DNA of 64,000 nt from positions 62,001 through 126,000 of the forward strand of contig JADJLX010000001.1 in NCBI GenBank assembly GCA_016709865.1, written 5' to 3'. Under the pieces are notes generated by a model. It saw nothing but the letters and a program-made list of their open reading frames with translations, was not told where the DNA came from and ran no database searches. Numbering within the stretch: position 1 is the stretch's first letter; each line of letters begins with the position of its first letter. Below are positions 1 through 64,000 of the stretch, one piece after another. The position numbers were made by a program, and so were the translations under genes. This DNA comes from Bacteroidales bacterium. Lineage in GTDB: Bacteria > Bacteroidota > Bacteroidia > Bacteroidales > VadinHA17.

Positions 1-154
1 GGTATCCTAGAATCGCCCCCCAAACAAATAATTCCCACATAGTCGGAAAGGTCAATTCTTTTTTTGACTTACCAGTCTCAGACTGACAGAGTCTTTTATA
101 GGTGTTTTCGTAATGAAAAGAATCTATATTCATAAATACAGTTGGCTCTATCAT
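1..154 (-). CDS. Partial hypothetical protein, last gene of the Dnd-island operon
   Basis: An open frame of 51 codons runs from an ATG at 154 leftwards off the window edge without a stop. It begins M-I-E-P-T-V-F-M-N and later contains W-E-L-F-V-W-G-A. The ATG overlaps the TGA stop of the preceding ATPase fragment (ATGA at 151-154), which argues for translational coupling and membership of the same operon. I do not recognise the family. From context it is probably another component of the phosphorothioation-linked restriction module. Only the N-terminus is visible, so no function can be given. Confidence 0.6.
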   Translation of the reverse strand, partial: MIEPTVFMNIDSFHYENTYKRLCQSETGKSKKELTFPTMWELFVWGAILGY

Positions 155-906
155 TTTATTTTATAAGATTTAGTTTGTTGTTCATGCAGGGTATCTCCAG
201 TCATTTTAAGTTCATATGCATTTTTTATGCCTTTATTCTTTTGAACTAGGCCTCTAATCAAGTCATTTCTAAGATTATCTGGATCTTCGGTTACAGCATC
301 ATCTTTCAAAATAATAATAGATTGATTGAATATTTCAATCATAGTTTCAACAGCTGTCACCTTATTATTTCCACCCAGTGCTGAAATTGGAGCATCAGCA
401 ATAAAGGGAAAGTAAGTATTCCAGAATTTGTTTGAAACAGAAAGAATTGCTGCAACAAAAGCAATCTGAAGGGAAACCTTATTTGCTTGATTAATATTTT
501 GCAATCTATTCCCTGCTTCATCAACTGTATAAACTTCCTGATTTTCATAATCAACTTTAACACTCCCTGATAGAGCTGAATTTTTTTCAGTCATCTTATG
601 AAAATAAATATTTGACTCTTTTTCTATATCGCTTATAAGTCTCGAAAGAAAGATAGCGTGGAATTGACTAACACTTTTGTTGATTTTTTCTGCTAAGAGA
701 AATTTATCCCTTTCAACAATATTTGAAGAATGTCCAATAAGTGAATCATATTCCTCCTGCTTTTCATCTAATTGTTTCTTTATATACTCTCTTTTTCCTG
801 TAATTTGATCTATAGCAAATTTACATTTCTCCCAATCGTTTTTAGCGGTCTCATAATCTCTTTGTAGTTGGCTAAAGTTCTTTGATTTTAATTCATCTTC
901 AGACAC
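151..906 (-). CDS. SMC-like ATPase, C-terminal half (probably one protein with 927-2228)
   Basis: This 251-aa frame has no Walker A motif. Its first half is coiled-coil-like and charged. Its second half has a degenerate ABC-signature region (around N-Q-A-N-K-V) and a Walker B/D-loop-like stretch, F-P-F-I-A-D-A-P-I-S-A-L. That is the C-terminal half of an SMC/RecN/DndD-type ATPase whose N-terminal half is encoded just upstream at 927-2228. The frame is open upstream of the nominal GTG at 906 and overlaps the end of the upstream gene in the -1 frame, so an independent start is doubtful. Frameshifting at 945-951 would give one protein of about 692 aa. It lies in the Dnd cluster, so a role in phosphorothioate-dependent restriction is inferred. 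Confidence 0.75.
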   Translation of the reverse strand: MSEDELKSKNFSQLQRDYETAKNDWEKCKFAIDQITGKREYIKKQLDEKQEEYDSLIGHSSNIVERDKFLLAEKINKSVSQFHAIFLSRLISDIEKESNIYFHKMTEKNSALSGSVKVDYENQEVYTVDEAGNRLQNINQANKVSLQIAFVAAILSVSNKFWNTYFPFIADAPISALGGNNKVTAVETMIEIFNQSIIILKDDAVTEDPDNLRNDLIRGLVQKNKGIKNAYELKMTGDTLHEQQTKSYKIK

Positions 907-926
907 ATCTGACGGCTTAACAGTTT

Positions 927-2228
927 TTAATTCATCATCTTTAGCTTTTTTCTTTTCATTAAAGTTTTAATCTCCTCATCAATTTTTTCCAATTTTTCGT
1001 AATATTTCTGTAGTTCAGAGACTATATTATTTACTTTGTCCTGCATATTATCCGCAACCATACTCAACTGATTTATTAGTTCAGTTTCTTTATCAAGTGA
1101 TTTATCACTTAAATGGCTTTGAATATTTTTATACTCCCTAGAACCTAATGGTGCCAAGGTGAGGCAGACTTTACATTTTTTATCCTCAAGCATTTCTTTT
1201 ATAAATTCTTGTCGGATAGGTTCCGGAATTTTTTTGTCAGTTTTATTTCTTTTATAAAAATCTAGAAAGGATTTTAATATGTTTTCAGTACCAGCATACA
1301 TCCAACGATCAAAAATTTCCCTTTTCTGAGAATCAACTATTGCTTGGCGGAGTTCATTTCTTTGCTGCCACTGGCTCTGCAAATAATCAATCTCTCGTAG
1401 AATTTTGGCACACTCCTCATATTTTTTAAGTTCATCACTTTTTTTGTCAAAAACTGTTTTTGCGATGTCTCTTTCTCGGCATTTATTATTAAAGAGATCA
1501 TCTTGATCACCAAGGTCTATTTTAAATTTTTGAATATCTAAGGACAAGTCATTCTTTTTTGTTTGCAGCGCTTTATCTGAATCTTCCTTCTCTTCAAATT
1601 CTTTTTTACAGATTTTAACAACCTTCTCTGTATACCTTTTTGCACTCTCAAAAACCTCTATTCTTGACAAATCAGTCAGAGCTTTAGAAAATGCTGATCG
1701 ACTATTCAAACTCATTATCTGACTTATACTTTCACCTTGGAAAAGAAAATATTTTGAAAGGTTTTCCGGAAATATAGATTTCAAATATTCCTCAGCATCA
1801 TTTTCATAATAATTCTTACTGTTTCCTGTTATAGCCTCAGTAATACTTAATGATAGTTCACTATTTCTGGGAATTTCCCAAGTTTTATCATTGTTTTTTT
1901 TGATTCTGAATTCTCGAGTTAAATAGTATTTATTCTCTTCCTCATCATTAAATAGTATACTTACTGAAGTTTCAGCTGTTCCTCCAGCTTTGCATTCTTT
2001 TTTAGCAAGATTATTTATAATCTCTTTCCCCCAATCCTTTGTACACTCCCATTTCTCAATCTCTGTCTTATAAGCACGATCAAAAAGAACCCAATTAAAA
2101 GCATCAAACAGTTTTGATTTCCCCGTATTATTCTGGCCGATTATAATTGATGGTCCAATCTCGAATTCGAAATTATTCTTCCCATAATAGGAAAGAAAAT
2201 TTTCTATTTCAATTCTTCTTATGATCAT
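927..2228 (-). CDS. SMC-like ATPase, N-terminal half with Walker A
   Basis: The 433-aa frame starts M-I-I-R-R-I-E-I-E-N-F and has a Walker A motif, G-Q-N-N-T-G-K-S, near residue 32-39. An ABC-type N-terminal lobe follows, then a long coiled coil rich in K/E/D. A C-x2-C pair (C-K-V-C) near residue 352 sits in the position of a RecN/Rad50-like hook. There is no Walker B; that motif is found in the next frame at 151-906. The protein therefore looks truncated and is completed only by a -1 shift at 945-951. It follows the 68-aa gene by 4 bp. It is distinct from DndD, which is intact at 5011-7197. The likely role is as ATPase subunit of the restriction arm of the Dnd locus (inference from context). 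Confidence 0.8.
   Translation of the reverse strand: MIIRRIEIENFLSYYGKNNFEFEIGPSIIIGQNNTGKSKLFDAFNWVLFDRAYKTEIEKWECTKDWGKEIINNLAKKECKAGGTAETSVSILFNDEEENKYYLTREFRIKKNNDKTWEIPRNSELSLSITEAITGNSKNYYENDAEEYLKSIFPENLSKYFLFQGESISQIMSLNSRSAFSKALTDLSRIEVFESAKRYTEKVVKICKKEFEEKEDSDKALQTKKNDLSLDIQKFKIDLGDQDDLFNNKCRERDIAKTVFDKKSDELKKYEECAKILREIDYLQSQWQQRNELRQAIVDSQKREIFDRWMYAGTENILKSFLDFYKRNKTDKKIPEPIRQEFIKEMLEDKKCKVCLTLAPLGSREYKNIQSHLSDKSLDKETELINQLSMVADNMQDKVNNIVSELQKYYEKLEKIDEEIKTLMKRKKLKMMN
945..951 (-). promoter_or_regulatory. A AAA AAG slippery heptamer, candidate -1 frameshift site
   Basis: On the minus strand the heptamer A-AAA-AAG lies exactly in the zero frame of the upstream half-gene: codons AGA, AAA, AAG at 953-945. 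Slipping back one base continues with GCT AAA GAT GAT GAA straight into the frame of the downstream half-gene and avoids the TAA at 927-929. This is the classical bacterial -1 slippery sequence, as in dnaX and IS3-family elements. A one-base loss in an A run, real or from sequencing, is the alternative. Confidence 0.5.
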
Positions 2229-2232
2229 ATAT

Positions 2233-2439
2233 TTAGTTCTTAGCCGTTTTAAACCTTACTTCAACATCTATCATCTCATACAATTTTTTATCAATACTTT
2301 TGCTCTTGCCTGTATTGTATTCTACAAATGTTTCGCTCAGCAATGCAAGAACAATGTTATATTGTTGTTTGTCCTGTTTTTTGAGTTCATGCAACATCTC
2401 TTCAATTTGTCGCATTACCTCTGCATTTTTTATTGCCAT
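2233..2439 (-). CDS. Small conserved-looking protein in Dnd restriction module
   Basis: A 68-aa, highly charged, probably helical protein beginning M-A-I-K-N-A-E-V-M-R-Q-I. It has no recognisable domain. It fits tightly between the helicase (11 bp upstream) and the SMC-like ATPase (4 bp downstream), on the same strand. That spacing supports translation within the operon and an accessory role for the ATPase, as small partners of SMC-type defence ATPases commonly have. The function is unknown. Confidence 0.6.
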   Translation of the reverse strand: MAIKNAEVMRQIEEMLHELKKQDKQQYNIVLALLSETFVEYNTGKSKSIDKKLYEMIDVEVRFKTAKN

Positions 2440-2450
2440 AAGAATAGATT

Positions 2451-4646
2451 TTATGTTGAAAATATATCAATGTTATATAAAGATGCTACTTCCTCCAAGG
2501 ACTTCAACGCCTGCCATTTGTTTTCAGCCATTGACGCAAATTCTCTAACCCGATTCAATTCATTCTGCAGAATAGTACGTTCCATTCCAATACTATAAGA
2601 AAAATTCACCTCACTAAGCTCCGGGACTACTATCATATCATAAATATATGCTATCTTTTTATCAGGATGTTTTCTCAAGATTCTTCCCCTTCTCTGAATA
2701 AATTGCCTTGGATTACTAGTGCTTGCGCAAAAAATTGCGGCTTCAGTACGTTTTACGTCAATTCCTTCATCCAGGCATTTCATAGCTGTCAAAACATGAA
2801 TCTTCCCTAAAGCAAACTGACTTAGAATTTCCTCTCTATCTTTTGTTGCCCCAATAAACTGATGTTGCTTAATTCCAAACTCATTTGATAATACATTTGA
2901 ATATTCATTTATCAAAATTCTATCCTCCTGATCTATTGAATTAGACTTTCCTTCTGGTACATAGACTAATGTAAAGTTAATCTTCCCTTTTAAAAGTAAG
3001 ATTTGTTCCAAACACTCGCGAAATACCTGAAGCTTTCTTTGAGCTTTATGAATAATTCTTTTTCTTTTTAACAACAAAGCACTAACTATGGGATTATTAA
3101 TAAAATCCTTTCTTGTTGAGTTAAAGAACTTTAAGAGTTTCTTTGAGATTCTAATATATTCCTCTAGTTCAATGTCGGTAAGTTCAACTACTTTAGGGTA
3201 ATAGTAATATTTACAAAGAAAGTCCTTATCAATAGCCTCCTGCATACTAAATTCAAATGTCGGTTTTTCAAGAGCGTTAAAAAAAGAAAGAATGCTTTTA
3301 GTACCATCATCATCAAAATGCCTTTCTGGTGTTGCAGATAATCCAATTCGTCGTTTAAACTTGAGTGGAAAATTCTTTTGTGTTTTAAATGTTCCTAGGT
3401 TATGAGCTTCATCTGCAATTATTAACGTAGATGGTGATAATCGAGTAATAACTGCTTGAAATCTTGGAAGGTTAAAAGTGGCATAAGTCGTAATAATAAA
3501 TGAGGAGGAGGAAGTTAGAAGAGACTTATTGATTTGCTGAATAATAATTTCAGCCCAGTTTGGATTTCTACTGTTAGCGATAATAATATTATCAAATCTA
3601 AAAGCCTCAATTTCTGTTTTCCATTGTTCAGCTAGAGTAATTGTGGGAACTAAGACTAATACTTGTATTTGCTTTTCAATGTTATATAACTTTAGTGCAC
3701 AATTCAATGCAGTTATGGTCTTTCCAGTTCCTGTTGCCATTTCGAAAAACCCAACATTTCCAGCCTTTTCCCAATTCGAAAGGGCCTCATTTTGATAACT
3801 CCAAGGTTCTTTATGATCTGGAAAATGAGGATGTAATTCTTCCTTTTTAAAGCGGTCCAATAATATACTAAGCTTGTAAGCAAGTGAAGGTGATGTAATT
3901 CCCCTGCTCCTAAAATCTTCAATTAGATTAATTTCCTCTTCGATCAATTCGTCAATGTTATTAACTTGAAAATTATTTGTAATAATAGTCTTAACCTTTT
4001 CAATTGGGATCAATTTTGTTGCCGTGGACAGACCATCCCAGATTTTGGAAAAAAGTTTATCATAATAATTCAATCTTTCATTTTCTGTTTTTTCCTCTGT
4101 CCAAGATTTAAAGCAACTTATTGACTCTAAGTTATTAAATAAAGCTTGCCGGGAAAAATTAGTAGACCCAGTGAATGCAATTTTGTTTCTATTTTTATCC
4201 TTGAAAATCCCAAATTTATGATGGGCAATTCCAATCGATTCGTTTAATGGTACAATGGCCTTAAATTCAATTCTTTTTGTCGAAATCAACCAAGAAAGGC
4301 ATTTAAAAAAGTGCAAATCAAATTTCGATAGTACTTCAGCAAGTTTCAAAACATCCCTAGTAATCTCCTCTTCAAAACCAAGCATTTCTGGAGTCGGATC
4401 AGCAATGCCATGTAGAATTGCTTCTTTATCTTTAAATGAGAGAGTATCATTAATTAGTACTCTCATCGTGCCTCCATTATAGATAAAATATGCAAAACCC
4501 AATGAAAGTGCCTGAATTCCTGAAGAACTAAAATAACCCAAAGCAAGATCAAATTGATTACTTTCTAATAGACCATCTAAGAAGAATTCTGCAGGTTCAA
4601 ATTCTCCAGTTGTATAGACAATATTAAAAGGGACATCTTTTAACAT
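2451..4646 (-). CDS. PLD-nuclease/DEAH helicase fusion, Dnd-associated restriction protein
   Basis: The 731-aa protein has an N-terminal phospholipase-D-like nuclease domain with H-H-K and G-S-T-N (residues about 142-163). A superfamily 2 helicase follows, with Walker A A-T-G-T-G-K-T (304-310), D-E-A-H (412-415), S-A-T-P-E-R, and motif VI Q-R-R-G-R-I-L-R (651-658). This PLD-helicase layout matches ResIII-type restriction enzymes found beside dnd genes in other genomes. Here it starts directly after the dndE stop. It probably cuts DNA lacking phosphorothioate marks, using ATP-driven translocation. Only one HxK motif is seen, so the nuclease would act as a dimer, as usual in this family. No DndFGH/DptFGH-type genes are visible. 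Confidence 0.85.
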   Translation of the reverse strand: MLKDVPFNIVYTTGEFEPAEFFLDGLLESNQFDLALGYFSSSGIQALSLGFAYFIYNGGTMRVLINDTLSFKDKEAILHGIADPTPEMLGFEEEITRDVLKLAEVLSKFDLHFFKCLSWLISTKRIEFKAIVPLNESIGIAHHKFGIFKDKNRNKIAFTGSTNFSRQALFNNLESISCFKSWTEEKTENERLNYYDKLFSKIWDGLSTATKLIPIEKVKTIITNNFQVNNIDELIEEEINLIEDFRSRGITSPSLAYKLSILLDRFKKEELHPHFPDHKEPWSYQNEALSNWEKAGNVGFFEMATGTGKTITALNCALKLYNIEKQIQVLVLVPTITLAEQWKTEIEAFRFDNIIIANSRNPNWAEIIIQQINKSLLTSSSSFIITTYATFNLPRFQAVITRLSPSTLIIADEAHNLGTFKTQKNFPLKFKRRIGLSATPERHFDDDGTKSILSFFNALEKPTFEFSMQEAIDKDFLCKYYYYPKVVELTDIELEEYIRISKKLLKFFNSTRKDFINNPIVSALLLKRKRIIHKAQRKLQVFRECLEQILLLKGKINFTLVYVPEGKSNSIDQEDRILINEYSNVLSNEFGIKQHQFIGATKDREEILSQFALGKIHVLTAMKCLDEGIDVKRTEAAIFCASTSNPRQFIQRRGRILRKHPDKKIAYIYDMIVVPELSEVNFSYSIGMERTILQNELNRVREFASMAENKWQALKSLEEVASLYNIDIFST

Positions 4647-5045
4647 CTAAAAATTTATTTCAGCCAATCCATTTTCTATTTTCTCAGTTATAAAATCAAA
4701 TCCATTTAAATTCGGATTTGATTTAAGTTCTTGATCTAAAAGTTCTAGACCATCATCAATATGTATCTTAAAATATTTTGGAATATCTCGATTGGTTTTA
4801 TGTATTCCATAGTGTGTACATAGAAGTGCTAAATAAAATGGATAGTTGTTCCCAAAAAGAACATTTTTGCTGTATTCCTTACCTTGAGAATCTTTTATCT
4901 CAATAACAGTAAATTTTCTATCTTTTGAAATTGAATAAGCAAAGGCGATTCTAGCAACAATATTCTCTGTCCCCAGATTTAGCTTACGGCTAAGGTCAGT
5001 AACTATTAACTTATTCTTTTTTGATGTCTTTATATGAGTAAACAT
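4647..5045 (-). CDS. dndE: DNA sulfur modification protein DndE
   Basis: A small protein of 132 aa from the ATG at 5045 (145 aa if started at 5084). The I-K-T-S-K-K-N-K-L segment followed by L-S-R-K-L-N-L-G-T-E-N-I-V-A-R-I-A is typical of DndE, the DNA-binding subunit of the DndCDE sulfur-modification complex. The 5045 start gives a 35-nt overlap with the end of dndD and the usual DndE N-terminus. The 5084 start would add residues encoded inside dndD. The gene order dndC-dndD-dndE is standard. Confidence 0.88.
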   Translation of the reverse strand: MFTHIKTSKKNKLIVTDLSRKLNLGTENIVARIAFAYSISKDRKFTVIEIKDSQGKEYSKNVLFGNNYPFYLALLCTHYGIHKTNRDIPKYFKIHIDDGLELLDQELKSNPNLNGFDFITEKIENGLAEINF

Positions 5046-7197
5046 GGATTTCTTGTATGTTGTTGAATAATGTCTCAGGAACAATTTCTTGAATTAACGA
5101 ATAGTTAAGTTGATTTTGAATAACATACGCTCCTTGAACACATGGAAGCAAAGCTGAATATTCGTCTGCAGACAATTCTTTTCCAAGTAACGGAAAAACT
5201 ACTACTTGTTCTGAAATACTTGGATAAAATTCAGTAACAATCTTATTTGAATGTTTCTTGTCAAACTTTTGGAGTGGACTATCAATGAAAATAGGAAACT
5301 TAATTTCAGATTCATCAACAAGTGCTTTAAGTATTGCTGTGGCATAAAGTTGTTGTTCACCCTTGGAGAGTTTTTCTTTTTTAATTTCAATTTTCTCCTT
5401 GTCGAATAAATTGATATCGATAATATCTCCTTTTATATCGGCAACTACACTATCAATAAAATCAGACTTATGCATGAGTCGATTAAGTTCATGCTTTATA
5501 TTAAATTCTAATGAACCTTTTTTCTCAGTTTTTAATCTGACTAAGAATTCATCCAACTCAATGATCAATCTTGCAGCAGTTTCATCTTTTAACTTATCAC
5601 TCTCATCAACACTCACTTTTTTAGATAATTCAGCTTTTAGTTTATTCTTAATTGTAAGTTCTCTTTGAAAACTGCCAATATCCTCCGAAATTTTTCGATT
5701 ATCCTTCTCAAGATCTAGAATCCCTTTATCAACTTTTGCTTTTGCAGAACGTATTTCTTTTATTAATAAATCATTTTCATTTGATTCTGCCATAGAAATT
5801 TTTCGAACTGTCTTAGAAAGAAATATTTTATTATTCTTATCATCTTTGACCAACTGCCTGAATATGTGATTATAAGAAAACTTAATATTCTCATAAATCG
5901 ATTTGAATTCTTCAGACTCATTAGAAGTGAAATCTAAGAGTGAAGAAGTATTCTCATGGGCTGGGCTATTCGCAAACAGATAATCGTTGAAAACTTCCTC
6001 GATTATTTTAGACACCTTGGTGTTATTAAACCCATTTGACTTATTTTTGAGTCGTTTACTTAATTCTTTTTGAATTTTTTTAATCCTATCATTGAGTTTG
6101 GTATTATCATAATTACCCTGAATATTAGATTTTTCAAGAATAACTTGATTATACGTATTGATAAATTTTTTACCGGCAATAGCAAATGGGGCTAGTTCCA
6201 ACAATTCCTTAAGTTTATTTTTAATTTGAATATCTTTCGATTTCAGTTCATCTTTTAAAGCTTTTGCTTTTATCAGATCTTCAACGCTTATCCCATTCCC
6301 CTCGCGAATTAATTTTTCTTGATATTGTTCAGAAATTTGGCGCTTATTTAATATTTCAACATCATTATTAATTTGCTTATTTTTTAAAAGATCCATAAGC
6401 TTCTCCAGATCTTCACACTCCTTCAGTAGTTTATTTAATTTATTACGGTCATTCAAATCAGCAGATTTCCGTCGAAATTTTATCCTCAGATTTTCCAAGT
6501 TATTTTTCAAATCCTCGTATTTCTTAATCCCTAAAACTTCACTATAAGCAATACTTAATTTCCTTTTATCTTCAATAGATTTCATTTCAGCTAATGATAC
6601 AATTTTTTCTGAGTCAAAAAAGAAAAACTTAGCAATCTCCCTTGAAAGAATAAAATCATTTATAAATATTTCCGGACCTACCTCTTTTGTTAATTCGTTC
6701 TCCTTACCGTCGACTAAGATTGATATAGATTCCTTTCCTAGAAAAACATCGTATGAACGAGTTATTGTAAGTTTGTCACATTGTACAGTGGGAAGAAAAA
6801 CACCAGAAAGTACAACAGAAACCGAATATTCGTTGTAAGCTTTAAATTCTGAATGAAGAGGGTCTAAATTTAAATATCCATTTTTAATTATGCTATTTTT
6901 TTCATCATCCCCTATTTCATAAAGACTACTTTTGAGTAAAAGTGATTTATTTAAATTTGTAATAGCAAAATTCTTATAACCTAGGGAGTCAGCAATTTCT
7001 CTTTTAAATTTCTCATCAACATCACCCATTAATTTACCATACAAACACCAAACTAGTGAGGTTAAGATGGTTGTTTTCCCAAATCCATTATCTCCCGAAA
7101 TTACATATACATTTTTCTTGTTTCCGGGTTCAAATGAAATTCGATGATCCCCCTTGTATATCCTAAAATTCCTTAATATTATATCATTAATAAACAT
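5011..7197 (-). CDS. dndD: DNA sulfur modification ATPase DndD
   Basis: The 728-aa SMC/Rad50-type ATPase of the phosphorothioation complex. It has Walker A G-D-N-G-F-G-K-T at 35-42, then long coiled coils through the middle. The ABC signature L-S-K-G-E-Q-Q is at 610-616 and Walker B P-I-F-I-D is near 635-639, followed by S-P-L. The family is thought to supply nicking and ATPase activity that lets sulfur replace a non-bridging backbone oxygen. Its ATG overlaps the dndC TAA by one base, so translation is coupled. Length and motifs are complete. Confidence 0.93.
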   Translation of the reverse strand: MFINDIILRNFRIYKGDHRISFEPGNKKNVYVISGDNGFGKTTILTSLVWCLYGKLMGDVDEKFKREIADSLGYKNFAITNLNKSLLLKSSLYEIGDDEKNSIIKNGYLNLDPLHSEFKAYNEYSVSVVLSGVFLPTVQCDKLTITRSYDVFLGKESISILVDGKENELTKEVGPEIFINDFILSREIAKFFFFDSEKIVSLAEMKSIEDKRKLSIAYSEVLGIKKYEDLKNNLENLRIKFRRKSADLNDRNKLNKLLKECEDLEKLMDLLKNKQINNDVEILNKRQISEQYQEKLIREGNGISVEDLIKAKALKDELKSKDIQIKNKLKELLELAPFAIAGKKFINTYNQVILEKSNIQGNYDNTKLNDRIKKIQKELSKRLKNKSNGFNNTKVSKIIEEVFNDYLFANSPAHENTSSLLDFTSNESEEFKSIYENIKFSYNHIFRQLVKDDKNNKIFLSKTVRKISMAESNENDLLIKEIRSAKAKVDKGILDLEKDNRKISEDIGSFQRELTIKNKLKAELSKKVSVDESDKLKDETAARLIIELDEFLVRLKTEKKGSLEFNIKHELNRLMHKSDFIDSVVADIKGDIIDINLFDKEKIEIKKEKLSKGEQQLYATAILKALVDESEIKFPIFIDSPLQKFDKKHSNKIVTEFYPSISEQVVVFPLLGKELSADEYSALLPCVQGAYVIQNQLNYSLIQEIVPETLFNNIQEIHVYSYKDIKKE

Positions 7198-8540
7198 TAT
7201 TTCTTCAATTTATAAGCTTTAATTAAGCGATTTTCAAGATCTGATTGCAGGCCATAATTATTCATTAATATCGTTTTACTTCTTTGAAGTGATAAAAGAT
7301 CATTTATCAAATGATAGTCTTGAGGATTAGATTGGCAAATTTCTTCAAGAATAATCTTTTCTTTGAATTTCATGTTATCAATAAAAATTTCACGTCCATA
7401 TACAGAACTATAAATATCACTTACTTTGAAATCAAATATTCCATCTCGGTACCAAGTAACCTGGATAGCTATTAACTCTTGACTCGAAATCAACTCTATA
7501 TGAGGTTTCGTTTCTTGAACCAATTTTTGAGTTTCAAGTAGCTTTCTAAGCATTTTTGCTCTATATACATCCGTATAATTACCTTGATTATGTCCAGTCT
7601 CATCAACTGCATTTTGACCATTTCTCCTTTCTGGTCGACGGTTTTCTGATACATTCCTTCCAGCATTAAGATCATTTCTATAAGTCAACAAAGGTTGGAG
7701 CCAGTTGAAACCATTACTAATTAAAGCTCTCATTGACTTATCTTCCTTAACTACAGTACAGATCCAGCATCCAAATCGACTCTGTCCACATGAAGAATGG
7801 TCTTTATTCGTCACTAAAGTAGGGCATTCATAATCATCTGCACTTGCATCAGAATAAATCTGAAATAGTCGAGAATTATCATAACCCCATGGTGAAGGGA
7901 AAGAATTTATAAGATACCAAATTTCTTCAAGTAATAGTTCCTTTATTGGAGCATAAGTAAAAGTGTTGGGATTTAATGGATGTTTGGTAAGTCTTCTCCC
8001 CTTGATTTCATGCTTCTTAATAGATTTAGCTCGGCTGGCACTTTCAGAAGATCGTGTTCCGATGAGTACAATTGCTTCTCCCATCTCATCGACCTGATCA
8101 AGAATAAATTTGGATGTTGGTTTGATTTTAAGTTTCTCTGTGCAAAATCTGAATGAACTATTTGGGACAGGATATCCCTTACCAAGAACATTAACCCAAA
8201 AGCTGTCCTCTAGTTTCGGAGTTGTGGTTTTAACAAAAATTGGTAAATCCTGTTCCTTAGCAGCTCTTTCTATATACCTCAGAACGTCAAATACGTATTC
8301 CGTAATGATTGGATTTTCTACCATCGTATCATTACAAACTACATATATCTGCCTTCTCAACTGAAATGGGAAGGGGAATGTTTCTTTTATCCTTACAAGC
8401 GCCTTCCACACTAAAGTAAGTAAGACTGTAGAATCCTTACCACCACTGAATCCTATAATCCAAGGTCTTTGTGTGTTGTCAGCATAAGCATACTGATCAA
8501 CAATTTCATTGATAATATTATCGAATCGATCATTTTTCAT
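7197..8540 (-). CDS. dndC: DNA sulfur modification protein DndC (PAPS-reductase-like)
   Basis: A PAPS reductase/N-type ATP pyrophosphatase with P-loop S-G-G-K-D-S-T at residues 32-38. It also has the cysteine set expected for the DndC 4Fe-4S cluster: one Cys in F-C-T-E-K, then C-x6-C-x2-C in the segment S-C-G-Q-S-R-F-G-C-W-I-C. DndC activates the backbone and transfers sulfur delivered by a cysteine desulfurase. An upstream in-frame ATG at 8573 lies beyond the TATATTTG -7 box (8558-8565), so the ATG at 8540 (447 aa) is the better start. It is the first gene of the cluster. dndA and dndB are not in the window. Confidence 0.93.
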   Translation of the reverse strand: MKNDRFDNIINEIVDQYAYADNTQRPWIIGFSGGKDSTVLLTLVWKALVRIKETFPFPFQLRRQIYVVCNDTMVENPIITEYVFDVLRYIERAAKEQDLPIFVKTTTPKLEDSFWVNVLGKGYPVPNSSFRFCTEKLKIKPTSKFILDQVDEMGEAIVLIGTRSSESASRAKSIKKHEIKGRRLTKHPLNPNTFTYAPIKELLLEEIWYLINSFPSPWGYDNSRLFQIYSDASADDYECPTLVTNKDHSSCGQSRFGCWICTVVKEDKSMRALISNGFNWLQPLLTYRNDLNAGRNVSENRRPERRNGQNAVDETGHNQGNYTDVYRAKMLRKLLETQKLVQETKPHIELISSQELIAIQVTWYRDGIFDFKVSDIYSSVYGREIFIDNMKFKEKIILEEICQSNPQDYHLINDLLSLQRSKTILMNNYGLQSDLENRLIKAYKLKK

Positions 8541-8557
8541 AGCAGGAAGAATATACA

Positions 8558-8565
8558 CAAATATA
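8558..8565 (-). promoter_or_regulatory. Bacteroidota -7 box for the dnd operon
   Basis: The minus strand reads TATATTTG, an exact match to the Bacteroidota TAnnTTTG -7 element. It lies 17 nt before the ATG at 8540, giving a short leader and excluding the ATG at 8573. No convincing -33 TTTG is seen at the expected distance. Confidence 0.55.
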
Positions 8566-8573
8566 TGAAACAT

Positions 8574-8816
8574 AGAGGTCGTTTAATCCGAAGTATTCGA
8601 TTAATTTCAACAGTTCTAGCAAACTTATTAAGACATAAAGTGAATAAAGGAAGGATAAACCTTAGTAATCACGTTTGAGGATTAAATTAATCAACTTTGG
8701 CCAGAGAAAGAGGTAAATGTAAAATTTCTGATATTTACAGAAATTAGGATCACACCAAAAAAGTAGGGTGAAAGACTCATGAAGATGCTCAGCTCTTTTA
8801 GAAAGTCTAAGAAATA
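8574..8816. other. Intergenic region upstream of dndC with small inverted repeat
   Basis: About 240 bp without a credible gene. It contains a perfect 8-bp inverted repeat, AATTTCTG (8723-8730) and CAGAAATT (8738-8745), with a 7-nt spacer. This could be an operator or a weak hairpin. Nothing else stands out. Confidence 0.35.
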
Positions 8817-9047
8817 TCACATAAAACATATCTTACGCCCAAAGTGACCCATTACTACTATCAACGTGTCTACTCGATAGTCTAACATTCCCTTCTCGAT
8901 CTGGCTGATTCGCGCCGGAGAAACCCCAACCTTAAAAGCCATATCCTTTTGACTAATCCCTGAGTCGCTCCGCAGAGCTTAAACCAGTTCCCCGATCCGT
9001 TCCCTCTCCTGCCTGGTTAAATTTGTATTAAAATTCCTTTTGGGCAT
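8817..9047 (-). pseudogene. XRE/HTH_3 regulator pseudogene with in-frame TAA
   Basis: Reading from the ATG at 9047 gives 22 residues ending R-E-R-I-G-E-L-V, then a TAA stop (codon 23). The same frame continues A-L-R-S-D-S-G-I-S-Q-K-D-M-A, then K-V-G-V-S-P-A-R-I-S-Q-I-E-K-G, to a TGA at 8817. That is a clear Cro/C1-type helix-turn-helix cut by one nonsense codon. A single change of TAA to AAA, CAA or similar would restore a 75-aa protein. It starts 4 bp after the stop of the gene at 9052-9573, an arrangement typical of small two-gene toxin-antitoxin-like pairs. Whether the pair ever worked that way is inference. Confidence 0.7.
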
Positions 9048-9051
9048 ACAG

Positions 9052-9573
9052 CTATTTTTTAACGTAAGATGTGTAAAAAGCACCCATCTTTTTCATAAGC
9101 TTCTCTATTTGAGTTATATCTTCCGGCGGCTGATCGATCCATTCCATCTTATCATACGTCCCATCGACAAACAGAGCACGGAATTTTGGAGTTTTTAAAT
9201 GATGAATGATCTCTTTGAAATCGCTGACCTTTTCAATTTTAAAGATTGGATCTTTCTTAGAGTATTCTTTTACAAGATCATCAATTGGCTTCTGCAGGTA
9301 ATAATCTTCGGTCGTGTAACTAAATAGTTTCCCGTCAGGCTGGAAGACATGGAAGACTTCATCAGTCTGTCGGATACGGTAAACAGTGGAGCTGCTCCTG
9401 TCCTCCAGAATCTCAAGGGTGCAAACCTCCATCATTTTTAAGCGCTTGATAATACTCTCGCCAGGTTGAATTGTAACACCGGTGAAGTGTTCATTAAATA
9501 CACCCACGATTTGTTTTTCCCCAAGCTGGTTCCAGTCGTTTCTGAAAATTACCTCTTTCATATCTGTTTCCAT
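9052..9573 (-). CDS. Hypothetical protein paired with XRE pseudogene
   Basis: A protein of about 173 aa with no recognised domain. It is charged, with no signal peptide or membrane segment. A TAAATTTG -7 box (minus strand 9589-9582) overlaps the upstream GTG at 9582, so translation must start later, at the ATG at 9573 or more comfortably the ATG at 9561. The gene lies directly upstream of the HTH pseudogene. It could be the partner (toxin or accessory) of that regulator, but nothing in the sequence proves this. Confidence 0.65.
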   Translation of the reverse strand: METDMKEVIFRNDWNQLGEKQIVGVFNEHFTGVTIQPGESIIKRLKMMEVCTLEILEDRSSSTVYRIRQTDEVFHVFQPDGKLFSYTTEDYYLQKPIDDLVKEYSKKDPIFKIEKVSDFKEIIHHLKTPKFRALFVDGTYDKMEWIDQPPEDITQIEKLMKKMGAFYTSYVKK

Positions 9574-9581
9574 CGTTTCCA

Positions 9582-9589
9582 CAAATTTA
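9582..9589 (-). promoter_or_regulatory. -7 box TAAATTTG
   Basis: An exact TAnnTTTG match on the minus strand just upstream of the hypothetical gene ending at 9052. It decides against the GTG start at 9582. Confidence 0.45.
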
Positions 9590-9621
9590 AGATTTTTATC
9601 GTCCCATGGTCAAAAACATTA

Positions 9622-9657
9622 ATGGCCAGCCGTTTCTCGATGTTAACGGCTGGCCAT
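9622..9657 (-). terminator. Hairpin terminator
   Basis: A perfect 13-bp stem (9622-9634 with 9645-9657) around a 10-nt loop, followed on the minus strand by a short T-rich stretch (AATGTTTTTG). It lies just after the stop of the gene at 9666-10079, so it most likely ends that transcript. Confidence 0.6.
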
Positions 9658-9665
9658 CCGCCCGC

Positions 9666-10079
9666 CTAGTTTTCTGACGGAAGAAACAGAACATTATCAG
9701 CCAGGTAGATTTTAAAGACGTCAAAATTTTCTTCGTAATCATCAGTTAACGAAATTGAACTAAAAAGCTGCTTTATAACAGGCGTTTTATCTAAATACAT
9801 GACAACCTTCCACTGCCCGGCGTTTTCTCCCTCTGTAATCCTCTCAAGGGTCCAAATTTGAAACTTTATAGACTTAACCACCCTTTCACCCTGATAAGAA
9901 AGAACCGTGTCTAAAAACCAGCATAGTCCTATTTTATCAGTTATATGCTTCACCCCATCAGTTAAAAAGAATTTTGAAAAAATGGATGAATGTCTGTAAT
10001 AATTTTCAGATCCCCGGAATCCTAAAAACTCATTGTTTAAGGATCTTTTTTCGGGTTTTACATTTTCTAAATTTTCCAT
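9666..10079 (-). CDS. DUF6876-like hypothetical protein of mobile elements
   Basis: The 137-aa protein has the pattern G-S-E-N-Y-Y-R-H, then T-D-G-V-K-H-I-T-D-K and a W-F-L-D segment. This resembles the DUF6876 family, which occurs in Bacteroidota conjugative and mobile regions. No catalytic motif is visible and the biochemical role is unknown. Its leader carries the conserved GGTG-TGTCT-CACC element also found before ardC and before the broken gene at 10151-10315, so the three probably share control. A strong hairpin follows the stop. Confidence 0.65.
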   Translation of the reverse strand: MENLENVKPEKRSLNNEFLGFRGSENYYRHSSIFSKFFLTDGVKHITDKIGLCWFLDTVLSYQGERVVKSIKFQIWTLERITEGENAGQWKVVMYLDKTPVIKQLFSSISLTDDYEENFDVFKIYLADNVLFLPSEN

Positions 10080-10087
10080 GTTTTACA

Positions 10088-10112
10088 CAGTTTTTCCAGT
10101 GTGTCTCACCTT
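10088..10112 (-). promoter_or_regulatory. Conserved leader element, copy 1
   Basis: The plus strand reads CAGTTTTTCCAGTGTGTCTC-ACCTT. On the minus strand this is AAGGTGAGACACACTGG then AAAAACTG, ending 8 nt before the ATG at 10079. The core GGTG-N5-CACC half-sites are imperfect here (one base differs). The same element occurs at 10325-10349 and 11471-11495. Confidence 0.55.
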
Positions 10113-10150
10113 TCAGGTTAAATTAAATATTATTTGTTTGGCAAAAATTA

Positions 10151-10315
10151 TCAAAAAGCGTTTCGCCAGAGCAGTGTTTCTGTCCGCGCCAGAAATTCTG
10201 AAGATCTGCAGTAAACCTTTTACCTAATCCTGTCAAATAAACAGTTTTCGCCTTTTGCGATTGTTGCGCCTGTCTCAGCGCATTTGCTTTTGAATTTTGC
10301 ATTAATAAAGTTCAT
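10151..10315 (-). pseudogene. Broken small conserved gene of mobile region
   Basis: The ATG at 10315 opens a frame reading M-N-F-I-N-A-K-F-K-S-K-C-A-E-T-G and later G-E-N-C-L-F-D-R-I-R, then TAA. The same frame continues K-V-Y-C-R-S-S-E-F and ends at a TGA (10151). The K-S-K-C-A-E-T-G start followed by K-V-Y-C resembles a common small Bacteroidota protein of 60-90 aa with a paired-cysteine pattern. I therefore read it as one gene with a premature TAA at codon 32 and perhaps a lost C-terminus. It has the conserved leader element in front. Confidence 0.55.
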
Positions 10316-10324
10316 AAGATTAAA

Positions 10325-10349
10325 CAGTTTTTTCGGTGTGTCTCACCTT
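10325..10349 (-). promoter_or_regulatory. Conserved leader element, copy 2
   Basis: The minus strand reads AAGGTGAGACACACCG followed by AAAAAACTG, ending 9 nt before the ATG at 10315. GGTG and CACC form a short inverted repeat with a 5-nt centre. Confidence 0.55.
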
Positions 10350-10377
10350 TTTATAATTAAAAGTTTAAAAAAAGTAA

Positions 10378-10402
10378 GCGGGGATGGGGTTCCCACCCCC
10401 GC
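10378..10402 (-). terminator. GC-rich bidirectional terminator after ardC
   Basis: A GC-rich inverted repeat, GCGGGGATGGG pairing with CCCACCCCCGC (one mismatch), is flanked by T8 on the plus-strand side and by TTACTTTTTTT on the minus-strand side. It directly follows the ardC stop and should stop ardC transcription. It could also act in the other direction. Confidence 0.7.
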
Positions 10403-10408
10403 TTTTTT

Positions 10409-11461
10409 TTAACTGACCATTTCAACTTCTTCCACTTCTTCAACCTCGTTATGGCTTTCTGATTTAATATTGAAATGTGGAACTGCTTCAGGAAATCTTT
10501 CAGCTATATAACTGATAGCTTTGTAAGCTTCACCGCATACTTTGAAAGCCAGATTTTCATCTTCTTTCAGGCTCTCTTTCCAGCCCTGCAGATAAACAGC
10601 TGAGTTAATTTTTTGCTGTTCAGGAGCAAAATTATTGCTGGCCATAATGAAGGCGGAGCTTATTTCTGCCACCAGTTCTTCAATTGCATAGGCCTGTTTA
10701 TGGTCTTTATAGCTCTCATTAAACTTTTTTATTCTCCCGGTTCTGATTTCGTGGCCGGTGCTGTGTGTTATTTCATGTAACATCGTAGCATAAAAAAACT
10801 CATTGTTTTTAAATTGCGGTCTGTCAGTTAGCTGAATAAGGTCTTCCATCGGACTATAAAAACAACGATCTGAACCGGGGACCAGATTAATTTTGCATTC
10901 CCAGCCATTAAGAACTTTTTCGCAACCTTCCAGAATTCTTTCAGGATTTGAGTTAATATTTCCTTTGCCTTCTGTCTCATTTAACAAAGTGTTATTGATC
11001 ACTGTTTGTAAGCTTTTTCCGGTCTGGATGTTTGAAAACTGAGCTACATTAAAAACGTGATGAATTTTAATAAACGGAAGCTTTATAATCTTAGCATCGT
11101 TTAACTGCTTTGTTGTCCAGGTATTATATGGACTTTCAGGAAGATTTTTTCTCTGCCCGTTTACCATCTTGTAAAATGAAAAACTGTAAAAATATACCGG
11201 TAAGCCTTCACTTCCTTTGTTTACAAGATAACCCAGGCTTAATCCCTGTTTAAAAGTCATAAACTGAAGAGTACTGAAATTTTTAAACATTGAAGCGAAA
11301 AGCAGAAAGATAAAATTTCCGTTTTTGTACTGGTGGCCGGTCTTGTAATTTGTAGCGGCTGAATTTTGAGTCACAGGAACGAACCAAGGTTTTTCCCAAG
11401 ATTCATCTAATTTGCGGTTTAACATCTCGTTAAACATCTCCTGAAGCTGTTCTTTTTTCAT
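10409..11461 (-). CDS. ArdC-like antirestriction protein / zincin metallopeptidase
   Basis: The 350-aa protein has an N-terminal ArdC-type domain (M-F-N-E-M-L-N-R, W-E-K-P-W, N-Y-K-T-G). This domain binds single-stranded DNA in the plasmid protein ArdC. A C-terminal zincin domain has the metal-binding H-E-I-T-H motif followed by S-T-G-H-E. Such proteins enter with conjugative elements and protect incoming DNA from restriction. It ends in an acidic E-V-E-E-V-E tail. The leader carries copy 3 of the shared element and a GC-rich terminator follows. Carriage of an antirestriction gene on the same island as a Dnd system is notable. Confidence 0.8.
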   Translation of the reverse strand: MKKEQLQEMFNEMLNRKLDESWEKPWFVPVTQNSAATNYKTGHQYKNGNFIFLLFASMFKNFSTLQFMTFKQGLSLGYLVNKGSEGLPVYFYSFSFYKMVNGQRKNLPESPYNTWTTKQLNDAKIIKLPFIKIHHVFNVAQFSNIQTGKSLQTVINNTLLNETEGKGNINSNPERILEGCEKVLNGWECKINLVPGSDRCFYSPMEDLIQLTDRPQFKNNEFFYATMLHEITHSTGHEIRTGRIKKFNESYKDHKQAYAIEELVAEISSAFIMASNNFAPEQQKINSAVYLQGWKESLKEDENLAFKVCGEAYKAISYIAERFPEAVPHFNIKSESHNEVEEVEEVEMVS

Positions 11462-11470
11462 TTTGTTAGT

Positions 11471-11495
11471 CAGTTTTTACGGTGTGCCTCACCTT
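11471..11495 (-). promoter_or_regulatory. Conserved leader element, copy 3
   Basis: The minus strand reads AAGGTGAGGCACACCG followed by TAAAAACTG, ending 9 nt before the ardC ATG at 11461. Upstream, ATTTAATTTGAATT also resembles the sequence before copy 1. Confidence 0.55.
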
Positions 11496-12056
11496 CTAAA
11501 TTCAAATTAAATATGGTTTCAAATGAAACTCTAAACGCTGTATGTCAATTACTTAACATACATAAATTTACAAATATTAATGATGTTATCCAAACATTTT
11601 AAGATCTTTTTTCAAAATATTTTTAATCTTTCTCATTCATAATCTGTATGTTACAAGCAATTAACAATACCTGTTTTAATAATAAATGATGCTTATTTGA
11701 TTATTATAGTTTATTGTTTTTCAGGGGCTTATCAGTATTCACAAATAATTCCTATCTCTTCCCATCTCATTTTTGCATGGGAGCAAAAATGTATAATCAA
11801 TCATTTCGGTATGGGCTTTTGCGCCGAAATGGTAGTGACTAACACCTATTTTGTATTTGAAAAAATTCTTAATCACGTTTTTTCCCTTAAAAACTTCTTC
11901 ATTTCTTCAAATAAAGTACGGATGATATACTCAGCTAAATTCCTGTGTCAACAAATTCATCTCTTTGGGACTAAGTAATTTTAAGTGTTAAAACTATAAA
12001 TCGAAATTTGATGTTGCTTGTGAGAAAAAAATGCTTTTACTCTATATAAAAAATAT
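11496..12056. other. Intergenic region between ardC and abiE with two hairpins
   Basis: About 560 bp between divergently oriented genes. A 93-codon plus-strand frame at 11697-11978 has no convincing start signal or domain, and I do not call it. Two perfect inverted repeats lie close together: CATTTTTGC/GCAAAAATG (11768-11776 with 11783-11791) and CATTTCGG/CCGAAATG (11802-11809 with 11824-11831). They could be regulatory hairpins or recombination-site remnants. Confidence 0.4.
12016..12031. repeat. Direct repeat flanking abiE cassette, left copy
   Basis: GCTTGTGAGAAAAAAA, identical over 16 bp to 13954-13969. TTTGA also occurs 4 nt upstream of both copies. The two copies bracket the abiE genes exactly, and the right copy lies 12 bp from the integrase stop codon. 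Confidence 0.6.
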
Positions 12057-12088
12057 ATGTGACGTTTTTGCCGGTAAATACGTCACAT
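12057..12088 (+). promoter_or_regulatory. Inverted-repeat operator for abiE
   Basis: A perfect 9-bp inverted repeat, ATGTGACGT (12057-12065) and ACGTCACAT (12080-12088), spans the -33 region (TTTTTG at 12065-12070) and ends 4 bp before the -7 box. AbiEi antitoxins bind inverted repeats at their own promoter, so this is the likely autorepression site. Confidence 0.6.
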
Positions 12089-12092
12089 TTCA

Positions 12093-12100
12093 TATATTTG
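12093..12100 (+). promoter_or_regulatory. -7 box of abiE promoter
   Basis: TATATTTG, an exact Bacteroidota -7 match, with a TTTG -33 element 22 bp upstream and the abiEi ATG at 12119. Confidence 0.6.
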
Positions 12101-12118
12101 CAATAAACCGACAATTCG

Positions 12119-12844
12119 ATGAAAGTATCTGATATAGTTATAAATAAGATTAACAGGTTTAAGACTGGTTATGTCTTCACCTATAGTGATTTTGATATAC
12201 CGGTGAAAAATCTGAGTGCCCTTAAAATGTCATTAAACAGATTGGTCTCAGCAGGGAAAATAGTCAGGCTCTCAAAAGGACAGTTCTATAAACCTGAAAT
12301 ATCACAATTCGGATCGCTTAGGCCAGCAGAATATCAGATTGTAAAAGATCTTCTTGAAGACGATAAAAAGATAATAGGGTATCTTACCGGGATTAGTGCA
12401 TTTAATAAACTTGGGCTAACAACACAGATATCGAATACCATCCAGATTGGAACAAATATTGACAAGAAACCTAAAAAAAGAGGGAAATATAATATCCGGT
12501 TCATCAGGCAGAAAAATACAATCACCAGTGATAATATTAATATTCTTCAAATACTTGATGCCATCAGATTCATAAAAAGGATTCCGGATTCAGACGTTTC
12601 TAAATCATGCCAAAGGTTAATTCCGATAATCGGAATGTTGCCAGAAAAAAATCTTGATCTTTTAATCAAATATGCTCTAAAATACAATCCCGGGACCAGA
12701 GCTCTGACAGGGGCAATAGTTGACCAGATAAGTTCAAAAAATAATACAAAGCAGCTACTTGAGTCATTAAATACTGTTTCTGAATATAACTTTAATATTA
12801 GTGAGGCAGTACTGAATAATAAACTAAAATGGAGAATATCATGA
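12119..12844 (+). CDS. abiEi: Type IV toxin-antitoxin AbiEi-family antitoxin (DUF6088)
   Basis: The 241-aa protein has an N-terminal winged-helix region, L-K-M-S-L-N-R-L-V-S-A-G-K-I then K-G-Q-F-Y-K-P. A middle domain follows with I-I-G-Y-L-T-G-I-S-A-F-N-K-L-G-L, typical of DUF6088/AbiEi regulators. These repress their own operon and counter the AbiEii nucleotidyltransferase toxin. The inverted repeat at its promoter and the ATGA overlap with the toxin gene fit this pairing. Length is normal for the family. Confidence 0.85.
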   Translation: MKVSDIVINKINRFKTGYVFTYSDFDIPVKNLSALKMSLNRLVSAGKIVRLSKGQFYKPEISQFGSLRPAEYQIVKDLLEDDKKIIGYLTGISAFNKLGLTTQISNTIQIGTNIDKKPKKRGKYNIRFIRQKNTITSDNINILQILDAIRFIKRIPDSDVSKSCQRLIPIIGMLPEKNLDLLIKYALKYNPGTRALTGAIVDQISSKNNTKQLLESLNTVSEYNFNISEAVLNNKLKWRIS

Positions 12845-13794
12845 CACTGCATGAAAACAAAGAAACTTTTAGTGATGCAATACGAGCCGCCAGTGAGCAT
12901 CTCGGGATCAGAGATGAATTTGTAGAAAAAGATTACTGGGTTACTCTTATTCTTAAAAGACTTTCTCAGTCTGAGTTCAAAAATAAGGTAATTTTTAAGG
13001 GAGGAACCTCACTTTCAAAGGTTCATAAGTTGATAAATAGATTTTCTGAGGATGTAGATCTTGCAATCCTAAAATCAAAAGGACAGACAGAAACTCAGCA
13101 GAGAGTTATGATCAGGAAGGTGGAGAAAGAATTAACTTCAGGTTTCACTGAAATAGAAATTCCAAACTTAACAAGTAAACAGAAAAACTTCCGGAAGACA
13201 GCTTACAATTACGATAGGATTACAAAAAATGATTCAATTGGCCTTCATGACAAATTAATACTTGAGATCAATTCATTTGCCAACCCTGTTCCGTATAATT
13301 TACATCCAGTAAACTCCATGATAGCTCAATTTCTAACCGAGACTGAAAACATTGGACCACTTACTGAATTTAATCTCCATCCATTCGAACTACTTGTTTT
13401 AGATCCAAGGATTACCCTTATTGAAAAAATTCTTTCGCTAATCAGGCTTTCTTTCTATGATGATGGTGTTGAAAGAATAAGAGCTAAAGTCCGGCATTTC
13501 TACGATATCTACTACTTAATAAATACTCCAGCATTCCAAGATCCTGAGAATATATCAAGGTTCAGAGCAGATTTTATAAGAATGTTTGAGGAGGAAAAAA
13601 CCAGGTTTTTTGATCCGGAGAATTGGTATAACTCCGATTACACGGAATCACCTCTGTTTAAAAATTTTACTGTAATCTGGGATCAGATAAAATATTCATA
13701 TGAAAATGATTTCAGACTATTGGTGTTTGGAGAATTCCCTTCAAGTGAGGAAATAGTCAAACAATCTATTTTCTTAATCGAGCTTCTTGGTTAG
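12841..13794 (+). CDS. abiEii: AbiEii-family nucleotidyltransferase toxin
   Basis: A protein of about 317 aa from the ATG at 12841, which overlaps the antitoxin TGA as ATGA; an ATG at 12829 is the alternative. The nucleotidyltransferase signature F-K-G-G-T-S-L-S-K then F-S-E-D-V-D-L-A-I is intact. E-K-I-L-S-L-I-R-L and R-H-F-Y-D-I-Y-Y-L motifs follow, as in AbiEii/COG2253 proteins. The family transfers nucleotides to tRNA or other targets and causes growth arrest or phage abortive infection. All key residues look present, so the toxin is probably active. Confidence 0.88.
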   Translation: MTLHENKETFSDAIRAASEHLGIRDEFVEKDYWVTLILKRLSQSEFKNKVIFKGGTSLSKVHKLINRFSEDVDLAILKSKGQTETQQRVMIRKVEKELTSGFTEIEIPNLTSKQKNFRKTAYNYDRITKNDSIGLHDKLILEINSFANPVPYNLHPVNSMIAQFLTETENIGPLTEFNLHPFELLVLDPRITLIEKILSLIRLSFYDDGVERIRAKVRHFYDIYYLINTPAFQDPENISRFRADFIRMFEEEKTRFFDPENWYNSDYTESPLFKNFTVIWDQIKYSYENDFRLLVFGEFPSSEEIVKQSIFLIELLG

Positions 13795-13953
13795 CCTTAT
13801 GCCCATTTGTTCTTGAAAGGGCGTTGCTTCTTGCCATTACTTATTACTGTATGATAAACCTTAATAATTGGGGTTTATAGTCTATTAAAAAGTAATGCTA
13901 ACTTTTGAACCAAATATAAATCTACAAACATTATTGATTCAGATTTTGACCTA

Positions 13954-13969
13954 GCTTGTGAGAAAAAAA
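13954..13969. repeat. Direct repeat flanking abiE cassette, right copy
   Basis: Same 16 bp as at 12016-12031. It is followed by two further A residues and lies between the abiEii stop (13794) and the integrase stop (13982). Confidence 0.6.
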
Positions 13970-13981
13970 AACAGCAGAACT

Positions 13982-15280
13982 TTAATTTTGAGAAATAAGC
14001 TCTTTTGGTATATGGTTTAAACTCAAAACATTCCAGGTATTGTCCATTACCTGGCTTTTGAATGCATCTGTAATCTTTAAGTATTTTCTAAGATCCTTTT
14101 CTTTTTTAGGAGCTCCCATATCCTGTAATGCTTTTATGTTTACTCCTAACATTATGCTATTTGTAATAAAGGTTTTTCTTGCCGTGTGGAAGGTTATTGC
14201 TTCATGTAGAGGAAGTGACTCTTCCGTGGTTTCACTACCTATCACAGTTTTTTTTATCACCCGCACATTAAAGCCGGTATTTGGCAATTGCTTTTGTGCT
14301 ATGGCTTTACAGCATTCCTTTATGTAATCATTGATTTTTTGGATCGACATTCTTGGTAATGGATTTTCATCTTCTTCATATTTCTTAAGGATTTTGAGAG
14401 CAAAGTCGTTCAAAGGTATCATTTTAACATACCCAGTTTTGACTTGTGTTTTAGTTAACATCTTATTATTAATATGCTCACGCTTTAATGAAACCACATC
14501 ACTGTAACGAAGCCCTGTAAAGGAAGCAAAGCAATATAGATCACGAACTTTTTGTAATCGGCTTATTTCAAATTTATAATCCATTAACACCATTAAATCA
14601 TCCATACTTAGAAAAACAACCTCTTTTTCAGCTTCTTCAGATTTTAGTTTAGGATAAATATTATCGTGATAATAATTCCGGTCTTCAGACCAATGAAGAA
14701 ATGTCGATAGGACTCTTGTAATCTTTGCATAATAACTAAGTTGTTTCTTCTCAGTTAAATATGTGTATTTCTTAAGTTTATCAATAAACTTTACATCCAT
14801 ATTCTCCCAAGTTAAAGTATAATTTGTACCATCTTGGAATCTTATCAGGAAGTTTTTAATAGTTGTATATCCTTTTATGGTATTTTTAGCTTTATCCGAT
14901 TTGTTTGATTCGATAAAATCGTCAAAAACATCCATTACTGAAGTAGATTTAAGGACAGTAGATACCTCAGGAATATTCAGAAGATTTGTCAACTCAAAAT
15001 CTGATGGCTTCCTTCTTTCTTTTGTAACCTTATTAAACAGTATTCTGGCCTGTGATTCAACTTCATCAATAAATGAATTCATTCTTGAGTTTTCATCATA
15101 CTCTTTTGAAGTTACTGAAGAAAGCTTTAATCTCTGGTTTTTTTTATTCCAGTCACGGACTCGTACTTTTCCCAACTTCATTCTATAGGGTTTATAATCG
15201 CTGGTTATTTGAGCCAGGAGAGAAACCTTACCTTGTTTATCGAGCTTTTCTGATTTAAGATAAAATACTATTTGTGCCAT
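13982..15280 (-). CDS. Tyrosine recombinase / integrase of the island
   Basis: The 432-aa protein has an N-terminal arm-binding domain and a SAM-like core-binding domain (around D-D-F-I-E-S-N-K). The catalytic domain holds F-T-G-L-R-Y-S-D (first Arg), H-T-A-R-K-T-F (His-x-x-Arg) and the nucleophile region R-K-Y-L-K-I-T. It is of the Bacteroidota integrative-element type. The usual G-H before the tyrosine is replaced by G-A (M-G-A-P-K-K), so one conserved catalytic His is missing. Its 5' end lies about 160 bp from a tRNA-Leu 3' fragment, as expected for an integrase beside its attachment site. Confidence 0.9.
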   Translation of the reverse strand: MAQIVFYLKSEKLDKQGKVSLLAQITSDYKPYRMKLGKVRVRDWNKKNQRLKLSSVTSKEYDENSRMNSFIDEVESQARILFNKVTKERRKPSDFELTNLLNIPEVSTVLKSTSVMDVFDDFIESNKSDKAKNTIKGYTTIKNFLIRFQDGTNYTLTWENMDVKFIDKLKKYTYLTEKKQLSYYAKITRVLSTFLHWSEDRNYYHDNIYPKLKSEEAEKEVVFLSMDDLMVLMDYKFEISRLQKVRDLYCFASFTGLRYSDVVSLKREHINNKMLTKTQVKTGYVKMIPLNDFALKILKKYEEDENPLPRMSIQKINDYIKECCKAIAQKQLPNTGFNVRVIKKTVIGSETTEESLPLHEAITFHTARKTFITNSIMLGVNIKALQDMGAPKKEKDLRKYLKITDAFKSQVMDNTWNVLSLNHIPKELISQN

Positions 15281-15442
15281 ATTTGAGTGTTTTATACCTC
15301 TTTACATAAACTAAAAGTAGGTGCTAATTAGGTGCTAATAATTACTCAAATGTAATAAAGTGAAATCTAATAAACAAACAAATATCTTTAATATGCTGTA
15401 TATCTGATATATTAGTATAATGAAGTCAAATGAGATAAAATA
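15281..15442. other. Upstream region of integrase
   Basis: AT-rich region between the integrase start and the tRNA-Leu fragment. No gene is seen. It probably holds the integrase promoter and arm-type binding sites, but I cannot define them. Confidence 0.3.
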
Positions 15443-15465
15443 GGTTCAAGTCCGGCTCCGGGTAC
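15443..15465 (+). mobile_element. Attachment site: 3' end of a tRNA-Leu gene
   Basis: GGTTCAAGTCCGGCTCCGGG-TAC is the T-loop, the 3' half of the T-stem, and an acceptor strand TCCGGGT with discriminator A. From memory it differs at one position from the 3' end of E. coli tRNA-Leu(UAA). The expected left half of the T-stem (GCCGG) is replaced by ATAGG, so only the last part of the tRNA is present. This is the usual scar of tRNA-targeted integration. The intact tRNA should lie left of the window. Confidence 0.65.
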
Positions 15466-15466
15466 T

Positions 15467-15530
15467 GAAAACAGAGTGAGAGTGAGAGTGAGAGCGAGTC
15501 AGCTCGAACTCGAGCTCTCTCTCTGTTTTC
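15467..15530. repeat. GAGTGA-rich inverted array
   Basis: GAAAACAGAG (15467-15476) pairs perfectly with CTCTGTTTTC (15521-15530). Between them lie GAGTGA repeats and a near-palindrome, AGCTCGAACTCGAGCT. CGCTCCCGCTCCCACACTCAC follows to about 15557. It directly follows the tRNA fragment and could form a long hairpin at the island boundary. Confidence 0.6.
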
Positions 15531-15557
15531 CTCGCTCCCGCTCCCACACTCACACTT

Positions 15558-15806
15558 TGCCCAAGTAAATGAGCGAGCACTCTTATCTCTATTCTCTCAA
15601 TTTGTGAATGTTCCTGCTGATTTTAAATAGTCCCCCGGAGTCATTACAGAGAGGATTGAGTTTTTATAGTCTTTGGTATTTCTGGCATTAGTCTTTGCTA
15701 CTCAGCCGGCATTAAAACAATCATCTTATTTCCTGTATATTAAATAATCTTTGTATATTTAAATGCAGGAACTTCATTTACCTAATCAACCGGGAGGACT
15801 TAAATC
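15558..15806. other. Intergenic leader of the oxidoreductase gene
   Basis: No gene is seen. An unusually good Shine-Dalgarno-like GGGAGGA lies about 10 nt before the ATG at 15807. TAATCTTTG and TAGTCTTTG are near matches to a -7 box, each with one extra base. Confidence 0.35.
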
Positions 15807-17393
15807 ATGGAAAAACAAATCAAACGCATGTTAACCAGAAGAAAATTTGTTGGTACTGCGGCAGCAGTTACCGCTTTCACTATTGTCCCTAAGAATGTAC
15901 TGGGGAAGCAATTCGGTTCTGTAGCTCCAAATGACAAGATCAGACTTGCTCATATCGGATGCGGTATGCAGGGTCACGCTGAGCTTGGACCTCTTATCAA
16001 TTGCCCCGATCTGCAGATTGTTGCAGTATGCGACCCTGAAACAGACGGAAGGAATTATCTGAACTTCGGAAACGGGACCAGTGTACCAACTGGAACCCTG
16101 AATACAATCAGGAACCTGGTGAGTAATCCAAAATGGAGGGATGGTATTAATTATGTCCCGGGCGGACGTATGGTAATGAAAGAGGTTATCGAAACCTTTT
16201 ATGCCAATCAGAGAGCTGCCGATAAGTTCCCGTCAGTAAAAGCTTACAACGACTTCAGGGAACTGCTCGAAAAAGAAGATATAGATGCAGTGAAGATAAT
16301 GACACCTGATCACCTGCATGCCACAATTGCCATAGCAGCAATGAAAAAAGGCAAACATGTAATTACTCATAAGCCTCTGGCAAACAGGATGTATGAATCT
16401 GACCTGGTTATAAAAACTGCAAAAGAGACTGGCGTAGCTACCTACTTCATGCCCTTCAACAGCTACCAGTCAAGTGAACAGATTAAAAAAATGGTTGCAG
16501 ATGGCGCCATTGGCACATTAAAAGAAGTTCATGAATGGTCCGCAAGACCAATGTGGACACAAAATATTGAAATGCCGAAGAATTTGCCTCCTGTACCGGC
16601 TGGTTTTGACTGGCAGATGTGGCTGGGCCCGGTTCCTGACCGTCCTTATAGCCCTGACTACACTCATACACTATTCAGAGGATGGTATGATTTCGGCGGA
16701 GGATCATTTGCTGATATGGGTCACTATACTATGTGGACAGTCTGCGATGCCTGGGACCTTGATGTTCCTGCATGGGCTGAAGGATTTGGCAGCAAGGGTT
16801 GCAGAACACAGAACTTCGCTACAGGTGCTTTTCCAAATGACTTTTCATTTCCTCTTGCCGAAACGATTCGCGTACATTATAATGCAAAAGGATCAAGAGG
16901 ACCAATTGATGTATACTGGTATGACGGAGGTATGAGACCACCGGCAATTCCTGAGCTGGAGGAAGATAAAAAACTGATGGGGAATTCCGGAATTTTGTAC
17001 ATAGGCGACAAAGGCAAGATCCTTGATGGGAGGTTATTACCTGAAAGTAAAATGAAAACCTATATGGGTGAAAACTACACTCCGCCTGCAGCACGAGGGA
17101 TGGGACAACGTCCACCACAGGCAGCTGCCGGTCAGGCAGCACCTACGGCACCAAGGATCGGGGCTTTACCACCGAAGTTTGAGGAATGGATTGCAGCCTG
17201 CAGGGGCGGGTCGAAAAATACTCCGGGAAATTTTGCTTCAGCAGAAGCGCTTTCCACAATGATAAACCTTGGTATAGTTTCAGTTCGTGCCGGAACAAGA
17301 GTTGAATTTGATCCGGTTACCAGGAAGATAACTAATAATGAAGCTGCTAACAAACTCCTTGTCAGGGAATACAGAAAGGGGTGGGAGCTGTAA
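15807..17393 (+). CDS. Tat-exported Gfo/Idh/MocA-family oxidoreductase
   Basis: The 528-aa protein starts with a twin-arginine signal, L-T-R-R-K-F-V-G-T-A-A-A-V-T-A-F, ending near V-L-G-K. The Rossmann N-terminal domain (I-R-L-A-H-I-G-C-G-M-Q-G-H) binds NAD(P). The segment D-A-V-K-I-M-T-P-D-H-L-H and K-H-V-I-T-H-K-P-L-A is the conserved E/H-K-P region. A C-terminal substrate domain follows. The family acts on sugars and inositols; the exact substrate is unknown. A Pro/Ala/Gln-rich insert near residues 425-450 is unusual. Export fits periplasmic glycan metabolism. Confidence 0.88.
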   Translation: MEKQIKRMLTRRKFVGTAAAVTAFTIVPKNVLGKQFGSVAPNDKIRLAHIGCGMQGHAELGPLINCPDLQIVAVCDPETDGRNYLNFGNGTSVPTGTLNTIRNLVSNPKWRDGINYVPGGRMVMKEVIETFYANQRAADKFPSVKAYNDFRELLEKEDIDAVKIMTPDHLHATIAIAAMKKGKHVITHKPLANRMYESDLVIKTAKETGVATYFMPFNSYQSSEQIKKMVADGAIGTLKEVHEWSARPMWTQNIEMPKNLPPVPAGFDWQMWLGPVPDRPYSPDYTHTLFRGWYDFGGGSFADMGHYTMWTVCDAWDLDVPAWAEGFGSKGCRTQNFATGAFPNDFSFPLAETIRVHYNAKGSRGPIDVYWYDGGMRPPAIPELEEDKKLMGNSGILYIGDKGKILDGRLLPESKMKTYMGENYTPPAARGMGQRPPQAAAGQAAPTAPRIGALPPKFEEWIAACRGGSKNTPGNFASAEALSTMINLGIVSVRAGTRVEFDPVTRKITNNEAANKLLVREYRKGWEL

Positions 17394-17443
17394 TATTTAT
17401 ACTTAAATTCTTATTCTGAATAATAATTTTTAAAGGAGATTTT

Positions 17444-18556
17444 ATGGGACTATTTAATAAGATCCGCGGGGAATTTATCGACATTATCCAATGGCTCGAC
17501 CCTACAAATAACACAATGGTTCATCGTTTTGAGAGATTTCAGAACGAAATAAAAACAGGAGCTAAACTGACAGTCAGGGAATCGCAGGTCGCAGTTTTTA
17601 TAAACGAAGGTCAGCTTGCTGATATATTCACTCCGGGCCTATATACGCTTAACACCCAAAACCTTCCGATACTTACCACTCTGAAGGGATGGAAATATGG
17701 CTTTAACAGCCCGTTCGTGGCAGAGGTATATTTCGTAAATACTAAACAGTTTACAGATCTGTTATGGGGTACACCTAACCCGGTAATGCTGAGAGATCCG
17801 GAGTTTGGTCCAATCAGAATCAGAGCCAATGGAAACTATGCCATGAAGATCTCCGATCCCGGTCTCTTCATTAAAACAATTGCAGGTACCGATGGCAACT
17901 TCACTACAGAGAGCATTTCCAACCAATTGAGGAATGTTGCTGTTACAAGATTCACAGATGCCATTGGTGAAAGCAAGATCCCGGTTCTTGATATGGCATC
18001 AAATTTTGATGAGATCTCAAAATTCTGCGAAAACAAAATGAAACCGGAATTCCTCGAATATGGTATTGATCTGTTAAAATTCCTTGTTGCCAGTATAACA
18101 CTTCCTGAAAACGTTGAAGCCGCACTCGATAAGCGTTCAAGCATGGGCATTATCGGTGATATGAGCAAGTTTACTCAATTCCAGGTAGCAGAGTCGATGG
18201 AAGCAGCAGCGAAAAACCCTGCTGGCGGTGGTGCCGCTGCTGGAATGGGCATGGGAATGGGTTTTGGCATGGCCAACGCTATGATGGGTCAGATGGGCTC
18301 AATGGGACCCGGTCAGTCGCAGCAACAGGCAGGTCCACCTCCGGTGCCAGGCGCTGTAACTTATTTTGTTGCGGTGAACGGACAACAGTCAGGACCTTAC
18401 GATCTGAACGCTCTTAAACAGATGGCTGCCCAGGGACAGATAACAAAAGAAACGCTTGTATGGAAACAGGGAATGGGTCAATGGTCTGCCGCTGGAACAC
18501 AGGCTGATTTAACAGATATTTTCGGGGCTGTACCTCCGCCACTTCCTCCAAAATAA
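17444..18556 (+). CDS. SPFH-domain protein with C-terminal GYF_2 domain
   Basis: The 370-aa protein starts M-G-L-F-N-K-I-R-G-E-F-I-D-I-I-Q-W. This is typical of the virion-core-like SPFH family (COG4260). The SPFH domain covers about 30-240. A Gly/Met-rich linker (G-M-G-M-G-M-G-F) follows. A GYF_2/DUF4339 domain is at about 300-360, with V-N-G-Q-Q-S-G-P-Y-D and W-K-Q-G-M-G-Q-W. An AAAGGAGA ribosome-binding site precedes the ATG. It forms a pair with the zinc-ribbon protein downstream. The cellular role is poorly known; membrane-scaffold or stress functions are proposed for related SPFH proteins. Confidence 0.85.
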   Translation: MGLFNKIRGEFIDIIQWLDPTNNTMVHRFERFQNEIKTGAKLTVRESQVAVFINEGQLADIFTPGLYTLNTQNLPILTTLKGWKYGFNSPFVAEVYFVNTKQFTDLLWGTPNPVMLRDPEFGPIRIRANGNYAMKISDPGLFIKTIAGTDGNFTTESISNQLRNVAVTRFTDAIGESKIPVLDMASNFDEISKFCENKMKPEFLEYGIDLLKFLVASITLPENVEAALDKRSSMGIIGDMSKFTQFQVAESMEAAAKNPAGGGAAAGMGMGMGFGMANAMMGQMGSMGPGQSQQQAGPPPVPGAVTYFVAVNGQQSGPYDLNALKQMAAQGQITKETLVWKQGMGQWSAAGTQADLTDIFGAVPPPLPPK

Positions 18557-18574
18557 TAACTAAAATAATTCCAA

Positions 18575-18603
18575 CCCCTTCCCTTATTGTTTAAGGGAAG
18601 GGG
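18575..18603 (+). terminator. Hairpin after SPFH gene
   Basis: A perfect 12-bp stem, CCCCTTCCCTTA with TAAGGGAAGGGG, and a 5-nt loop. It is followed by CTTAACT, a weak T tract. It may terminate partly, leaving some read-through to the next gene. Confidence 0.6.
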
Positions 18604-18646
18604 CTTAACTATTAATATACAACGCCTTACGCATCATTGGTAGTAT

Positions 18647-19771
18647 ATGTCAAAAGAATATATAACAGCTGACACCATCCAGAAAGAGACGGTCTGCAAA
18701 GGTTGTTCAGGCAAACTTCAGTTTGCCCCGGGAACAAATCATCTTAAATGTCCGGCATGCGGAACAGAGAATGAAATAGAGGTTTCGACACAGGTATTAG
18801 AAGAACTCGATTTTGAGCAGTTTCTCAGCAATTTTGAGAAAGAATCAGCTGTTCAGGAAGTTGTTACAATTAAGTGTAATGGCTGCGGAGCACAAACAAC
18901 ATTCAATCCAAATGTAGTTTCCGATTCCTGTCCTTGCTGCGGGTCCCCTCTTGTAATAAAAAATGCTACTTCCACTCACTCTATTCAGCCAAAGGCACTA
19001 TTACCGTTTTCGATAACTCAGGAGAGGGCTTTTGAACAGTTCCGTCTCTGGATAAATAAGCTATGGTTCGCCCCGAACAAACTGAAGCAATATGCCAGAC
19101 AGCTTGATAAGCTGACCGGCCTGTACATACCATACTGGACATATGATTCAAATACCAGTTCAGATTATACCGGAGAAAGGGGAGATAATTATCAAACCAC
19201 AGAGACCGGACCAGTAATGGAAAAGGGGAAAATGGTAGTCAAGACCCGTACAGTGACAAAAATAAGATGGAGCAGTGTAAGCGGGCATGTGGACAATGTA
19301 TTTGACGATGTGCTGGTTGTAGCGAGCAAATCACTTCCAAGGGAGTATGTGGAAAAACTTGAACCATGGGAACTTGAAGACCTGTTACCTTTTAGCGAAA
19401 GTTATCTGAGCGGATTTAAAACCGAGAGTTACCAGGTTGACCTTAAAGAGGGATTTGATGATGCCAAAATTAAGATGGATGAAAGGATAAGAGCTTCTGT
19501 CTGCAGAGATATCGGAGGTGACCACCAGAGGATCCATTCACTAAACACTGTTTATAACAACATCACATTCAAGCATATTCTCCTTCCAATCTGGATAAGT
19601 GCTTATATGTATAAAGATAAAGTATACAGGTTTCTTATTAATGGTAAAACCGGTGAAGTGCAGGGTGAAAGACCCTATAGCTGGGTTAAGATAGCTCTTG
19701 TATCAGTACTGGCAGCAGTAATTATCTTTATAATATATACCCTTGTTAATAAGGAACCTGCTTCACTTTAA
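18647..19771 (+). CDS. Zinc-ribbon membrane-anchored protein
   Basis: The 374-aa protein has two zinc ribbons, C-K-G-C...C-P-A-C (about 18-41) and C-N-G-C...C-P-C-C (about 80-100). A soluble middle domain follows and one C-terminal membrane helix is near residues 345-367. It resembles proteins annotated as TFIIB-type zinc ribbon or PriA-like without helicase motifs, commonly found beside SPFH genes. Its function is unknown. The last 26 bp overlap the end of the convergent gene at 19746. Confidence 0.75.
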   Translation: MSKEYITADTIQKETVCKGCSGKLQFAPGTNHLKCPACGTENEIEVSTQVLEELDFEQFLSNFEKESAVQEVVTIKCNGCGAQTTFNPNVVSDSCPCCGSPLVIKNATSTHSIQPKALLPFSITQERAFEQFRLWINKLWFAPNKLKQYARQLDKLTGLYIPYWTYDSNTSSDYTGERGDNYQTTETGPVMEKGKMVVKTRTVTKIRWSSVSGHVDNVFDDVLVVASKSLPREYVEKLEPWELEDLLPFSESYLSGFKTESYQVDLKEGFDDAKIKMDERIRASVCRDIGGDHQRIHSLNTVYNNITFKHILLPIWISAYMYKDKVYRFLINGKTGEVQGERPYSWVKIALVSVLAAVIIFIIYTLVNKEPASL

Positions 19772-21575
19772 GGGAGGCAGTTGAAAAACCTGATTTACCA
19801 TCGGCTGAGATCCCTCTGACAACGATAGTGTAGTCTGTAGTCTCGTCAGACGTGTAAAATTCAACAAAAGTTTTGCCATCCTTATCTGTAGATTTATCCG
19901 AACTCCAATAAAGAGTGTTTCGGTAATCAGGGATTCTGCCCGATTTTAATGAATCTGTAGAATATTCCGGAGAGTAAAACTCTTCTTTCGGCAAGCAGCC
20001 TTCATATACCTGTCTGAATATTGTGTTATCAAAATCCATGGCGCTCAAATTACCTTTTTTGGTAACGAAACTTAAGATCCCGTCAAATATATACTCTGAA
20101 AAGAAATATCTCTTGTTCAGGACATCCGCTCTTTCTATCTCCTTTGAATTGATTACAAGTACTTTCTCAAAATCATACATTGGGACACCATCAACCAGCA
20201 CCAGGGGTTTATTTTCGAACGGCAAACTTTGTAACTTATTGATCAGTTTAAGTTCAAGCTTGCCATTCTGCTTTAAGGTATAAACATTTGGAATGATCTC
20301 TTTAACAACTTCTCTTATTGTAGAAAGTTCAATATAGTCAGCCATAAGAATTGTGTTCTCCGGTTTTCCATAGAAATCAGGAATTGCTTTCTTCGGAGTG
20401 GCTGGCATTTTCTGCCTGAAAGGTTCGTAAAGATTATTTATCTGCATACTTATAACAGCATTGTTTATTTTATCAATACTGGTACTGTCGATTCTGAATA
20501 ATGACGGCTGATAGTTACTGAAATTGCTGTTGAATGGCTGTCTTATATCTATGTAGTACCCGGTAATATCCGGATTAATTGGCTGAATAACTATCTCATT
20601 TGTACCAGGTTCCCTGACAACAAAATAGAATTCACCTAAGTTATTTGTACTTGAGAACTGGCAACGGGCAATCTTACCAACATATGAGAGAGATATACCG
20701 CTGTTCCTGAGAGGTTCCCCTGTCTCTTTAAGTCTTATTATACCATAAATGAGATGACCTTCAAGCTCAGGAAGATATTTCGGATCTTTACTTTCCGGAA
20801 CCATTGAAGTTGATGACTGCAAATTGTCCAACCCTGATTTCTGCATCTCCTCAGAATTAACAATACCGGTTTTTGCAACCGATACTGACAGATCAGATTC
20901 TATTGGGTTACCCGAAACGTCAGTTGCAGCAATCACAAGTTTTACTTTTTCGCGTGTGGAATATTCTGACTTGTCCGGAGTTATTTTAAAAAGAATCTCC
21001 CCGGCATCTTCTGATCCGGGTTTAACGATAGTATTTCCTTTCCCGGAAACTTCTTTAACAGGACCATTTAGTGATGAAGGTGATTGAAGAGCCAGGCTCT
21101 CAAAACTGCCAAATGGATTTACAACAGAAATGGTTTTATGACAAAATTGATCCGCAGGCCAGTTCTGCATCCAGTTTGAATATGCCCTGATAACATAGTT
21201 ACCTGATAACAGGTTTTCCGGTATGCTGAAAACTGAAGATCCGGAATGATTCTCAACTCTTACTTTTAATTGTCTCAGTGGGAAGTTATTCCTGTCAAGG
21301 AATTCTACATAAACAACCTTACTGTTGTCCGACGGAGTATTGGTGAGACTATTTAAAGTTGTGACCTTAAGCCATACTTTCTCTCCGGTTATATATAAAC
21401 TGCGATCGGTATTTAATATTAGCCTCTCTTTATATGTCACCCCCTGGTTTTCAATAATAACCTGGGAAAATAATTTTTGATTAAATAAAGCGGCAACAAT
21501 CACTACAGCACTGAAAAACAATACATCTTTTCTGATATACGTTTTAAATTCATCAAACAGAGTCAGGTTTTGCAT
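19746..21575 (-). CDS. MG2-domain exported protein of outer-membrane uptake locus
   Basis: The 609-aa protein has an N-terminal membrane/signal segment (F-F-S-A-V-V-I-V-A-A-L-F). A macroglobulin-like MG2 domain, N-T-D-R-S-L-Y-I-T-G-E-K-V-W-L-K, covers about 50-150. Further beta-sandwich regions follow, including carboxypeptidase-regulatory-like stretches. Near residue 460 there is a plug-like V-D-G-V-P-M-Y-D motif. Such proteins accompany TonB receptors and DUF4249 lipoproteins in Bacteroidota. It starts 1 bp after the DUF4249 gene stop, so the two are cotranscribed. The precise role is unknown. Confidence 0.75.
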   Translation of the reverse strand: MQNLTLFDEFKTYIRKDVLFFSAVVIVAALFNQKLFSQVIIENQGVTYKERLILNTDRSLYITGEKVWLKVTTLNSLTNTPSDNSKVVYVEFLDRNNFPLRQLKVRVENHSGSSVFSIPENLLSGNYVIRAYSNWMQNWPADQFCHKTISVVNPFGSFESLALQSPSSLNGPVKEVSGKGNTIVKPGSEDAGEILFKITPDKSEYSTREKVKLVIAATDVSGNPIESDLSVSVAKTGIVNSEEMQKSGLDNLQSSTSMVPESKDPKYLPELEGHLIYGIIRLKETGEPLRNSGISLSYVGKIARCQFSSTNNLGEFYFVVREPGTNEIVIQPINPDITGYYIDIRQPFNSNFSNYQPSLFRIDSTSIDKINNAVISMQINNLYEPFRQKMPATPKKAIPDFYGKPENTILMADYIELSTIREVVKEIIPNVYTLKQNGKLELKLINKLQSLPFENKPLVLVDGVPMYDFEKVLVINSKEIERADVLNKRYFFSEYIFDGILSFVTKKGNLSAMDFDNTIFRQVYEGCLPKEEFYSPEYSTDSLKSGRIPDYRNTLYWSSDKSTDKDGKTFVEFYTSDETTDYTIVVRGISADGKSGFSTASLKVKQVPY

Positions 21576-21576
21576 T

Positions 21577-22800
21577 TCAGTTAAAATCTATCCAGAAATC
21601 TGGTTTTGTTATAGTTCCTGTAAATTCACAATTAGCACATTCCGGTTTGGCAAAAACCATTTTGTCAAGTACTTCTGTCCCGGCTTTGAAGAATGGTTCA
21701 ACAAAATAATAGCCTGATGTTGAATACATTTCATACAGATCATCCCAGGTTAGCGGGGGAGAATAAAGAGATCTCGGATAATCCTTTGGCGCCATCTCTA
21801 CCCGCTTACACGGATTTCTGTAGATTGGGAAATTCATACCGGAAAGGTCACTGAAAGTAATAAATTTTCTTTTTTCTTTCACAGCTGAAACCTGAAAATA
21901 TCCCAACACACGCTCATCCGGATCGTTGACATTATGTATATTACTGATAACCGGGAAAGGCTGAATGGAGTAAATACTTCCTCCTTTCTCATTAATCTGT
22001 TTCATATTATACCAGAAGTCATACTCCTTTTCAGATATTGAGTACTGCTTCATGAGAACACTGTACTGAATAAGTAACCGGTCAGATTTCTTAGGATCGA
22101 TAAATGAAATGTTCTGCCCCTCCACCCTGTCAGACTTGCCTTCAAAAGTTGAATAAATAAGAATTTCCTGTGATTTTCTCATCTTGTAGCAATACTCCTT
22201 TACATCAGCAACAGGGACAAAGATGGTTTCATTTACGTAATCATATTTTTTCGGGGAAGGAACTTTAAATTTCCATGTCTCTTCATAATCCCAACGGTAG
22301 TACTTATTAATGCCTCCCCTTGAATCGAGGAATATTCTCAAACCCTCATTCATTACAGTACCGTTACTACCTAATTCCTGATCACGCGCGTAATAAATAT
22401 TGTCAATATCAGAAACTGCCTCCATTTTATATGGTTCTGACTCATAAAAGTTTCCCTCTGCCGTCTGAATGTGTAAAACATATGTATTCCCGATCATACC
22501 CCGGAACTCAGTACTGTCAGTCTTATAAAGTCCATTCCCGAAATTAGTGAGATAGAAGTTTTTCGCACTTTCGTCAGAAATATAAATGACTGCATCTGAA
22601 ATGACTTCCGGGACAGTATCCTGATCCTGAACTGATCGTGATAACTTTACAGTGTATGAAGAGTTGTCATCAGTAATCAATCCTTCAACTACGAGGATCG
22701 ATTCATAGCCCTTCAATTCCGGCACATAAGGGTCAACACATCCCGAAAATGAGATAGCCAAAAGAAGACCGATAAAAATTCCTGTTAAAAATTTAAACAT
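21577..22800 (-). CDS. DUF4249 lipoprotein
   Basis: The 407-aa lipoprotein has signal peptide F-L-T-G-I-F-I-G-L-L-L-A-I-S-F-S-G-C with the lipobox Cys at about residue 21. The DUF4249 pattern V-V-E-G-L-I-T-D-D-N-S-S-Y-T-V-K-L-S-R-S follows. It is a paralogue of the next gene upstream: both have the same length, both share Y-F-Q-V-S-A-V and P-P-L-T-W-D-D, and both end with C-x2-C before K-P-D-F-W. DUF4249 proteins sit at the outer membrane next to TonB receptors and probably help bind the substrate. Confidence 0.88.
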   Translation of the reverse strand: MFKFLTGIFIGLLLAISFSGCVDPYVPELKGYESILVVEGLITDDNSSYTVKLSRSVQDQDTVPEVISDAVIYISDESAKNFYLTNFGNGLYKTDSTEFRGMIGNTYVLHIQTAEGNFYESEPYKMEAVSDIDNIYYARDQELGSNGTVMNEGLRIFLDSRGGINKYYRWDYEETWKFKVPSPKKYDYVNETIFVPVADVKEYCYKMRKSQEILIYSTFEGKSDRVEGQNISFIDPKKSDRLLIQYSVLMKQYSISEKEYDFWYNMKQINEKGGSIYSIQPFPVISNIHNVNDPDERVLGYFQVSAVKEKRKFITFSDLSGMNFPIYRNPCKRVEMAPKDYPRSLYSPPLTWDDLYEMYSTSGYYFVEPFFKAGTEVLDKMVFAKPECANCEFTGTITKPDFWIDFN

Positions 22801-22935
22801 TAATCTGTGAATCTATCCCGGTAAAAATTAAACTGAGATTATTTACCGGCTAGCAAAAATAATACTAATTATATACCTAACTCATATCAGCCAAAAAGAA
22901 TCTCGAATTGTAAAGTAATAAAGTCAAAAAATCTA

Positions 22936-24159
22936 TTAGAAACTGTCCTTCCAGAAATCGGGCTTAATTGTTGTTCCTGTAACAGAGCAATCAGAACACT
23001 CAATTTTTGTGAACACCAGCCGGTCCAGTTTCAGAGTACCCTGGATATATTTCGGTTCCACAAATGTGTATCCGGAAGTTGTATACATATAGTGAATATC
23101 GTCCCATGTTAGTGGTGGATTAAACTTAACCCAGGGAAGAATATCAGGCGAATCCTCAATTCTGATGCATGGGTAATGATAATATGGCATTTCAAGACCA
23201 ACAATATCTCTGAATGGGATTTCTTTTCTTCTCATCCTAACAGCAGAAACCTGAAAATAACCTACTACCTTATTTTCGGAATTATTCACATCATGAATAT
23301 TGCTTGAAACAGAATAGGGCTGCGCAGCAAAAATATCTCCTCCAATTACATCAACTTTTGATAAATTATACCAGAAATCATACTCTTCTCGTGAAATGGA
23401 GTATTGCCTGACAAGAATACTGTAATGAATTAGTAATCTGTCGGATTTGTCAGAAGGAATAAACGTAATCGGCATTTTCTGAATGGTTTTAGTATCACTA
23501 GGATAGGTCCTGTTAATAAGAATTTCAGCCGATTTTCTGCTCTTCCAGCAATATTCCCTTACATCAGGATTCATATAGATATGGTGCTCATCTACATATA
23601 TACTTCTTGAAGGAGTAGGCACTTTAAATTTCCATGTTTCGTCAAACGCCCAGCGGTAATATCTCGAATCATCTCCTTCCTTCGATCTCAGATATATCTG
23701 AATGCCAATATCCGACTCTGTACCGTTATTCGTCAACACCTCATCCTTCTCGAAAAAAATAGTGTCAATGTCAGGTACATCAAACATCATGCATGGATCT
23801 GATTTATACTCTACACCTTCACTTGTTGTTATATGAAGAGTATAAGTCCGTCCGACAGTTCCCTTAAACCTGGTGACATCAGATTGGTAAAATCCATCTC
23901 CTTTACTTTCAAAGTTGAATATGTTGCCAATATCATCAGAAACGGAAACAGAAGCATCAGAAACCATAACTGGTTCCCCGTCTTCCTTCATTGATCTGGA
24001 AAGTTTTACTGAATAAGAAGAGTTCTCGTCAGTGATGAGACCATCCACCACAAGAAGTGATTCGTATCCCTCAATATTTGGAATATATGGCTCTATACAT
24101 GTAGTAAGCAAGAATATTATAATCAGGACAATAATAGACCCTGAACCTGGTTTTGACAT
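22936..24159 (-). CDS. DUF4249 lipoprotein (paralogue)
   Basis: A second 407-aa DUF4249 lipoprotein with signal I-I-F-L-L-T-T-C as lipobox region. It carries V-V-D-G-L-I-T-D-E-N-S-S-Y-S-V-K-L-S-R-S. It is clearly a tandem duplicate of the gene at 21577-22800, diverged along its whole length. It is transcribed away from the receptor genes at 24323-27918, with about 160 bp of shared upstream sequence. It is likely the first gene of the operon 22936-21577-19746. Confidence 0.88.
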   Translation of the reverse strand: MSKPGSGSIIVLIIIFLLTTCIEPYIPNIEGYESLLVVDGLITDENSSYSVKLSRSMKEDGEPVMVSDASVSVSDDIGNIFNFESKGDGFYQSDVTRFKGTVGRTYTLHITTSEGVEYKSDPCMMFDVPDIDTIFFEKDEVLTNNGTESDIGIQIYLRSKEGDDSRYYRWAFDETWKFKVPTPSRSIYVDEHHIYMNPDVREYCWKSRKSAEILINRTYPSDTKTIQKMPITFIPSDKSDRLLIHYSILVRQYSISREEYDFWYNLSKVDVIGGDIFAAQPYSVSSNIHDVNNSENKVVGYFQVSAVRMRRKEIPFRDIVGLEMPYYHYPCIRIEDSPDILPWVKFNPPLTWDDIHYMYTTSGYTFVEPKYIQGTLKLDRLVFTKIECSDCSVTGTTIKPDFWKDSF

Positions 24160-24322
24160 ACACTTTTACTGAATTGAATGCATTCGGGATAGATAGATGA
24201 TGAAACCTGTGTAAAAATAATATTTATAATATGTCCCCCGAAAAGAATTTTACAATTTATCGAATAAAAAAAAATAATAGTCAAAATGCAGATCAGACAA
24301 TAAAAATTTGTTATTTCGGGTA

Positions 24323-25132
24323 ATGAAAATCCGGTCTGTCTATACTATGGCGGCAATTGCTCCGCTTTTCCTTTTTCTGGTTACAAATCCCCTTAAGGGT
24401 CAAAATGGTAACCTGTTAAATAACAGATCTTTAAGCACTTCAAATAGCAAATTACAATCTATATCTGATCAGCAGGAGGAAGATATTAAAAAATTGTATT
24501 CATCGAAAGTTGAAACGCCAAAAGAGTTTTTGAACGGGAAGGAATATGAATCGTACTATTCAAGGGTAAAAGCAAAACCACTTTTGTTCTATGAAAAGAA
24601 ACGAACTGCCAGCATCATAACAAAAACAAGGAAGTATGAAAATCTTACGCTCCAGTATGATACTTACCTTGATGAAGTGGTATATTCCGATACAAGCAGA
24701 ACCTTAAACTTCAGATTCCCGCAGATAGCACTTAATAAAGATAATGTTGATGAATTCTATTTGTATTTTGAAGATGATGTTATACACTTTATAAACTACC
24801 GGGAACCTGAGGCTTCCTTAATAAATCTGAAAGAAGGCTTTTATGAACTGGTTTTTGAGGGTGGATTTAAGTTTGTAATTAAACACGAATCAAAAGAATA
24901 TCTCAGAGAGGGCAGGAATAATTACTTATACAGCCCAGTGTATTTCATTAACACCGGAGAAAAATTCCTGACCTTTAACAACAGGAAATCATTCCTCAGG
25001 CTCTTCGGTAATAAATCTGAGGATGTTAAACGATTTATCAAATCATCCGGAATTAAAATCGGAAAAGCTGATAAATTTCAGATTGTTAGCATATTAAAAT
25101 ATTACGATTCTTTGATTGTTTCCGGAAAATGA
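24323..25132 (+). CDS. Exported hypothetical protein upstream of TonB receptor
   Basis: A protein of about 269 aa from the ATG at 24323; the 24308 TTG start is less likely. It has a signal peptide (Y-T-M-A-A-I-A-P-L-F-L-F-L-V) and no recognised domain. It is rich in aromatic and charged residues with beta-strand character. Its stop lies 5 bp before the receptor start, so it is cotranscribed with the receptor. It may be a periplasmic or surface accessory of that receptor, but this is inference from position only. Confidence 0.7.
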   Translation: MKIRSVYTMAAIAPLFLFLVTNPLKGQNGNLLNNRSLSTSNSKLQSISDQQEEDIKKLYSSKVETPKEFLNGKEYESYYSRVKAKPLLFYEKKRTASIITKTRKYENLTLQYDTYLDEVVYSDTSRTLNFRFPQIALNKDNVDEFYLYFEDDVIHFINYREPEASLINLKEGFYELVFEGGFKFVIKHESKEYLREGRNNYLYSPVYFINTGEKFLTFNNRKSFLRLFGNKSEDVKRFIKSSGIKIGKADKFQIVSILKYYDSLIVSGK

Positions 25133-25137
25133 ACTGA

Positions 25138-27918
25138 ATGAAGAAACTTATCTGCATATTTTTCACTGCTTTCATAATACTTGATGCAGCCGCACAGGAG
25201 AAAGGAGTTACTCTACAGCTTCAACAGATCCTTTTTAAAAATTTTGCCGACACTCTGGAAAAAACAATTCCGGTAAAACTTTTCTACACTGATAACTGGG
25301 TAGATAGTCTTTTTCTCGATGTGTCAACTGAAAATGAGTCTCTTAACAACCTTCTCAATAAATCGCTGGTCAGAAATGGTCTCTCTTTTATAATTACAGA
25401 TGATAATAAGGTCATTCTTTCAAAAGGCTATAATATAAAAACCAATTTCAGGAAAGAGTACCTCGAATATCTGAAAAAAAATCAGGCAATAAAGGATACA
25501 ACAAGTTATGCACGTGTGACAAAAAAATCTGAAGGTGTTCAGGCTAATGATGAATACATGGTATTTAAAATCGGCAACCCTTCAGGATCTGCAAATAATG
25601 AGATTGTTACTCTTTCAGGGACAATAACAAATCCTGATGACTCTGAACCGCTTGTTGGTGTTGTTGTATACATCGAGAAACTAAAAGCCGGTGCTGTAAC
25701 AAACAATGTCGGTTATTATTCGATAGATATGCCAAAAGGCCAGTATCAGATAGAATACAGGATGGTGGGAATGCGGCAAACCGTCAGGAACATCATCATT
25801 TATTCTGACGGGATACTAAATGTGGAGATGTCAGAAAGGACCAATCAGCTTAATGAAGTCATAGTATCAGCAAACAGGGAAAATGCTGTGAGGAATGTAA
25901 GGATGGGAGTTGAAAAGATAAATGTCAAAATGCTGAAACAAATCCCTATGGGCCTAGGTGAAGTGGATCTTTTTAAGAGTTCCCTGCTCCTTCCCGGCGT
26001 AACCTCAGTGGGTGAGGCATCGGGAGGTTATAATATCAGGGGAGGAAGCGCTGATCAGAATCTTATCCTGCTCGACAATGCCCCGATAATTAATCCATCC
26101 CATTTCTTCGGATTCTTCTCGTCCTTCAACTCCGATATGATAGAGGATGTTACACTTTATAAAAGCGGTATTCCTGCAAAATTCGGGGGAAGGGTTTCAT
26201 CAGTTATGGACATCGTACTCAAAAAAGGAAGTTACGAAAAATTCAACCTGAGCGGGGGGATTAGTCCGGTTACAGGAAGAATCATGGTCGAAACTCCGAT
26301 AGTAAAAAACAAAAGTTCTATCATACTAAGCTCAAGAACAACATATTCTGACTGGATGCTCGGACTCCTTAACGATCTCCAGCTCCAGAAAAGCAAGGCA
26401 AGCTTCAGCGATTTTCAGGGACTTCTGACAATTGATCCTAATGATAAGAATTCCATTTCTCTTTCGGGCTATTTAAGCAATGACTATTTTGACTATTACA
26501 AGGAGAGTGCAATTAATTACAGGAATCTTGCCTCAACTCTGAAATGGCGGCATGTTTTTAATCCACTTTTATCAGCTCAATTCTCTGCTATAGTAAGTAA
26601 TTATGATTATGAAGACAATTCCAATCAGGATTCAACAACATATTTTTCTTTAAAATATAAGCTTTACCAGCAAATATTCCGTGCAGATTTCACCTATCGT
26701 CCATTTGATAAACACAAGGTCGAATTTGGACTTGATGCAATAAATTATTCACTCTTACCGGGCATCCAGAATCCGGTAGGTGAGTATTCCAGGATTGAAG
26801 CTAAAACACTTGAAAAAGAGAGAGCAATTGAACCTTCTCTCTATATAAGCGATGAGGTTGAAATTTCTCCTTTGCTTCTTGTCTCAGGAGGATTAAGACT
26901 TACCGGGTTTACTGCATTCGGGCCTAAAACTCAACTGCTATACAACGAGAACAGACCAAGGTCAATCGAAAACATTACTGATACAATTTCTTATGACGGA
27001 GGAGAAATTTTAAAGATGTATCCCGGGATTGAATACAGATTATCAGCAAGATATGTTCTTACACCCGACTTGTCTGTAAAAGCAGGAATTCAAAGGAATT
27101 ACCAGTACCTGCATATGATTTCAAACACAACATCAATGACCCCGACTGATATCTGGAAACTGAGCGATAATTTCATAAAGCCACAGAGAGGTGTTCAGTA
27201 TTCAGTTGGCATATACAGGAATATAAACAGCAAGGCACTTGAAACCTCTCTTGAGGTTTACTATAAAACAATTAAAAACGTCCTTGACTATAAAGGAGGA
27301 GCGGAATTGCTTATGAACGATCATCTCGAAACTGATATCATAAACGGTAATGGGAAAGCCTATGGTATTGAAATGATGGTGAAGAAGCAGATGGGAATGC
27401 TTACAGGCTGGGTTAGTTATACCTATTCAAGAACACTATTAAAGGTTGATGGAAAATTTGAAGAAGAGAGAGTGAACGGTGGTAAATACTTCCCGGCGAA
27501 TTATGATAAGCCTCATGATCTTAAATTCGTTGCAAATGCGAAACTATTAAGAAGACTTAATTTCACAACCAACTTTGTTTACAATACAGGAAGACCAATC
27601 ACATACCCTGTTGCATATTATAATTTTCTTAATGTTAACAGGGTATTTTATTCTGACAGAAATGAATTTCGTATTCCTCATTACCTGAGGCTCGACCTGG
27701 CAGCTACTGTAAACGGGAACCTGAAAGCGCATAAGCTGAACCATTCCTCACTTACTTTTACTTTATACAATGCTCTGGGAAGAAGGAATCCCTATTCAAT
27801 ATTCTTCAAGGTAGAGGATGGAGTTGTGAAAGGATATCAGATGTCAATCTTCGGTCAGCCTATTTTTATGATTACTTATAATTTCAGAATACTGGGTAAC
27901 GCCTCCACCGACTTCTGA
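25138..27918 (+). CDS. TonB-dependent outer-membrane receptor with STN domain
   Basis: The 926-aa protein has a signal peptide, then an STN/secretin-like domain (about 28-100), which in related receptors signals to anti-sigma factors. A carboxypeptidase-D regulatory-like domain (about 155-235, V-T-L-S-G-T-I-T-N-P-D-D) follows. The plug domain contains G-G-Y-N-I-R-G-G-S-A-D-Q-N and L-L-D-N-A-P-I-I-N-P. The rest is a beta-barrel ending I-L-G-N-A-S-T-D-F. The substrate is unknown. It is divergently placed to the two DUF4249 lipoproteins, which are probably its partners. No sigma/anti-sigma pair is visible nearby. Confidence 0.92.
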   Translation: MKKLICIFFTAFIILDAAAQEKGVTLQLQQILFKNFADTLEKTIPVKLFYTDNWVDSLFLDVSTENESLNNLLNKSLVRNGLSFIITDDNKVILSKGYNIKTNFRKEYLEYLKKNQAIKDTTSYARVTKKSEGVQANDEYMVFKIGNPSGSANNEIVTLSGTITNPDDSEPLVGVVVYIEKLKAGAVTNNVGYYSIDMPKGQYQIEYRMVGMRQTVRNIIIYSDGILNVEMSERTNQLNEVIVSANRENAVRNVRMGVEKINVKMLKQIPMGLGEVDLFKSSLLLPGVTSVGEASGGYNIRGGSADQNLILLDNAPIINPSHFFGFFSSFNSDMIEDVTLYKSGIPAKFGGRVSSVMDIVLKKGSYEKFNLSGGISPVTGRIMVETPIVKNKSSIILSSRTTYSDWMLGLLNDLQLQKSKASFSDFQGLLTIDPNDKNSISLSGYLSNDYFDYYKESAINYRNLASTLKWRHVFNPLLSAQFSAIVSNYDYEDNSNQDSTTYFSLKYKLYQQIFRADFTYRPFDKHKVEFGLDAINYSLLPGIQNPVGEYSRIEAKTLEKERAIEPSLYISDEVEISPLLLVSGGLRLTGFTAFGPKTQLLYNENRPRSIENITDTISYDGGEILKMYPGIEYRLSARYVLTPDLSVKAGIQRNYQYLHMISNTTSMTPTDIWKLSDNFIKPQRGVQYSVGIYRNINSKALETSLEVYYKTIKNVLDYKGGAELLMNDHLETDIINGNGKAYGIEMMVKKQMGMLTGWVSYTYSRTLLKVDGKFEEERVNGGKYFPANYDKPHDLKFVANAKLLRRLNFTTNFVYNTGRPITYPVAYYNFLNVNRVFYSDRNEFRIPHYLRLDLAATVNGNLKAHKLNHSSLTFTLYNALGRRNPYSIFFKVEDGVVKGYQMSIFGQPIFMITYNFRILGNASTDF

Positions 27919-27921
27919 TCC

Positions 27922-28413
27922 TCAAAGATCTTTTGTCATCCATATATCACATCCAAAATGGCCTGAGTTCCCAAGAGGAGCTTTCAGCATCTTAAATCCG
28001 GCTCTTTCGTACAAACTGATAGCTTTGCCGAGTTCAGGCAGTGACTCAAGATACATGTGCCTGTAATTCATTCTCTTTGCCGACTCAAAAGTCTTCTCCA
28101 TAAGCTGCCACCCAATTCCTTTGCCTCTGTGAGATGCGGCGAGATAAAACTTTACAAGTTCAGCATAACCATCCGGCAGATTCGGTGTCGGAAATACTCC
28201 GCATCCTCCGATAATTATGTTATTTTCTTCAGCAATCCAGTATTCAGATCCTGGTGTCCTGAAAAGCTTATAAAGATCATCTGTTGTAGGATCAAAATAG
28301 ACAGTCCCCGGCCGGGCTATATTAAACTCCCTGAAGACTTTACGGATCAATCCCGCAATTTCTTCATTGTCTTTTTCTTCAATGAGCCGGAAGATTATAT
28401 TATTATTTCCCAT
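27922..28413 (-). CDS. GNAT-family N-acetyltransferase
   Basis: The 163-aa protein has the GNAT acetyl-CoA-binding motif H-R-G-K-G-I-G-W-Q-L-M near residues 93-103 and the C-terminal Y-E-R-A-G-F motif. The substrate cannot be predicted. It converges with the TonB receptor gene with a 3-bp gap and is followed on the same strand by nothing related. Confidence 0.88.
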   Translation of the reverse strand: MGNNNIIFRLIEEKDNEEIAGLIRKVFREFNIARPGTVYFDPTTDDLYKLFRTPGSEYWIAEENNIIIGGCGVFPTPNLPDGYAELVKFYLAASHRGKGIGWQLMEKTFESAKRMNYRHMYLESLPELGKAISLYERAGFKMLKAPLGNSGHFGCDIWMTKDL

Positions 28414-28436
28414 ATTACAGATCTCAGTAACTTATG

Positions 28437-30725
28437 CTATAAACTGAACGTGTATGTATATTTCAATAATAAGGATCTGGCACTATAAAGTGGCAGAGTA
28501 GGTATTTCCCTGGTAAGATTCGTATTTCTCCCTTCATTGAATACAAGAAAGAAATCATTCCCTTCCTTTGGATTATACCTTATGCGCAGATTGGTAAGAA
28601 CGCCCTTAAGGGCTGTATTGTACTGTATATATGCACTTAATGAAAAGCGGGTGTCAAGCATATACATAGTTTTTATTCCAAGGATATGATTTGTAATATG
28701 AAGATCTCTTCCGCTAAAGTCAAGTTTGTCGAAATTATAAATCGCTCCAAGCTCAAAATGTCTTGAAATATTCCATGTAGGCTGCATGTTTACAGATAAT
28801 CTCGTACCGCCATAAAACTGGCCACCCATAATGGTTGTCATAATGAAGAATGGCTGAGTCATCGGAGTTGTCAGTCTTCCTTCAAAAGAAAGGAAATTAT
28901 AAGTGCCGGGCAAGATAGAAAGCTCATCTTCAAGTAATTCGAGACTGTCCCTGACTACCTCGGTATTATGCATAAAGTTTGCTGAACCTTCCCACTGGTT
29001 TTTGGTCTGAAATGTCCAGCCCAATGTATGGGTCATTGACATCAGCGACCTGTCATCAATATATGTCATGTACAGTATTCTGTATTCAGGTGAATGGCTG
29101 TATAGTTTTGCCTTTTCCTCCGGAAGCCACCCCCATTTAATTCCGCCCCTGACTGATGCGAAATCATTCATCATTTCAAATCCGATTCCCGGATTATAGT
29201 GTAATCCTGACTGTGAGTATCCGATGTTATATCCGAGTCCCTTGCTCGAACGCCTTTCCCATCTTGCCATAATACGAGACGGATCTGAAAATGATGCGTT
29301 CTTAACATCATTCTCAAAGGTCTGACTCCATTTAAGATCGAGGTAGTCATTGCCAAAAAGTCTAAATATCCCATCGAGACCATAACCCAGATTATATGTC
29401 CCATCAGCGCCAAGCCGGCTTGTCATCATAGCCCCGATATATGTATTCTCATTTATTACCTGCCGGCGAAATCTAAGTACCCCGAAGTTTTCAGAAGGAA
29501 GTATATCTTCATAAATACCGGCTTCGTTTTTTAGTTTCAGCGACGCCGTCTGCATATCCAGAACACCCAGATCCCACTTCCCCACACGTCCAGTCATTCT
29601 TGCACCGCCATAGATCCGTATCGGATCACCGTCATCACTAAGCCCAATTCTTCGGCTGTAAAAAAGATTACTGTTCCCCCCTAGTGCAAAATCGAATACA
29701 CTTGACCTTTCAAGGAAGAATGTGCGCTTCTCAGGAAGATAAAGCGAAAACCTGGTAAGGTTAGTCTGCTGATCATCTGACTCAACCTGAGCAAAATCAG
29801 TGTTTACAGTAAGATCCATAGTCAGGTTGTTTGTGATGCCATACTTCACATCCAGACCGGCCTCAAGTGCTGGTTTCGTAGATTTCAAATACTCGGTTCC
29901 TGCTATGTTTATTTCATTTGTTTTCTGGAGTCCGGTCAGCAGGTAAGGTGCAATATAAATTGGTTTTGCAGACTTAACTCCTCTGAGAACAACCTCCTGT
30001 GCCTGTGATGGTTTCATTGCTGATGTCTGGCCCCAGTCGGGAGGAATAGCGGGGAAAAGGTCGGTTTCATTTTTTGCCGGGATCCATCTCTGAACTATCA
30101 GTCCCATCCTGACTTCTCCATTTGTTTCCTGAAACCTAAGGCTTGAAAAAGGGATTCTGATCTCAAGAGTCCATCCGTTATTATCCTTATTGGTACGAAC
30201 GTCCCAAAATGTGTTCCAGCTGATATTCATTGGCAACTGATCCGGCATCCCCACGACAGCATCTTTCAGAATAGTCGCATCCCATCTTAATCCATCGGGT
30301 GAAGTAAAAAAGGCTAGTCCGTTCTCCTTGTCATTATATGTATCAAGTATTATCCCGAACCAGTCGCCGCCCATTCCCATGTAGTCTCTTTTGAGACTCG
30401 CCGATCTGAGATCAGACGGATCCTCAAAGAATAGTCTTGAAGAAAAGTAAAGGTACTTATCATCGTAAGCTATACGCGTATCTGTCTTCTCAGAAGGATC
30501 TTTTCCATAAACGGGTGAATGCATTGTAAAAGATATTGGCTGAATTTTTTCCCATGCCTCTTCGTCAGGGATACCATCAAAAGTTACAGGCAGATCAAGC
30601 CTCTCAATCACCAATGCATTCTTGAGATCCGACGCGGGTTTCGGTGGCTGGGAATTGACAATTCTCGTTGTTAATCCCAGCATAAGGAGGATCAGAAAAA
30701 TATTTAAGTTGTTTCTCTTTTTCAT
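28437..30725 (-). CDS. CBM9/DUF5916 outer-membrane protein
   Basis: The 762-aa protein has a signal peptide (I-F-L-I-L-L-M-L-G-L). A family-9 carbohydrate-binding-like domain covers about 40-220, with D-G-I-P-D-E-E-A-W-E-K and Y-D-D-K-Y-L-Y. A DUF5916 beta-barrel-type C-terminal region ends in K-Y-T-Y-T-F-S-L. It is a relative of the next gene upstream and follows it by 20 bp. The family is widespread in Bacteroidota and of unknown function; surface polysaccharide or peptide handling is often assumed. Confidence 0.85.
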   Translation of the reverse strand: MKKRNNLNIFLILLMLGLTTRIVNSQPPKPASDLKNALVIERLDLPVTFDGIPDEEAWEKIQPISFTMHSPVYGKDPSEKTDTRIAYDDKYLYFSSRLFFEDPSDLRSASLKRDYMGMGGDWFGIILDTYNDKENGLAFFTSPDGLRWDATILKDAVVGMPDQLPMNISWNTFWDVRTNKDNNGWTLEIRIPFSSLRFQETNGEVRMGLIVQRWIPAKNETDLFPAIPPDWGQTSAMKPSQAQEVVLRGVKSAKPIYIAPYLLTGLQKTNEINIAGTEYLKSTKPALEAGLDVKYGITNNLTMDLTVNTDFAQVESDDQQTNLTRFSLYLPEKRTFFLERSSVFDFALGGNSNLFYSRRIGLSDDGDPIRIYGGARMTGRVGKWDLGVLDMQTASLKLKNEAGIYEDILPSENFGVLRFRRQVINENTYIGAMMTSRLGADGTYNLGYGLDGIFRLFGNDYLDLKWSQTFENDVKNASFSDPSRIMARWERRSSKGLGYNIGYSQSGLHYNPGIGFEMMNDFASVRGGIKWGWLPEEKAKLYSHSPEYRILYMTYIDDRSLMSMTHTLGWTFQTKNQWEGSANFMHNTEVVRDSLELLEDELSILPGTYNFLSFEGRLTTPMTQPFFIMTTIMGGQFYGGTRLSVNMQPTWNISRHFELGAIYNFDKLDFSGRDLHITNHILGIKTMYMLDTRFSLSAYIQYNTALKGVLTNLRIRYNPKEGNDFFLVFNEGRNTNLTREIPTLPLYSARSLLLKYTYTFSL

Positions 30726-30745
30726 TAAGTTAATCAGATATTTTA

Positions 30746-33412
30746 CTAAAGGGTGAACCAGTAATTAAGTTTTATCAGGAAGATATTATTCGGAAAAACC
30801 TTCTGCAGTTCTTTGTAAGAATCACTAAATGATGCCTGTGATGATGAAGTTCTGCCCGATCGTTCGCTTGACCAGACAAAATATATAAAAGATCCCAGAC
30901 GGTATTCCCATTTAGCCACGAGATTGGAGCGGAACTCATGGAAGTTAAAATCAGGGTTTACAATTGAATACAGCGGAGATGTTATATCAGTAAAATCCTG
31001 AAGAATATAATTGTTACCTGTTTTCTGACTGAATAAAAAGTTAAATCTGTCATTTATTGATTTTGCATCCGGAGTAGTTACAACCTTAAAATCTGAGTAG
31101 CTTCCCCTCGAGACAAACGGGCTGCCATAATACTGTACAGAGAATTCAGGAGACAGGTTCAGATCTACTCTGAAGGTAAGACCCAGAGTCTTCTGCTCAA
31201 TTCTTCCAAGTATATATTTTTTCTCTGTATAATAGTCTCTGGCAGCAACATACTGAAGGTTGTCACGATTATCAGAATAGTCGGCTGTAATCCCCAGTTT
31301 AAGTACCTGAACCGGACGTACAGAAATGCCCGGGCTAAGCTGATAACTTGAAGCTGATTTATTGCCTCTGCTTTCATAATGATATGAAAACTCAGCAATT
31401 ACTTTTTTCGACTGATCAGTTTTTACTTTTCCGAAAGTCCCAATACTGCTGGGAACAATCATATCTGGTCCTCCGCGAAGGATCCTTGTGTCAACCTGTT
31501 CTGAGTGAAGGATAAGATTGGTATTGAAACTCCAGTTATTCTTAAACTCCGATGAAAATGAAAGATGGCCGCCCGATCCAAGATAAGTACCATTGAAGTT
31601 CCAGGTGTTAAATTGTTCGAGGCTTATTGAATATGTGTGAAATACAGAAACAGGCTGATTGATCAGGTAGGAAACAACGTTCTCCTGGTTAATTTCATCA
31701 GCAGACCGTAAGTAACCGAGGTCGTTTAGTTCCAGTCCGGGAGAGAGCCATGTTGCTCCTGTTGAATATCTCCAGAATCCTTTTGAGCCCTTCCCTACCT
31801 TAACTTTACCGCCGAAGCCGCTCAGATTTGTCTGGGTTGTATCATAGTCGAGGTAGTGAACTCCGGGTCTCTGATAATAACGGGCTGAAGATTCCTGCAA
31901 AGCTCTGATGGCCTCAGTTGTCCCGTTCACATAACTGCCGATCATTCTGGCATCAACATAAAACTCTTTGTCTTTCCAGTGATGAAGCAGATCAAGGCCG
32001 CCTGTAAAGGCATCTCTGCTCAGAAATTCAAGCGAAGGATCATTAATAAACCGGTTAGCAGAAGTCAGCATACCTCCCACAACTGTATTTCCGGCATTAT
32101 ATCCTTTCTGCACACGGGCAACCATGTAATTTGTAAGAGGTTCCACCTGTCGGGTACTCCTGTTTCCGGCAGGATCGCTGAGGTGAGCCAACTGGTTTGC
32201 AGTGAGACTCTGAATAAGACCTACCGAGAGACCCTTTGAGGTGGTGCCACTGAATTTTACCGCACTCAGTATCGCTGTTTTATCAGGTGATTTTACAAAG
32301 GTGGTATCATCCGCATCAATAGACAATGATGGAGCATGCCCGATACGGCGCGAATAAAAGAGGCTCTGATCATCAAATTTATAATCGAATATAGTAAGTC
32401 CCTCGAGGAAGAACGGACGTTTTTCCTCATAAAATGTCTCAAATGCGGAGAGGTTCATTACCGAAGGATCAGATTCCACCTGTCCGAAGTCAGGATTAAC
32501 TGTCAGGTCAATTGTGAAGTTGCTTGACACTCCGATTTTGGCATCCAGTCCCATATTACCTCCCCAGGCTTTTCCGTTTTTTGTAAACGGGTTACCGGGC
32601 ACTTCTTTCATAGTCTTCATGTCGCCAAGTACAAATGGCATTATCTCGAGCCGCCGCGATTTTTTTAATCCGCTGATCCCTTTAAATTCTCCAAAGTTAT
32701 AGAGCATACCCGGACCAATTTTAGATTGTCTTTCCCAGTTGCTCTCTTCAGAAATCCTTGAGATCCAACGCCATGTATGCAACCCCCACACCTGCTCCTC
32801 AGCATTACTGTAACGCAGCTGACTGAGAGGTACTTCGAGCTCGGCCACCCAAGCAGAGTCTTCCAGTCCGGTTTTTCCCTTCCAGACTGCATTCCAGTTA
32901 AAGTCCCAGTTCATTGGGTTGAATAACACAAGGTCAACTTTTTGTCCCCATGCAGTTATTGTGAACTCGAAACCGGTCCTGTAATCCCTGTAACTATCGA
33001 ATGTGAGTCCCACCATATCCCCTACTGTTTCATCGCGAACTCCCGCCATTCTTACAATCTTGTCGGGTTCCCCGTCATATGCCCGGAAAGCGATATAGAG
33101 ATTCTTATCATCGTACTGAATATTCATTTCAGTTGGATAAGTCGGTTTTGCACCTTCATTCGGAATAAACTGGTGATAGTCGCCTGCCCAGGTACCTTTT
33201 TTCCAGCATTCGTCATCAAGTTTGCCGTCAATAACAGGCTTTTCAGTGACGAGCCTGGAGGTTGTGTATTCCGGTTGCTTAAGTGTTGCTCCTTTCGACA
33301 AGGTATCCTGCTGTAAAGAGCTTGCTTGTCCTTTAACAATGTAAGAAAGCGAACTTATTATTGTTAATAAAATAACAATAGCCGAGCGAAGATAAGATGC
33401 AAATATTTTCAT
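30746..33412 (-). CDS. CBM9/DUF5916 outer-membrane protein
   Basis: The 888-aa protein has an N-terminal signal (S-A-I-V-I-L-L-T-I-I-S-S-L). The CBM9-like domain, V-I-D-G-K-L-D-D-E-C-W-K-K and Y-D-D-K-N-L-Y-I-A-F, covers about 55-240. A DUF5916 barrel region ends L-N-Y-W-F-T-L. It is paralogous to 28437-30725 and is the first gene of the pair. It is divergent from the alpha-galactosidase gene, which fits a glycan-related role, but no catalytic motif is visible. Confidence 0.86.
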   Translation of the reverse strand: MKIFASYLRSAIVILLTIISSLSYIVKGQASSLQQDTLSKGATLKQPEYTTSRLVTEKPVIDGKLDDECWKKGTWAGDYHQFIPNEGAKPTYPTEMNIQYDDKNLYIAFRAYDGEPDKIVRMAGVRDETVGDMVGLTFDSYRDYRTGFEFTITAWGQKVDLVLFNPMNWDFNWNAVWKGKTGLEDSAWVAELEVPLSQLRYSNAEEQVWGLHTWRWISRISEESNWERQSKIGPGMLYNFGEFKGISGLKKSRRLEIMPFVLGDMKTMKEVPGNPFTKNGKAWGGNMGLDAKIGVSSNFTIDLTVNPDFGQVESDPSVMNLSAFETFYEEKRPFFLEGLTIFDYKFDDQSLFYSRRIGHAPSLSIDADDTTFVKSPDKTAILSAVKFSGTTSKGLSVGLIQSLTANQLAHLSDPAGNRSTRQVEPLTNYMVARVQKGYNAGNTVVGGMLTSANRFINDPSLEFLSRDAFTGGLDLLHHWKDKEFYVDARMIGSYVNGTTEAIRALQESSARYYQRPGVHYLDYDTTQTNLSGFGGKVKVGKGSKGFWRYSTGATWLSPGLELNDLGYLRSADEINQENVVSYLINQPVSVFHTYSISLEQFNTWNFNGTYLGSGGHLSFSSEFKNNWSFNTNLILHSEQVDTRILRGGPDMIVPSSIGTFGKVKTDQSKKVIAEFSYHYESRGNKSASSYQLSPGISVRPVQVLKLGITADYSDNRDNLQYVAARDYYTEKKYILGRIEQKTLGLTFRVDLNLSPEFSVQYYGSPFVSRGSYSDFKVVTTPDAKSINDRFNFLFSQKTGNNYILQDFTDITSPLYSIVNPDFNFHEFRSNLVAKWEYRLGSFIYFVWSSERSGRTSSSQASFSDSYKELQKVFPNNIFLIKLNYWFTL

Positions 33413-33534
33413 TTATATATATGAAAGAAATAATCAATCGGAATTGCGTTCAAATTTATAAGAATTACTTATTACTCAGTATGTTTTATAAAACTATATG
33501 TTGAAAATCAATTCTGGTAAGAATCGTGTATATT

Positions 33535-33542
33535 TATATTTG
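33535..33542 (+). promoter_or_regulatory. -7 box of alpha-galactosidase gene
   Basis: TATATTTG, an exact -7 match. Transcription would start near 33550, which supports the ATG at 33587 over the in-frame TTG at 33554. Confidence 0.5.
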
Positions 33543-33586
33543 AATAATCAGAATTGAAAATATCAAATATTTTATCTGCAAGAAAA

Positions 33587-35791
33587 ATGAAAAAAACATT
33601 ATTCCTTTTATTCCTTGTCTTTGCAAGTTGTTATATTTCAATGGGACAGCCTCCCATGGGACAACCTCAGACTACACAGGTTCCGGATGTTTTTATTTCC
33701 ACAGGAACACAAAACACCGACCTTGTTTACAAGGTAAACGGGAGGAACGGAAAGCTATTTCAGGTGTACCTCGGAGCAAAACTGCTTAATACAGCATCAT
33801 TAAACCAGTTAAGGGATGCCGGGCATCAGGCATATGCAACATATGGAAATGATAATCTCTTTGAACCGGCTGTCAGAATGACACATAATGATGGAAATCA
33901 ATCCCTTGAACTTAAATATGTGAGTCATACTACTGATAAACCGGATGCCAATACCACTCTTACAAAAATACTACTAAAAGACCCTGTCTACCCTGTTGAG
34001 GTAACACTTAACATTAAAGCTTTTGCAGCAGAAGATGTTTTGGAACAGTGGGTTGAGATCGTTCATAAGGAGGCCAAAGCTGTGAAAATTTATAATTATG
34101 CCTCATCCATGCTTCATTTTGATGCCGACAGGTACTGGCTGACTCAGTTTCATGGCGACTGGGCTGAGGAGATGAAGATGCAGGAGAGTGAGCTTACCAG
34201 CGGTATCAAAATAATTGATACAAAGCTTGGAACCCGGGCACATATGTACCAGACACCTGTATTTTTCCTTTCTCTCAATGAGAAATCTGATGAAACAACC
34301 GGAGAACTTATTGCAGGGACCTTAGGCTGGTCTGGTAATTTTCAGTTCCTCTTTGAAATTGATGAAAAGAATTCACTGCGTGCTGTAAGCGGAATAAACC
34401 CGTTTGCATCTGAATATTCCTTGCTGCCGGGTAAAGTATTTAAAACTCCTTCATTCATCTTTACTTATTCAGATGAAGGGAAAGGACTTGCCAGCAGAAA
34501 TCTGCACAGGTGGGCCAGAAATTATGGTGTGCTTGATGGGAATAAAACACGGCTCACTCTCTTAAATAACTGGGAGACAACCTATTTCGCATTTGATGAG
34601 CCTAAGCTTTCTGGTCTGCTCGACGACACTAAAAAGATGGGGCTCGATCTGTTCCTTCTTGATGATGGATGGTTTGCAAATAAGTATCCCAGGAATAATG
34701 ACCGTGCCGGACTGGGTGACTGGCAGGAGAACAAAGCAAAACTCCCGAACGGATTAGGATACCTGGTAAAAGAAGCAGATGCTAAAGGAGTTAAATTCGG
34801 AATATGGATTGAACCCGAAATGGTCAATCCCAAAAGTGAACTCTATGAGAATCATCTGGACTGGGTACTAAGGTTCCCGAACAGACAGGAGGTTTATTAC
34901 CGGAATCAGCTTACTCTCGATCTTACAAATCCAAAAGTTCAGGAGTTTGTATATAACATGGTGGATGAAATGCTTACAAAAAATCCCGGGATAGCTTTTA
35001 TTAAGTGGGACTGCAACAGTATGATTACAAATCCGTATTCTGCATATTTGAAGGATCAGCAATCGCATCTTTATATTGATTATGTAAATAGCCTTTATAG
35101 CGTTCTTGACCGCCTGCGCAAGAAATATCCTACTCTGCCAATAATGCTTTGTTCAGGCGGCGGAGGAAGAGTTGACTATGGCGCTCTCAGATATTTTACC
35201 GAATTCTGGGCCAGCGATAACACCGATCCGCTCGAGAGAATCTTTATTCAATGGGGCTACTCATATTTCTTTCCTGCTATATCTGTTTGTAACCACATTA
35301 CCTCATGGGGGAAACAGTCACTGAAGTTTAAAACCGATGTGGCAATGATGGGTAAAATGGGGTATGATATTCAGATTAATGAGCTTACAGAAAAAGAACT
35401 TAAATTCAGTCAGGATGCAATCGCCAACTATAAAAGATTAAGTGATGTTATCTGGCACGGAGATCTTTACAGGCTTATCTCGCCATATAGAGAGAACAGG
35501 GCTGTTCTCATGTATGTTAATAATACCAGAAGCAAGGCTGTTCTGTTTTCGTACACACTTAATTCCAGATATGGTGAAGCTTTTAATCGTGTAAGGTTAC
35601 AGGGGCTCGATCCGGCAAAAACATATAAAATTCAGGAGATTAATCCTTCAACCGAAGGAAGAAGACCGGGGATGCCTTCCGAAGGGGGCAGTGCTGTCAG
35701 AAGCTATACCGGTGATTATCTTATGAAAGTCGGTTTGTCGGTTGGTTCGGCAACACCGTTAACCAGTGCTGTATTTGAAATAACTGAATAA
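33587..35791 (+). CDS. Exported GH36 alpha-galactosidase
   Basis: A 734-aa protein from the ATG at 33587, with signal M-K-K-T-L-F-L-L-F-L-V-F-A-S-C that may be lipidated. The GH36 catalytic barrel shows L-L-D-D-G-W-F, G-I-W-I-E-P-E-M-V-N-P, the nucleophile Asp in F-I-K-W-D-C-N, and the acid/base Asp in W-A-S-D-N-T-D-P. It hydrolyses terminal alpha-galactosyl residues such as melibiose or raffinose units. All catalytic residues are present. A promoter lies immediately upstream. It is a single-gene unit next to DUF5916 genes. Confidence 0.93.
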   Translation: MKKTLFLLFLVFASCYISMGQPPMGQPQTTQVPDVFISTGTQNTDLVYKVNGRNGKLFQVYLGAKLLNTASLNQLRDAGHQAYATYGNDNLFEPAVRMTHNDGNQSLELKYVSHTTDKPDANTTLTKILLKDPVYPVEVTLNIKAFAAEDVLEQWVEIVHKEAKAVKIYNYASSMLHFDADRYWLTQFHGDWAEEMKMQESELTSGIKIIDTKLGTRAHMYQTPVFFLSLNEKSDETTGELIAGTLGWSGNFQFLFEIDEKNSLRAVSGINPFASEYSLLPGKVFKTPSFIFTYSDEGKGLASRNLHRWARNYGVLDGNKTRLTLLNNWETTYFAFDEPKLSGLLDDTKKMGLDLFLLDDGWFANKYPRNNDRAGLGDWQENKAKLPNGLGYLVKEADAKGVKFGIWIEPEMVNPKSELYENHLDWVLRFPNRQEVYYRNQLTLDLTNPKVQEFVYNMVDEMLTKNPGIAFIKWDCNSMITNPYSAYLKDQQSHLYIDYVNSLYSVLDRLRKKYPTLPIMLCSGGGGRVDYGALRYFTEFWASDNTDPLERIFIQWGYSYFFPAISVCNHITSWGKQSLKFKTDVAMMGKMGYDIQINELTEKELKFSQDAIANYKRLSDVIWHGDLYRLISPYRENRAVLMYVNNTRSKAVLFSYTLNSRYGEAFNRVRLQGLDPAKTYKIQEINPSTEGRRPGMPSEGGSAVRSYTGDYLMKVGLSVGSATPLTSAVFEITE

Positions 35792-36670
35792 TTATATATT
35801 ACCATCCCATCCCGCAAGCCTGGCCCAGAGCCACCAGGCAGCATATGCTTTCTGATTAGCATTAAGGGGTTGACTGTGAGCAGACGAACAACTGTACCAG
35901 TCAACCCCTGCAGTATGTGAGTTTTGCCACTGTGCTGCCCAGTTGCTTTCAAGTGTGCCATTTCCGTCGTTATCATAATCACAGGCATCGTTTGGTTTCT
36001 TAGCCCCAAAATAAGTTCCATCCGGATTATAACACTCAATATCAGCGAAATCGAATAATATCTTTTTGTTTTCTTTACAATAAGTTCTGATCTGTTCGTT
36101 TCTAAGATGGAGATTTCCCGTCAATCCCGTCCCATCGAGATGACCTGTCATATAAACAAACTTTACATTTTTAAAGTCATTTTCAAGAGCAGCCATTAGA
36201 TTAAGGTATGTTGTAATATCAGCAGCTGTTGCAGTGGAAACCTGTCCACACCATGACCAGATTATTACATTAACATCAGGATTGGCTGACAGATAAGTTC
36301 TTGTCCTTGTCGCCCACGAGGTTCTGTCAGGAGCTCCAAGGTCACCTGTCATTGCATAATCATGAAGGTCGAGGGCACCTCCGGCACCTCCGTTGCTCCA
36401 ACTATAAGCTGATCCTTTGAAAGTTACAAGCCCGGTCATCCCGTCAGTCAGCTGGCTGCCATGAGAAGTATGACCATAGGCAATATGGAGGGTCTGTTTC
36501 GCTGATGTGATTGATGCTGCAGGAATTAATGAAAGTTTAGTGCATCTGTGATCAATGATCATATCTGCAGCAGCAGGGTTCTCTTCGGGAATATCATCCG
36601 GATTGTTTTCTTTTGAACAACCGGAAATAATAGCTACAAATAGAAACAAAAACAATTGTATTGATCTCAT
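35792..36670 (-). CDS. Lipoprotein of unknown function
   Basis: The 292-aa lipoprotein has lipobox A-I-I-S-G-C (Cys near 18). Conserved-looking stretches are A-Y-G-H-T-S-H-G-S-Q, I-W-S-W-C-G-Q, Y-M-T-G-H-L-D-G-T and a C-terminal H-S-Q-P-L-N. The ordered His/Ser/Asp residues and the Y-M-T-G-H block suggest a hydrolase-like (perhaps SGNH-like) fold, but I do not recognise the family. It ends against the alpha-galactosidase stop without a gap. Four paired Cys (R-C, W-C, Y-C, D-C) may form disulfides. Confidence 0.7.
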   Translation of the reverse strand: MRSIQLFLFLFVAIISGCSKENNPDDIPEENPAAADMIIDHRCTKLSLIPAASITSAKQTLHIAYGHTSHGSQLTDGMTGLVTFKGSAYSWSNGGAGGALDLHDYAMTGDLGAPDRTSWATRTRTYLSANPDVNVIIWSWCGQVSTATAADITTYLNLMAALENDFKNVKFVYMTGHLDGTGLTGNLHLRNEQIRTYCKENKKILFDFADIECYNPDGTYFGAKKPNDACDYDNDGNGTLESNWAAQWQNSHTAGVDWYSCSSAHSQPLNANQKAYAAWWLWARLAGWDGNI

Positions 36671-36817
36671 AATAAATATTTTATCATAAAATACTACAAA
36701 ATTTATGTCGCTCCTTCAACCAATAAGCAATTATTACTTTTTCCGGGTTTTGTTACGACAATTATAAAGACTGTTAAACAAATATTAAGGTTGCATTCTA
36801 TGTAATTCCAAAAATAA

Positions 36818-36890
36818 ACCACGGATTTCACGGAGTTACACTGATGAAGCACGGATTTAAAATTCCGTGTTAATCCGTGTTTTCCGTGGT
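36818..36890. repeat. CACGGATT inverted repeat array
   Basis: ACCACGGA (36818-36825) pairs with TCCGTGGT (36883-36890). Internal CACGGATTTCACGG and CCGTGTTAATCCGTGT words are also complementary. It would form a long imperfect hairpin. The type is dispersed in many bacterial genomes. Confidence 0.7.
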
Positions 36891-36898
36891 AAAAAAAA

Positions 36899-37342
36899 CT
36901 ATAAGATTTGTAACAAATACAATGCAGCAATTACTATTATTGTTATCGATGAAACACCTATCGGGAACCAGACAGGTGCAATCCAGGGTACCGGAATGAG
37001 GAACAGGACGTCAATTGTTTTAAAAGTCGGTGGCCATTTTATGAGAATATAAAGCGACAAATAATAAAACAGATCCCAGAAGGCAAATGTCCATAGGAAA
37101 AATATTCCCCTCTCAATCCATGTTATACCAACCAGATATGCTATCAACACAAGCATAATAATCGTGGCTGCCTCCCTGGAAATCTCAATTTTCAGATAAT
37201 TGGCTGGAATTTTCCCAAGCGACTCCTTATTTGATTCGGAGTCAAGCATACCCAGGGATTTTCGGAGATAAACAACAACAACGCCCTCAAGGTGTGCCAT
37301 TGCGATACCGAAAACAGCCAGTAGAGATAGTTTTAAAAGCAT
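36899..37342 (-). CDS. Small integral membrane protein
   Basis: The 147-aa protein has about four hydrophobic helices: an N-terminal one, I-I-M-L-V-L-I-A-Y-L, a W/F/Y-rich one, and the C-terminal I-T-I-I-V-I-A-A-L-Y. I do not recognise the family. It has no partner on its strand. It is flanked on both sides by word-array repeats. Confidence 0.6.
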   Translation of the reverse strand: MLLKLSLLAVFGIAMAHLEGVVVVYLRKSLGMLDSESNKESLGKIPANYLKIEISREAATIIMLVLIAYLVGITWIERGIFFLWTFAFWDLFYYLSLYILIKWPPTFKTIDVLFLIPVPWIAPVWFPIGVSSITIIVIAALYLLQIL

Positions 37343-37435
37343 ACTGAATGTGAATTAGTTCAACATATAAGCAAATTTACAAGTTTATAAGAATTTCGGT
37401 TTTAAATAAATCTTCATTCTGTTTAATGTGAATGA

Positions 37436-37500
37436 TTTCTTTGTGTTACTTTGTACCTGCCGGTTGTGAGGTAATACTTTGTGTCCTTTGTAGTAAGAGA
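37436..37500. repeat. TTTGTGTTACTTTGT-type repeat
   Basis: Short words, TTTGTGTTACTTTGTACC then TACTTTGTGTCCTTTGTAG, lie directly before crcB. They resemble the CTCTGTG arrays near 54.4 and 56.0 kb but without an obvious reverse arm. Confidence 0.45.
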
Positions 37501-37516
37501 AATATTTTAATCAGCT

Positions 37517-37894
37517 ATGATCAAAACGCTGCTTCTTGTTGGAACAGGAGGATTTCTGGGAAGTGTTTCCAGATTTCTTGCCTCGCGTTATATGCAGGAA
37601 AATTTTCCGACTGCATTTCCATTCGGGACATTTTTCGTGAATGTTGCAGGGTGTTTCCTGATTGGATTGATATATGGTTTTTCAGAACGAAGTGCAGTAT
37701 TAACCCCGGGGTGGAAATTGTTTCTGGCAGTTGGATTCTGCGGTGGATTTACAACATTCTCAACTTTTGCAAATGAAAACCTTGCCCTTCTTCGTGATGG
37801 TGAATTCTATTATTTCTTTTTGTATACCGGACTTAGTGTTTTTCTTGGAATCGCAGCCACTTTCCTTGGAGTCTTATTAACAAAAATTCTGTAA
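37517..37894 (+). CDS. crcB: Fluoride channel CrcB/Fluc
   Basis: The 125-aa four-helix membrane protein has the family marks G-G-F-L-G-S-V-S-R-F, F-F-V-N-V-A-G-C-F-L and G-G-F-T-T-F-S-T-F. It exports fluoride passively as a dimer of antiparallel subunits. It is followed after 4 bp by a DUF190 gene, a common pairing. No fluoride riboswitch consensus is seen in the 170 bp upstream. Confidence 0.93.
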   Translation: MIKTLLLVGTGGFLGSVSRFLASRYMQENFPTAFPFGTFFVNVAGCFLIGLIYGFSERSAVLTPGWKLFLAVGFCGGFTTFSTFANENLALLRDGEFYYFFLYTGLSVFLGIAATFLGVLLTKIL

Positions 37895-37898
37895 CAAG

Positions 37899-38252
37899 AT
37901 GAAACCTGCAGACAAAGCAAAACGGTTAAGGATATATATCAGTTCAACTGATAAGTACCACCATTCGCCTCTTTATGAAGTACTGATTTATGAAGCCCGT
38001 AACCAGGGTATCTCAGGCGCAACTGTACTTAAAGGAATTATGGGTTATGGTGCCAGCAGTGAGGTACTTACAAATAAGTTGTGGGAGATATCTGAAAAAC
38101 TCCCGCTGGTTGTGGAAATAATTGATGAATCACACAAAATTGATTCATTTATAGAAACAATGAACCACTATTTTGATGAAGCGGGTAAAGGTCACCTGGT
38201 AACTCTTGATGATACTACAGTGGTTTTCCATAAACCGGGAATTAAAAAATAA
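37899..38252 (+). CDS. DUF190 protein associated with CrcB
   Basis: The 117-aa soluble protein has the DUF190 pattern L-R-I-Y-I-S-S-T-D, Y-E-A-R-N-Q-G-I-S-G-A-T-V and G-I-M-G-Y-G-A. It resembles PII-like proteins in fold and is often encoded with CrcB, where it may regulate or support fluoride export. Its 3' end overlaps the convergent LysE-type gene by 11 bp. Confidence 0.9.
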   Translation: MKPADKAKRLRIYISSTDKYHHSPLYEVLIYEARNQGISGATVLKGIMGYGASSEVLTNKLWEISEKLPLVVEIIDESHKIDSFIETMNHYFDEAGKGHLVTLDDTTVVFHKPGIKK

Positions 38253-39078
38253 GGGTAACCGCTTTGTAACCAAAATAAAAACCAATTAATGCCAGAATAA
38301 TTCCCAGCCCTTTAATTATGCCGGAAATTATTTTGATATTTATCCTTAACCTGAATTTAGCAATCAGAAAAGCCAGCAGGTAAAACCAGAGAATGCTTCC
38401 TGTCGCAAGAAAAAATGCATAACAGATACTAATCGCCAGATGGAACCTTGGAGGGAAACTGGTTGGTTCAGCTTCATGATTTGGCCTATTCTTCAGTGGA
38501 ATTTCATCGAACTTTTCAAGCACCGGAACACTCGGTTTCTCGATTACCACCCCTTCAATTTTTTTAACCTCCTTAACATTCTGATCTAACTTACTCGCCA
38601 ATCCGCCAGTGTGAAATCCAAGAGAAGCAATTAGTGTGATAACGAAAAAGGATGAGGTGAGCGAACCGATAAAAAGGGTAGGATTGAGAAAACTTATCAT
38701 AAGTCCGGTATAAAATCCTCCCTTTTCCCTCTTTTCAATCTTATCAACCAGATGAGTTTTATCTTCAAGATGTTCAATATCTATTTTGGTTTTGAAAATT
38801 TTGTATCCGAGGAAGAGAAAGAAAAAGAACCCGGCGGCAAACATGTAGGGTATAATCGGGGTATAAAAGGAATACAGTTTTGTAAGCCCGAATACCGCAA
38901 TAAAAACAAATGTGAAATCGGCAATAGATGCACCCAGACTTACACGGAAACAGTACGCCAACCGTCCCTTTAATGCATTTGAAGTGATAAGAATACTCAC
39001 AGGACCAGCTATTGGCATAGCGAAGATAAAACCGGCAAGTAACCCGGTTATGCAAATTGTAAGTATACTCTCGAACAT
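38242..39078 (-). CDS. LysE-family exporter with internal charged insert
   Basis: The 278-aa protein has a LysE-like start (G-L-L-A-G-F-I-F-A-M-P-I-A-G-P-V) and about six membrane helices. A polar insert of about 55 residues (around 155-210) lies between helices and is longer than in typical 200-aa LysE exporters. LysE proteins export amino acids or other small solutes. It follows acr3 by 43 bp on the same strand and may be the last gene of the ars-hgc operon, though its substrate is unknown. Confidence 0.75.
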   Translation of the reverse strand: MFESILTICITGLLAGFIFAMPIAGPVSILITSNALKGRLAYCFRVSLGASIADFTFVFIAVFGLTKLYSFYTPIIPYMFAAGFFFFLFLGYKIFKTKIDIEHLEDKTHLVDKIEKREKGGFYTGLMISFLNPTLFIGSLTSSFFVITLIASLGFHTGGLASKLDQNVKEVKKIEGVVIEKPSVPVLEKFDEIPLKNRPNHEAEPTSFPPRFHLAISICYAFFLATGSILWFYLLAFLIAKFRLRINIKIISGIIKGLGIILALIGFYFGYKAVTLIF

Positions 39079-39121
39079 TAACCCTTTTTATACTTAAACG
39101 GATAATACCATAAAATGGGTA

Positions 39122-40192
39122 CTAAATTAGAAAATATTTTTTTCTGAAGTATAAGGCAACGTTAACCAGGGCTATCATAACAGGAACTTCTACCAGTGGT
39201 CCAATCACGGCCGTAAATGCTTCTCCGGAATTAATTCCGAATATTGCGATTGCCACCGCTATTGCAAGTTCAAAATTATTACTGGCTGCAGTAAAAGAGA
39301 GAGTAACTGTCTGGCTATAGGTTGCTCCGGCTTTCCTGCTCATGAAAAATGAAGAGATAAACATTACCAGGAAATAAATAATCAGAGGGATAGCTATTGA
39401 AATAACATCGAGAGGCAACCTGACTATGTACTCTCCCTTCAATGAGAACATTACAACAATTGTAAAAAGTAAAGCAATTAATGTTAACGGACTTATTCTG
39501 GGAATAAATTTAGTATGGTACCACTCCTTATTTCTCACCCTGATCAGAATAAAACGAGTGAGAAATCCAGCTATAAATGGGATTCCAAGGTATATAAAGA
39601 CGCTTTTTGCGATCTGCCCGATTGTTATGTTTTCAACAATGGTATTTGTCGGAACACCAAACCAACCCGGCAGAATAGCTATGAAAACATATGCATAAAC
39701 CGAAAAGAAAAGAACCTGAAATACAGAGTTAAATGCAACTAATCCTGCACAATATTCAGTATCACCTTTCGCCAGATCATTCCAGACTATCACCATAGCA
39801 ATACAGCGGGCAAGCCCGATCATTATTATTCCATACATATATGGAAGGTTGGCATTGTTTTCACCAGGCAGGATTTTGAAGAAGACAATCGCCAGTGTAA
39901 ACATTAATACCGGTCCGATGATCCAGTTCTGAACCAGGGAAAGACCTAGAATTTTAAAATTCCTGAATACACCACCAAGCTCTTCATATTTAACTTTTGC
40001 AAGAGGAGGATACATCATCAGTATTAATCCTATTGCAATAGGAATATTAGTTGTACTCTCAGGTGTGGATTTTAAGGAATCCCAGAATCTGGCTATTCCG
40101 GGGAAAAAATATCCGCTAAATACTCCTGTAAACATTGCAAGAAATATCCAAAGAGTAAGGTACCTGTCAAGAATCTTAAGTTTTGGCTTCAT
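39122..40192 (-). CDS. acr3: Arsenite efflux transporter Acr3
   Basis: The 356-aa protein of about ten membrane helices has the Acr3 block [11 protein letters not shown], carrying the conserved cysteine, and [14 protein letters not shown]. It expels As(III) using the proton motive force. It lies 16 bp downstream of hgcB and with arsC and arsR completes a reduction-and-efflux pathway for arsenate. Intact and of normal length. Confidence 0.93.
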
Positions 40193-40208
40193 ATTATAAC
40201 ATTGAAAA

Positions 40209-40520
40209 TTAACAACAATTTGAATCCGAACCGGAGCACCCGCATGATGGTTCTGTATTATTCAGAATTCCATTTATTATTCCCGCAGCACATCCGACAC
40301 CGGAATTTACCTTAATTGAATTTTGGGGACAGTTTAAAGCGCATGCTCCACACTCCATACAATAATCTCGCCTGACAATATGTGCCTTCCTTCCGGATAA
40401 TTCAAATACTTCATGCGGACAAACTTTTATACACATTCCGCATCCATTGCAGCTTTCCTCACATAATTCGAGAGTCACAACATCCGACAAATAAACAAGT
40501 TCTTTCATAGTAAAGATCAT
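40209..40520 (-). CDS. hgcB: HgcB ferredoxin-like mercury methylation protein
   Basis: The 103-aa protein has two 4Fe-4S motifs, [12 protein letters not shown] and [12 protein letters not shown]. It also has the lone Cys in V-G-C-A-A-G-I and a Cys-rich end, [12 protein letters not shown]. This is the HgcB pattern: the clusters pass electrons to the corrinoid of HgcA, and the terminal cysteines are thought to bind Hg(II). The start overlaps the hgcA stop as ATGA (40517-40520). An ordinary bacterial ferredoxin would lack the C-terminal cysteines and this neighbour. Confidence 0.92.
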
Positions 40521-41551
40521 ATTAGTTTGCCAATGACTTGTAAAACCACACCCAACGCAGCAAATGCTATCTGTAACGGAAGACTGAACTTCATTTCCTT
40601 CTTAACACCCGAAAGTGATGTATATGTTGATGAGCCTGTAAAATTCATCGCAAGAAATGAAGAGATTGCAGTTATAATAAAAAACCAGGAAAAGTTTTCC
40701 AATAAACTATCCCCGGTAAAATCCAGTACAAAAAGAATAAGGTAAACCATCGATCCGGTATAAAAACCTTTAATTGAAAAATGCCTGGCTGGAATAAAAG
40801 GGAGTAAAACAGGGGTCATAATAATTCCTGACATATAAGCAAATAATACATTTACTATTGCAGTTAACCCATTTGTTGAAAAATCCGCAACGGATAATCC
40901 TTTACCAGATAGTCCTGAAAGCAAGAAAAGTATTACCATAGCTCCCAGGAGATAGTATTTCCCATACATAAAATCATTAGGGATCAGCTTAACACGATCA
41001 GAAAGATTAAAAGTGACCTTCCTCATCTCTTTATCAGCCCGGTATCCATTGCCCACAAATTTTTGAATATCCGAAGAACGGACTGGTCCATAATGTACAT
41101 TAAAGGCTGTTTGCTCCTTTACTTTATGAGCAGCAACACCGGTGGCTCCAAGCTGTGGAAGAATTATTCGTCTGTGCGCAACAACTTTATCAAGAGAAAC
41201 GGACCTTATTCTTTTAACAAGCTCATTGGTACTGAAGGTTCCCTTGCCTGCAGCGCACCAGACATTTACACCTTTTGTATCAAGAACTAGTATCCAGCCA
41301 TCAATACCGTAAAGATTTTTTCGCACATGGTCGAAAGTCAGTTTATAATTGGCTGTTACAAAAACATCAGATGATTCGTTTGGTTTGCCAACAGCGTAAA
41401 GTCCGGGGTTAACTCTGTAATTATTACGGTTGATCCCCCAGCGTACCATTATAGCTCCTAAATAATCTTTATAGCCAAGATAGTCAAGTACAACAGGAAC
41501 AGTTGTATCTGAAACAGATATACTTCCGTTATAATAAGATTTATTAATCAT
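40517..41551 (-). CDS. hgcA: HgcA corrinoid methyltransferase for mercury methylation
   Basis: The 344-aa protein has an N-terminal corrinoid-binding domain. It carries the diagnostic cap-helix motif N-V-W-C-A-A-G-K at residues 96-103, whose Cys coordinates cobalt. The C-terminal domain has five membrane helices (about 198-215, 229-253, 262-279, 287-302 and 324-342) and the conserved A-M-N-F-T-G-S-S-T-Y-T block. HgcA donates a methyl group to Hg(II). Length is close to known HgcA proteins (about 340). The motif continues G-T-F-S-T, where many homologues have G-T-F-G-T. It lies 2 bp after arsC and overlaps hgcB, so the genes should be cotranscribed with the arsenic genes. Confidence 0.95.
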   Translation of the reverse strand: MINKSYYNGSISVSDTTVPVVLDYLGYKDYLGAIMVRWGINRNNYRVNPGLYAVGKPNESSDVFVTANYKLTFDHVRKNLYGIDGWILVLDTKGVNVWCAAGKGTFSTNELVKRIRSVSLDKVVAHRRIILPQLGATGVAAHKVKEQTAFNVHYGPVRSSDIQKFVGNGYRADKEMRKVTFNLSDRVKLIPNDFMYGKYYLLGAMVILFLLSGLSGKGLSVADFSTNGLTAIVNVLFAYMSGIIMTPVLLPFIPARHFSIKGFYTGSMVYLILFVLDFTGDSLLENFSWFFIITAISSFLAMNFTGSSTYTSLSGVKKEMKFSLPLQIAFAALGVVLQVIGKLI

Positions 41552-41553
41552 GA

Positions 41554-41979
41554 CTATAATTTCTTCTTCATTTCAATTTCGAATAAATTAAAAAACTCAT
41601 CCCTGATATCATTTCTTATTCTGTAGAATTCGTTCAGTATTTCGGTATAGTTTCCCTTTGTTTCCGAAGGATCCTCAAATCCCATGTGCAATCTGTTCCT
41701 TACTTTTCCGGGAAAAACGGGACAAACTTCATTCGCATGGTCGCACACAGTTATCACATAGTCCCATTCTTCATTCAGATACTGATCGACATTTTTAGGT
41801 TTATGATGACTGATATCCACACCAGCCTTTTTCATAACGTCAATAGCCATCTGGTTTACCTTTCGTGCAGGCTCGGTTCCGGCAGAGTGTACCTCCAGCC
41901 TTTTATCAAATGACTGCAAAAATCCATGTGCCATCTGGCTACGGCAACTGTTGCCGGTGCAAAGTATTAGAATCTTCAT
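41554..41979 (-). CDS. arsC: Arsenate reductase ArsC (thioredoxin-dependent type)
   Basis: The 141-aa low-molecular-weight phosphatase fold has P-loop C-T-G-N-S-C-R-S (Cys7 to Arg13) and the redox pair Cys79/Cys86 in V-C-D-H-A-N-E-V-C-P. This is the pI258-like, thioredoxin-linked arsenate reductase. It reduces As(V) to As(III) for export by Acr3 three genes downstream. The stop is 2 bp before hgcA. All three catalytic cysteines are present. Confidence 0.94.
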   Translation of the reverse strand: MKILILCTGNSCRSQMAHGFLQSFDKRLEVHSAGTEPARKVNQMAIDVMKKAGVDISHHKPKNVDQYLNEEWDYVITVCDHANEVCPVFPGKVRNRLHMGFEDPSETKGNYTEILNEFYRIRNDIRDEFFNLFEIEMKKKL

Positions 41980-42024
41980 ATATAAAAATATTTCAATTGT
42001 TTATCCCTTACAAATATTATATTA

Positions 42025-42795
42025 TCAAGGCTTTATCTTCTCAAACAGACCTATTAGTTTGGTGTTATAAAATTCGTTTATCTGGGACTCATGTTCGCCT
42101 ATAGGTTTCACAGGAATCAGGTCTATTACATCCTGTGCTGTTAAGCCTGATTTGTACATTAAGTTTAATGACGCAATAAGAGTATCATTTATTGAAGCAT
42201 TTGCTTCTTTTTCGTTAAGTCCGATTTTCTGTCCAATAGCAGCGAGTTCTCTCCACTGGAACCAGAAATATGTGGGCAGCATTGCCGACATTATTGCATA
42301 GCTCTCTAGTTTCTCTTCAGATACTTCAAATGTTTCACCAAGGGTTTTAAGCAAGTCCAGAATTTCCATTTTTTCCCCCTTTTCAAATTCTGATGAAAAG
42401 CAAACAGGATTGTACCCTTCATTGATATAAGAAGTTGCATTCGGGATTAATCTTGCGATGTTCTTAATGTGTGGCAGTTTTGATGCCATCTTCGCGATAC
42501 TAATTTTCGGTGCCAGCGAAATTACGGTTGAATCTGCCTTTATGCTCCCTTTAACTAATTCAAGCGTATCCATAACAACAGGAGGATGTAATGATATAAA
42601 AACAATATCCTGACCTGCAGCATTTAAAGAATCAGCGCCTTCAACTTCAGGAAATTTCTTTTTGAGTGATGCCAGAACTTCCGGATTTGTATCTGAAACG
42701 ACAACCTTACCGAATTTTACTTTCTTGTTACTAAATCCCCGGAGAAGAATTTTTGTTACTCTTCCGCCGCCGATAAATCCAATTGACTTTTTCAT
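42025..42795 (-). CDS. ProC-like NAD(P)-binding protein in ars-hgc operon
   Basis: The 256-aa protein has an N-terminal Rossmann motif, I-G-F-I-G-G-G-R-V-T-K-I-L, and the layout of pyrroline-5-carboxylate reductase. That includes I-S-L-H-P-P-V-V, R-L-I-P-N-A-T-S and a helical C-terminal dimerisation domain. The proline-enzyme role is uncertain, because it sits between rhodanese and arsC in an arsenic operon and the C-terminal half deviates from ProC. It could reduce another imine or act as a redox helper. Confidence 0.75.
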   Translation of the reverse strand: MKKSIGFIGGGRVTKILLRGFSNKKVKFGKVVVSDTNPEVLASLKKKFPEVEGADSLNAAGQDIVFISLHPPVVMDTLELVKGSIKADSTVISLAPKISIAKMASKLPHIKNIARLIPNATSYINEGYNPVCFSSEFEKGEKMEILDLLKTLGETFEVSEEKLESYAIMSAMLPTYFWFQWRELAAIGQKIGLNEKEANASINDTLIASLNLMYKSGLTAQDVIDLIPVKPIGEHESQINEFYNTKLIGLFEKIKP

Positions 42796-42865
42796 AATGA
42801 TTTGAATTTAAATGAATTTAATGCTGATCATTGCATACAATAACTCAACTTTTGTGTATACTTTT

Positions 42866-43288
42866 TTATTTGTCTTTTCCCGACTCTCTGGGCTTAAGCT
42901 GACACATACATGAACCTGTCAAACGGCTTGAAATGTCAATAGTTACAGGCAAACCATCTCTTTCCCAGTCAACAATTCCTCCTGCCATGTTTGCTATCTT
43001 TTTAAATCCCTTTTCTTTCAGGAAAATAACCACTTCCTTACTTCTGAGCCCAACAGTATCAGCAAAAATTAAGCAGGAGTCAACAGGCAAATTTCCGTAC
43101 TCATTAATAATCTTACTTTTAGGGAATAAGATTAATCCGGGAACATCAAATGATTTGAATCCTCTAAGGTTTTCCTCCCTGACATCTATCAGAAGCGCCC
43201 CCTTTTTAACCAGTTCAAAGGCTTCCCCGGGCGAAACATTAAGAATTTCGCAGCTGACAATTCCGAAACCTTCAAACAAGTCTTTCAT
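42866..43288 (-). CDS. Rhodanese-like protein lacking the catalytic cysteine
   Basis: The 140-aa single rhodanese domain (A-L-L-I-D-V-R-E-E-N, then A-G-G-I-V-D-W-E-R-D-G-L-P-V). In the active-site loop the usual Cys is Asp77 (D-T-V-G-L-R-S), so classic sulfurtransfer by that residue is not possible. The C-terminal tail has C-M-C, which might bind metal. It belongs to the ars operon by strand and spacing, and could sense or carry a thiophilic ion. That role is inference. Confidence 0.8.
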   Translation of the reverse strand: MKDLFEGFGIVSCEILNVSPGEAFELVKKGALLIDVREENLRGFKSFDVPGLILFPKSKIINEYGNLPVDSCLIFADTVGLRSKEVVIFLKEKGFKKIANMAGGIVDWERDGLPVTIDISSRLTGSCMCQLKPRESGKDK

Positions 43289-43334
43289 AACATCTTAGTC
43301 TGGGTCCGTAAAATCGAAGCCAGAATTAAATCCA

Positions 43335-44351
43335 TCAAAAAATTGAATTAAAAAGAAAACCAACAATCATAATTCCTGAAGCGACAATCCCAATAAATGT
43401 CAGTATCAAAGGAAGTTTCAAAACCTTTTTCAGAATAATTATCTCGGGAAGTGAGAGTCCGATCACTGCCATCATGAACGCAAGTGCTGTACCCAGGGGA
43501 ACACCTTTCTCAATAAAAACGCTGACAATTGGTATAATACCTGCAGCATTTGAATAAAGGGGCACGCCTATCAGGACCGAAAGAGGAACTGAATACCATA
43601 CAGATTTCCCCATAAGGTTTGTCATGAAACTTTCCGGCACATAACCATGCGCTGCGGCTCCGACTGCGATACCGATAACAATATAAATCCAGACTTTACC
43701 AACTATCTCTTTAACAGCTGTAAATCCCATATCCATTCGCTGCGGGAATGTTATTTTTTCCTCAGCCTCCTCGTCTGATGAACCCATTTTCTCATATACC
43801 CAGTTCTCAACATGTCTTTCAAGCTTAAGTTTGCCGATAACATAGCCTGAGAAAATCGCAATTACGAGACCGGTGGCAACATAAATCAGAGCCACCTTCC
43901 ATCCGAACAATCCAAATAAAAGTATTACTGCAACCTCATTAATCATAGGTGCAGAAATCAGAAAAGAGAAGGTAACGCCGAGCGGTACACCTGCCTGAAC
44001 AAAGCCAAGAAACAACGGTATTGCAGAGCATGAGCAGAATGGTGTGACTATTCCCAGCAGCGCAGCCATAACATTGCCTGTGAATAAAGATTTCCCTTCA
44101 AGAGTCCTTCTTGTTTTTTCCGGAGTAAAATATGTTCTGATAATTCCTACAAAGAAGACGATAAGGATCAACAGCATCAGAACCTTCGGCACTTCAAAAA
44201 TGAAAAACCTAAGAGACTCAGTCAGATGCATTCCCTTTTGCATACCAAATATATCATCAACAATAAAATCGGTAATGAATTGCAGGTAATGATATAAAGT
44301 ATACCATATTGCAACCCCCCCAACTATTTTAAAAATCTTCTTCCAATCCAT
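43335..44351 (-). CDS. ArsP/SO_0444-type permease
   Basis: The 338-aa permease of about 8-10 helices has the family's T-P-F-C-S-C-S-A-I-P-L-F block and F-L-I-S-A-P-M-I-N-E. A charged cytoplasmic loop is at about 175-205. The C-S-C motif can bind As(III) or methylarsenite in ArsP-type transporters. Related SO_0444 permeases handle Cu/Zn. In this operon, efflux of trivalent organoarsenicals is the best guess. The gene symbol arsP is likely but not certain. Confidence 0.82.
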   Translation of the reverse strand: MDWKKIFKIVGGVAIWYTLYHYLQFITDFIVDDIFGMQKGMHLTESLRFFIFEVPKVLMLLILIVFFVGIIRTYFTPEKTRRTLEGKSLFTGNVMAALLGIVTPFCSCSAIPLFLGFVQAGVPLGVTFSFLISAPMINEVAVILLFGLFGWKVALIYVATGLVIAIFSGYVIGKLKLERHVENWVYEKMGSSDEEAEEKITFPQRMDMGFTAVKEIVGKVWIYIVIGIAVGAAAHGYVPESFMTNLMGKSVWYSVPLSVLIGVPLYSNAAGIIPIVSVFIEKGVPLGTALAFMMAVIGLSLPEIIILKKVLKLPLILTFIGIVASGIMIVGFLFNSIF

Positions 44352-44367
44352 TATATTTATTTGAAAA

Positions 44368-45066
44368 TCACAAAAACACTCTGATAATATAATATATCCC
44401 CACTATCATAAATAAAACCGCAATTACCCTCCTGAACCATTTCTCAAAAATTTTAATCTTATTGTAGATGCCTCCGATCCCTGATACTGTATAAGCCAGC
44501 AACCATGCAAAGAGGATAACCGGAATTCCGGTTGCTATTGCAAACAAAACAGGCAGATATAAACCTGATGAGCTTACTACAGTCATTGGAACCAGCATAC
44601 CAAAATAGAGTACCCCGCTATAAGGACAGAAAGCAAGTGCAAAGACCATTCCGAGAAGTAGAGCATCGATATAACGCCAGGATTTTCTTGTTTCCATCCT
44701 GGATATCAATCCGCTCAATCCGGGAAAGTTGATTCTGATGAAATCAAGCATAAACACTCCGATTATAAGCAGCAATGGCCCCATGATTTTTTCACCGTAC
44801 CTCTGGAAAAACCCTGAAAACTTAAACTGATCTGCCCCAATAAATATTATCAAAGGAATCAAAGTATAAGAAATTGCTCTGCCAAGGGTATAAAACAATC
44901 CATTATAAAACACCCTGTTCCGGTCTTCGAGATCTCTGCTTATAAATCCGATCGCAGTAATATTTGTGGCTAAGGGACATGGACTTATGGCTGTCATTAG
45001 TCCAAGCAAAACAGCTGTCAGCCATGGCATTGAACTGCTATCAAGAAGATTTGTAAGAAATTCCAT
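44368..45066 (-). CDS. arsG: ArsG-like efflux permease (CcdA/DsbD fold)
   Basis: The 232-aa protein of six membrane helices has the pairs S-P-C-P-L-A-T-N-I and F-C-P-Y-S-G-V-L-Y-F-G. These are typical of CcdA-like proteins renamed ArsG when linked to arsE and arsF. ArsEFG of Shewanella reduces nitroaromatic arsenicals and exports the amino forms. It begins 4 bp after arsF, so they are translated together. Confidence 0.8.
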   Translation of the reverse strand: MEFLTNLLDSSSMPWLTAVLLGLMTAISPCPLATNITAIGFISRDLEDRNRVFYNGLFYTLGRAISYTLIPLIIFIGADQFKFSGFFQRYGEKIMGPLLLIIGVFMLDFIRINFPGLSGLISRMETRKSWRYIDALLLGMVFALAFCPYSGVLYFGMLVPMTVVSSSGLYLPVLFAIATGIPVILFAWLLAYTVSGIGGIYNKIKIFEKWFRRVIAVLFMIVGIYYIIRVFL

Positions 45067-45070
45067 GTAC

Positions 45071-45493
45071 CTACTTAATCAAAGGATCTACTTTCTCTTT
45101 AATTACGTCTCTGAATTTATCTGGTTTTGCAACAGCATAAAGAAAACCTTCGTTTGTAATATTTATCTTTTGATCCCCTTTAACTATGAGCAGAGTCTGA
45201 CTGTTAACACCGAGTCTTTCACCGGTTGCTTTTCCGGCAGGCTCTTCAATATTCAATGCTGTAAAACTGATCTTACCGGCTTTAAACTGTTCCGGATAAA
45301 GCATTTCGACATTTCTTCTGGCTTCAGCTTCAATGGTTTTGCAGGTTACACAACGCGTGGTCATGTGAAAATAATAAACTTCCACATCGTTTCCGGCTGC
45401 AGTAACTATCTGTTGTTTTTTATCTGTCTGTGCATTACATGAAACTCCCGATAAAAGCAACAATAGAATTCCTCCAATAAATAAGTTTTTCAT
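45071..45493 (-). CDS. arsF: ArsF-like redox protein
   Basis: The 140-aa protein has a signal or lipoprotein start (L-L-L-L-S-G-V-S-C-N-A) and a thioredoxin-like body with C-V-T-C. Y-F-H-M-T-T-R-C-V-T-C fits the ArsF family, annotated as a subunit of nitrophenyl nitroreductase. The lipobox Cys near residue 19 suggests membrane anchoring. It lies between arsE and arsG. Confidence 0.75.
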   Translation of the reverse strand: MKNLFIGGILLLLLSGVSCNAQTDKKQQIVTAAGNDVEVYYFHMTTRCVTCKTIEAEARRNVEMLYPEQFKAGKISFTALNIEEPAGKATGERLGVNSQTLLIVKGDQKINITNEGFLYAVAKPDKFRDVIKEKVDPLIK

Positions 45494-45516
45494 TTGATCA
45501 AAAGATTTAAGTACCG

Positions 45517-45774
45517 TTATTTAATTAACAATTGTTTTATCTCATCAGCTGAAGGGATACGTCCCTTCAAAACGACTTTTCCGTCAACAACTAGCGCAGG
45601 TGTTGTCATGATGTTGTATTTCATTATTTCCATGATATCCTCAACCTTTGTTATCGTAGCATCAATAGCATTCTTACTTACCACATCCCGTGTCAGTTGC
45701 TCCAGTGTTTTGCATTTAGTACACCCGGTGCCCAAAATTTTTATTTCCATTTCTGTATTTTTATTTTTTTGCAT
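45517..45774 (-). CDS. arsE: ArsE-like thioredoxin-family protein
   Basis: The 85-aa redox-active disulfide protein of the TM0996/MTH895 type has active site G-C-T-K-C-K-T and the cis-Pro T-T-P-A-L-V-V-D-G-K-V. It probably serves as electron donor for ArsC or the ArsF reductase. The ATG at 45750 is an alternative start that would drop eight charged residues. It is the first gene after arsR (14-bp gap). Confidence 0.8.
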   Translation of the reverse strand: MQKNKNTEMEIKILGTGCTKCKTLEQLTRDVVSKNAIDATITKVEDIMEIMKYNIMTTPALVVDGKVVLKGRIPSADEIKQLLIK

Positions 45775-45788
45775 CCAATTGTCCTGAA

Positions 45789-46091
45789 TTATCTGTTGAA
45801 GAACTGACCAAACATCTCTCTTGCATCAGCCCAGTTTTCCTTGTTGATACAATACTTTATATATGGCGGATTTATTTCACCCTGTATCAGTCCGGCATTT
45901 TTTAACTCTTTAAGATGCTGTGACAGAGTCGATCTGGCTATAGGCAATTCCTCAACCATGTCACTGCTGTAACAGCACTTGTCAGTATTCTTCACAAGAA
46001 ATTCCATGATAAATACCCTGGCGGGATGACCTAAAGCTTTTGAATACCTTGCCAGCCTCTCCTGCTTTTCAGTATATACTTTCACTTTCAT
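45789..46091 (-). CDS. arsR: ArsR-family arsenic-responsive repressor
   Basis: The 100-aa winged-helix protein has the ArsR pattern Y-S-K-A-L-G-H-P-A-R-V-F-I-M-E-F-L, R-S-T-L-S-Q-H-L-K-E-L and a Cys pair, Cys39-Cys40, at the start of the DNA-binding helix, plus Cys81. These are likely As(III) ligands. It is the first gene of the operon. Its own promoter has an inverted repeat just after the -7 box, so it should repress the whole ars-hgc cluster until metalloid binds. Confidence 0.93.
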   Translation of the reverse strand: MKVKVYTEKQERLARYSKALGHPARVFIMEFLVKNTDKCCYSSDMVEELPIARSTLSQHLKELKNAGLIQGEINPPYIKYCINKENWADAREMFGQFFNR

Positions 46092-46097
46092 TTTGTA

Positions 46098-46115
46098 TTT
46101 CGTCTAATTACGAAA
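46098..46115 (-). promoter_or_regulatory. ArsR operator
   Basis: A perfect inverted repeat TTTCGT-N6-ACGAAA lies between the -7 box (46116-46123) and the arsR ATG (46091), over the expected transcription start. Blocking here would shut off the operon. Confidence 0.6.
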
Positions 46116-46123
46116 CAAAAATA
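46116..46123 (-). promoter_or_regulatory. -7 box of ars-hgc operon
   Basis: The minus strand reads TATTTTTG, an exact TAnnTTTG match directly adjacent to the ArsR operator. Confidence 0.55.
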
Positions 46124-46162
46124 AACAATAAGAATTGAAAGTCGCACAGTTTCAGGAAAATT

Positions 46163-46855
46163 TTAGAGAACAGAAGATAATTCTTTGATGTATTTTGAGA
46201 TATACAGCTGCTTCTGTTTTGATTTATATTGCATTATAAACCTTGGATGTTCGAGGGGTACTATTTTGCCAAAGTACTTTTTCTCATTATTAAGTTCATG
46301 GATGAATTTATAATTTTTACCCGTACCCAGGCAAAAACAGACATCCCGGATTATACCGAAATTCAGTTGCTTTTCAATCGATTCAATCATAAAATCATAT
46401 ACGGCATCAGTCAGTTCCCTGCTGTCGTAATAGTTATAATTTAGCTCGTTGCCATTCTTACCGGTTGATGTAAATCCAAGGGGAGATACAGAGCTTATAT
46501 AAAAATTTCCATAGAATCTTTCAGTTCCACCGAACGCCTCTATCATCTCATAAACAAATACCGAGGATGTCTCAAAAGTCTGAACTCCGGCTATTGATAA
46601 TCCGCACTTTTCGATAAGTCTTTTAGTATCTGTAAATGGAATTCCGGTAACCCCGGCACCATGTCGTCCGGGATTGATTCCCAGAATGAGATGCCTCAGA
46701 TTATGATCATTATAAAATTTGTGATAAAATTGTGCTGTAACAGGTAAGATTTCCGGATTCTCCCTGAAAGGATTCATTATTGATATTCCGTCAGGCAGGG
46801 TGCCTGAGTAACCTACTTCTTTATAGAATGAAATGATCTTCTCTGCAAATGTCAT
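46163..46855 (-). CDS. Uracil-DNA glycosylase superfamily protein (SMUG2-like)
   Basis: A protein of about 230 aa from the ATG at 46855; a GTG at 46870 is the alternative. The UDG-like active-site block L-I-L-G-I-N-P-G-R-H-G-A-G and a C-terminal E-H-P-R-F block are present. This suits SMUG-type base excision of uracil or damaged pyrimidines. It follows the Fib_succ_major gene at once on the same strand. Confidence 0.8.
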   Translation of the reverse strand: MTFAEKIISFYKEVGYSGTLPDGISIMNPFRENPEILPVTAQFYHKFYNDHNLRHLILGINPGRHGAGVTGIPFTDTKRLIEKCGLSIAGVQTFETSSVFVYEMIEAFGGTERFYGNFYISSVSPLGFTSTGKNGNELNYNYYDSRELTDAVYDFMIESIEKQLNFGIIRDVCFCLGTGKNYKFIHELNNEKKYFGKIVPLEHPRFIMQYKSKQKQLYISKYIKELSSVL

Positions 46856-46856
46856 C

Positions 46857-47429
46857 TCAGTTCTTAACACACCTTACTGAATACCTGTTGATCTTTTCAG
46901 TACCGTGTATGTCCTCTGCATCCTCTTTTCTGGATATATCAATTACAGCCTTGTCTTCAATAATGAGGTAACTGAAATATTCTGCATTATATGTTCCATA
47001 TTCTGTTGATGTCCAATAATACCCGCTCTCATCCATTTCTGAAAAAACACCTTCAAAATCCTGCATCCCACCCAGCTGAATATTAAATGCGTCAGGATCC
47101 GATCCGTTTTTGCCCCATGATTCCTTATGTTCAAAATGGTTGAAAAGAGTCAGGTATTCATGTCCTGTCGGAAGATGCCATCCATCAGGACAAGCTTTTA
47201 TTGCAGCCTTCCATTCATATAGTACTCCGTATCCGGGGCTGTTATTAGAGTCGTTATCAAAATATACGCCATCAAGGGATTTGAATCTGAGATTTTCTGC
47301 CATCCATGTAATACCATCGAAAGTTACCGTCCGGTAGACATTTCCATCCCTCTTATCTGTAAATTTCTCCTGTGCCGATAAAGCTGAAAAGACTATTGAC
47401 AAACCAAATAACAATAAGATCTTTTTCAT
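46857..47429 (-). CDS. Exported Fib_succ_major domain protein
   Basis: The 190-aa protein has a signal peptide (I-L-L-L-F-G-L-S-I-V-F-S-A-L-S-A). It carries the fibrobacter-major-paralogous domain: R-D-G-N-V-Y-R-T-V, W-M-A-E-N-L-R, C-P-D-G-W-H-L-P-T and an end at Y-S-V-R-C-V-K. The family is a C-type-lectin-like secreted domain of unknown ligand, common in Bacteroidota. It has its own -7 box (TAATTTTG, minus strand near 47510-47518). Confidence 0.85.
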   Translation of the reverse strand: MKKILLLFGLSIVFSALSAQEKFTDKRDGNVYRTVTFDGITWMAENLRFKSLDGVYFDNDSNNSPGYGVLYEWKAAIKACPDGWHLPTGHEYLTLFNHFEHKESWGKNGSDPDAFNIQLGGMQDFEGVFSEMDESGYYWTSTEYGTYNAEYFSYLIIEDKAVIDISRKEDAEDIHGTEKINRYSVRCVKN

Positions 47430-47568
47430 ATCATTTAATTTTTTCAGATAACATTATCCCGAAACAACAAACCAATTAAGCAAAATTCGTACCATATGAA
47501 TTTATCTTTGCAAAATTATATCATGCAATAATATAAAACAGTTGATAAGTTAAAATGTTATAAACATT

Positions 47569-47647
47569 GCCAGGCAATAGGCAGTAGGCAGCTGGCGTCA
47601 AGCGGCAGTTCGACTGCACGACAGCAGGACCGCACGACTGCACGACA
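47569..47647. repeat. GGCAGTAGGCAG / CTGCACGAC word array
   Basis: Short words GCAATAGGCAGTAGGCAGCTGG and CGACTGCACGACAGC, then CGCACGACTGCACGAC, lie between two divergent genes. It is GC-richer than the surroundings. Coding potential is not seen. Confidence 0.55.
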
Positions 47648-47681
47648 ATTGACTTTTTATTAGTAATTTAAGTTTTATAAT

Positions 47682-47689
47682 TATCTTTG
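47682..47689 (+). promoter_or_regulatory. -7 box of dCMP deaminase gene
   Basis: TATCTTTG, an exact -7 match about 35 bp before the ATG at 47724. Confidence 0.5.
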
Positions 47690-47723
47690 TTCGCTTTTAT
47701 AATATGTGTAATTTTCAGGGTAA

Positions 47724-48194
47724 ATGCCAAAAAAGGATTTAATAAGACCATATGGCGATAAGCAGAAAGTTTTCGACAGACGCTATCTTGAAATGGCGCT
47801 GATATGGGCTCAGAACTCATATTGCAAAAGGAGACAGGTTGGTGCTCTTATTGTAAAAGGCAAAATGATTATTTCAGACGGGTATAATGGAACACCTTCA
47901 GGTTTTGAGAATGTTTGCGAGGACGAAAACAACATCACTAAACCATATGTTTTGCATGCTGAGGCTAATGCAATAACAAAAGTTGCCAAGTCAAATAATT
48001 CCAGTGAAGACTCTACTCTTTATGTAACAACATCTCCCTGTATGGAGTGTTCCAAACTTATCATCCAGTCGGGAATAAAACGCGTAGTGTTTTGTAACCG
48101 TTACCGTATAACAGACGGACTTGATCTCCTGAAACGGGCCGGTATTGAACTAGTATTTATTGATCCCGAAAAAGAAATCTATGAACTACAATAA
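47724..48194 (+). CDS. dCMP/cytidine deaminase family protein
   Basis: The 156-aa zinc deaminase has the H-A-E-A-N-A-I catalytic motif and P-C-M-E-C zinc ligands, and the N-terminal R-R-Q-V-G-A-L-I-V segment. The length and Y-N-G-T-P-S-G-F loop fit dCMP deaminase (ComEB-type), which makes dUMP for thymidylate synthesis. The last 14 bp overlap the start of the protease gene. Confidence 0.9.
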   Translation: MPKKDLIRPYGDKQKVFDRRYLEMALIWAQNSYCKRRQVGALIVKGKMIISDGYNGTPSGFENVCEDENNITKPYVLHAEANAITKVAKSNNSSEDSTLYVTTSPCMECSKLIIQSGIKRVVFCNRYRITDGLDLLKRAGIELVFIDPEKEIYELQ

Positions 48195-49779
48195 CTCAAC
48201 AAAAAGTGTTATTCTGCCTTTATTACTGGGGATATCGCTTGCCATTGGCGTATTAATCGGAAGATATCTTCCGGGCGAGGATCAACAGCCAAAAAATTCG
48301 AATATCAGGTCAAGAAATGACAAGCTGAACAGCATTCTCAATATTGTTGAGTCGAACTATGTTGACTCTGTGAACAGAGTTGACTTAATCGAAACTGCTA
48401 TCCCTGCAATCCTGAAAAAGCTTGATCCCCATTCAATCTATATACCTGCAAAAGACCTTGCCAGAGCCAATGAACCGCTTCAGGGAAACTTCGATGGGAT
48501 AGGCATCTCCTTCAACATGCTCACCGACACTATTCTAGTAATAAGCACAATACCAGGCGGTCCATCTGAAAAACTCGGACTACAGGCTGGCGATAAGATT
48601 CTTTATGTGAATGACTCACTTGTTGCCGGGAAAAATATAAGCGATGAAAAAGTAATGAGTCTTCTGAAAGGGCCCAGAGGAACCGTTGTCAGAATAAAAA
48701 TACTCAGAAACGGTCATAAGGAGTTACTACCCTTCGAGATTACCCGCGATAAGATCCCGATGTACAGCGTCGATGTTGATTATATGATTACCAACACAAT
48801 TGGTTATCTGAGGATCAACACTTTCGCCATGACAACCTTTGATGAATTCATGAAAGGCTTGCGCGACCTTAAGAGCATGGGAATGACCAGTCTGATCCTT
48901 GACCTGAGAGGAAACTCCGGCGGAATAATGGAAGCTGCCATTCAGATTGCCAACCAGTTCCTGAAAAAAGATCAGTTGATTGTTTACACAAAAGGACGTG
49001 CACAGCCAAGAAGTGAAGCCAGGGCAACAGGCAATGGTGAGTTTGAAACAGGTGACCTTGTTATACTCATTGATGAGTGGAGTGCTTCTGCAAGTGAGAT
49101 TCTTGCCGGTGCGGTTCAGGATAATGACCGGGGTACCATAATTGGCCGCCGTTCCTTCGGGAAAGGTCTTGTCCAGGAGCCTGTATCATTCTCCGACGGA
49201 TCAGGAATGCGGCTTACTATCGCACGTTATTATACACCATCAGGAAGATCTATACAAAAGCCTTATTCAGATGGATTTGACAAATACTATGACGATCTGA
49301 ACGAAAGATATTCAAGAGGCGAATTTGAAGTTTCAGACAGTATACATTTTTCAGATTCACTGAAATTTACAACAATCGGGGGCCGCACAGTATATGGGGG
49401 CGGAGGTATCATGCCTGATAAGTTTGTACCAGTAGATACTTCAGGAGTATCCTCATATTTCATGAAGGTGAGATCGCAGATCTACAGGTTTGCCATGAAC
49501 TATACTGAAAAAAACAGGGAGACACTGAAGAAGTATACAGAGGCAGATGAGATGGAAAAATACCTCGACAAACAGGCTCTTCTCGATCAGTTTGTTCAGT
49601 TTGCTGCAAAGAATGGCATAAACAAAGATGCAGCAGGACTTAAAACTTCCGGAGAAATAATCCATACTCAGATAAAAGCCTACATCGCCCGTAATATTCT
49701 GGATAATAAAGGTTTCTATCCAATATGGGAAAGCATAGACACCACTCTGAAATATGCGATTGAGTATTTGAAAAAATAA
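48181..49779 (+). CDS. S41 C-terminal processing peptidase with PDZ domain
   Basis: A 532-aa protein from the ATG at 48181 (overlapping the deaminase end by 14 bp). An N-terminal membrane anchor (P-L-L-L-G-I-S-L-A-I-G-V-L-I-G) is followed by a PDZ domain (G-I-G-I-S-F, L-G-L-Q-A-G-D-K-I). The peptidase domain has the nucleophile Ser in W-S-A-S-A-S-E-I-L-A-G-A and the Lys in F-G-K-G-L-V-Q. It is a CtpA-type periplasmic protease. All catalytic residues are present. Confidence 0.92.
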   Translation: MNYNNSTKSVILPLLLGISLAIGVLIGRYLPGEDQQPKNSNIRSRNDKLNSILNIVESNYVDSVNRVDLIETAIPAILKKLDPHSIYIPAKDLARANEPLQGNFDGIGISFNMLTDTILVISTIPGGPSEKLGLQAGDKILYVNDSLVAGKNISDEKVMSLLKGPRGTVVRIKILRNGHKELLPFEITRDKIPMYSVDVDYMITNTIGYLRINTFAMTTFDEFMKGLRDLKSMGMTSLILDLRGNSGGIMEAAIQIANQFLKKDQLIVYTKGRAQPRSEARATGNGEFETGDLVILIDEWSASASEILAGAVQDNDRGTIIGRRSFGKGLVQEPVSFSDGSGMRLTIARYYTPSGRSIQKPYSDGFDKYYDDLNERYSRGEFEVSDSIHFSDSLKFTTIGGRTVYGGGGIMPDKFVPVDTSGVSSYFMKVRSQIYRFAMNYTEKNRETLKKYTEADEMEKYLDKQALLDQFVQFAAKNGINKDAAGLKTSGEIIHTQIKAYIARNILDNKGFYPIWESIDTTLKYAIEYLKK

Positions 49780-49783
49780 GATG

Positions 49784-49882
49784 TTGCCCCCCTGCCCCCC
49801 TAAAGGGGGGTTCATTTCTGCAACTTATCATCAATCATTAAATGTGGATATTTAGCCCCCCTTTAGGGGGGTTGGGGGGCAA
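49784..49882. repeat. CCCCCCTAAAGGGGGG double-hairpin repeat
   Basis: Two perfect hairpins, C6-TAAA-G6 (49795-49810) and C6-TTTA-G6 (49856-49871), lie between convergent genes. The outer sequences TTGCCCCCCTGCCCCCC and GGGGGGTTGGGGGGCAA also nearly pair. It probably acts as a bidirectional terminator. Confidence 0.7.
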
Positions 49883-49885
49883 AAA

Positions 49886-50677
49886 TCAAGAAAATCTGGT
49901 AACAAATTCACTTAATATTTTTACTGAAAGCCCTTCTTCTTCAATAAATCCCAAATGCCCGGAGTTTTCAAGTACGATCACGGTAGCATTCCCGGGCAAT
50001 TTTACCCTTTTCTGAATAGCTTCAACCGGGATATAGTTGTCCATCGAACCTAAAATCCACAGGCAAGGCACCCTTCCTTCCTCCATAAATGTCAGCCTTG
50101 AGGGTCGCTGTATCATTCCCTGAAGGGCTGCAATAATTCCTTTGCCGGGGATCCCCGATGCAATATCCTTCGACCGCTGAAGAGCCACTGAAAATTTATC
50201 AAGATTTGAAGTCGCAAACATTCTCGTAACATTGTCGGGATACATCAGATGCTTTTTCCCTGCAATTACAATAGCAATCTCACGCATCCTCTTTTCAATA
50301 GCTTCAGGAGTATCCGGTAATGGCTGAGAATGAAACAAACTATATCCAATCAGGTACTCCGGGAAATATTCCAGAAAGGCAAGTGTTACATACCCTCCAA
50401 GCGAATGTCCAACAAGAAACACTTTTTTAAGTCCAAGATTATCAATAAGATCCTTAACAATGGATGCCATCAATTCCATTGTATGTACGTCACCTATAAC
50501 TTCAGAATTTCCATGTCCGGGCAAATCTATTGATATCACCCTGAATTCTGAAGCCAGCTTCTCTCCAAATCCATTCCAAACTTCCGAGGATTCAAGGTAC
50601 CCGTGAAGTAGTACAATCGGAATACCCTTACCTGAATCATTGTAGTTTATTTTATGGTCTTCAAATAAATGAATCAT
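49886..50677 (-). CDS. Alpha/beta-hydrolase
   Basis: The 263-aa protein has the nucleophile elbow G-H-S-L-G-G, oxyanion region L-L-H-G-Y-L-E-S-S, an Asp in W-I-L-G-S-M-D-N, and catalytic His in N-S-G-H-L-G-F-I-E. No signal peptide, so probably cytosolic. It resembles general esterases or peptidases of the family; the substrate is unknown. It ends against the double-hairpin repeat. Confidence 0.9.
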   Translation of the reverse strand: MIHLFEDHKINYNDSGKGIPIVLLHGYLESSEVWNGFGEKLASEFRVISIDLPGHGNSEVIGDVHTMELMASIVKDLIDNLGLKKVFLVGHSLGGYVTLAFLEYFPEYLIGYSLFHSQPLPDTPEAIEKRMREIAIVIAGKKHLMYPDNVTRMFATSNLDKFSVALQRSKDIASGIPGKGIIAALQGMIQRPSRLTFMEEGRVPCLWILGSMDNYIPVEAIQKRVKLPGNATVIVLENSGHLGFIEEEGLSVKILSEFVTRFS

Positions 50678-50720
50678 ACTTTATAATTATTTCCAAATCT
50701 TTTTTTCAATTATTAGTTCT

Positions 50721-50766
50721 CCAGGCACTCTAAGTACTTTAGGCACTCTAGGCACTTTAGTCACTT
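50721..50766. repeat. GGCACTCTA / TTTAGGCACT word array
   Basis: Four near copies of the word GGCACTCTA(A/G) or AGGCACTTTAG, in direct order, in the gap before sdhC. Confidence 0.6.
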
Positions 50767-50842
50767 CCTTCTTGTAAAGATAATTATTGGCGCCGAAGGT
50801 TGTGATAATTAGCATAAAATTGTAATTATGATATAATAAACC

Positions 50843-50850
50843 TAACTTTG
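50843..50850 (+). promoter_or_regulatory. -7 box of the sdh operon
   Basis: TAACTTTG with a TTG -33-like element 20 bp upstream (50820-50822) and the sdhC ATG at 50901. Confidence 0.55.
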
Positions 50851-50900
50851 TTTAACTTCGGCTTTCATCAATAAGAAAATTTACAAACAGCTCACAACCA

Positions 50901-51545
50901 ATGAATAAGATTCTGTTTTCTTCTATTTCGAAAAAATTTGTGATGGCAACTGCCGGACTATTCCTGTTATTGTTCCTGCCAGTTCACCTTCTGATAAATT
51001 TTATGCTTCTTAAAAGCGATCCGGAACCATTTAATAAGGCGGCCCATTTTATGGCAACTTTCCCTCTGGTCAAAGTTTTCGAAATTGTCCTGATTGGCGC
51101 AATAATGATCCATATTACATGGGGGATTATGCTTCAGATACAGAACTGGCTTGCCCGTCCTGTTGGTTATGTAAGTGGCAGCAAGGCAGATACTTCCTTT
51201 TTCTCCAGGTTTATGATATGGACTGGGTCCTCAGTACTGATATTTCTTGTGCTTCACTTCTTTAATTTCTATTTCGTAAAGCTGGGATTAGTCCCCGGAG
51301 ATGCTGAAGATTTTTACTCAATTGCACACAACCTTTTCAAGCTTCCGATGTATAATTATATCTATCTGACATGTTTTACACTGCTGGGTTTTCACCTCTA
51401 TCATGCATTAGGATCAGCTTTCCAGACACTTGGACTAAATCACAGAATCTGGACTCCGGTTGTTAAGGTAATATCTATTATTTATGCAATTCTGCTTCCT
51501 GCAGGTTTCGCATTCATATCAATTTCTTTATGGCTTTTCAGGTAA
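50901..51545 (+). CDS. sdhC: Succinate dehydrogenase/fumarate reductase cytochrome b subunit
   Basis: The 214-aa protein of about five membrane helices has His residues suited to heme b (for example L-P-V-H-L-L-I-N, M-I-H-I-T-W-G and F-H-L-Y-H-A-L-G). It anchors the complex and exchanges electrons with quinone. This single-anchor type is standard in Bacteroidota. It is the first gene of sdhCAB, 25 bp before sdhA. Confidence 0.93.
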   Translation: MNKILFSSISKKFVMATAGLFLLLFLPVHLLINFMLLKSDPEPFNKAAHFMATFPLVKVFEIVLIGAIMIHITWGIMLQIQNWLARPVGYVSGSKADTSFFSRFMIWTGSSVLIFLVLHFFNFYFVKLGLVPGDAEDFYSIAHNLFKLPMYNYIYLTCFTLLGFHLYHALGSAFQTLGLNHRIWTPVVKVISIIYAILLPAGFAFISISLWLFR

Positions 51546-51570
51546 TACAGAAAAGAAAAAATATTAAATC

Positions 51571-53490
51571 ATGGGAAAACTAAATTCTAAGATACCAGAT
51601 GGTCCGCTTGCACAGAAGTGGACAAAATATAAAGCATCGGTAAAACTGGTCAATCCGGCCAACAAGAAAAAGCTTGAGATTATCGTAATTGGTACCGGTC
51701 TGTCAGGTGCTGGTGCTTCATCGGCTCTGGGAGAACTCGGGTACAGCGTAAAAACATTCTGTTATCAGGATTCCCCCCGCCGCGCACACTCAGTCGCCGC
51801 CCAGGGAGGTATCAATGCTGCGAAAAATTACCAGAGCGACGGAGACAGTGTGTACCGTCTTTTCTATGATATGATTAAAGGAGGAGACTTCAGGGCTCGT
51901 GAAGCGAATGTATACCGGGCGGCTGAAGTAAGTAATGAAGTCATTGATCATTACACCGCACTCGGTGTTCCTTTTGCCCGCGATTACGGAGGCACACTCG
52001 ATACCCGGTCATTCGGAGGAGTGCAGGTCTCAAGAACATTCTATTCAAAAGGTCAGACCGGTCAGCAGTGTCTTCTCGGAGCATATTCATCTCTTAACAG
52101 GCAGATAAAAAAAGGTAATGTAACAATGTACCCCCGTCGTGAAATGCTCGACCTTGTACTAATCGACGGTAAAGCACGGGGCATAATTGCAAGAAACCTC
52201 TTAACAGGTGAAATTGAAAGGCATGCTGCTCATGCTGTTGTACTGGCTACAGGTGGTTATGGAACTATATATTATCTCTCTACACTGGCAGTAAATTCCA
52301 ACGCATCTGCAGCATGGAAAGCCCATAAAAAAGGAGCCTTCTTTGCTAATCCTAGTTTTGTCCAGATCCACCCAACTTCCATTCCTCAGTTAAATGAGTT
52401 CCAGTCAAAGCTTACCCTGATGTCGGAATCATTACGTAATGATGGTCGTATATGGGTACCAAAAACAAAAGGGGACAAGCGTAAAGCGAACGAGATCCCG
52501 GAAGATGAAAGAGATTATTATCTCGAACGCAGATATCCTACATTCGGCAACCTTGTGCCACGTGACGTTGCTTCAAGGGCAGCAAAAGAGAGATGCGATG
52601 CCGGATATGGTGTTGGCGAAACCGGACTTGCCGTAAATCTTGATTTCAGGGACGCAATTAAGAAGCAGGGAGTGAAAACAATTGAGAACAAGTATGGCAA
52701 CCTCTTTGAAATGTACAGGAACATTACCGGAATAAATCCATACGAGGAACCAATGCGGATCTATCCGGCCGGTCATTATACAATGGGCGGATTATGGGTC
52801 GACTACGAGCTGATGACAACAATACCCGGATTATATTCAATCGGTGAATCCAATTTCTCTGATCATGGTGCAAACAGACTTGGAGCCAGTTCTCTGATGC
52901 AGGCGTCAGGTGATGGATATTTCATTCTTCCGAATACTATAAGCAACTACCTGTCGAATGAAATAAGCGTGGCAAAAATTTCTACGGATAAACCTGAATT
53001 CGCTGAAGCAGAAAAAGCGGCTGTTGACAGGATCAATAAACTGATATCAATAAAAGGGAAACAATCAGCCGGATCATTTCATAAACGTCTCGGTAAGATT
53101 ATGTGGGATTATTGCGGAATGATAAGGAATGAGGAAGGTCTCAAAAAGGCGCTTGGTCTGATCAACGATCTGAAAGAAGAATTCTATAAAGACCTGAATA
53201 TTCCTTGCCCGGCTAATGAACTCAATATGGAACTCGAAAAAGCAGGACGTGTTGCGGATTATTTCGAACTCGCAGAACTGCTTGTTACAGATGCTCTTAA
53301 CAGACGAGAGTCGTGTGGTGCGCATTTCAGGGAAGAGTTTCAGACACCCGATGGTGAAGCCATGAGAAATGATGACGAGTTTGCATATGTCGCTGCATGG
53401 GAATATGCCGGTGAGGGCAAACAGCCTATCTTACACAAGGAAGAACTGAAGTTTGAAGAAGTTGAAATGAAAGTGAGGAGCTACAAATAA
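51571..53490 (+). CDS. sdhA: Succinate dehydrogenase/fumarate reductase flavoprotein
   Basis: The 639-aa protein has an FAD-binding Rossmann motif, [10 protein letters not shown]. It carries the flavin-linking H-S-V-A-A-Q-G-G region, active-site H-P-T-S-I-P and [12 protein letters not shown], and Y-T-M-G-G-L-W-V. It catalyses succinate/fumarate interconversion in energy metabolism. Full length. Between it and sdhB lies an 80-bp repeat array. Confidence 0.96.
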
Positions 53491-53567
53491 GGGTGCGGGG
53501 TGCGGGGTACGGGGTGCGGGGCTAAAAAGATTAAAATTTCTTCCCCATACCTCGTACCTCGTACCTC
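53491..53567. repeat. GGGTGCGGGGTACGGGG inverted word array inside sdh operon
   Basis: GGGTGCGGGGTGCGGGGTAC and GGGGTGCGGGGC are followed, after an AT-rich loop, by CCCCATACCTCGTACCTCG then TACCTC. The two arms are roughly complementary and could form a hairpin between sdhA and sdhB. Confidence 0.65.
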
Positions 53568-53616
53568 TGACCAAATAATTTATCGAAAATAATATTATTC
53601 TAATAATAGAAAGCAT

Positions 53617-54351
53617 ATGAAGCTTACACTGAAGATCTGGCGCCAGAAAAATGCAAAATCCAAAGGTAACTTTGAAACCTACCAGATGGATAATGTCTCA
53701 CCTGAGATGGCATTCCTTGAGATGCTTGATGCTCTCAATAAAAGGCTGGTAGAGGAAGATAAAGATCCTGTTGCATTCGATCACGATTGCCGTGAAGGAA
53801 TCTGCGGATCCTGCGGAATGTATATAAACGGGCATCCTCACGGACCGATTCCTGCAATAACAACATGTCATCTCTCAATGAGGTTTTTCAAAGAGGGCCA
53901 GACAGTCTGGATCGAACCATGGAGAGCGAAACCTTTCCCGGTCATTAAAGACCTTATTGTTGACAGAACTGCTTTCGACAAGATTCAGATAGCAGGCGGA
54001 TTCATATCCGTTAATACCGGTGCTGCCCCTGAAGCCAATAATATTCTTATCAGGAAGAAGGACTCCGACAATGCCTTCGATTCTGCCATATGTATCGGTT
54101 GTGGGGCATGTGTTGCTGCATGTAAGAATGCGTCAGCGATGCTCTTTGTTTCTGCAAAAATATCTCAGTTTGCTCTTTTGCCTCAGGGAAAAGTTGAAGC
54201 AATAGACAGAGTAAGGGCAATGGTTGCCAAAATGGATGAAGTTGGTTTCGGAAACTGCTCAAATACAGGCGCATGCGAAGCTGAATGCCCGAAACAGATC
54301 AAGCTCACAAATATCTCCCGGATGAACAGGGAGTACTTCAAAGCATACTAA
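53617..54351 (+). CDS. sdhB: Succinate dehydrogenase/fumarate reductase iron-sulfur subunit
   Basis: The 244-aa protein has a 2Fe-2S domain with C-R-E-G-I-C-G-S-C and a later Cys in T-T-C-H-L. A C-terminal domain holds [11 protein letters not shown] and C-x5-C-x3-C-P ([12 protein letters not shown]). It relays electrons between FAD and cytochrome b. It is part of sdhCAB despite the 126-bp gap holding the repeat. Confidence 0.95.
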
Positions 54352-54360
54352 TTATTCTTC

Positions 54361-54533
54361 CCTCTGTGCAACTCTGTGACTCCTCAGTGTAACTCTGTGA
54401 CAACTCTTTTTTTTACACAGAGATCCACAGAGGCTTTCTACAAGCTCAGTCTTTCACAGAGTGCCACAGAGAAAATCAACCATTTTAATCCTCTGCGGTT
54501 CTCTTTTTTTCCTTTGCGGTTCTCTGCGGTAAA
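54361..54533. repeat. CTCTGTG / CACAGAG inverted word array
   Basis: CTCTGTGCAACTCTGTGACTC and similar words are followed by ACACAGAGATCCACAGAGG, then CACAGAGTGCCACAGAG and CTCTGCGGTTCTC words. Forward and reverse-complement words allow a long hairpin. The same word family recurs at 55953-56056. Confidence 0.7.
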
Positions 54534-54582
54534 ATAAAATCTTTCTTAATATTTATATCTTTACCCAAAACATATTACTAAG

Positions 54583-55944
54583 ATGAAAAAAGTAATAACT
54601 CTTATATTCTTTGTTTCGATTACAATAATAAGTGTAGGACAAACACTTATTAACCACGACCCGGAAATAAAGAAAATGGTCGATGAAATTTCCCGCGAAA
54701 AAATCGAACAGCATGTCAGGAAAATGGTCAGTTTTCATACCCGCCATAATCTGAGTGTCCAGGACGATCCGGCTAAGGGTATCGGTGCTGCATGGAACTG
54801 GATAAAAGCCGAAATGGAGAAGAGTATCCCTGCGTCAGGCGGAAGATTATCAGTTGAGTTTGTCGATTATACAGTTGGCGGTGAGGGTCAGCGGATTACT
54901 CAGGAAACAAAACTGAAAAATGTTGTTGCTACACTGAAAGGAACAGATCCAAATGATGACAGGAAAATTTTGATAAGTGCTCATCTCGATTCAAGGGCAG
55001 CACTAGACAGTGACAATACAAGCTTTGCTCCCGGAGCAAACGATGACGGTTCAGGTGTAGCTGCTATTCTGGAATTAATAAGAATTATGTCAACAAAAAA
55101 ATTCCCGGCAACAATAATATTTATGGCTGTCTCGGGAGAAGAGCATGGGTTGTATGGTGCGAAATTTATGGCCGAAAAGGCTAAAAATGAAAAATGGAAC
55201 ATTATCGCAATGCTAAATAATGACATGATCGGAAACAGCGGCTCAAGTGAAACATTACTTAATGACAATATGCGTGTCAGAGTCTTCAGTGAAGGTGTTC
55301 CGGCACTTGAAACGGAGCAGATGGCTGCCCTTCGAAAATACACAGCTGGTGAAAACGACAGCAGATCACGTCAGCTGGCAAGATATATTAAGGAGACTGG
55401 TGAGAGATATGTTGATCAGATGAATGTGACCCTTATATTCAGAAATGACAGGTTCGGAAGAGGTGGCGATCATACACCGTTCTGCCAGGCTGGCTTCACT
55501 GCGGTAAGGATTTGTGAGTTTAATGAAAACTACGACAGGACTCATAAGATACCGGCAGTCGTAAATGGAATACAGGAAGGAGATCTTCCCGAATATGTTG
55601 ATTATGAATATGTAAGAAAAAATGCAGGGATCAACCTGGCAACAATTGCCAACCTTGCCCTGGCTCCCTATGAACCTTCAAACTGTGGTATAGTTACAGC
55701 AGGACTTACAAATAATACTACCTTAAGATGGACCGCTCCGGTTTCAGGAACCAAACCGGCCGGATATTATATATTGATGCGTGAAACATTTCAGCCGCTA
55801 TGGGAAAAGAAGATCTTTGTTACCGGGACAGAAGCAAGGCTCCCCTATTCAAAGGATAATTATTTCTTCGGAATACAATCTGTTGATGCTGGCGGTCATG
55901 AAAGCATTGCGGTATTTCCGGGTCAGGCAAGAAGAACCAATTGA
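54583..55944 (+). CDS. Secreted M28-family metallopeptidase
   Basis: The 453-aa protein has a signal peptide (I-T-L-I-F-F-V-S-I-T-I-I-S) and the M28 zinc site: H in S-A-H-L-D-S, D in G-A-N-D-D-G-S-G, E-E in S-G-E-E-H-G, D in N-N-D-M-I-G, H in G-D-H-T-P-F. A C-terminal fibronectin-III-like domain covers about 365-453. It is an aminopeptidase or carboxypeptidase acting outside the cytoplasm. Confidence 0.92.
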   Translation: MKKVITLIFFVSITIISVGQTLINHDPEIKKMVDEISREKIEQHVRKMVSFHTRHNLSVQDDPAKGIGAAWNWIKAEMEKSIPASGGRLSVEFVDYTVGGEGQRITQETKLKNVVATLKGTDPNDDRKILISAHLDSRAALDSDNTSFAPGANDDGSGVAAILELIRIMSTKKFPATIIFMAVSGEEHGLYGAKFMAEKAKNEKWNIIAMLNNDMIGNSGSSETLLNDNMRVRVFSEGVPALETEQMAALRKYTAGENDSRSRQLARYIKETGERYVDQMNVTLIFRNDRFGRGGDHTPFCQAGFTAVRICEFNENYDRTHKIPAVVNGIQEGDLPEYVDYEYVRKNAGINLATIANLALAPYEPSNCGIVTAGLTNNTTLRWTAPVSGTKPAGYYILMRETFQPLWEKKIFVTGTEARLPYSKDNYFFGIQSVDAGGHESIAVFPGQARRTN

Positions 55945-55952
55945 TCTGAAAG

Positions 55953-56056
55953 TTTTTCTCTGTGAACCTCTGTGATTCCTCTGTGGATCTCTGTGTAACA
56001 AAAAAAGAACTGTCACAGAGAGCCACTGAGAATACACAGAGTTACACAGAGAAAAA
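55953..56056. repeat. CTCTGTG / CACAGAG inverted word array, second copy
   Basis: TTTTTCTCTGTG (55953-55964) pairs perfectly with CACAGAGAAAAA (56045-56056). Multiple CTCTGTG and CACAGAG words lie between. It abuts the pepP stop at 56057 and lies between convergent genes, so it may act as a terminator. Confidence 0.7.
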
Positions 56057-57442
56057 TCAGGAACAAACCGATTCTATCTCCTTTACAGTCTTTGGTATAG
56101 GTTTGCCAAGAAGTTTGTGCCCCTTATCGGTTATAAGAACATTATCTTCAATTCTTATACCTCCAATTGGCAAATATGCATCAAGCTTGTTATAATTAAT
56201 GAATTCTTTATATTTCCCTTCATTCTTCCACAAGCTTATAAGCTCGGGAATAAAATAGCAACCTGGCTCCACGGTGAATACATGCCCTGGTTTATACGGA
56301 AGGGCAAACCTAAGAAATGCGGTACCAAACTGTTCGCTTCGTTTTACCTCATCATTATATCCGATGAAATTTTCTCCCAGTGCCTCCATATCATGAACAT
56401 CCAGACCCAACATGTGGCCCAGGCCGTGAGGCATGAAAAGAGCATGTGCGCCTGCAGTTACAGCCTCATTCACATCACCTTTCATTATACCCAGAGCTTT
56501 CAGTTCGGTTGCAATTATCGTGCAGGCCATAAAGTGAAGATCGCGGTTTGACATTCCCGGCTTTGTGGCTTTGATAGCTTCAGTATTAGCCTTCAGTACT
56601 ATTTCATAAATATCTTTTTGCTGCTGGCTGAACTTACCCCCAACAGGAGTAGTTCTTGTTATATCTGAAGCATAATGCATGTTCGTTTCGGCACCTGCAT
56701 CAGTCACCATCATCCTTCCTTTTTTCAGGATATTGGAATGTCCGTGATTATGAAGGGTCTGACCGTTTATACTAAGAATTATCGGAAATGATGTTCCGCC
56801 TCCTTTAGATAATGCAATACCCTCAAGAGTTCCGAAAATGTCCTGTTCCTTAACCCCTTCCTTACACATTTTCATAGAGGTTACGTGCATCTCATATGCT
56901 ATATCAACTGCCTTTTCAATCTCGTCTATTTCAATTTTTTCCTTTATCGACCTCATTGATATCACAGCCTTTATGAGCTCTACCGATGCGAGAGTCTTCA
57001 TCTGGCAGGGATTCTCTTTTAAAAGGGAACCGAGCGTCATTTTTGCTTCTCCCCGGTAAGGAGGCAGAAAATGTACCTTCCTTTTTTTGGAAAGAGCGTC
57101 CTTAATAACTTCTTCAAGCTTTGACATTGGTGCAGTCTCTGTGATTCCGCTTTTAAGTGCAAGATCCTTAACTTTTGGTTGCGGACCCATCCAGATAATG
57201 TCGTCCATATCAAAGTCATTGCCGAATATTTTATCTTTCCCGGAATCGAAATCCATTAATCCGGCAAAGCCCGGGATATCGAGACCAAAGAAATAGAGAA
57301 AGTCACTATCCTGTCTGAAATGGTAAGTGTTTGCAGGATAATTCATGGGTGCCTCAACAGCGCCGATGAATAATGCCAAACCTGATTTTATTTTTTTATG
57401 GAGTTCTTCTCTCCTTTTTGTATATACTTCACTTTTAAACAT
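56057..57442 (-). CDS. Xaa-Pro aminopeptidase (M24B)
   Basis: The 461-aa protein has an N-terminal creatinase-like domain and a C-terminal pita-bread domain. Metal ligands are D in V-T-D-A-G-A, D in Y-A-S-D-I-T-R, H in H-G-L-G-H, E in T-V-E-P-G-C, and E in R-I-E-D-N. It releases N-terminal residues preceding proline. All ligands are present. Confidence 0.93.
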   Translation of the reverse strand: MFKSEVYTKRREELHKKIKSGLALFIGAVEAPMNYPANTYHFRQDSDFLYFFGLDIPGFAGLMDFDSGKDKIFGNDFDMDDIIWMGPQPKVKDLALKSGITETAPMSKLEEVIKDALSKKRKVHFLPPYRGEAKMTLGSLLKENPCQMKTLASVELIKAVISMRSIKEKIEIDEIEKAVDIAYEMHVTSMKMCKEGVKEQDIFGTLEGIALSKGGGTSFPIILSINGQTLHNHGHSNILKKGRMMVTDAGAETNMHYASDITRTTPVGGKFSQQQKDIYEIVLKANTEAIKATKPGMSNRDLHFMACTIIATELKALGIMKGDVNEAVTAGAHALFMPHGLGHMLGLDVHDMEALGENFIGYNDEVKRSEQFGTAFLRFALPYKPGHVFTVEPGCYFIPELISLWKNEGKYKEFINYNKLDAYLPIGGIRIEDNVLITDKGHKLLGKPIPKTVKEIESVCS

Positions 57443-57489
57443 AGCGGATCGTCTAAATTAGACCACTAAGTTAGAACTAAATCTTAATA

Positions 57490-57580
57490 AGTGACTAGAG
57501 TGAGCTAGAGTTTAGAGTGACTAAAGTTAAATACTACTATAACTCTAGTCACTCTGGCTCACTCCAAACTTTAGTCACTT
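57490..57580. repeat. AAGTGACTAGAGTGA inverted word array
   Basis: AAGTGACTAGAGTGAGCTAG and AGTTTAGAGTGACTAAAGTT (57490-57529) are complementary in reverse to AACTCTAGTCACTC, then TGGCTCACTCC, then AAACTTTAGTCACTT (57541-57580). It forms a long hairpin whose last bases overlap the end of the qNOR gene. Confidence 0.7.
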
Positions 57581-59815
57581 CTTCTCTATGCTCCAGCCTC
57601 CTTTCAACCCGAATATAAACCATGCAAGAGACACAGTTCCGGCAGCAAATATTGTATCGCCTATTACTCTGAGCCACTTCAGTGTATGCATGGCCGGCAG
57701 CTGAAGGAATTCTGCAGAACGGGCATACCAGAGACCTTCCTTAACACTCGCGACTGTTTGGGCAAGTCCTATTGGAAGAACACTGATTAATACCATTGCA
57801 GCCAGTCCGATATTGATGCTCCAGAAGGCAAATTTTATCCATTTCTCTTTCCAGACTGCTTCTTTATTCATATCGCGTAAAACGAATAACATCAGTCCGA
57901 TTCCAAGCATCCCATAGACACCAAAGAGAGCAGTATGTCCGTGAACCGGAGTTGTATTTAGTCCCTGCATATAATAAAGTGCGATCGGAGGATTAATTAG
58001 GAATCCGAAAATACCAGCCCCTACCAGATTCCAGAACGCTACTGCAATGAAGCTGTAAACAGGCCATTTATAGGCTTTTATCCACGATGTGCTCCTGCTC
58101 AGTTTCACATTATCCCATGCTTCGAATCCCATCAGGACAAGAGGTACAACTTCAAGTGCGCTGAAAGTTGCACCTAGTGCCATAACTACAGTAGGTGTTC
58201 CTGTGAAGTAAAGATGATGGAAAGTACCAAGTATCCCTCCGGATAAGAATACGATAGTTGAAAAGAGAACTGCCGTGGTAGCAGTTGCTGCTTTCAGAAT
58301 TCCTAGTCGAACAAAAAGGAATGCCACAACGACAGCAGCGAACACTTCAAAGAAACCTTCAACCCAGAGGTGAACAACCCACCAGCGCCAGTATTCTGCA
58401 ACTGCGAGGTTTGTCTGCCTGCCCCACATCAGACCCGCACCATAAAAAGCTGCAATTGCAATTGTTGAGATAAGGAACAAAATCAGAAGGTTTTTACTTT
58501 CAGTTTTCTTAACAAGCGCAGGCCATATAGCCCTTCCCATCAGCAATAACCAGATTATAAGTCCGACAAAAAGGAAGATCTGCCAGAATCTGCCAAGATC
58601 AACATATTCATATCCCTGGTGACCTAACCAGAAATTCTGTACATATCCCAGTTTCTGCATCACTCCGAACCATTGTCCGATTAGTGAACCAAGAACAATA
58701 AATAAAAGGGCTCCGAAAAGAAAGTTGACACCCAGTTTCTGAAACTTAGGTTCGATACCTGAAATTGCCGGAGCATAGTATAATCCGGTGGCAAGCCATG
58801 AAGTTGCTATCCAGAAAATGGCTATCTGAATATGCCATGTTCTTGATATAGAATATGGAAGAAACTTAGCCAGAGGGATGCCGTAAAAAGCCTGACCCTC
58901 AACACCATAATGTGCGGTTATTACGCCCATCAGAACCTGAACTAAAAGAAGAGCTGAGACAATCCAGAAATATTTGACAGTTGCTTTCTGCGATGGTGTC
59001 TGAGTCTCCTTCAGCAAAGGGAATGTGGCAGGAAAACTATCTTCAGTATCGGAACGTCTGCGCGCATAATACCATACCATCAGGCCAATACCTGCAAGAA
59101 GCACAATTACACTGAAACCTGTCCAGAGTAACAGTGACCCTGTTGGTCTGTTCCCAACCAGCTCCTCTGCCGGCCAGTTATTTGTATAAGTAATTGCCTG
59201 ATTTGGCCTTTCTGTAACACAGGCCCACGAAACCCAGAAGAAGAATGAATTGAGAAGAGGAACCCTCTCCGGATCTTTAAGTGAGTTCTCAGGAATTGAG
59301 TACGCATCGCGCAGATCAGCAAGAGCAGGATCATTTGTAAAGAGTCCGCCATAAAATTTACTGTTCGAAGCTATTGCCTCAGCACGTAATTCTGAAACGG
59401 TTAGTGTTCCGGAAGACGGATCATATGTATTCTTTCTCAGATCTTTCTGCAGCACGATCTTAAGAAATGCTTTCCTCTCTTCACTTAAGTTTTCATAAAG
59501 CAAACCATCCTGTTCGAGAGCAAGTTTGTTAAGTATGTAGACAGCTTCCTTATGAAGCCAGTCTGCACTCCAGTCTGGAGCCTGATATGCCCCATGTCCC
59601 CAAACAGTACCTATTTCCTGTCCTCCGAGTGACTGCCATACATTCTGGCCATCTTTTATATTCTGACCTGTAAATAAAACAGTACCATCGGGGGTGATAA
59701 CCTTTTCAGGTATTGGAGGTGCCTGACGGTAAATCTCTCTACCGAAGAAGAGCAGTACGGCAAAGGAGAGTACCATTACCGCAATGAAGCCAATCCAAAG
59801 TTTTCTTGTTGTCAT
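57575..59815 (-). CDS. norZ: Quinol-dependent nitric oxide reductase (qNOR)
   Basis: The 746-aa protein has an N-terminal cytochrome-c-like periplasmic extension without heme-binding CxxCH, typical of quinol-dependent NOR. About 14 helices follow. Histidine ligands include W-H-I-Q-I-A-I-F-W, V-V-H-L-W-V-E-G-F-F-E, T-F-H-H-L-Y-F-T-G and V-H-G-H-T-A-L-F-G-V-Y-G. It reduces NO to N2O using quinol. It lies 23 bp after the RIC gene, so the two form an operon under the palindrome at 60568-60587. Confidence 0.95.
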   Translation of the reverse strand: MTTRKLWIGFIAVMVLSFAVLLFFGREIYRQAPPIPEKVITPDGTVLFTGQNIKDGQNVWQSLGGQEIGTVWGHGAYQAPDWSADWLHKEAVYILNKLALEQDGLLYENLSEERKAFLKIVLQKDLRKNTYDPSSGTLTVSELRAEAIASNSKFYGGLFTNDPALADLRDAYSIPENSLKDPERVPLLNSFFFWVSWACVTERPNQAITYTNNWPAEELVGNRPTGSLLLWTGFSVIVLLAGIGLMVWYYARRRSDTEDSFPATFPLLKETQTPSQKATVKYFWIVSALLLVQVLMGVITAHYGVEGQAFYGIPLAKFLPYSISRTWHIQIAIFWIATSWLATGLYYAPAISGIEPKFQKLGVNFLFGALLFIVLGSLIGQWFGVMQKLGYVQNFWLGHQGYEYVDLGRFWQIFLFVGLIIWLLLMGRAIWPALVKKTESKNLLILFLISTIAIAAFYGAGLMWGRQTNLAVAEYWRWWVVHLWVEGFFEVFAAVVVAFLFVRLGILKAATATTAVLFSTIVFLSGGILGTFHHLYFTGTPTVVMALGATFSALEVVPLVLMGFEAWDNVKLSRSTSWIKAYKWPVYSFIAVAFWNLVGAGIFGFLINPPIALYYMQGLNTTPVHGHTALFGVYGMLGIGLMLFVLRDMNKEAVWKEKWIKFAFWSINIGLAAMVLISVLPIGLAQTVASVKEGLWYARSAEFLQLPAMHTLKWLRVIGDTIFAAGTVSLAWFIFGLKGGWSIEKK

Positions 59816-59838
59816 AAGTTAAATATTTATTAGAGGTT

Positions 59839-60522
59839 TTACAGATTTAAAGCCTTAGGGAATAGAATATTATTCTCGAGATGAACATGTGTATGCAGGT
59901 CATCTTCAAACTGCTCCAGAAGAGTAAATGATACCTTGTATGTATTACAGCTGTCAGCCGGTAACAGGTAGCCTTTTGTAATTACATTTATTTTATCCAT
60001 TGCTCCTCCTGCAAATTCATGTTCGCCTGATAATCTTGAAATTTCAGAAAGAACAACTGCTTTTGCCTTATCCGAACCAGTAGCAATGAGCTCCTTTATT
60101 GCAGGAAAGAAGACCTCCTCCTCATTTTTAAGGTGCTGAAGCAGTTCCCTGTTAATCTCTGAGAAGAGCTGAGCTACCTCAAGCAGCTCCGGATGCCTGT
60201 CGCCATGCACAGTTGCAATCTTTTGTGTATAGGCCACAAGCTCCGGAAGAGTTCTTAATACATATTTATGGTGTGTATTAACTATATAGTCGCACAGAAA
60301 TCCGGGCTCCCATTCAATAAAATTGTGAGTGGTTGTATTTGGTGTTGATTCAAGATTCTCCAGTTTCTTCATGAGGGCAGTTTTATCAATACCCTTTTCA
60401 GAACATGTTTCATCTACGCTTTTCTTTCCGCCGCAGCAGAAGTCAATCCCGGCTTCCTTAAAAACAGATGCTGCACGATAATCCAGAGCAACAATTTCAC
60501 CGATTGAAATGTCTTTTTTCAT
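59839..60522 (-). CDS. Iron-sulfur cluster repair di-iron protein RIC (YtfE/ScdA)
   Basis: A 228-aa protein from the ATG at 60522. The ScdA N-terminal domain has D-F-C-C-G-G (Cys29-Cys30). The hemerythrin-like domain has its His/Glu ligands (H-H-K-Y, H-L-K-N-E-E-E, H-E-F, H-V-H-L-E-N). It repairs NO- or oxidant-damaged Fe-S clusters and can reduce NO. The longer frame to 60576 lies over the TAACTTTG -7 box, so 60522 is favoured. First gene of the qNOR operon. Confidence 0.92.
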   Translation of the reverse strand: MKKDISIGEIVALDYRAASVFKEAGIDFCCGGKKSVDETCSEKGIDKTALMKKLENLESTPNTTTHNFIEWEPGFLCDYIVNTHHKYVLRTLPELVAYTQKIATVHGDRHPELLEVAQLFSEINRELLQHLKNEEEVFFPAIKELIATGSDKAKAVVLSEISRLSGEHEFAGGAMDKINVITKGYLLPADSCNTYKVSFTLLEQFEDDLHTHVHLENNILFPKALNL

Positions 60523-60546
60523 ATTTTTATAAATTAAATAACGATG

Positions 60547-60554
60547 CAAAGTTA
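60547..60554 (-). promoter_or_regulatory. -7 box of RIC-qNOR promoter
   Basis: The minus strand reads TAACTTTG with TTTTG exactly 19 bp upstream (its G at 60574). This is a near-ideal Bacteroidota promoter. Confidence 0.65.
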
Positions 60555-60567
60555 TAAATAGTTTATT

Positions 60568-60587
60568 AAAAGACAAAATGGTCTTTT
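60568..60587. promoter_or_regulatory. Shared operator between divergent NO-stress promoters
   Basis: AAAAGAC-N6-GTCTTTT, a perfect 7-bp inverted repeat, overlaps the -33 elements of both the RIC-qNOR (minus) and Rrf2 (plus) promoters. The adjacent Rrf2 protein is the likely binder. Confidence 0.6.
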
Positions 60588-60610
60588 GGTATTTTGTAAA
60601 ATAATTTTAT

Positions 60611-60618
60611 TATTTTTG
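60611..60618 (+). promoter_or_regulatory. -7 box of rrf2 operon
   Basis: TATTTTTG, exact match, with TTTTG ending at 60588 (22 bp spacing) and the rrf2 ATG at 60649. Confidence 0.55.
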
Positions 60619-60648
60619 CACAATCATTTATTTAATATCTGATGCACA

Positions 60649-61089
60649 ATGTTTAACAAAGAAACCGAATACGCTCTCAGAGGCCTGGTTTACATTAAGT
60701 TACAAAACCTTAAGAACAGAAGGCCCGGAACAGCCGAAATAGCAAAAGAGATTGAGGCGCCTCCTTTTTATACTGCAAAAATTCTTCAAAGGATTGTCAG
60801 GGTCGGGCTTTTAGAATCACTTAAAGGCAAAGGTGGCGGCTTTTTTTTCGATGAAAACAAACCTGACCTGCCGCTCGTTAAACTAATTACTGCTACTGAG
60901 GGAGACAAATCATTTTCAGGTTGCGGTTTTGGTCTTAAACACTGCAATGAGAATAATCCATGTCCCCTTCACGAGAAATATGCTCCTATCAGATATTCCA
61001 TAAATAAGCTGGTATCAGAAGAAACAGTACAAAGTCTTGCAGAGAAAGTCTATAAAAAAGAGCTTAGCCTAACTGAAATACCGAAATGA
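60649..61089 (+). CDS. Rrf2-family regulator (NsrR/IscR-like)
   Basis: The 146-aa winged-helix protein has T-E-Y-A-L-R-G-L-V-Y-I at the start and the cluster-ligand cysteines Cys92, Cys99 and Cys105. It probably carries a [2Fe-2S] or [4Fe-4S] cluster that NO destroys, relieving repression of the NO genes on both sides. It overlaps the next gene by 4 bp (ATGA at 61086). Confidence 0.92.
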   Translation: MFNKETEYALRGLVYIKLQNLKNRRPGTAEIAKEIEAPPFYTAKILQRIVRVGLLESLKGKGGGFFFDENKPDLPLVKLITATEGDKSFSGCGFGLKHCNENNPCPLHEKYAPIRYSINKLVSEETVQSLAEKVYKKELSLTEIPK

Positions 61090-62060
61090 AAAATAAACAA
61101 TACAAGCTGCCCCTCATAGTATTTGCTCTCACGTTTATCCTTCTTGCATTTGTGCAGGTTAAAGTTGAAAGGCCTATGATACTTGCCGAACGCTTTATTG
61201 AGGGAGCAGGTTGGATTGAAATATTACTGATCGCCATCTATGGCGCATTTGTTGCTTTCAAAATGCAGGACCCGATTAATGTTCCTAAGTGGAGAAAGAT
61301 AACATGGACTCTTTTCTCAATTATCTTTTTCACACAACTTATTATAGGACTGTCAGGTTTTGAAAAATTTCTGATGACAGGCAAACTTCATCTCCCGATA
61401 CCGATGATGATTATCGGGGGACCAATATACAGGGCCCAGCTGTCGGTTATGACTATACTTTTCCTGAGTACTGTAATACTTACTGGTCCGGCATGGTGCA
61501 GCCATCTATGCTATTTCGGAGCTTTCGATAATCTGGCCTCAGGCGGAAAAACGTCAAGGGAAATTCTCAAACATAAAGCTGCAATCAAATCAACTATACT
61601 GATTCTCGTAATCGCTATGGCAATAATTCTGAGATGGCTGAATGTATCAATGCTGCTGGCAACAATTATTGCGGTTGCTTTCGGACTAACAGGTATTTCA
61701 ATTATGATACTGATTTCTGTTAAAAGGAAAAAGATGGTCCATTGTGTAATGTACTGTCCTGTTGGTACTGTAGTGAATATCTTTAAGCATGTTAATCCAT
61801 TCAGAATGTACATCGATCAAAGTTGCACACTCTGTATGCACTGCACAAAATTCTGTAAATACGATGCCCTGAACCCGGTGGACATCAGAAACTCAAAGCC
61901 TTCAATAACATGTACTCTATGCGGAGACTGTCTTGCCGGCTGTCATCATAACTCTATTAAATACAAATTCCTTAACATGAAACCGGAAAACGCCAGGAAT
62001 CTGTATCTGATTCTGACAATAAGTCTCCATGCGGCCTGTATTGCACTTGCAAGGATTTAA
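61086..62060 (+). CDS. Membrane polyferredoxin (NapH/NosR-like)
   Basis: The 324-aa protein of about six helices has the cysteine pairs A-W-C-S-H-L-C and M-Y-C-P-V-G and two 4Fe-4S motifs near the end (C-T-L-C-M-H-C-T-K-F-C and C-T-L-C-G-D-C-L-A-G-C). The family moves electrons from the quinone pool. Here it probably feeds the NO-response enzymes. It overlaps rrf2 by 4 bp. Confidence 0.88.
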   Translation: MKNKQYKLPLIVFALTFILLAFVQVKVERPMILAERFIEGAGWIEILLIAIYGAFVAFKMQDPINVPKWRKITWTLFSIIFFTQLIIGLSGFEKFLMTGKLHLPIPMMIIGGPIYRAQLSVMTILFLSTVILTGPAWCSHLCYFGAFDNLASGGKTSREILKHKAAIKSTILILVIAMAIILRWLNVSMLLATIIAVAFGLTGISIMILISVKRKKMVHCVMYCPVGTVVNIFKHVNPFRMYIDQSCTLCMHCTKFCKYDALNPVDIRNSKPSITCTLCGDCLAGCHHNSIKYKFLNMKPENARNLYLILTISLHAACIALARI

Positions 62061-62105
62061 TAAGTGTTCTTACTGACTATTCATGAAAATTAAAAAATTT
62101 AAAAT

Positions 62106-63338
62106 ATGAGCGATATAATAAATAACTCAAAAAAAAGGAAGGATCTGCTGAAACATATGATCCTTCAGCTTCACAGTGGTGAAGCACCCGACCTGGTTCG
62201 GAAAAGACTTGTTGAATTACTGCATTCAATCCCATATGATGAAGTTGTTGAGGTTGAACAGGAATTAATTTCTGAAGGTCTTCCTGTTGAAGAAGTACTG
62301 AAGCTATGCGACATTCATCAGCTTGTGCTCGATGGACATATCGATCAGAGTGGTGCAAAAGCTATCCCTGAAGGGCATCCTGTAGATACCTTCCGGAAGG
62401 AGAATCGTGAACTTGAAAAGGTAATAGCTGAACTCGAAATCCTGTTTGGTCAATTAAAATCTGTTAAAGAAAATGAAATAAAACCATGGCTGCTAAAAGT
62501 ACAGGCAAACCTGAACAACCTGATGGATGTTGACAAGCATTATAAGAGGAAGGAATATCTTCTTTTCCCCTTCCTCGAAAAATATGAAATTACCGGTCCT
62601 CCAAAAGTTATGTGGGGGAAACATGATGAAATAAGAAATTTGTTAAAAACAGCTATTGAAGCAGTTGGCACAAAAGAGCTTTTGACAATTGATGAAGTGG
62701 AAGCTATTTCTGAGCTAGTACTGATTCCTGCAGTAAAAGGGGTGTCAGATATGATCTCCAAAGAAGAAGAAATTCTCCTTCCGATGAGCATGGATAAACT
62801 TACTGACGATGACTGGTATTCAGTTTATCAGCAGACAAGTGAGTTTGGATTCTGCCTTTATGATCCTCAGATTGAATGGTCACCTGAAGGAATCACTACA
62901 GGTGAAGTAACATATAATACAGGTAACAGCATACCTCTTTCTACGGGCAGTTTCAGTTTAAATGAATTGGAAGCACTCTTCAAAACGCTTCCGATCGACA
63001 TCACTTTCGTTGATAAGGATGATAAAGTAAAGTTCTTCAGTCTGGGTCCCGACAGGATCTTCACCCGGAACAGGGCAATAATCGGACGCGATGTAAGAAT
63101 GTGTCATCCACCATCAAGCGTTCATGTGGTTGAACAGATCCTCAGCGATTTCAAAAACGGAACACAAAGCAGTGCTGCTTTCTGGATCCAGATGCATGGA
63201 CGATTCATTTATATTGAATACTTTGCCTTAAGAGGGAAGAAGGGAGAATACCTCGGGACAATTGAATTTACTCAGGATCTTACCAAACTAAGGGCACTTG
63301 AAGGAGAACAAAGGTTATTATCCTATTCAGCAAAATGA
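62106..63338 (+). CDS. DUF438-hemerythrin-PAS protein
   Basis: The 410-aa protein has an N-terminal DUF438 domain (about 10-85), a hemerythrin-like domain with H-x3-E and W-G-K-H-D-E motifs (about 95-230), and a C-terminal PAS-like domain (about 290-400). Linked DUF438 and DUF1858 genes recur in NO and oxygen-stress loci, and sensing or repair is inferred. It ends 1 bp before the DUF1858 gene. Confidence 0.88.
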   Translation: MSDIINNSKKRKDLLKHMILQLHSGEAPDLVRKRLVELLHSIPYDEVVEVEQELISEGLPVEEVLKLCDIHQLVLDGHIDQSGAKAIPEGHPVDTFRKENRELEKVIAELEILFGQLKSVKENEIKPWLLKVQANLNNLMDVDKHYKRKEYLLFPFLEKYEITGPPKVMWGKHDEIRNLLKTAIEAVGTKELLTIDEVEAISELVLIPAVKGVSDMISKEEEILLPMSMDKLTDDDWYSVYQQTSEFGFCLYDPQIEWSPEGITTGEVTYNTGNSIPLSTGSFSLNELEALFKTLPIDITFVDKDDKVKFFSLGPDRIFTRNRAIIGRDVRMCHPPSSVHVVEQILSDFKNGTQSSAAFWIQMHGRFIYIEYFALRGKKGEYLGTIEFTQDLTKLRALEGEQRLLSYSAK

Positions 63339-63339
63339 T

Positions 63340-63849
63340 ATGATTATTTCTCCTAAAACAAAAGTGGGCGAACTATTAGACACCTATCCTCAGCTGGAGT
63401 CGGTTTTAATGGAAATGTCTCCCTCATTTGAAAAACTGAAGAATCCTATTCTCAGGAAAACTGTTGCACGTGTTGCCACTCTGCAACAGATAGCAGTTGT
63501 GGGCGGACTTAGCGTCGATACAATTGTTAACCGTCTGCGGAAAGAGGTTGGTCAGGAAACGATGAAAGCGGAAAGTGAAACATCGGCCTACCTTTCAGAG
63601 ATTCCCCCTGAATGGTTCGATGAAAAACGTATTGTAAAAAGATATGATGCAACACCTCTTATAAACTCAGGAGGAAGTCCGATGAATGAAATACTTCATC
63701 AGACCAGCGGACTGAGTCAGAATGAAATATTTGAACTGACAACTCCATTTATCCCTGCTCCTATTCTGGATATGCTTACTTCAAAAAACTGCAGGGTCTG
63801 GTGCAAACAGAATGATAAGAGTGTAAATTGTTACGTAAATAAGCTGTGA
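63340..63849 (+). CDS. DUF1858-domain protein
   Basis: A 169-aa protein from the ATG at 63340, since the longer frame from 63298 would overlap the upstream gene. It carries the DUF1858 pattern S-P-K-T-K-V-G-E-L-L-D-T-Y-P and P-S-F-E-K-L-K-N-P-I-L-R-K-T-V-A-R-V-A-T-L. It is the last gene of the NO-response operon. Its function is unknown. Related proteins carry out Fe-S or NO-related roles with DUF438 partners. Confidence 0.85.
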   Translation: MIISPKTKVGELLDTYPQLESVLMEMSPSFEKLKNPILRKTVARVATLQQIAVVGGLSVDTIVNRLRKEVGQETMKAESETSAYLSEIPPEWFDEKRIVKRYDATPLINSGGSPMNEILHQTSGLSQNEIFELTTPFIPAPILDMLTSKNCRVWCKQNDKSVNCYVNKL

Positions 63850-64000
63850 AATTATTAACAATTCTAAATCCGAAAAATAAAAATCAAAATTTTAATACTC
63901 AATGTTATAATTATGCGAATACCTTTGGTTATTAACAAATGATTGTTATATTCGCATCTGTTATCAACATCTTATTAACATTTTTCGGATATGCCATACA
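63850..64000. repeat. Intergenic hairpin with TTATTAACA repeats
   Basis: A perfect 9-bp inverted repeat ATGCGAATA/TATTCGCAT (63913-63921 with 63949-63957). Four near copies of TTATTAACA are at about 63853, 63930, 63961 (TTATCAACA) and 63972. The copies resemble DnaA boxes but differ by one or two bases from TTATCCACA. The sequence continues past the window. Confidence 0.5.

Follow-up and report, generated by a model that had tools for sequence, protein, structure and literature searches.

Mercury-methylation genes hgcAB in an eleven-gene arsenic run of a Bacteroidales bacterium: a likely arsenite-inducible regulon

The gene pair hgcAB, known for the formation of neurotoxic methylmercury, has been described beside arsenic-resistance genes. 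McDaniel et al. 2020 (PMC7438021) presented several examples, in diverse putative methylators, of hgcAB flanked by acr3 and arsC, with arsR or arsM near by in the loci treated in the text available. For Prolixibacteraceae, which belong to the order Bacteroidales, PMC10504345 reports the co-location of hgcAB with several arsenic genes, which the accessible part of that paper does not specify. The relevant part of PMC10349881, citing Gionfriddo et al. 2023, states that an ArsR-like regulator that responds to arsenic controls hgcAB in Pseudodesulfovibrio mercurii ND132, a member of another phylum in which arsR is reported to precede hgcAB on a shared transcript. According to the portion of PMC12953829 available, arsR was not close to hgcAB in the genomes of that study.

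We analyzed a stretch of 64,000 nucleotides (hereafter, the window) from a Bacteroidales bacterium (assembly GCA_016709865.1, contig JADJLX010000001.1, positions 62,001 to 126,000), in which hgcAB has the same acr3 and arsC flanks as in the loci of PMC7438021 and the same association with arsenic genes, in the same order of bacteria, as in Prolixibacteraceae. In contrast to ND132, arsR and hgcA are separated by seven genes in the window, and arsenic-responsive control of the ND132 type is predicted here solely from an operator-like site and the gene spacing. The arsE, arsF and arsG genes, an arsP-like gene, two arsR classes and an operator belong to our description and are not mentioned in the available text of PMC7438021, figures aside. 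Among the papers searched, none contained both of the whole words hgcA and arsP, and no description of the eleven-gene order was seen in the search listings and text passages covered. The position of hgcAB between arsC and acr3, its co-location with ars genes in Bacteroidales and its control by ArsR elsewhere are therefore already known; we add the frequency of linkage compared with controls, an Acr3 tree with 10 label changes, the constancy of hgcAB at one chromosomal address, and an arsEFG-type arsR with its own predicted operator.

The run consists of eleven minus-strand genes, from position 46091 down to 39122, in the order arsR-arsE-arsF-arsG-arsP-like-rhodanese-proC-like-arsC-hgcA-hgcB-acr3 (Table 1). 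The initial annotation had placed hgcAB between arsC and acr3, with a 2-bp gap and an ATGA overlap, in a run starting at arsR; the coordinates agree, as 2 bp separate arsC from hgcA, hgcA and hgcB overlap by 4 bp, and 16 bp separate hgcB from acr3. The widest gaps are those from the rhodanese gene to the proC-like gene (70 bp), from the arsP-like gene to the rhodanese gene (46 bp) and from the proC-like gene to arsC (45 bp). Two genes, of the uracil-DNA-glycosylase family and with a FISUMP domain, respectively, are located 5΄ of arsR on the same strand.

Table 1. Features of the eleven-gene run and of the region ahead of arsR
Feature	Position	Strand	Basis
Bacteroidota-type promoter element, -7-like, TATTTTTG	46116..46123	-	Consensus presumed
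Predicted ArsR operator, perfect dyad TTTCGTAATTAGACGAAA	46098..46115	-	6 bp ahead of arsR start codon
arsR, class-1 ArsR repressor	45789..46091	-	Pfam HTH_5 36.4 bits (cut-off 22), ArsR tree, cysteines
arsE, MTH895/ArsE family thioredoxin-like protein	45517..45774	-	TIGR00412 120.7 bits (cut-off 62)
arsF family	45071..45493	-	NF040494 102.8 bits (cut-off 60)
arsG family organoarsenical efflux permease	44368..45066	-	NF040495 303.4 bits (cut-off 200)
arsP-like, ArsP_1 family permease	43335..44351	-	Pfam ArsP_1 243.8 bits (cut-off 32.3)
Rhodanese-domain protein	42866..43288	-	Pfam 33.4 bits (cut-off 22.2)
ProC-like / F420_oxidored NADP-binding protein	42025..42795	-	Pfam 45.6 bits (cut-off 21.6)
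arsC, thioredoxin-type arsenate reductase-like	41554..41979	-	Pfam LMWPc 77.9 bits (cut-off 23.2)
hgcA, mercury-methylation corrinoid protein	40517..41551	-	NCBIfam NF040863, HgcA model and fold search
hgcB, mercury-methylation ferredoxin	40209..40520	-	NCBIfam NF040864
acr3, arsenite efflux permease	39122..40192	-	TIGR00832 433.1 bits (cut-off 282.8)

The run has arsR, arsC and acr3 on one strand, and such a set, with either acr3 or arsB, is what we required of an ars operon. Acr3 scored above its NCBIfam cut-off, and ArsC and ArsR exceeded the Pfam cut-offs but not those of NCBIfam (120.9 against 174.3 for TIGR02691, and 51.2, just below 55, for NF033788, respectively). Adjacent to one another, with gaps of 23 and 4 bp, and all above cut-off, arsE, arsF and arsG form an arsEFG organoarsenical module. 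The arsP-like permease is not SaoE as judged by NF040736 (133.4 against a cut-off of 325), and the ProC-like protein falls under the NCBIfam ProC cut-off. By family, ArsEFG and the ArsP-like pump would deal with organoarsenicals, ArsC reduces arsenate to arsenite and Acr3 exports arsenite; HgcA is a corrinoid methyl donor, and HgcB is the reductant that regenerates Co(I).

The hgcAB pair is genuine, as had been proposed from the sequence: HgcA scored 424.2 bits against a cut-off of 275 (NF040863, a curated equivalog) and HgcB scored 119.8 bits against a cut-off of 99. The motif N-V-W-C-A-A-G-K, annotated at residues 96–103 of HgcA, was invariant in 17/17 aligned sequences (window counted) and includes the corrinoid-binding cysteine of N(V/I)WCAAGK, here C99. 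Among 90 HgcA rows, 83 contain NVWCAAGK; in the other seven, L062 has G for C and six lie outside the search pattern, with A100 replaced in five of these and L020 as the remaining row. The L062 protein (L062:822-1832), an HgcA of a Brocadiaceae bin, thus reads NVWGAAGK, with glycine at the position of the cysteine.

We predicted the structure of HgcA with AlphaFold2 from 52 sequences (mean pLDDT 88.5, although only 66–73 around the motif) and used this model for a fold search, an earlier run with 17 close sequences having given a mean pLDDT of 48. The model contains both the corrinoid domain and five long C-terminal helices (183-211, 221-248, 258-275, 283-302 and 313-343), which is consistent with the five membrane helices annotated; membrane insertion is predicted, and a plain hydropathy scan recovered three of the five. 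The top PDB match was 9a0b_A (E = 8.6e-22), a deposited HgcAB model derived from coevolution, followed by chains of CFeSP, whose subunits match HgcA over the corrinoid domain only. Placement among CdhD/CFeSP proteins, which would have spoken against the annotation, is opposed by both the NCBIfam score and the rank of 9a0b_A ahead of CFeSP; by these tests, the HgcA of the window is not a CFeSP. The two 4Fe-4S motifs and terminal cysteines noted in HgcB are likewise conserved across an alignment of 80 rows, window included: the first CxxCxxCxxxC (C24/27/30/34) in 80/80 rows, the second (C54/57/60/64) in 79/79 aligned rows, and C102 and C103 in 71/72 and 70/73 aligned rows, respectively. In this host, HgcAB likely methylates Hg(II).

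We then considered the regulator. An ArsR tree of 44 rows (matches under 60 bits and same-contig duplicates excluded; all trees in this study were quick, with SH-aLRT support) separated a class-1 set of 14 rows, which includes the window (support 91), from a class-2 set of 27 rows (support 94), with three rows outside. The arsR of the window therefore belongs to the arsEFG-type class and differs from that of most relatives, which have class-2 arsR ahead of arsC; class 2 occupies this position in many hgcAB loci. Among 15 family hgcA loci with ArsR, 13 have class 2 and G682 has class 1, and the arsR of the remaining locus is too fragmented to assign. The closest kin of the window ArsR are in L042 and L017, where arsR leads an arsEFG cluster some 8–9 kb from hgcA, and where a class-2 arsR is located ahead of arsC. 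Within the window, three class-2 ArsR queries found only the one arsR, and neither form of the class-2 dyad was found in the run. The simplest history, whose direction we infer, is that, in the lineage of the window, an arsR-arsEFG cluster came to precede arsC-hgcAB-acr3 and the class-2 arsR disappeared; hgcAB would thereby have passed between arsenic-type regulators.

A 16-bp dyad with the consensus TTCGTAATTTTRCGAA (core TTCGN8CGAA) was found ahead of 13/14 class-1 arsR genes (L035 counted with a corrected start), compared with 0/30 other arsR genes (one of which, L122, was represented by only 20 bases of upstream sequence) and a background of 0.006 per 160 bp. For the 14th gene, in L016, where arsE precedes arsR, the dyad is at the start of arsE. 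Class-2 arsR genes have other dyads where any were seen, and L065, outside the ArsR tree, has a loosely similar TTCG-N8-CGAA dyad in front of arsR. Elsewhere in the run of the window, the loose pattern matched once, inside hgcA (41320-41335). Because class-1 arsR is preceded by the same operator-like site in three acr3 loci with no hgcA near by (L105, L118 and L127), the site appears to belong to an arsenic regulon. L035 contains three class-1 operator-like sites (2245, 2583 and 4053); arsR and the arsP-like gene are each preceded by one, and the other is close to arsE. All 14 class-1 ArsR proteins have C40 and C81, and seven have C39; C40 and C81 may bind As(III). Next to the dyad is a -7-like element, called with what we take to be the Bacteroidota-type consensus, for which no -33 partner was matched. 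Such 8-mers occurred four times in 8.6 kb of the minus strand, compared with 5.7 expected by shuffling, and since this is no excess over chance, the element lends the promoter little weight.

The frequency of hgcAB agrees with the view that the pair is uncommon in Bacteroidota: HgcA exceeded the cut-off in 2/395 genomes drawn from the phylum (centre genome counted), and yet in 17/117 genomes of one family (that of G002). The second positive genome of the phylum draw, G190, has ArsR and no ArsC or Acr3 match in 15 kb. Within about 1.5 kb of hgcA in the 17 family genomes, ArsR was matched in 15 (one fragmented), ArsC in 13 and Acr3 in 13. No plasmid searched had an HgcA match. We also examined 80 hgcA loci, which are the best 80 of 586 matches to the family of the window and not a random draw; 30 are Bacteroidota by title, and 20 of these are evaluable, with 3 kb on both sides. 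Among these 20 of the best-matching loci, ArsR, ArsC and Acr3 were found on the same strand within 3 kb in 14, 12 and 13, respectively, and among the 29 evaluable of the 50 loci from other or unstated phyla, in 5, 3 and 6, including hgcA-acr3 linkage in two Ignavibacteriota loci and others. Neither arsC nor acr3 was within 3 kb in 7/20 of the Bacteroidota and 23/29 of the other evaluable loci in this best-80 set; thus, hgcAB does not need these genes. In 18 genomes taken from these loci, mostly chosen for their ars genes, there was one acr3 match each over cut-off, which was by hgcA in 15 and on another contig in G007 and G008; in G010, a piece of acr3 is by hgcA at a contig end, and the piece over cut-off ends another contig.

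Several neighbors of hgcA deserve a separate mention. In 12 of the 80 loci, a gene encoding a membrane protein of the DsbD/CcdA-like type (SCSC motif, about 233 aa; L028:9213-9914) is directly 5΄ of hgcA (gap of 90 bp or less); in L014, it lies 1.4 kb upstream of hgcA, and L036 has it about 1.1 kb downstream. The association extends across Bacteroidota, Planctomycetota, Zixiibacteriota and Calditrichota and includes G190, and neither the window nor the 30 acr3 control loci yielded this gene. Its product is a candidate partner of HgcA. Just ahead of the DsbD-like gene in L023, L025, L031 and L042 is the gene of a small protein rich in cysteine (L023:8998-9291; about 97 aa), the L023 copy of which had no Pfam or NCBIfam match. 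In addition, L167:4502-5912 (the same place as L152) has full-length arsR and arsC matches and only remnants of hgcA, hgcB and acr3, a unit that seems to decay together there, unless the assembly is at fault.

For comparison, Acr3 exceeded the cut-off in 102/198 genomes of the order, and 30 high-scoring acr3 loci of the 102 (L103–L132, about 4 kb each or less) served as controls. HgcA was matched in 0/30 of these; of the 102 genomes, three or more (G002, G012 and G014) have acr3 by hgcA, at lower scores and outside the 30. Within about 1.5 kb of acr3, the controls contained arsC (21/30), arsF (8/30), arsG (7/30), arsE (4/30), arsP-like (3/30), rhodanese (3/30) and proC-like (2/30) genes. The kit of the window is thus shared in part with Bacteroidales ars loci lacking hgcA; arsEFG and the arsP-like gene are not specific partners of hgcAB, which is instead a rare addition to such loci. 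The proposal that the ArsP-like permease and ArsG are dedicated methylmercury exporters was weakened by these control counts and by the fact that only 3/20 evaluable Bacteroidota hgcA loci have a same-strand arsP-like gene at a distance of 10 kb or less.

An Acr3 tree of 61 rows (29 from hgcA loci and 32 not linked) requires 10 changes of the hgcA-linkage label, at least five of them forced by well-supported branches, which indicates that linkage recurs or is often lost; the changes may be gains or losses, which the tree does not distinguish. Of 27 loci whose Acr3 match reached 100 bits, six are absent from the tree for low scores or short frames (L016, L033, L035, L061, L067 and L069); the tree includes L052, whose acr3 is 6.8 kb off on the other strand and which, unlabelled, still gives 10 changes. 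Among the kin of the window, linkage is stable (9/9 rows, support 98).

The HgcA tree (90 rows) places the window in a set of 17 rows (support 99), with eight loci titled Bacteroidales or Bacteroidia and eight genomes of one family. Among the eight best-matching loci, the flanking genes of the window were found on both sides in L001, L002, L005 and L007, which indicates a shared chromosomal address, and on one side in L004 and L008. At this address, hgcAB stands alone, with no ars genes, in L007, follows arsR in L005 (arsR-hgcAB), and is part of arsR-arsC-hgcAB-acr3 in L001 and L002; hgcAB is constant, and the arsenic genes vary.

The initial annotation had placed mercury methylation under arsenic/ArsR control. 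Such control is predicted; a conserved predicted operator ahead of arsR supports it, and an internal promoter could exist. What we observed directly is that HgcA and HgcB belong to their families, how the genes are ordered, oriented and spaced, that the operator-like site is conserved and that linkage is frequent. On this basis, we regard it as probable that ArsR represses all eleven genes from the dyad and that arsenite induces HgcAB, which would methylate Hg(II); that is, the hgcAB of the window likely belongs to an arsenite-inducible regulon. ArsR would sit on TTTCGTAATTAGACGAAA, at the would-be transcription start, As(III) on C40 and C81 would free it from the DNA, and a single long transcript would then yield ArsEFG, the ArsP-like pump, ArsC, HgcA, HgcB and Acr3. 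The tight packing from arsC to acr3, with an overlap or spacing of 2–16 bp, favors a single unit, and the arsenic-responsive ArsR control reported for ND132 favors the regulatory reading; the chance-level -7-like element, the NCBIfam scores of ArsR and ArsC, the Bacteroidota hgcA loci without arsC or acr3, and the distance of arsR from hgcAB in the genomes of PMC12953829 count against arsenic control.

So do the three gaps upstream of hgcA, which could hold promoters. If arsC-hgcAB-acr3 were transcribed from its own promoter, either within the proC-like gene or in the 45 bp that separate it from arsC, arsenic would have little effect. Most family relatives have a class-2 arsR directly ahead of this block, which was therefore presumably once an independent unit. 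However, the run has no second arsR and no class-2 dyad, the 70-, 46- and 45-bp gaps contain no consensus -7 element, and in G682, where two operator-like sites were seen, a class-1 arsR heads a shorter run (rhodanese-arsC-hgcAB-acr3); we consider a separate promoter unlikely. The linkage could also be historical, with hgcAB at a site of ars gene gain and loss without shared function or control, as the different gene sets at the shared address, up to the run of the window, might suggest. With one acr3 per 3.5 Mb, however, chance would place it within 3 kb in about 0.2% of cases compared with the 13/20 observed (the 20 loci being kin), and the label changes on the Acr3 tree, though possibly losses, and the linkage in Ignavibacteriota and other loci also make this account quite improbable.

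HgcAB might, as a further possibility, act on arsenic itself, transferring a corrinoid-bound methyl group to it in detoxification, with mercury methylation as a side reaction. Frequent linkage to arsenic genes is in accord with this, and ArsM exceeded the NF008823 cut-off in 0/17 hgcA-positive and 34/100 other family genomes (Fisher, P = 0.003), a contrast that does not amount to a test because the genomes are kin and shorter ArsM-like proteins exist (177–183 bits, under the cut-off of 263, in 5/17 hgcA-positive genomes). For the same two reasons, a replacement of ArsM by HgcAB was dropped. Given also the many hgcA loci without arsC or acr3, we hold a role in arsenic detoxification to be rather improbable. 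Still more doubtful is the variant in which HgcAB is, in these Bacteroidales, a working part of arsenic detoxification: a corrinoid methyltransferase for arsenic that organoarsenical operons (arsEFG, arsP-like) have acquired and whose methylated product they export, mercury being methylated incidentally.

What HgcAB does and what triggers it are questions that matter for methylmercury in food webs. The regulator and candidate operator of the window, together with relatives that have the other arsR class, or hgcAB alone at the shared address, make arsenic control of hgcAB testable. If such control is true, exposure to arsenic would foretell the expression of hgcAB in anoxic sediments, independent of mercury.
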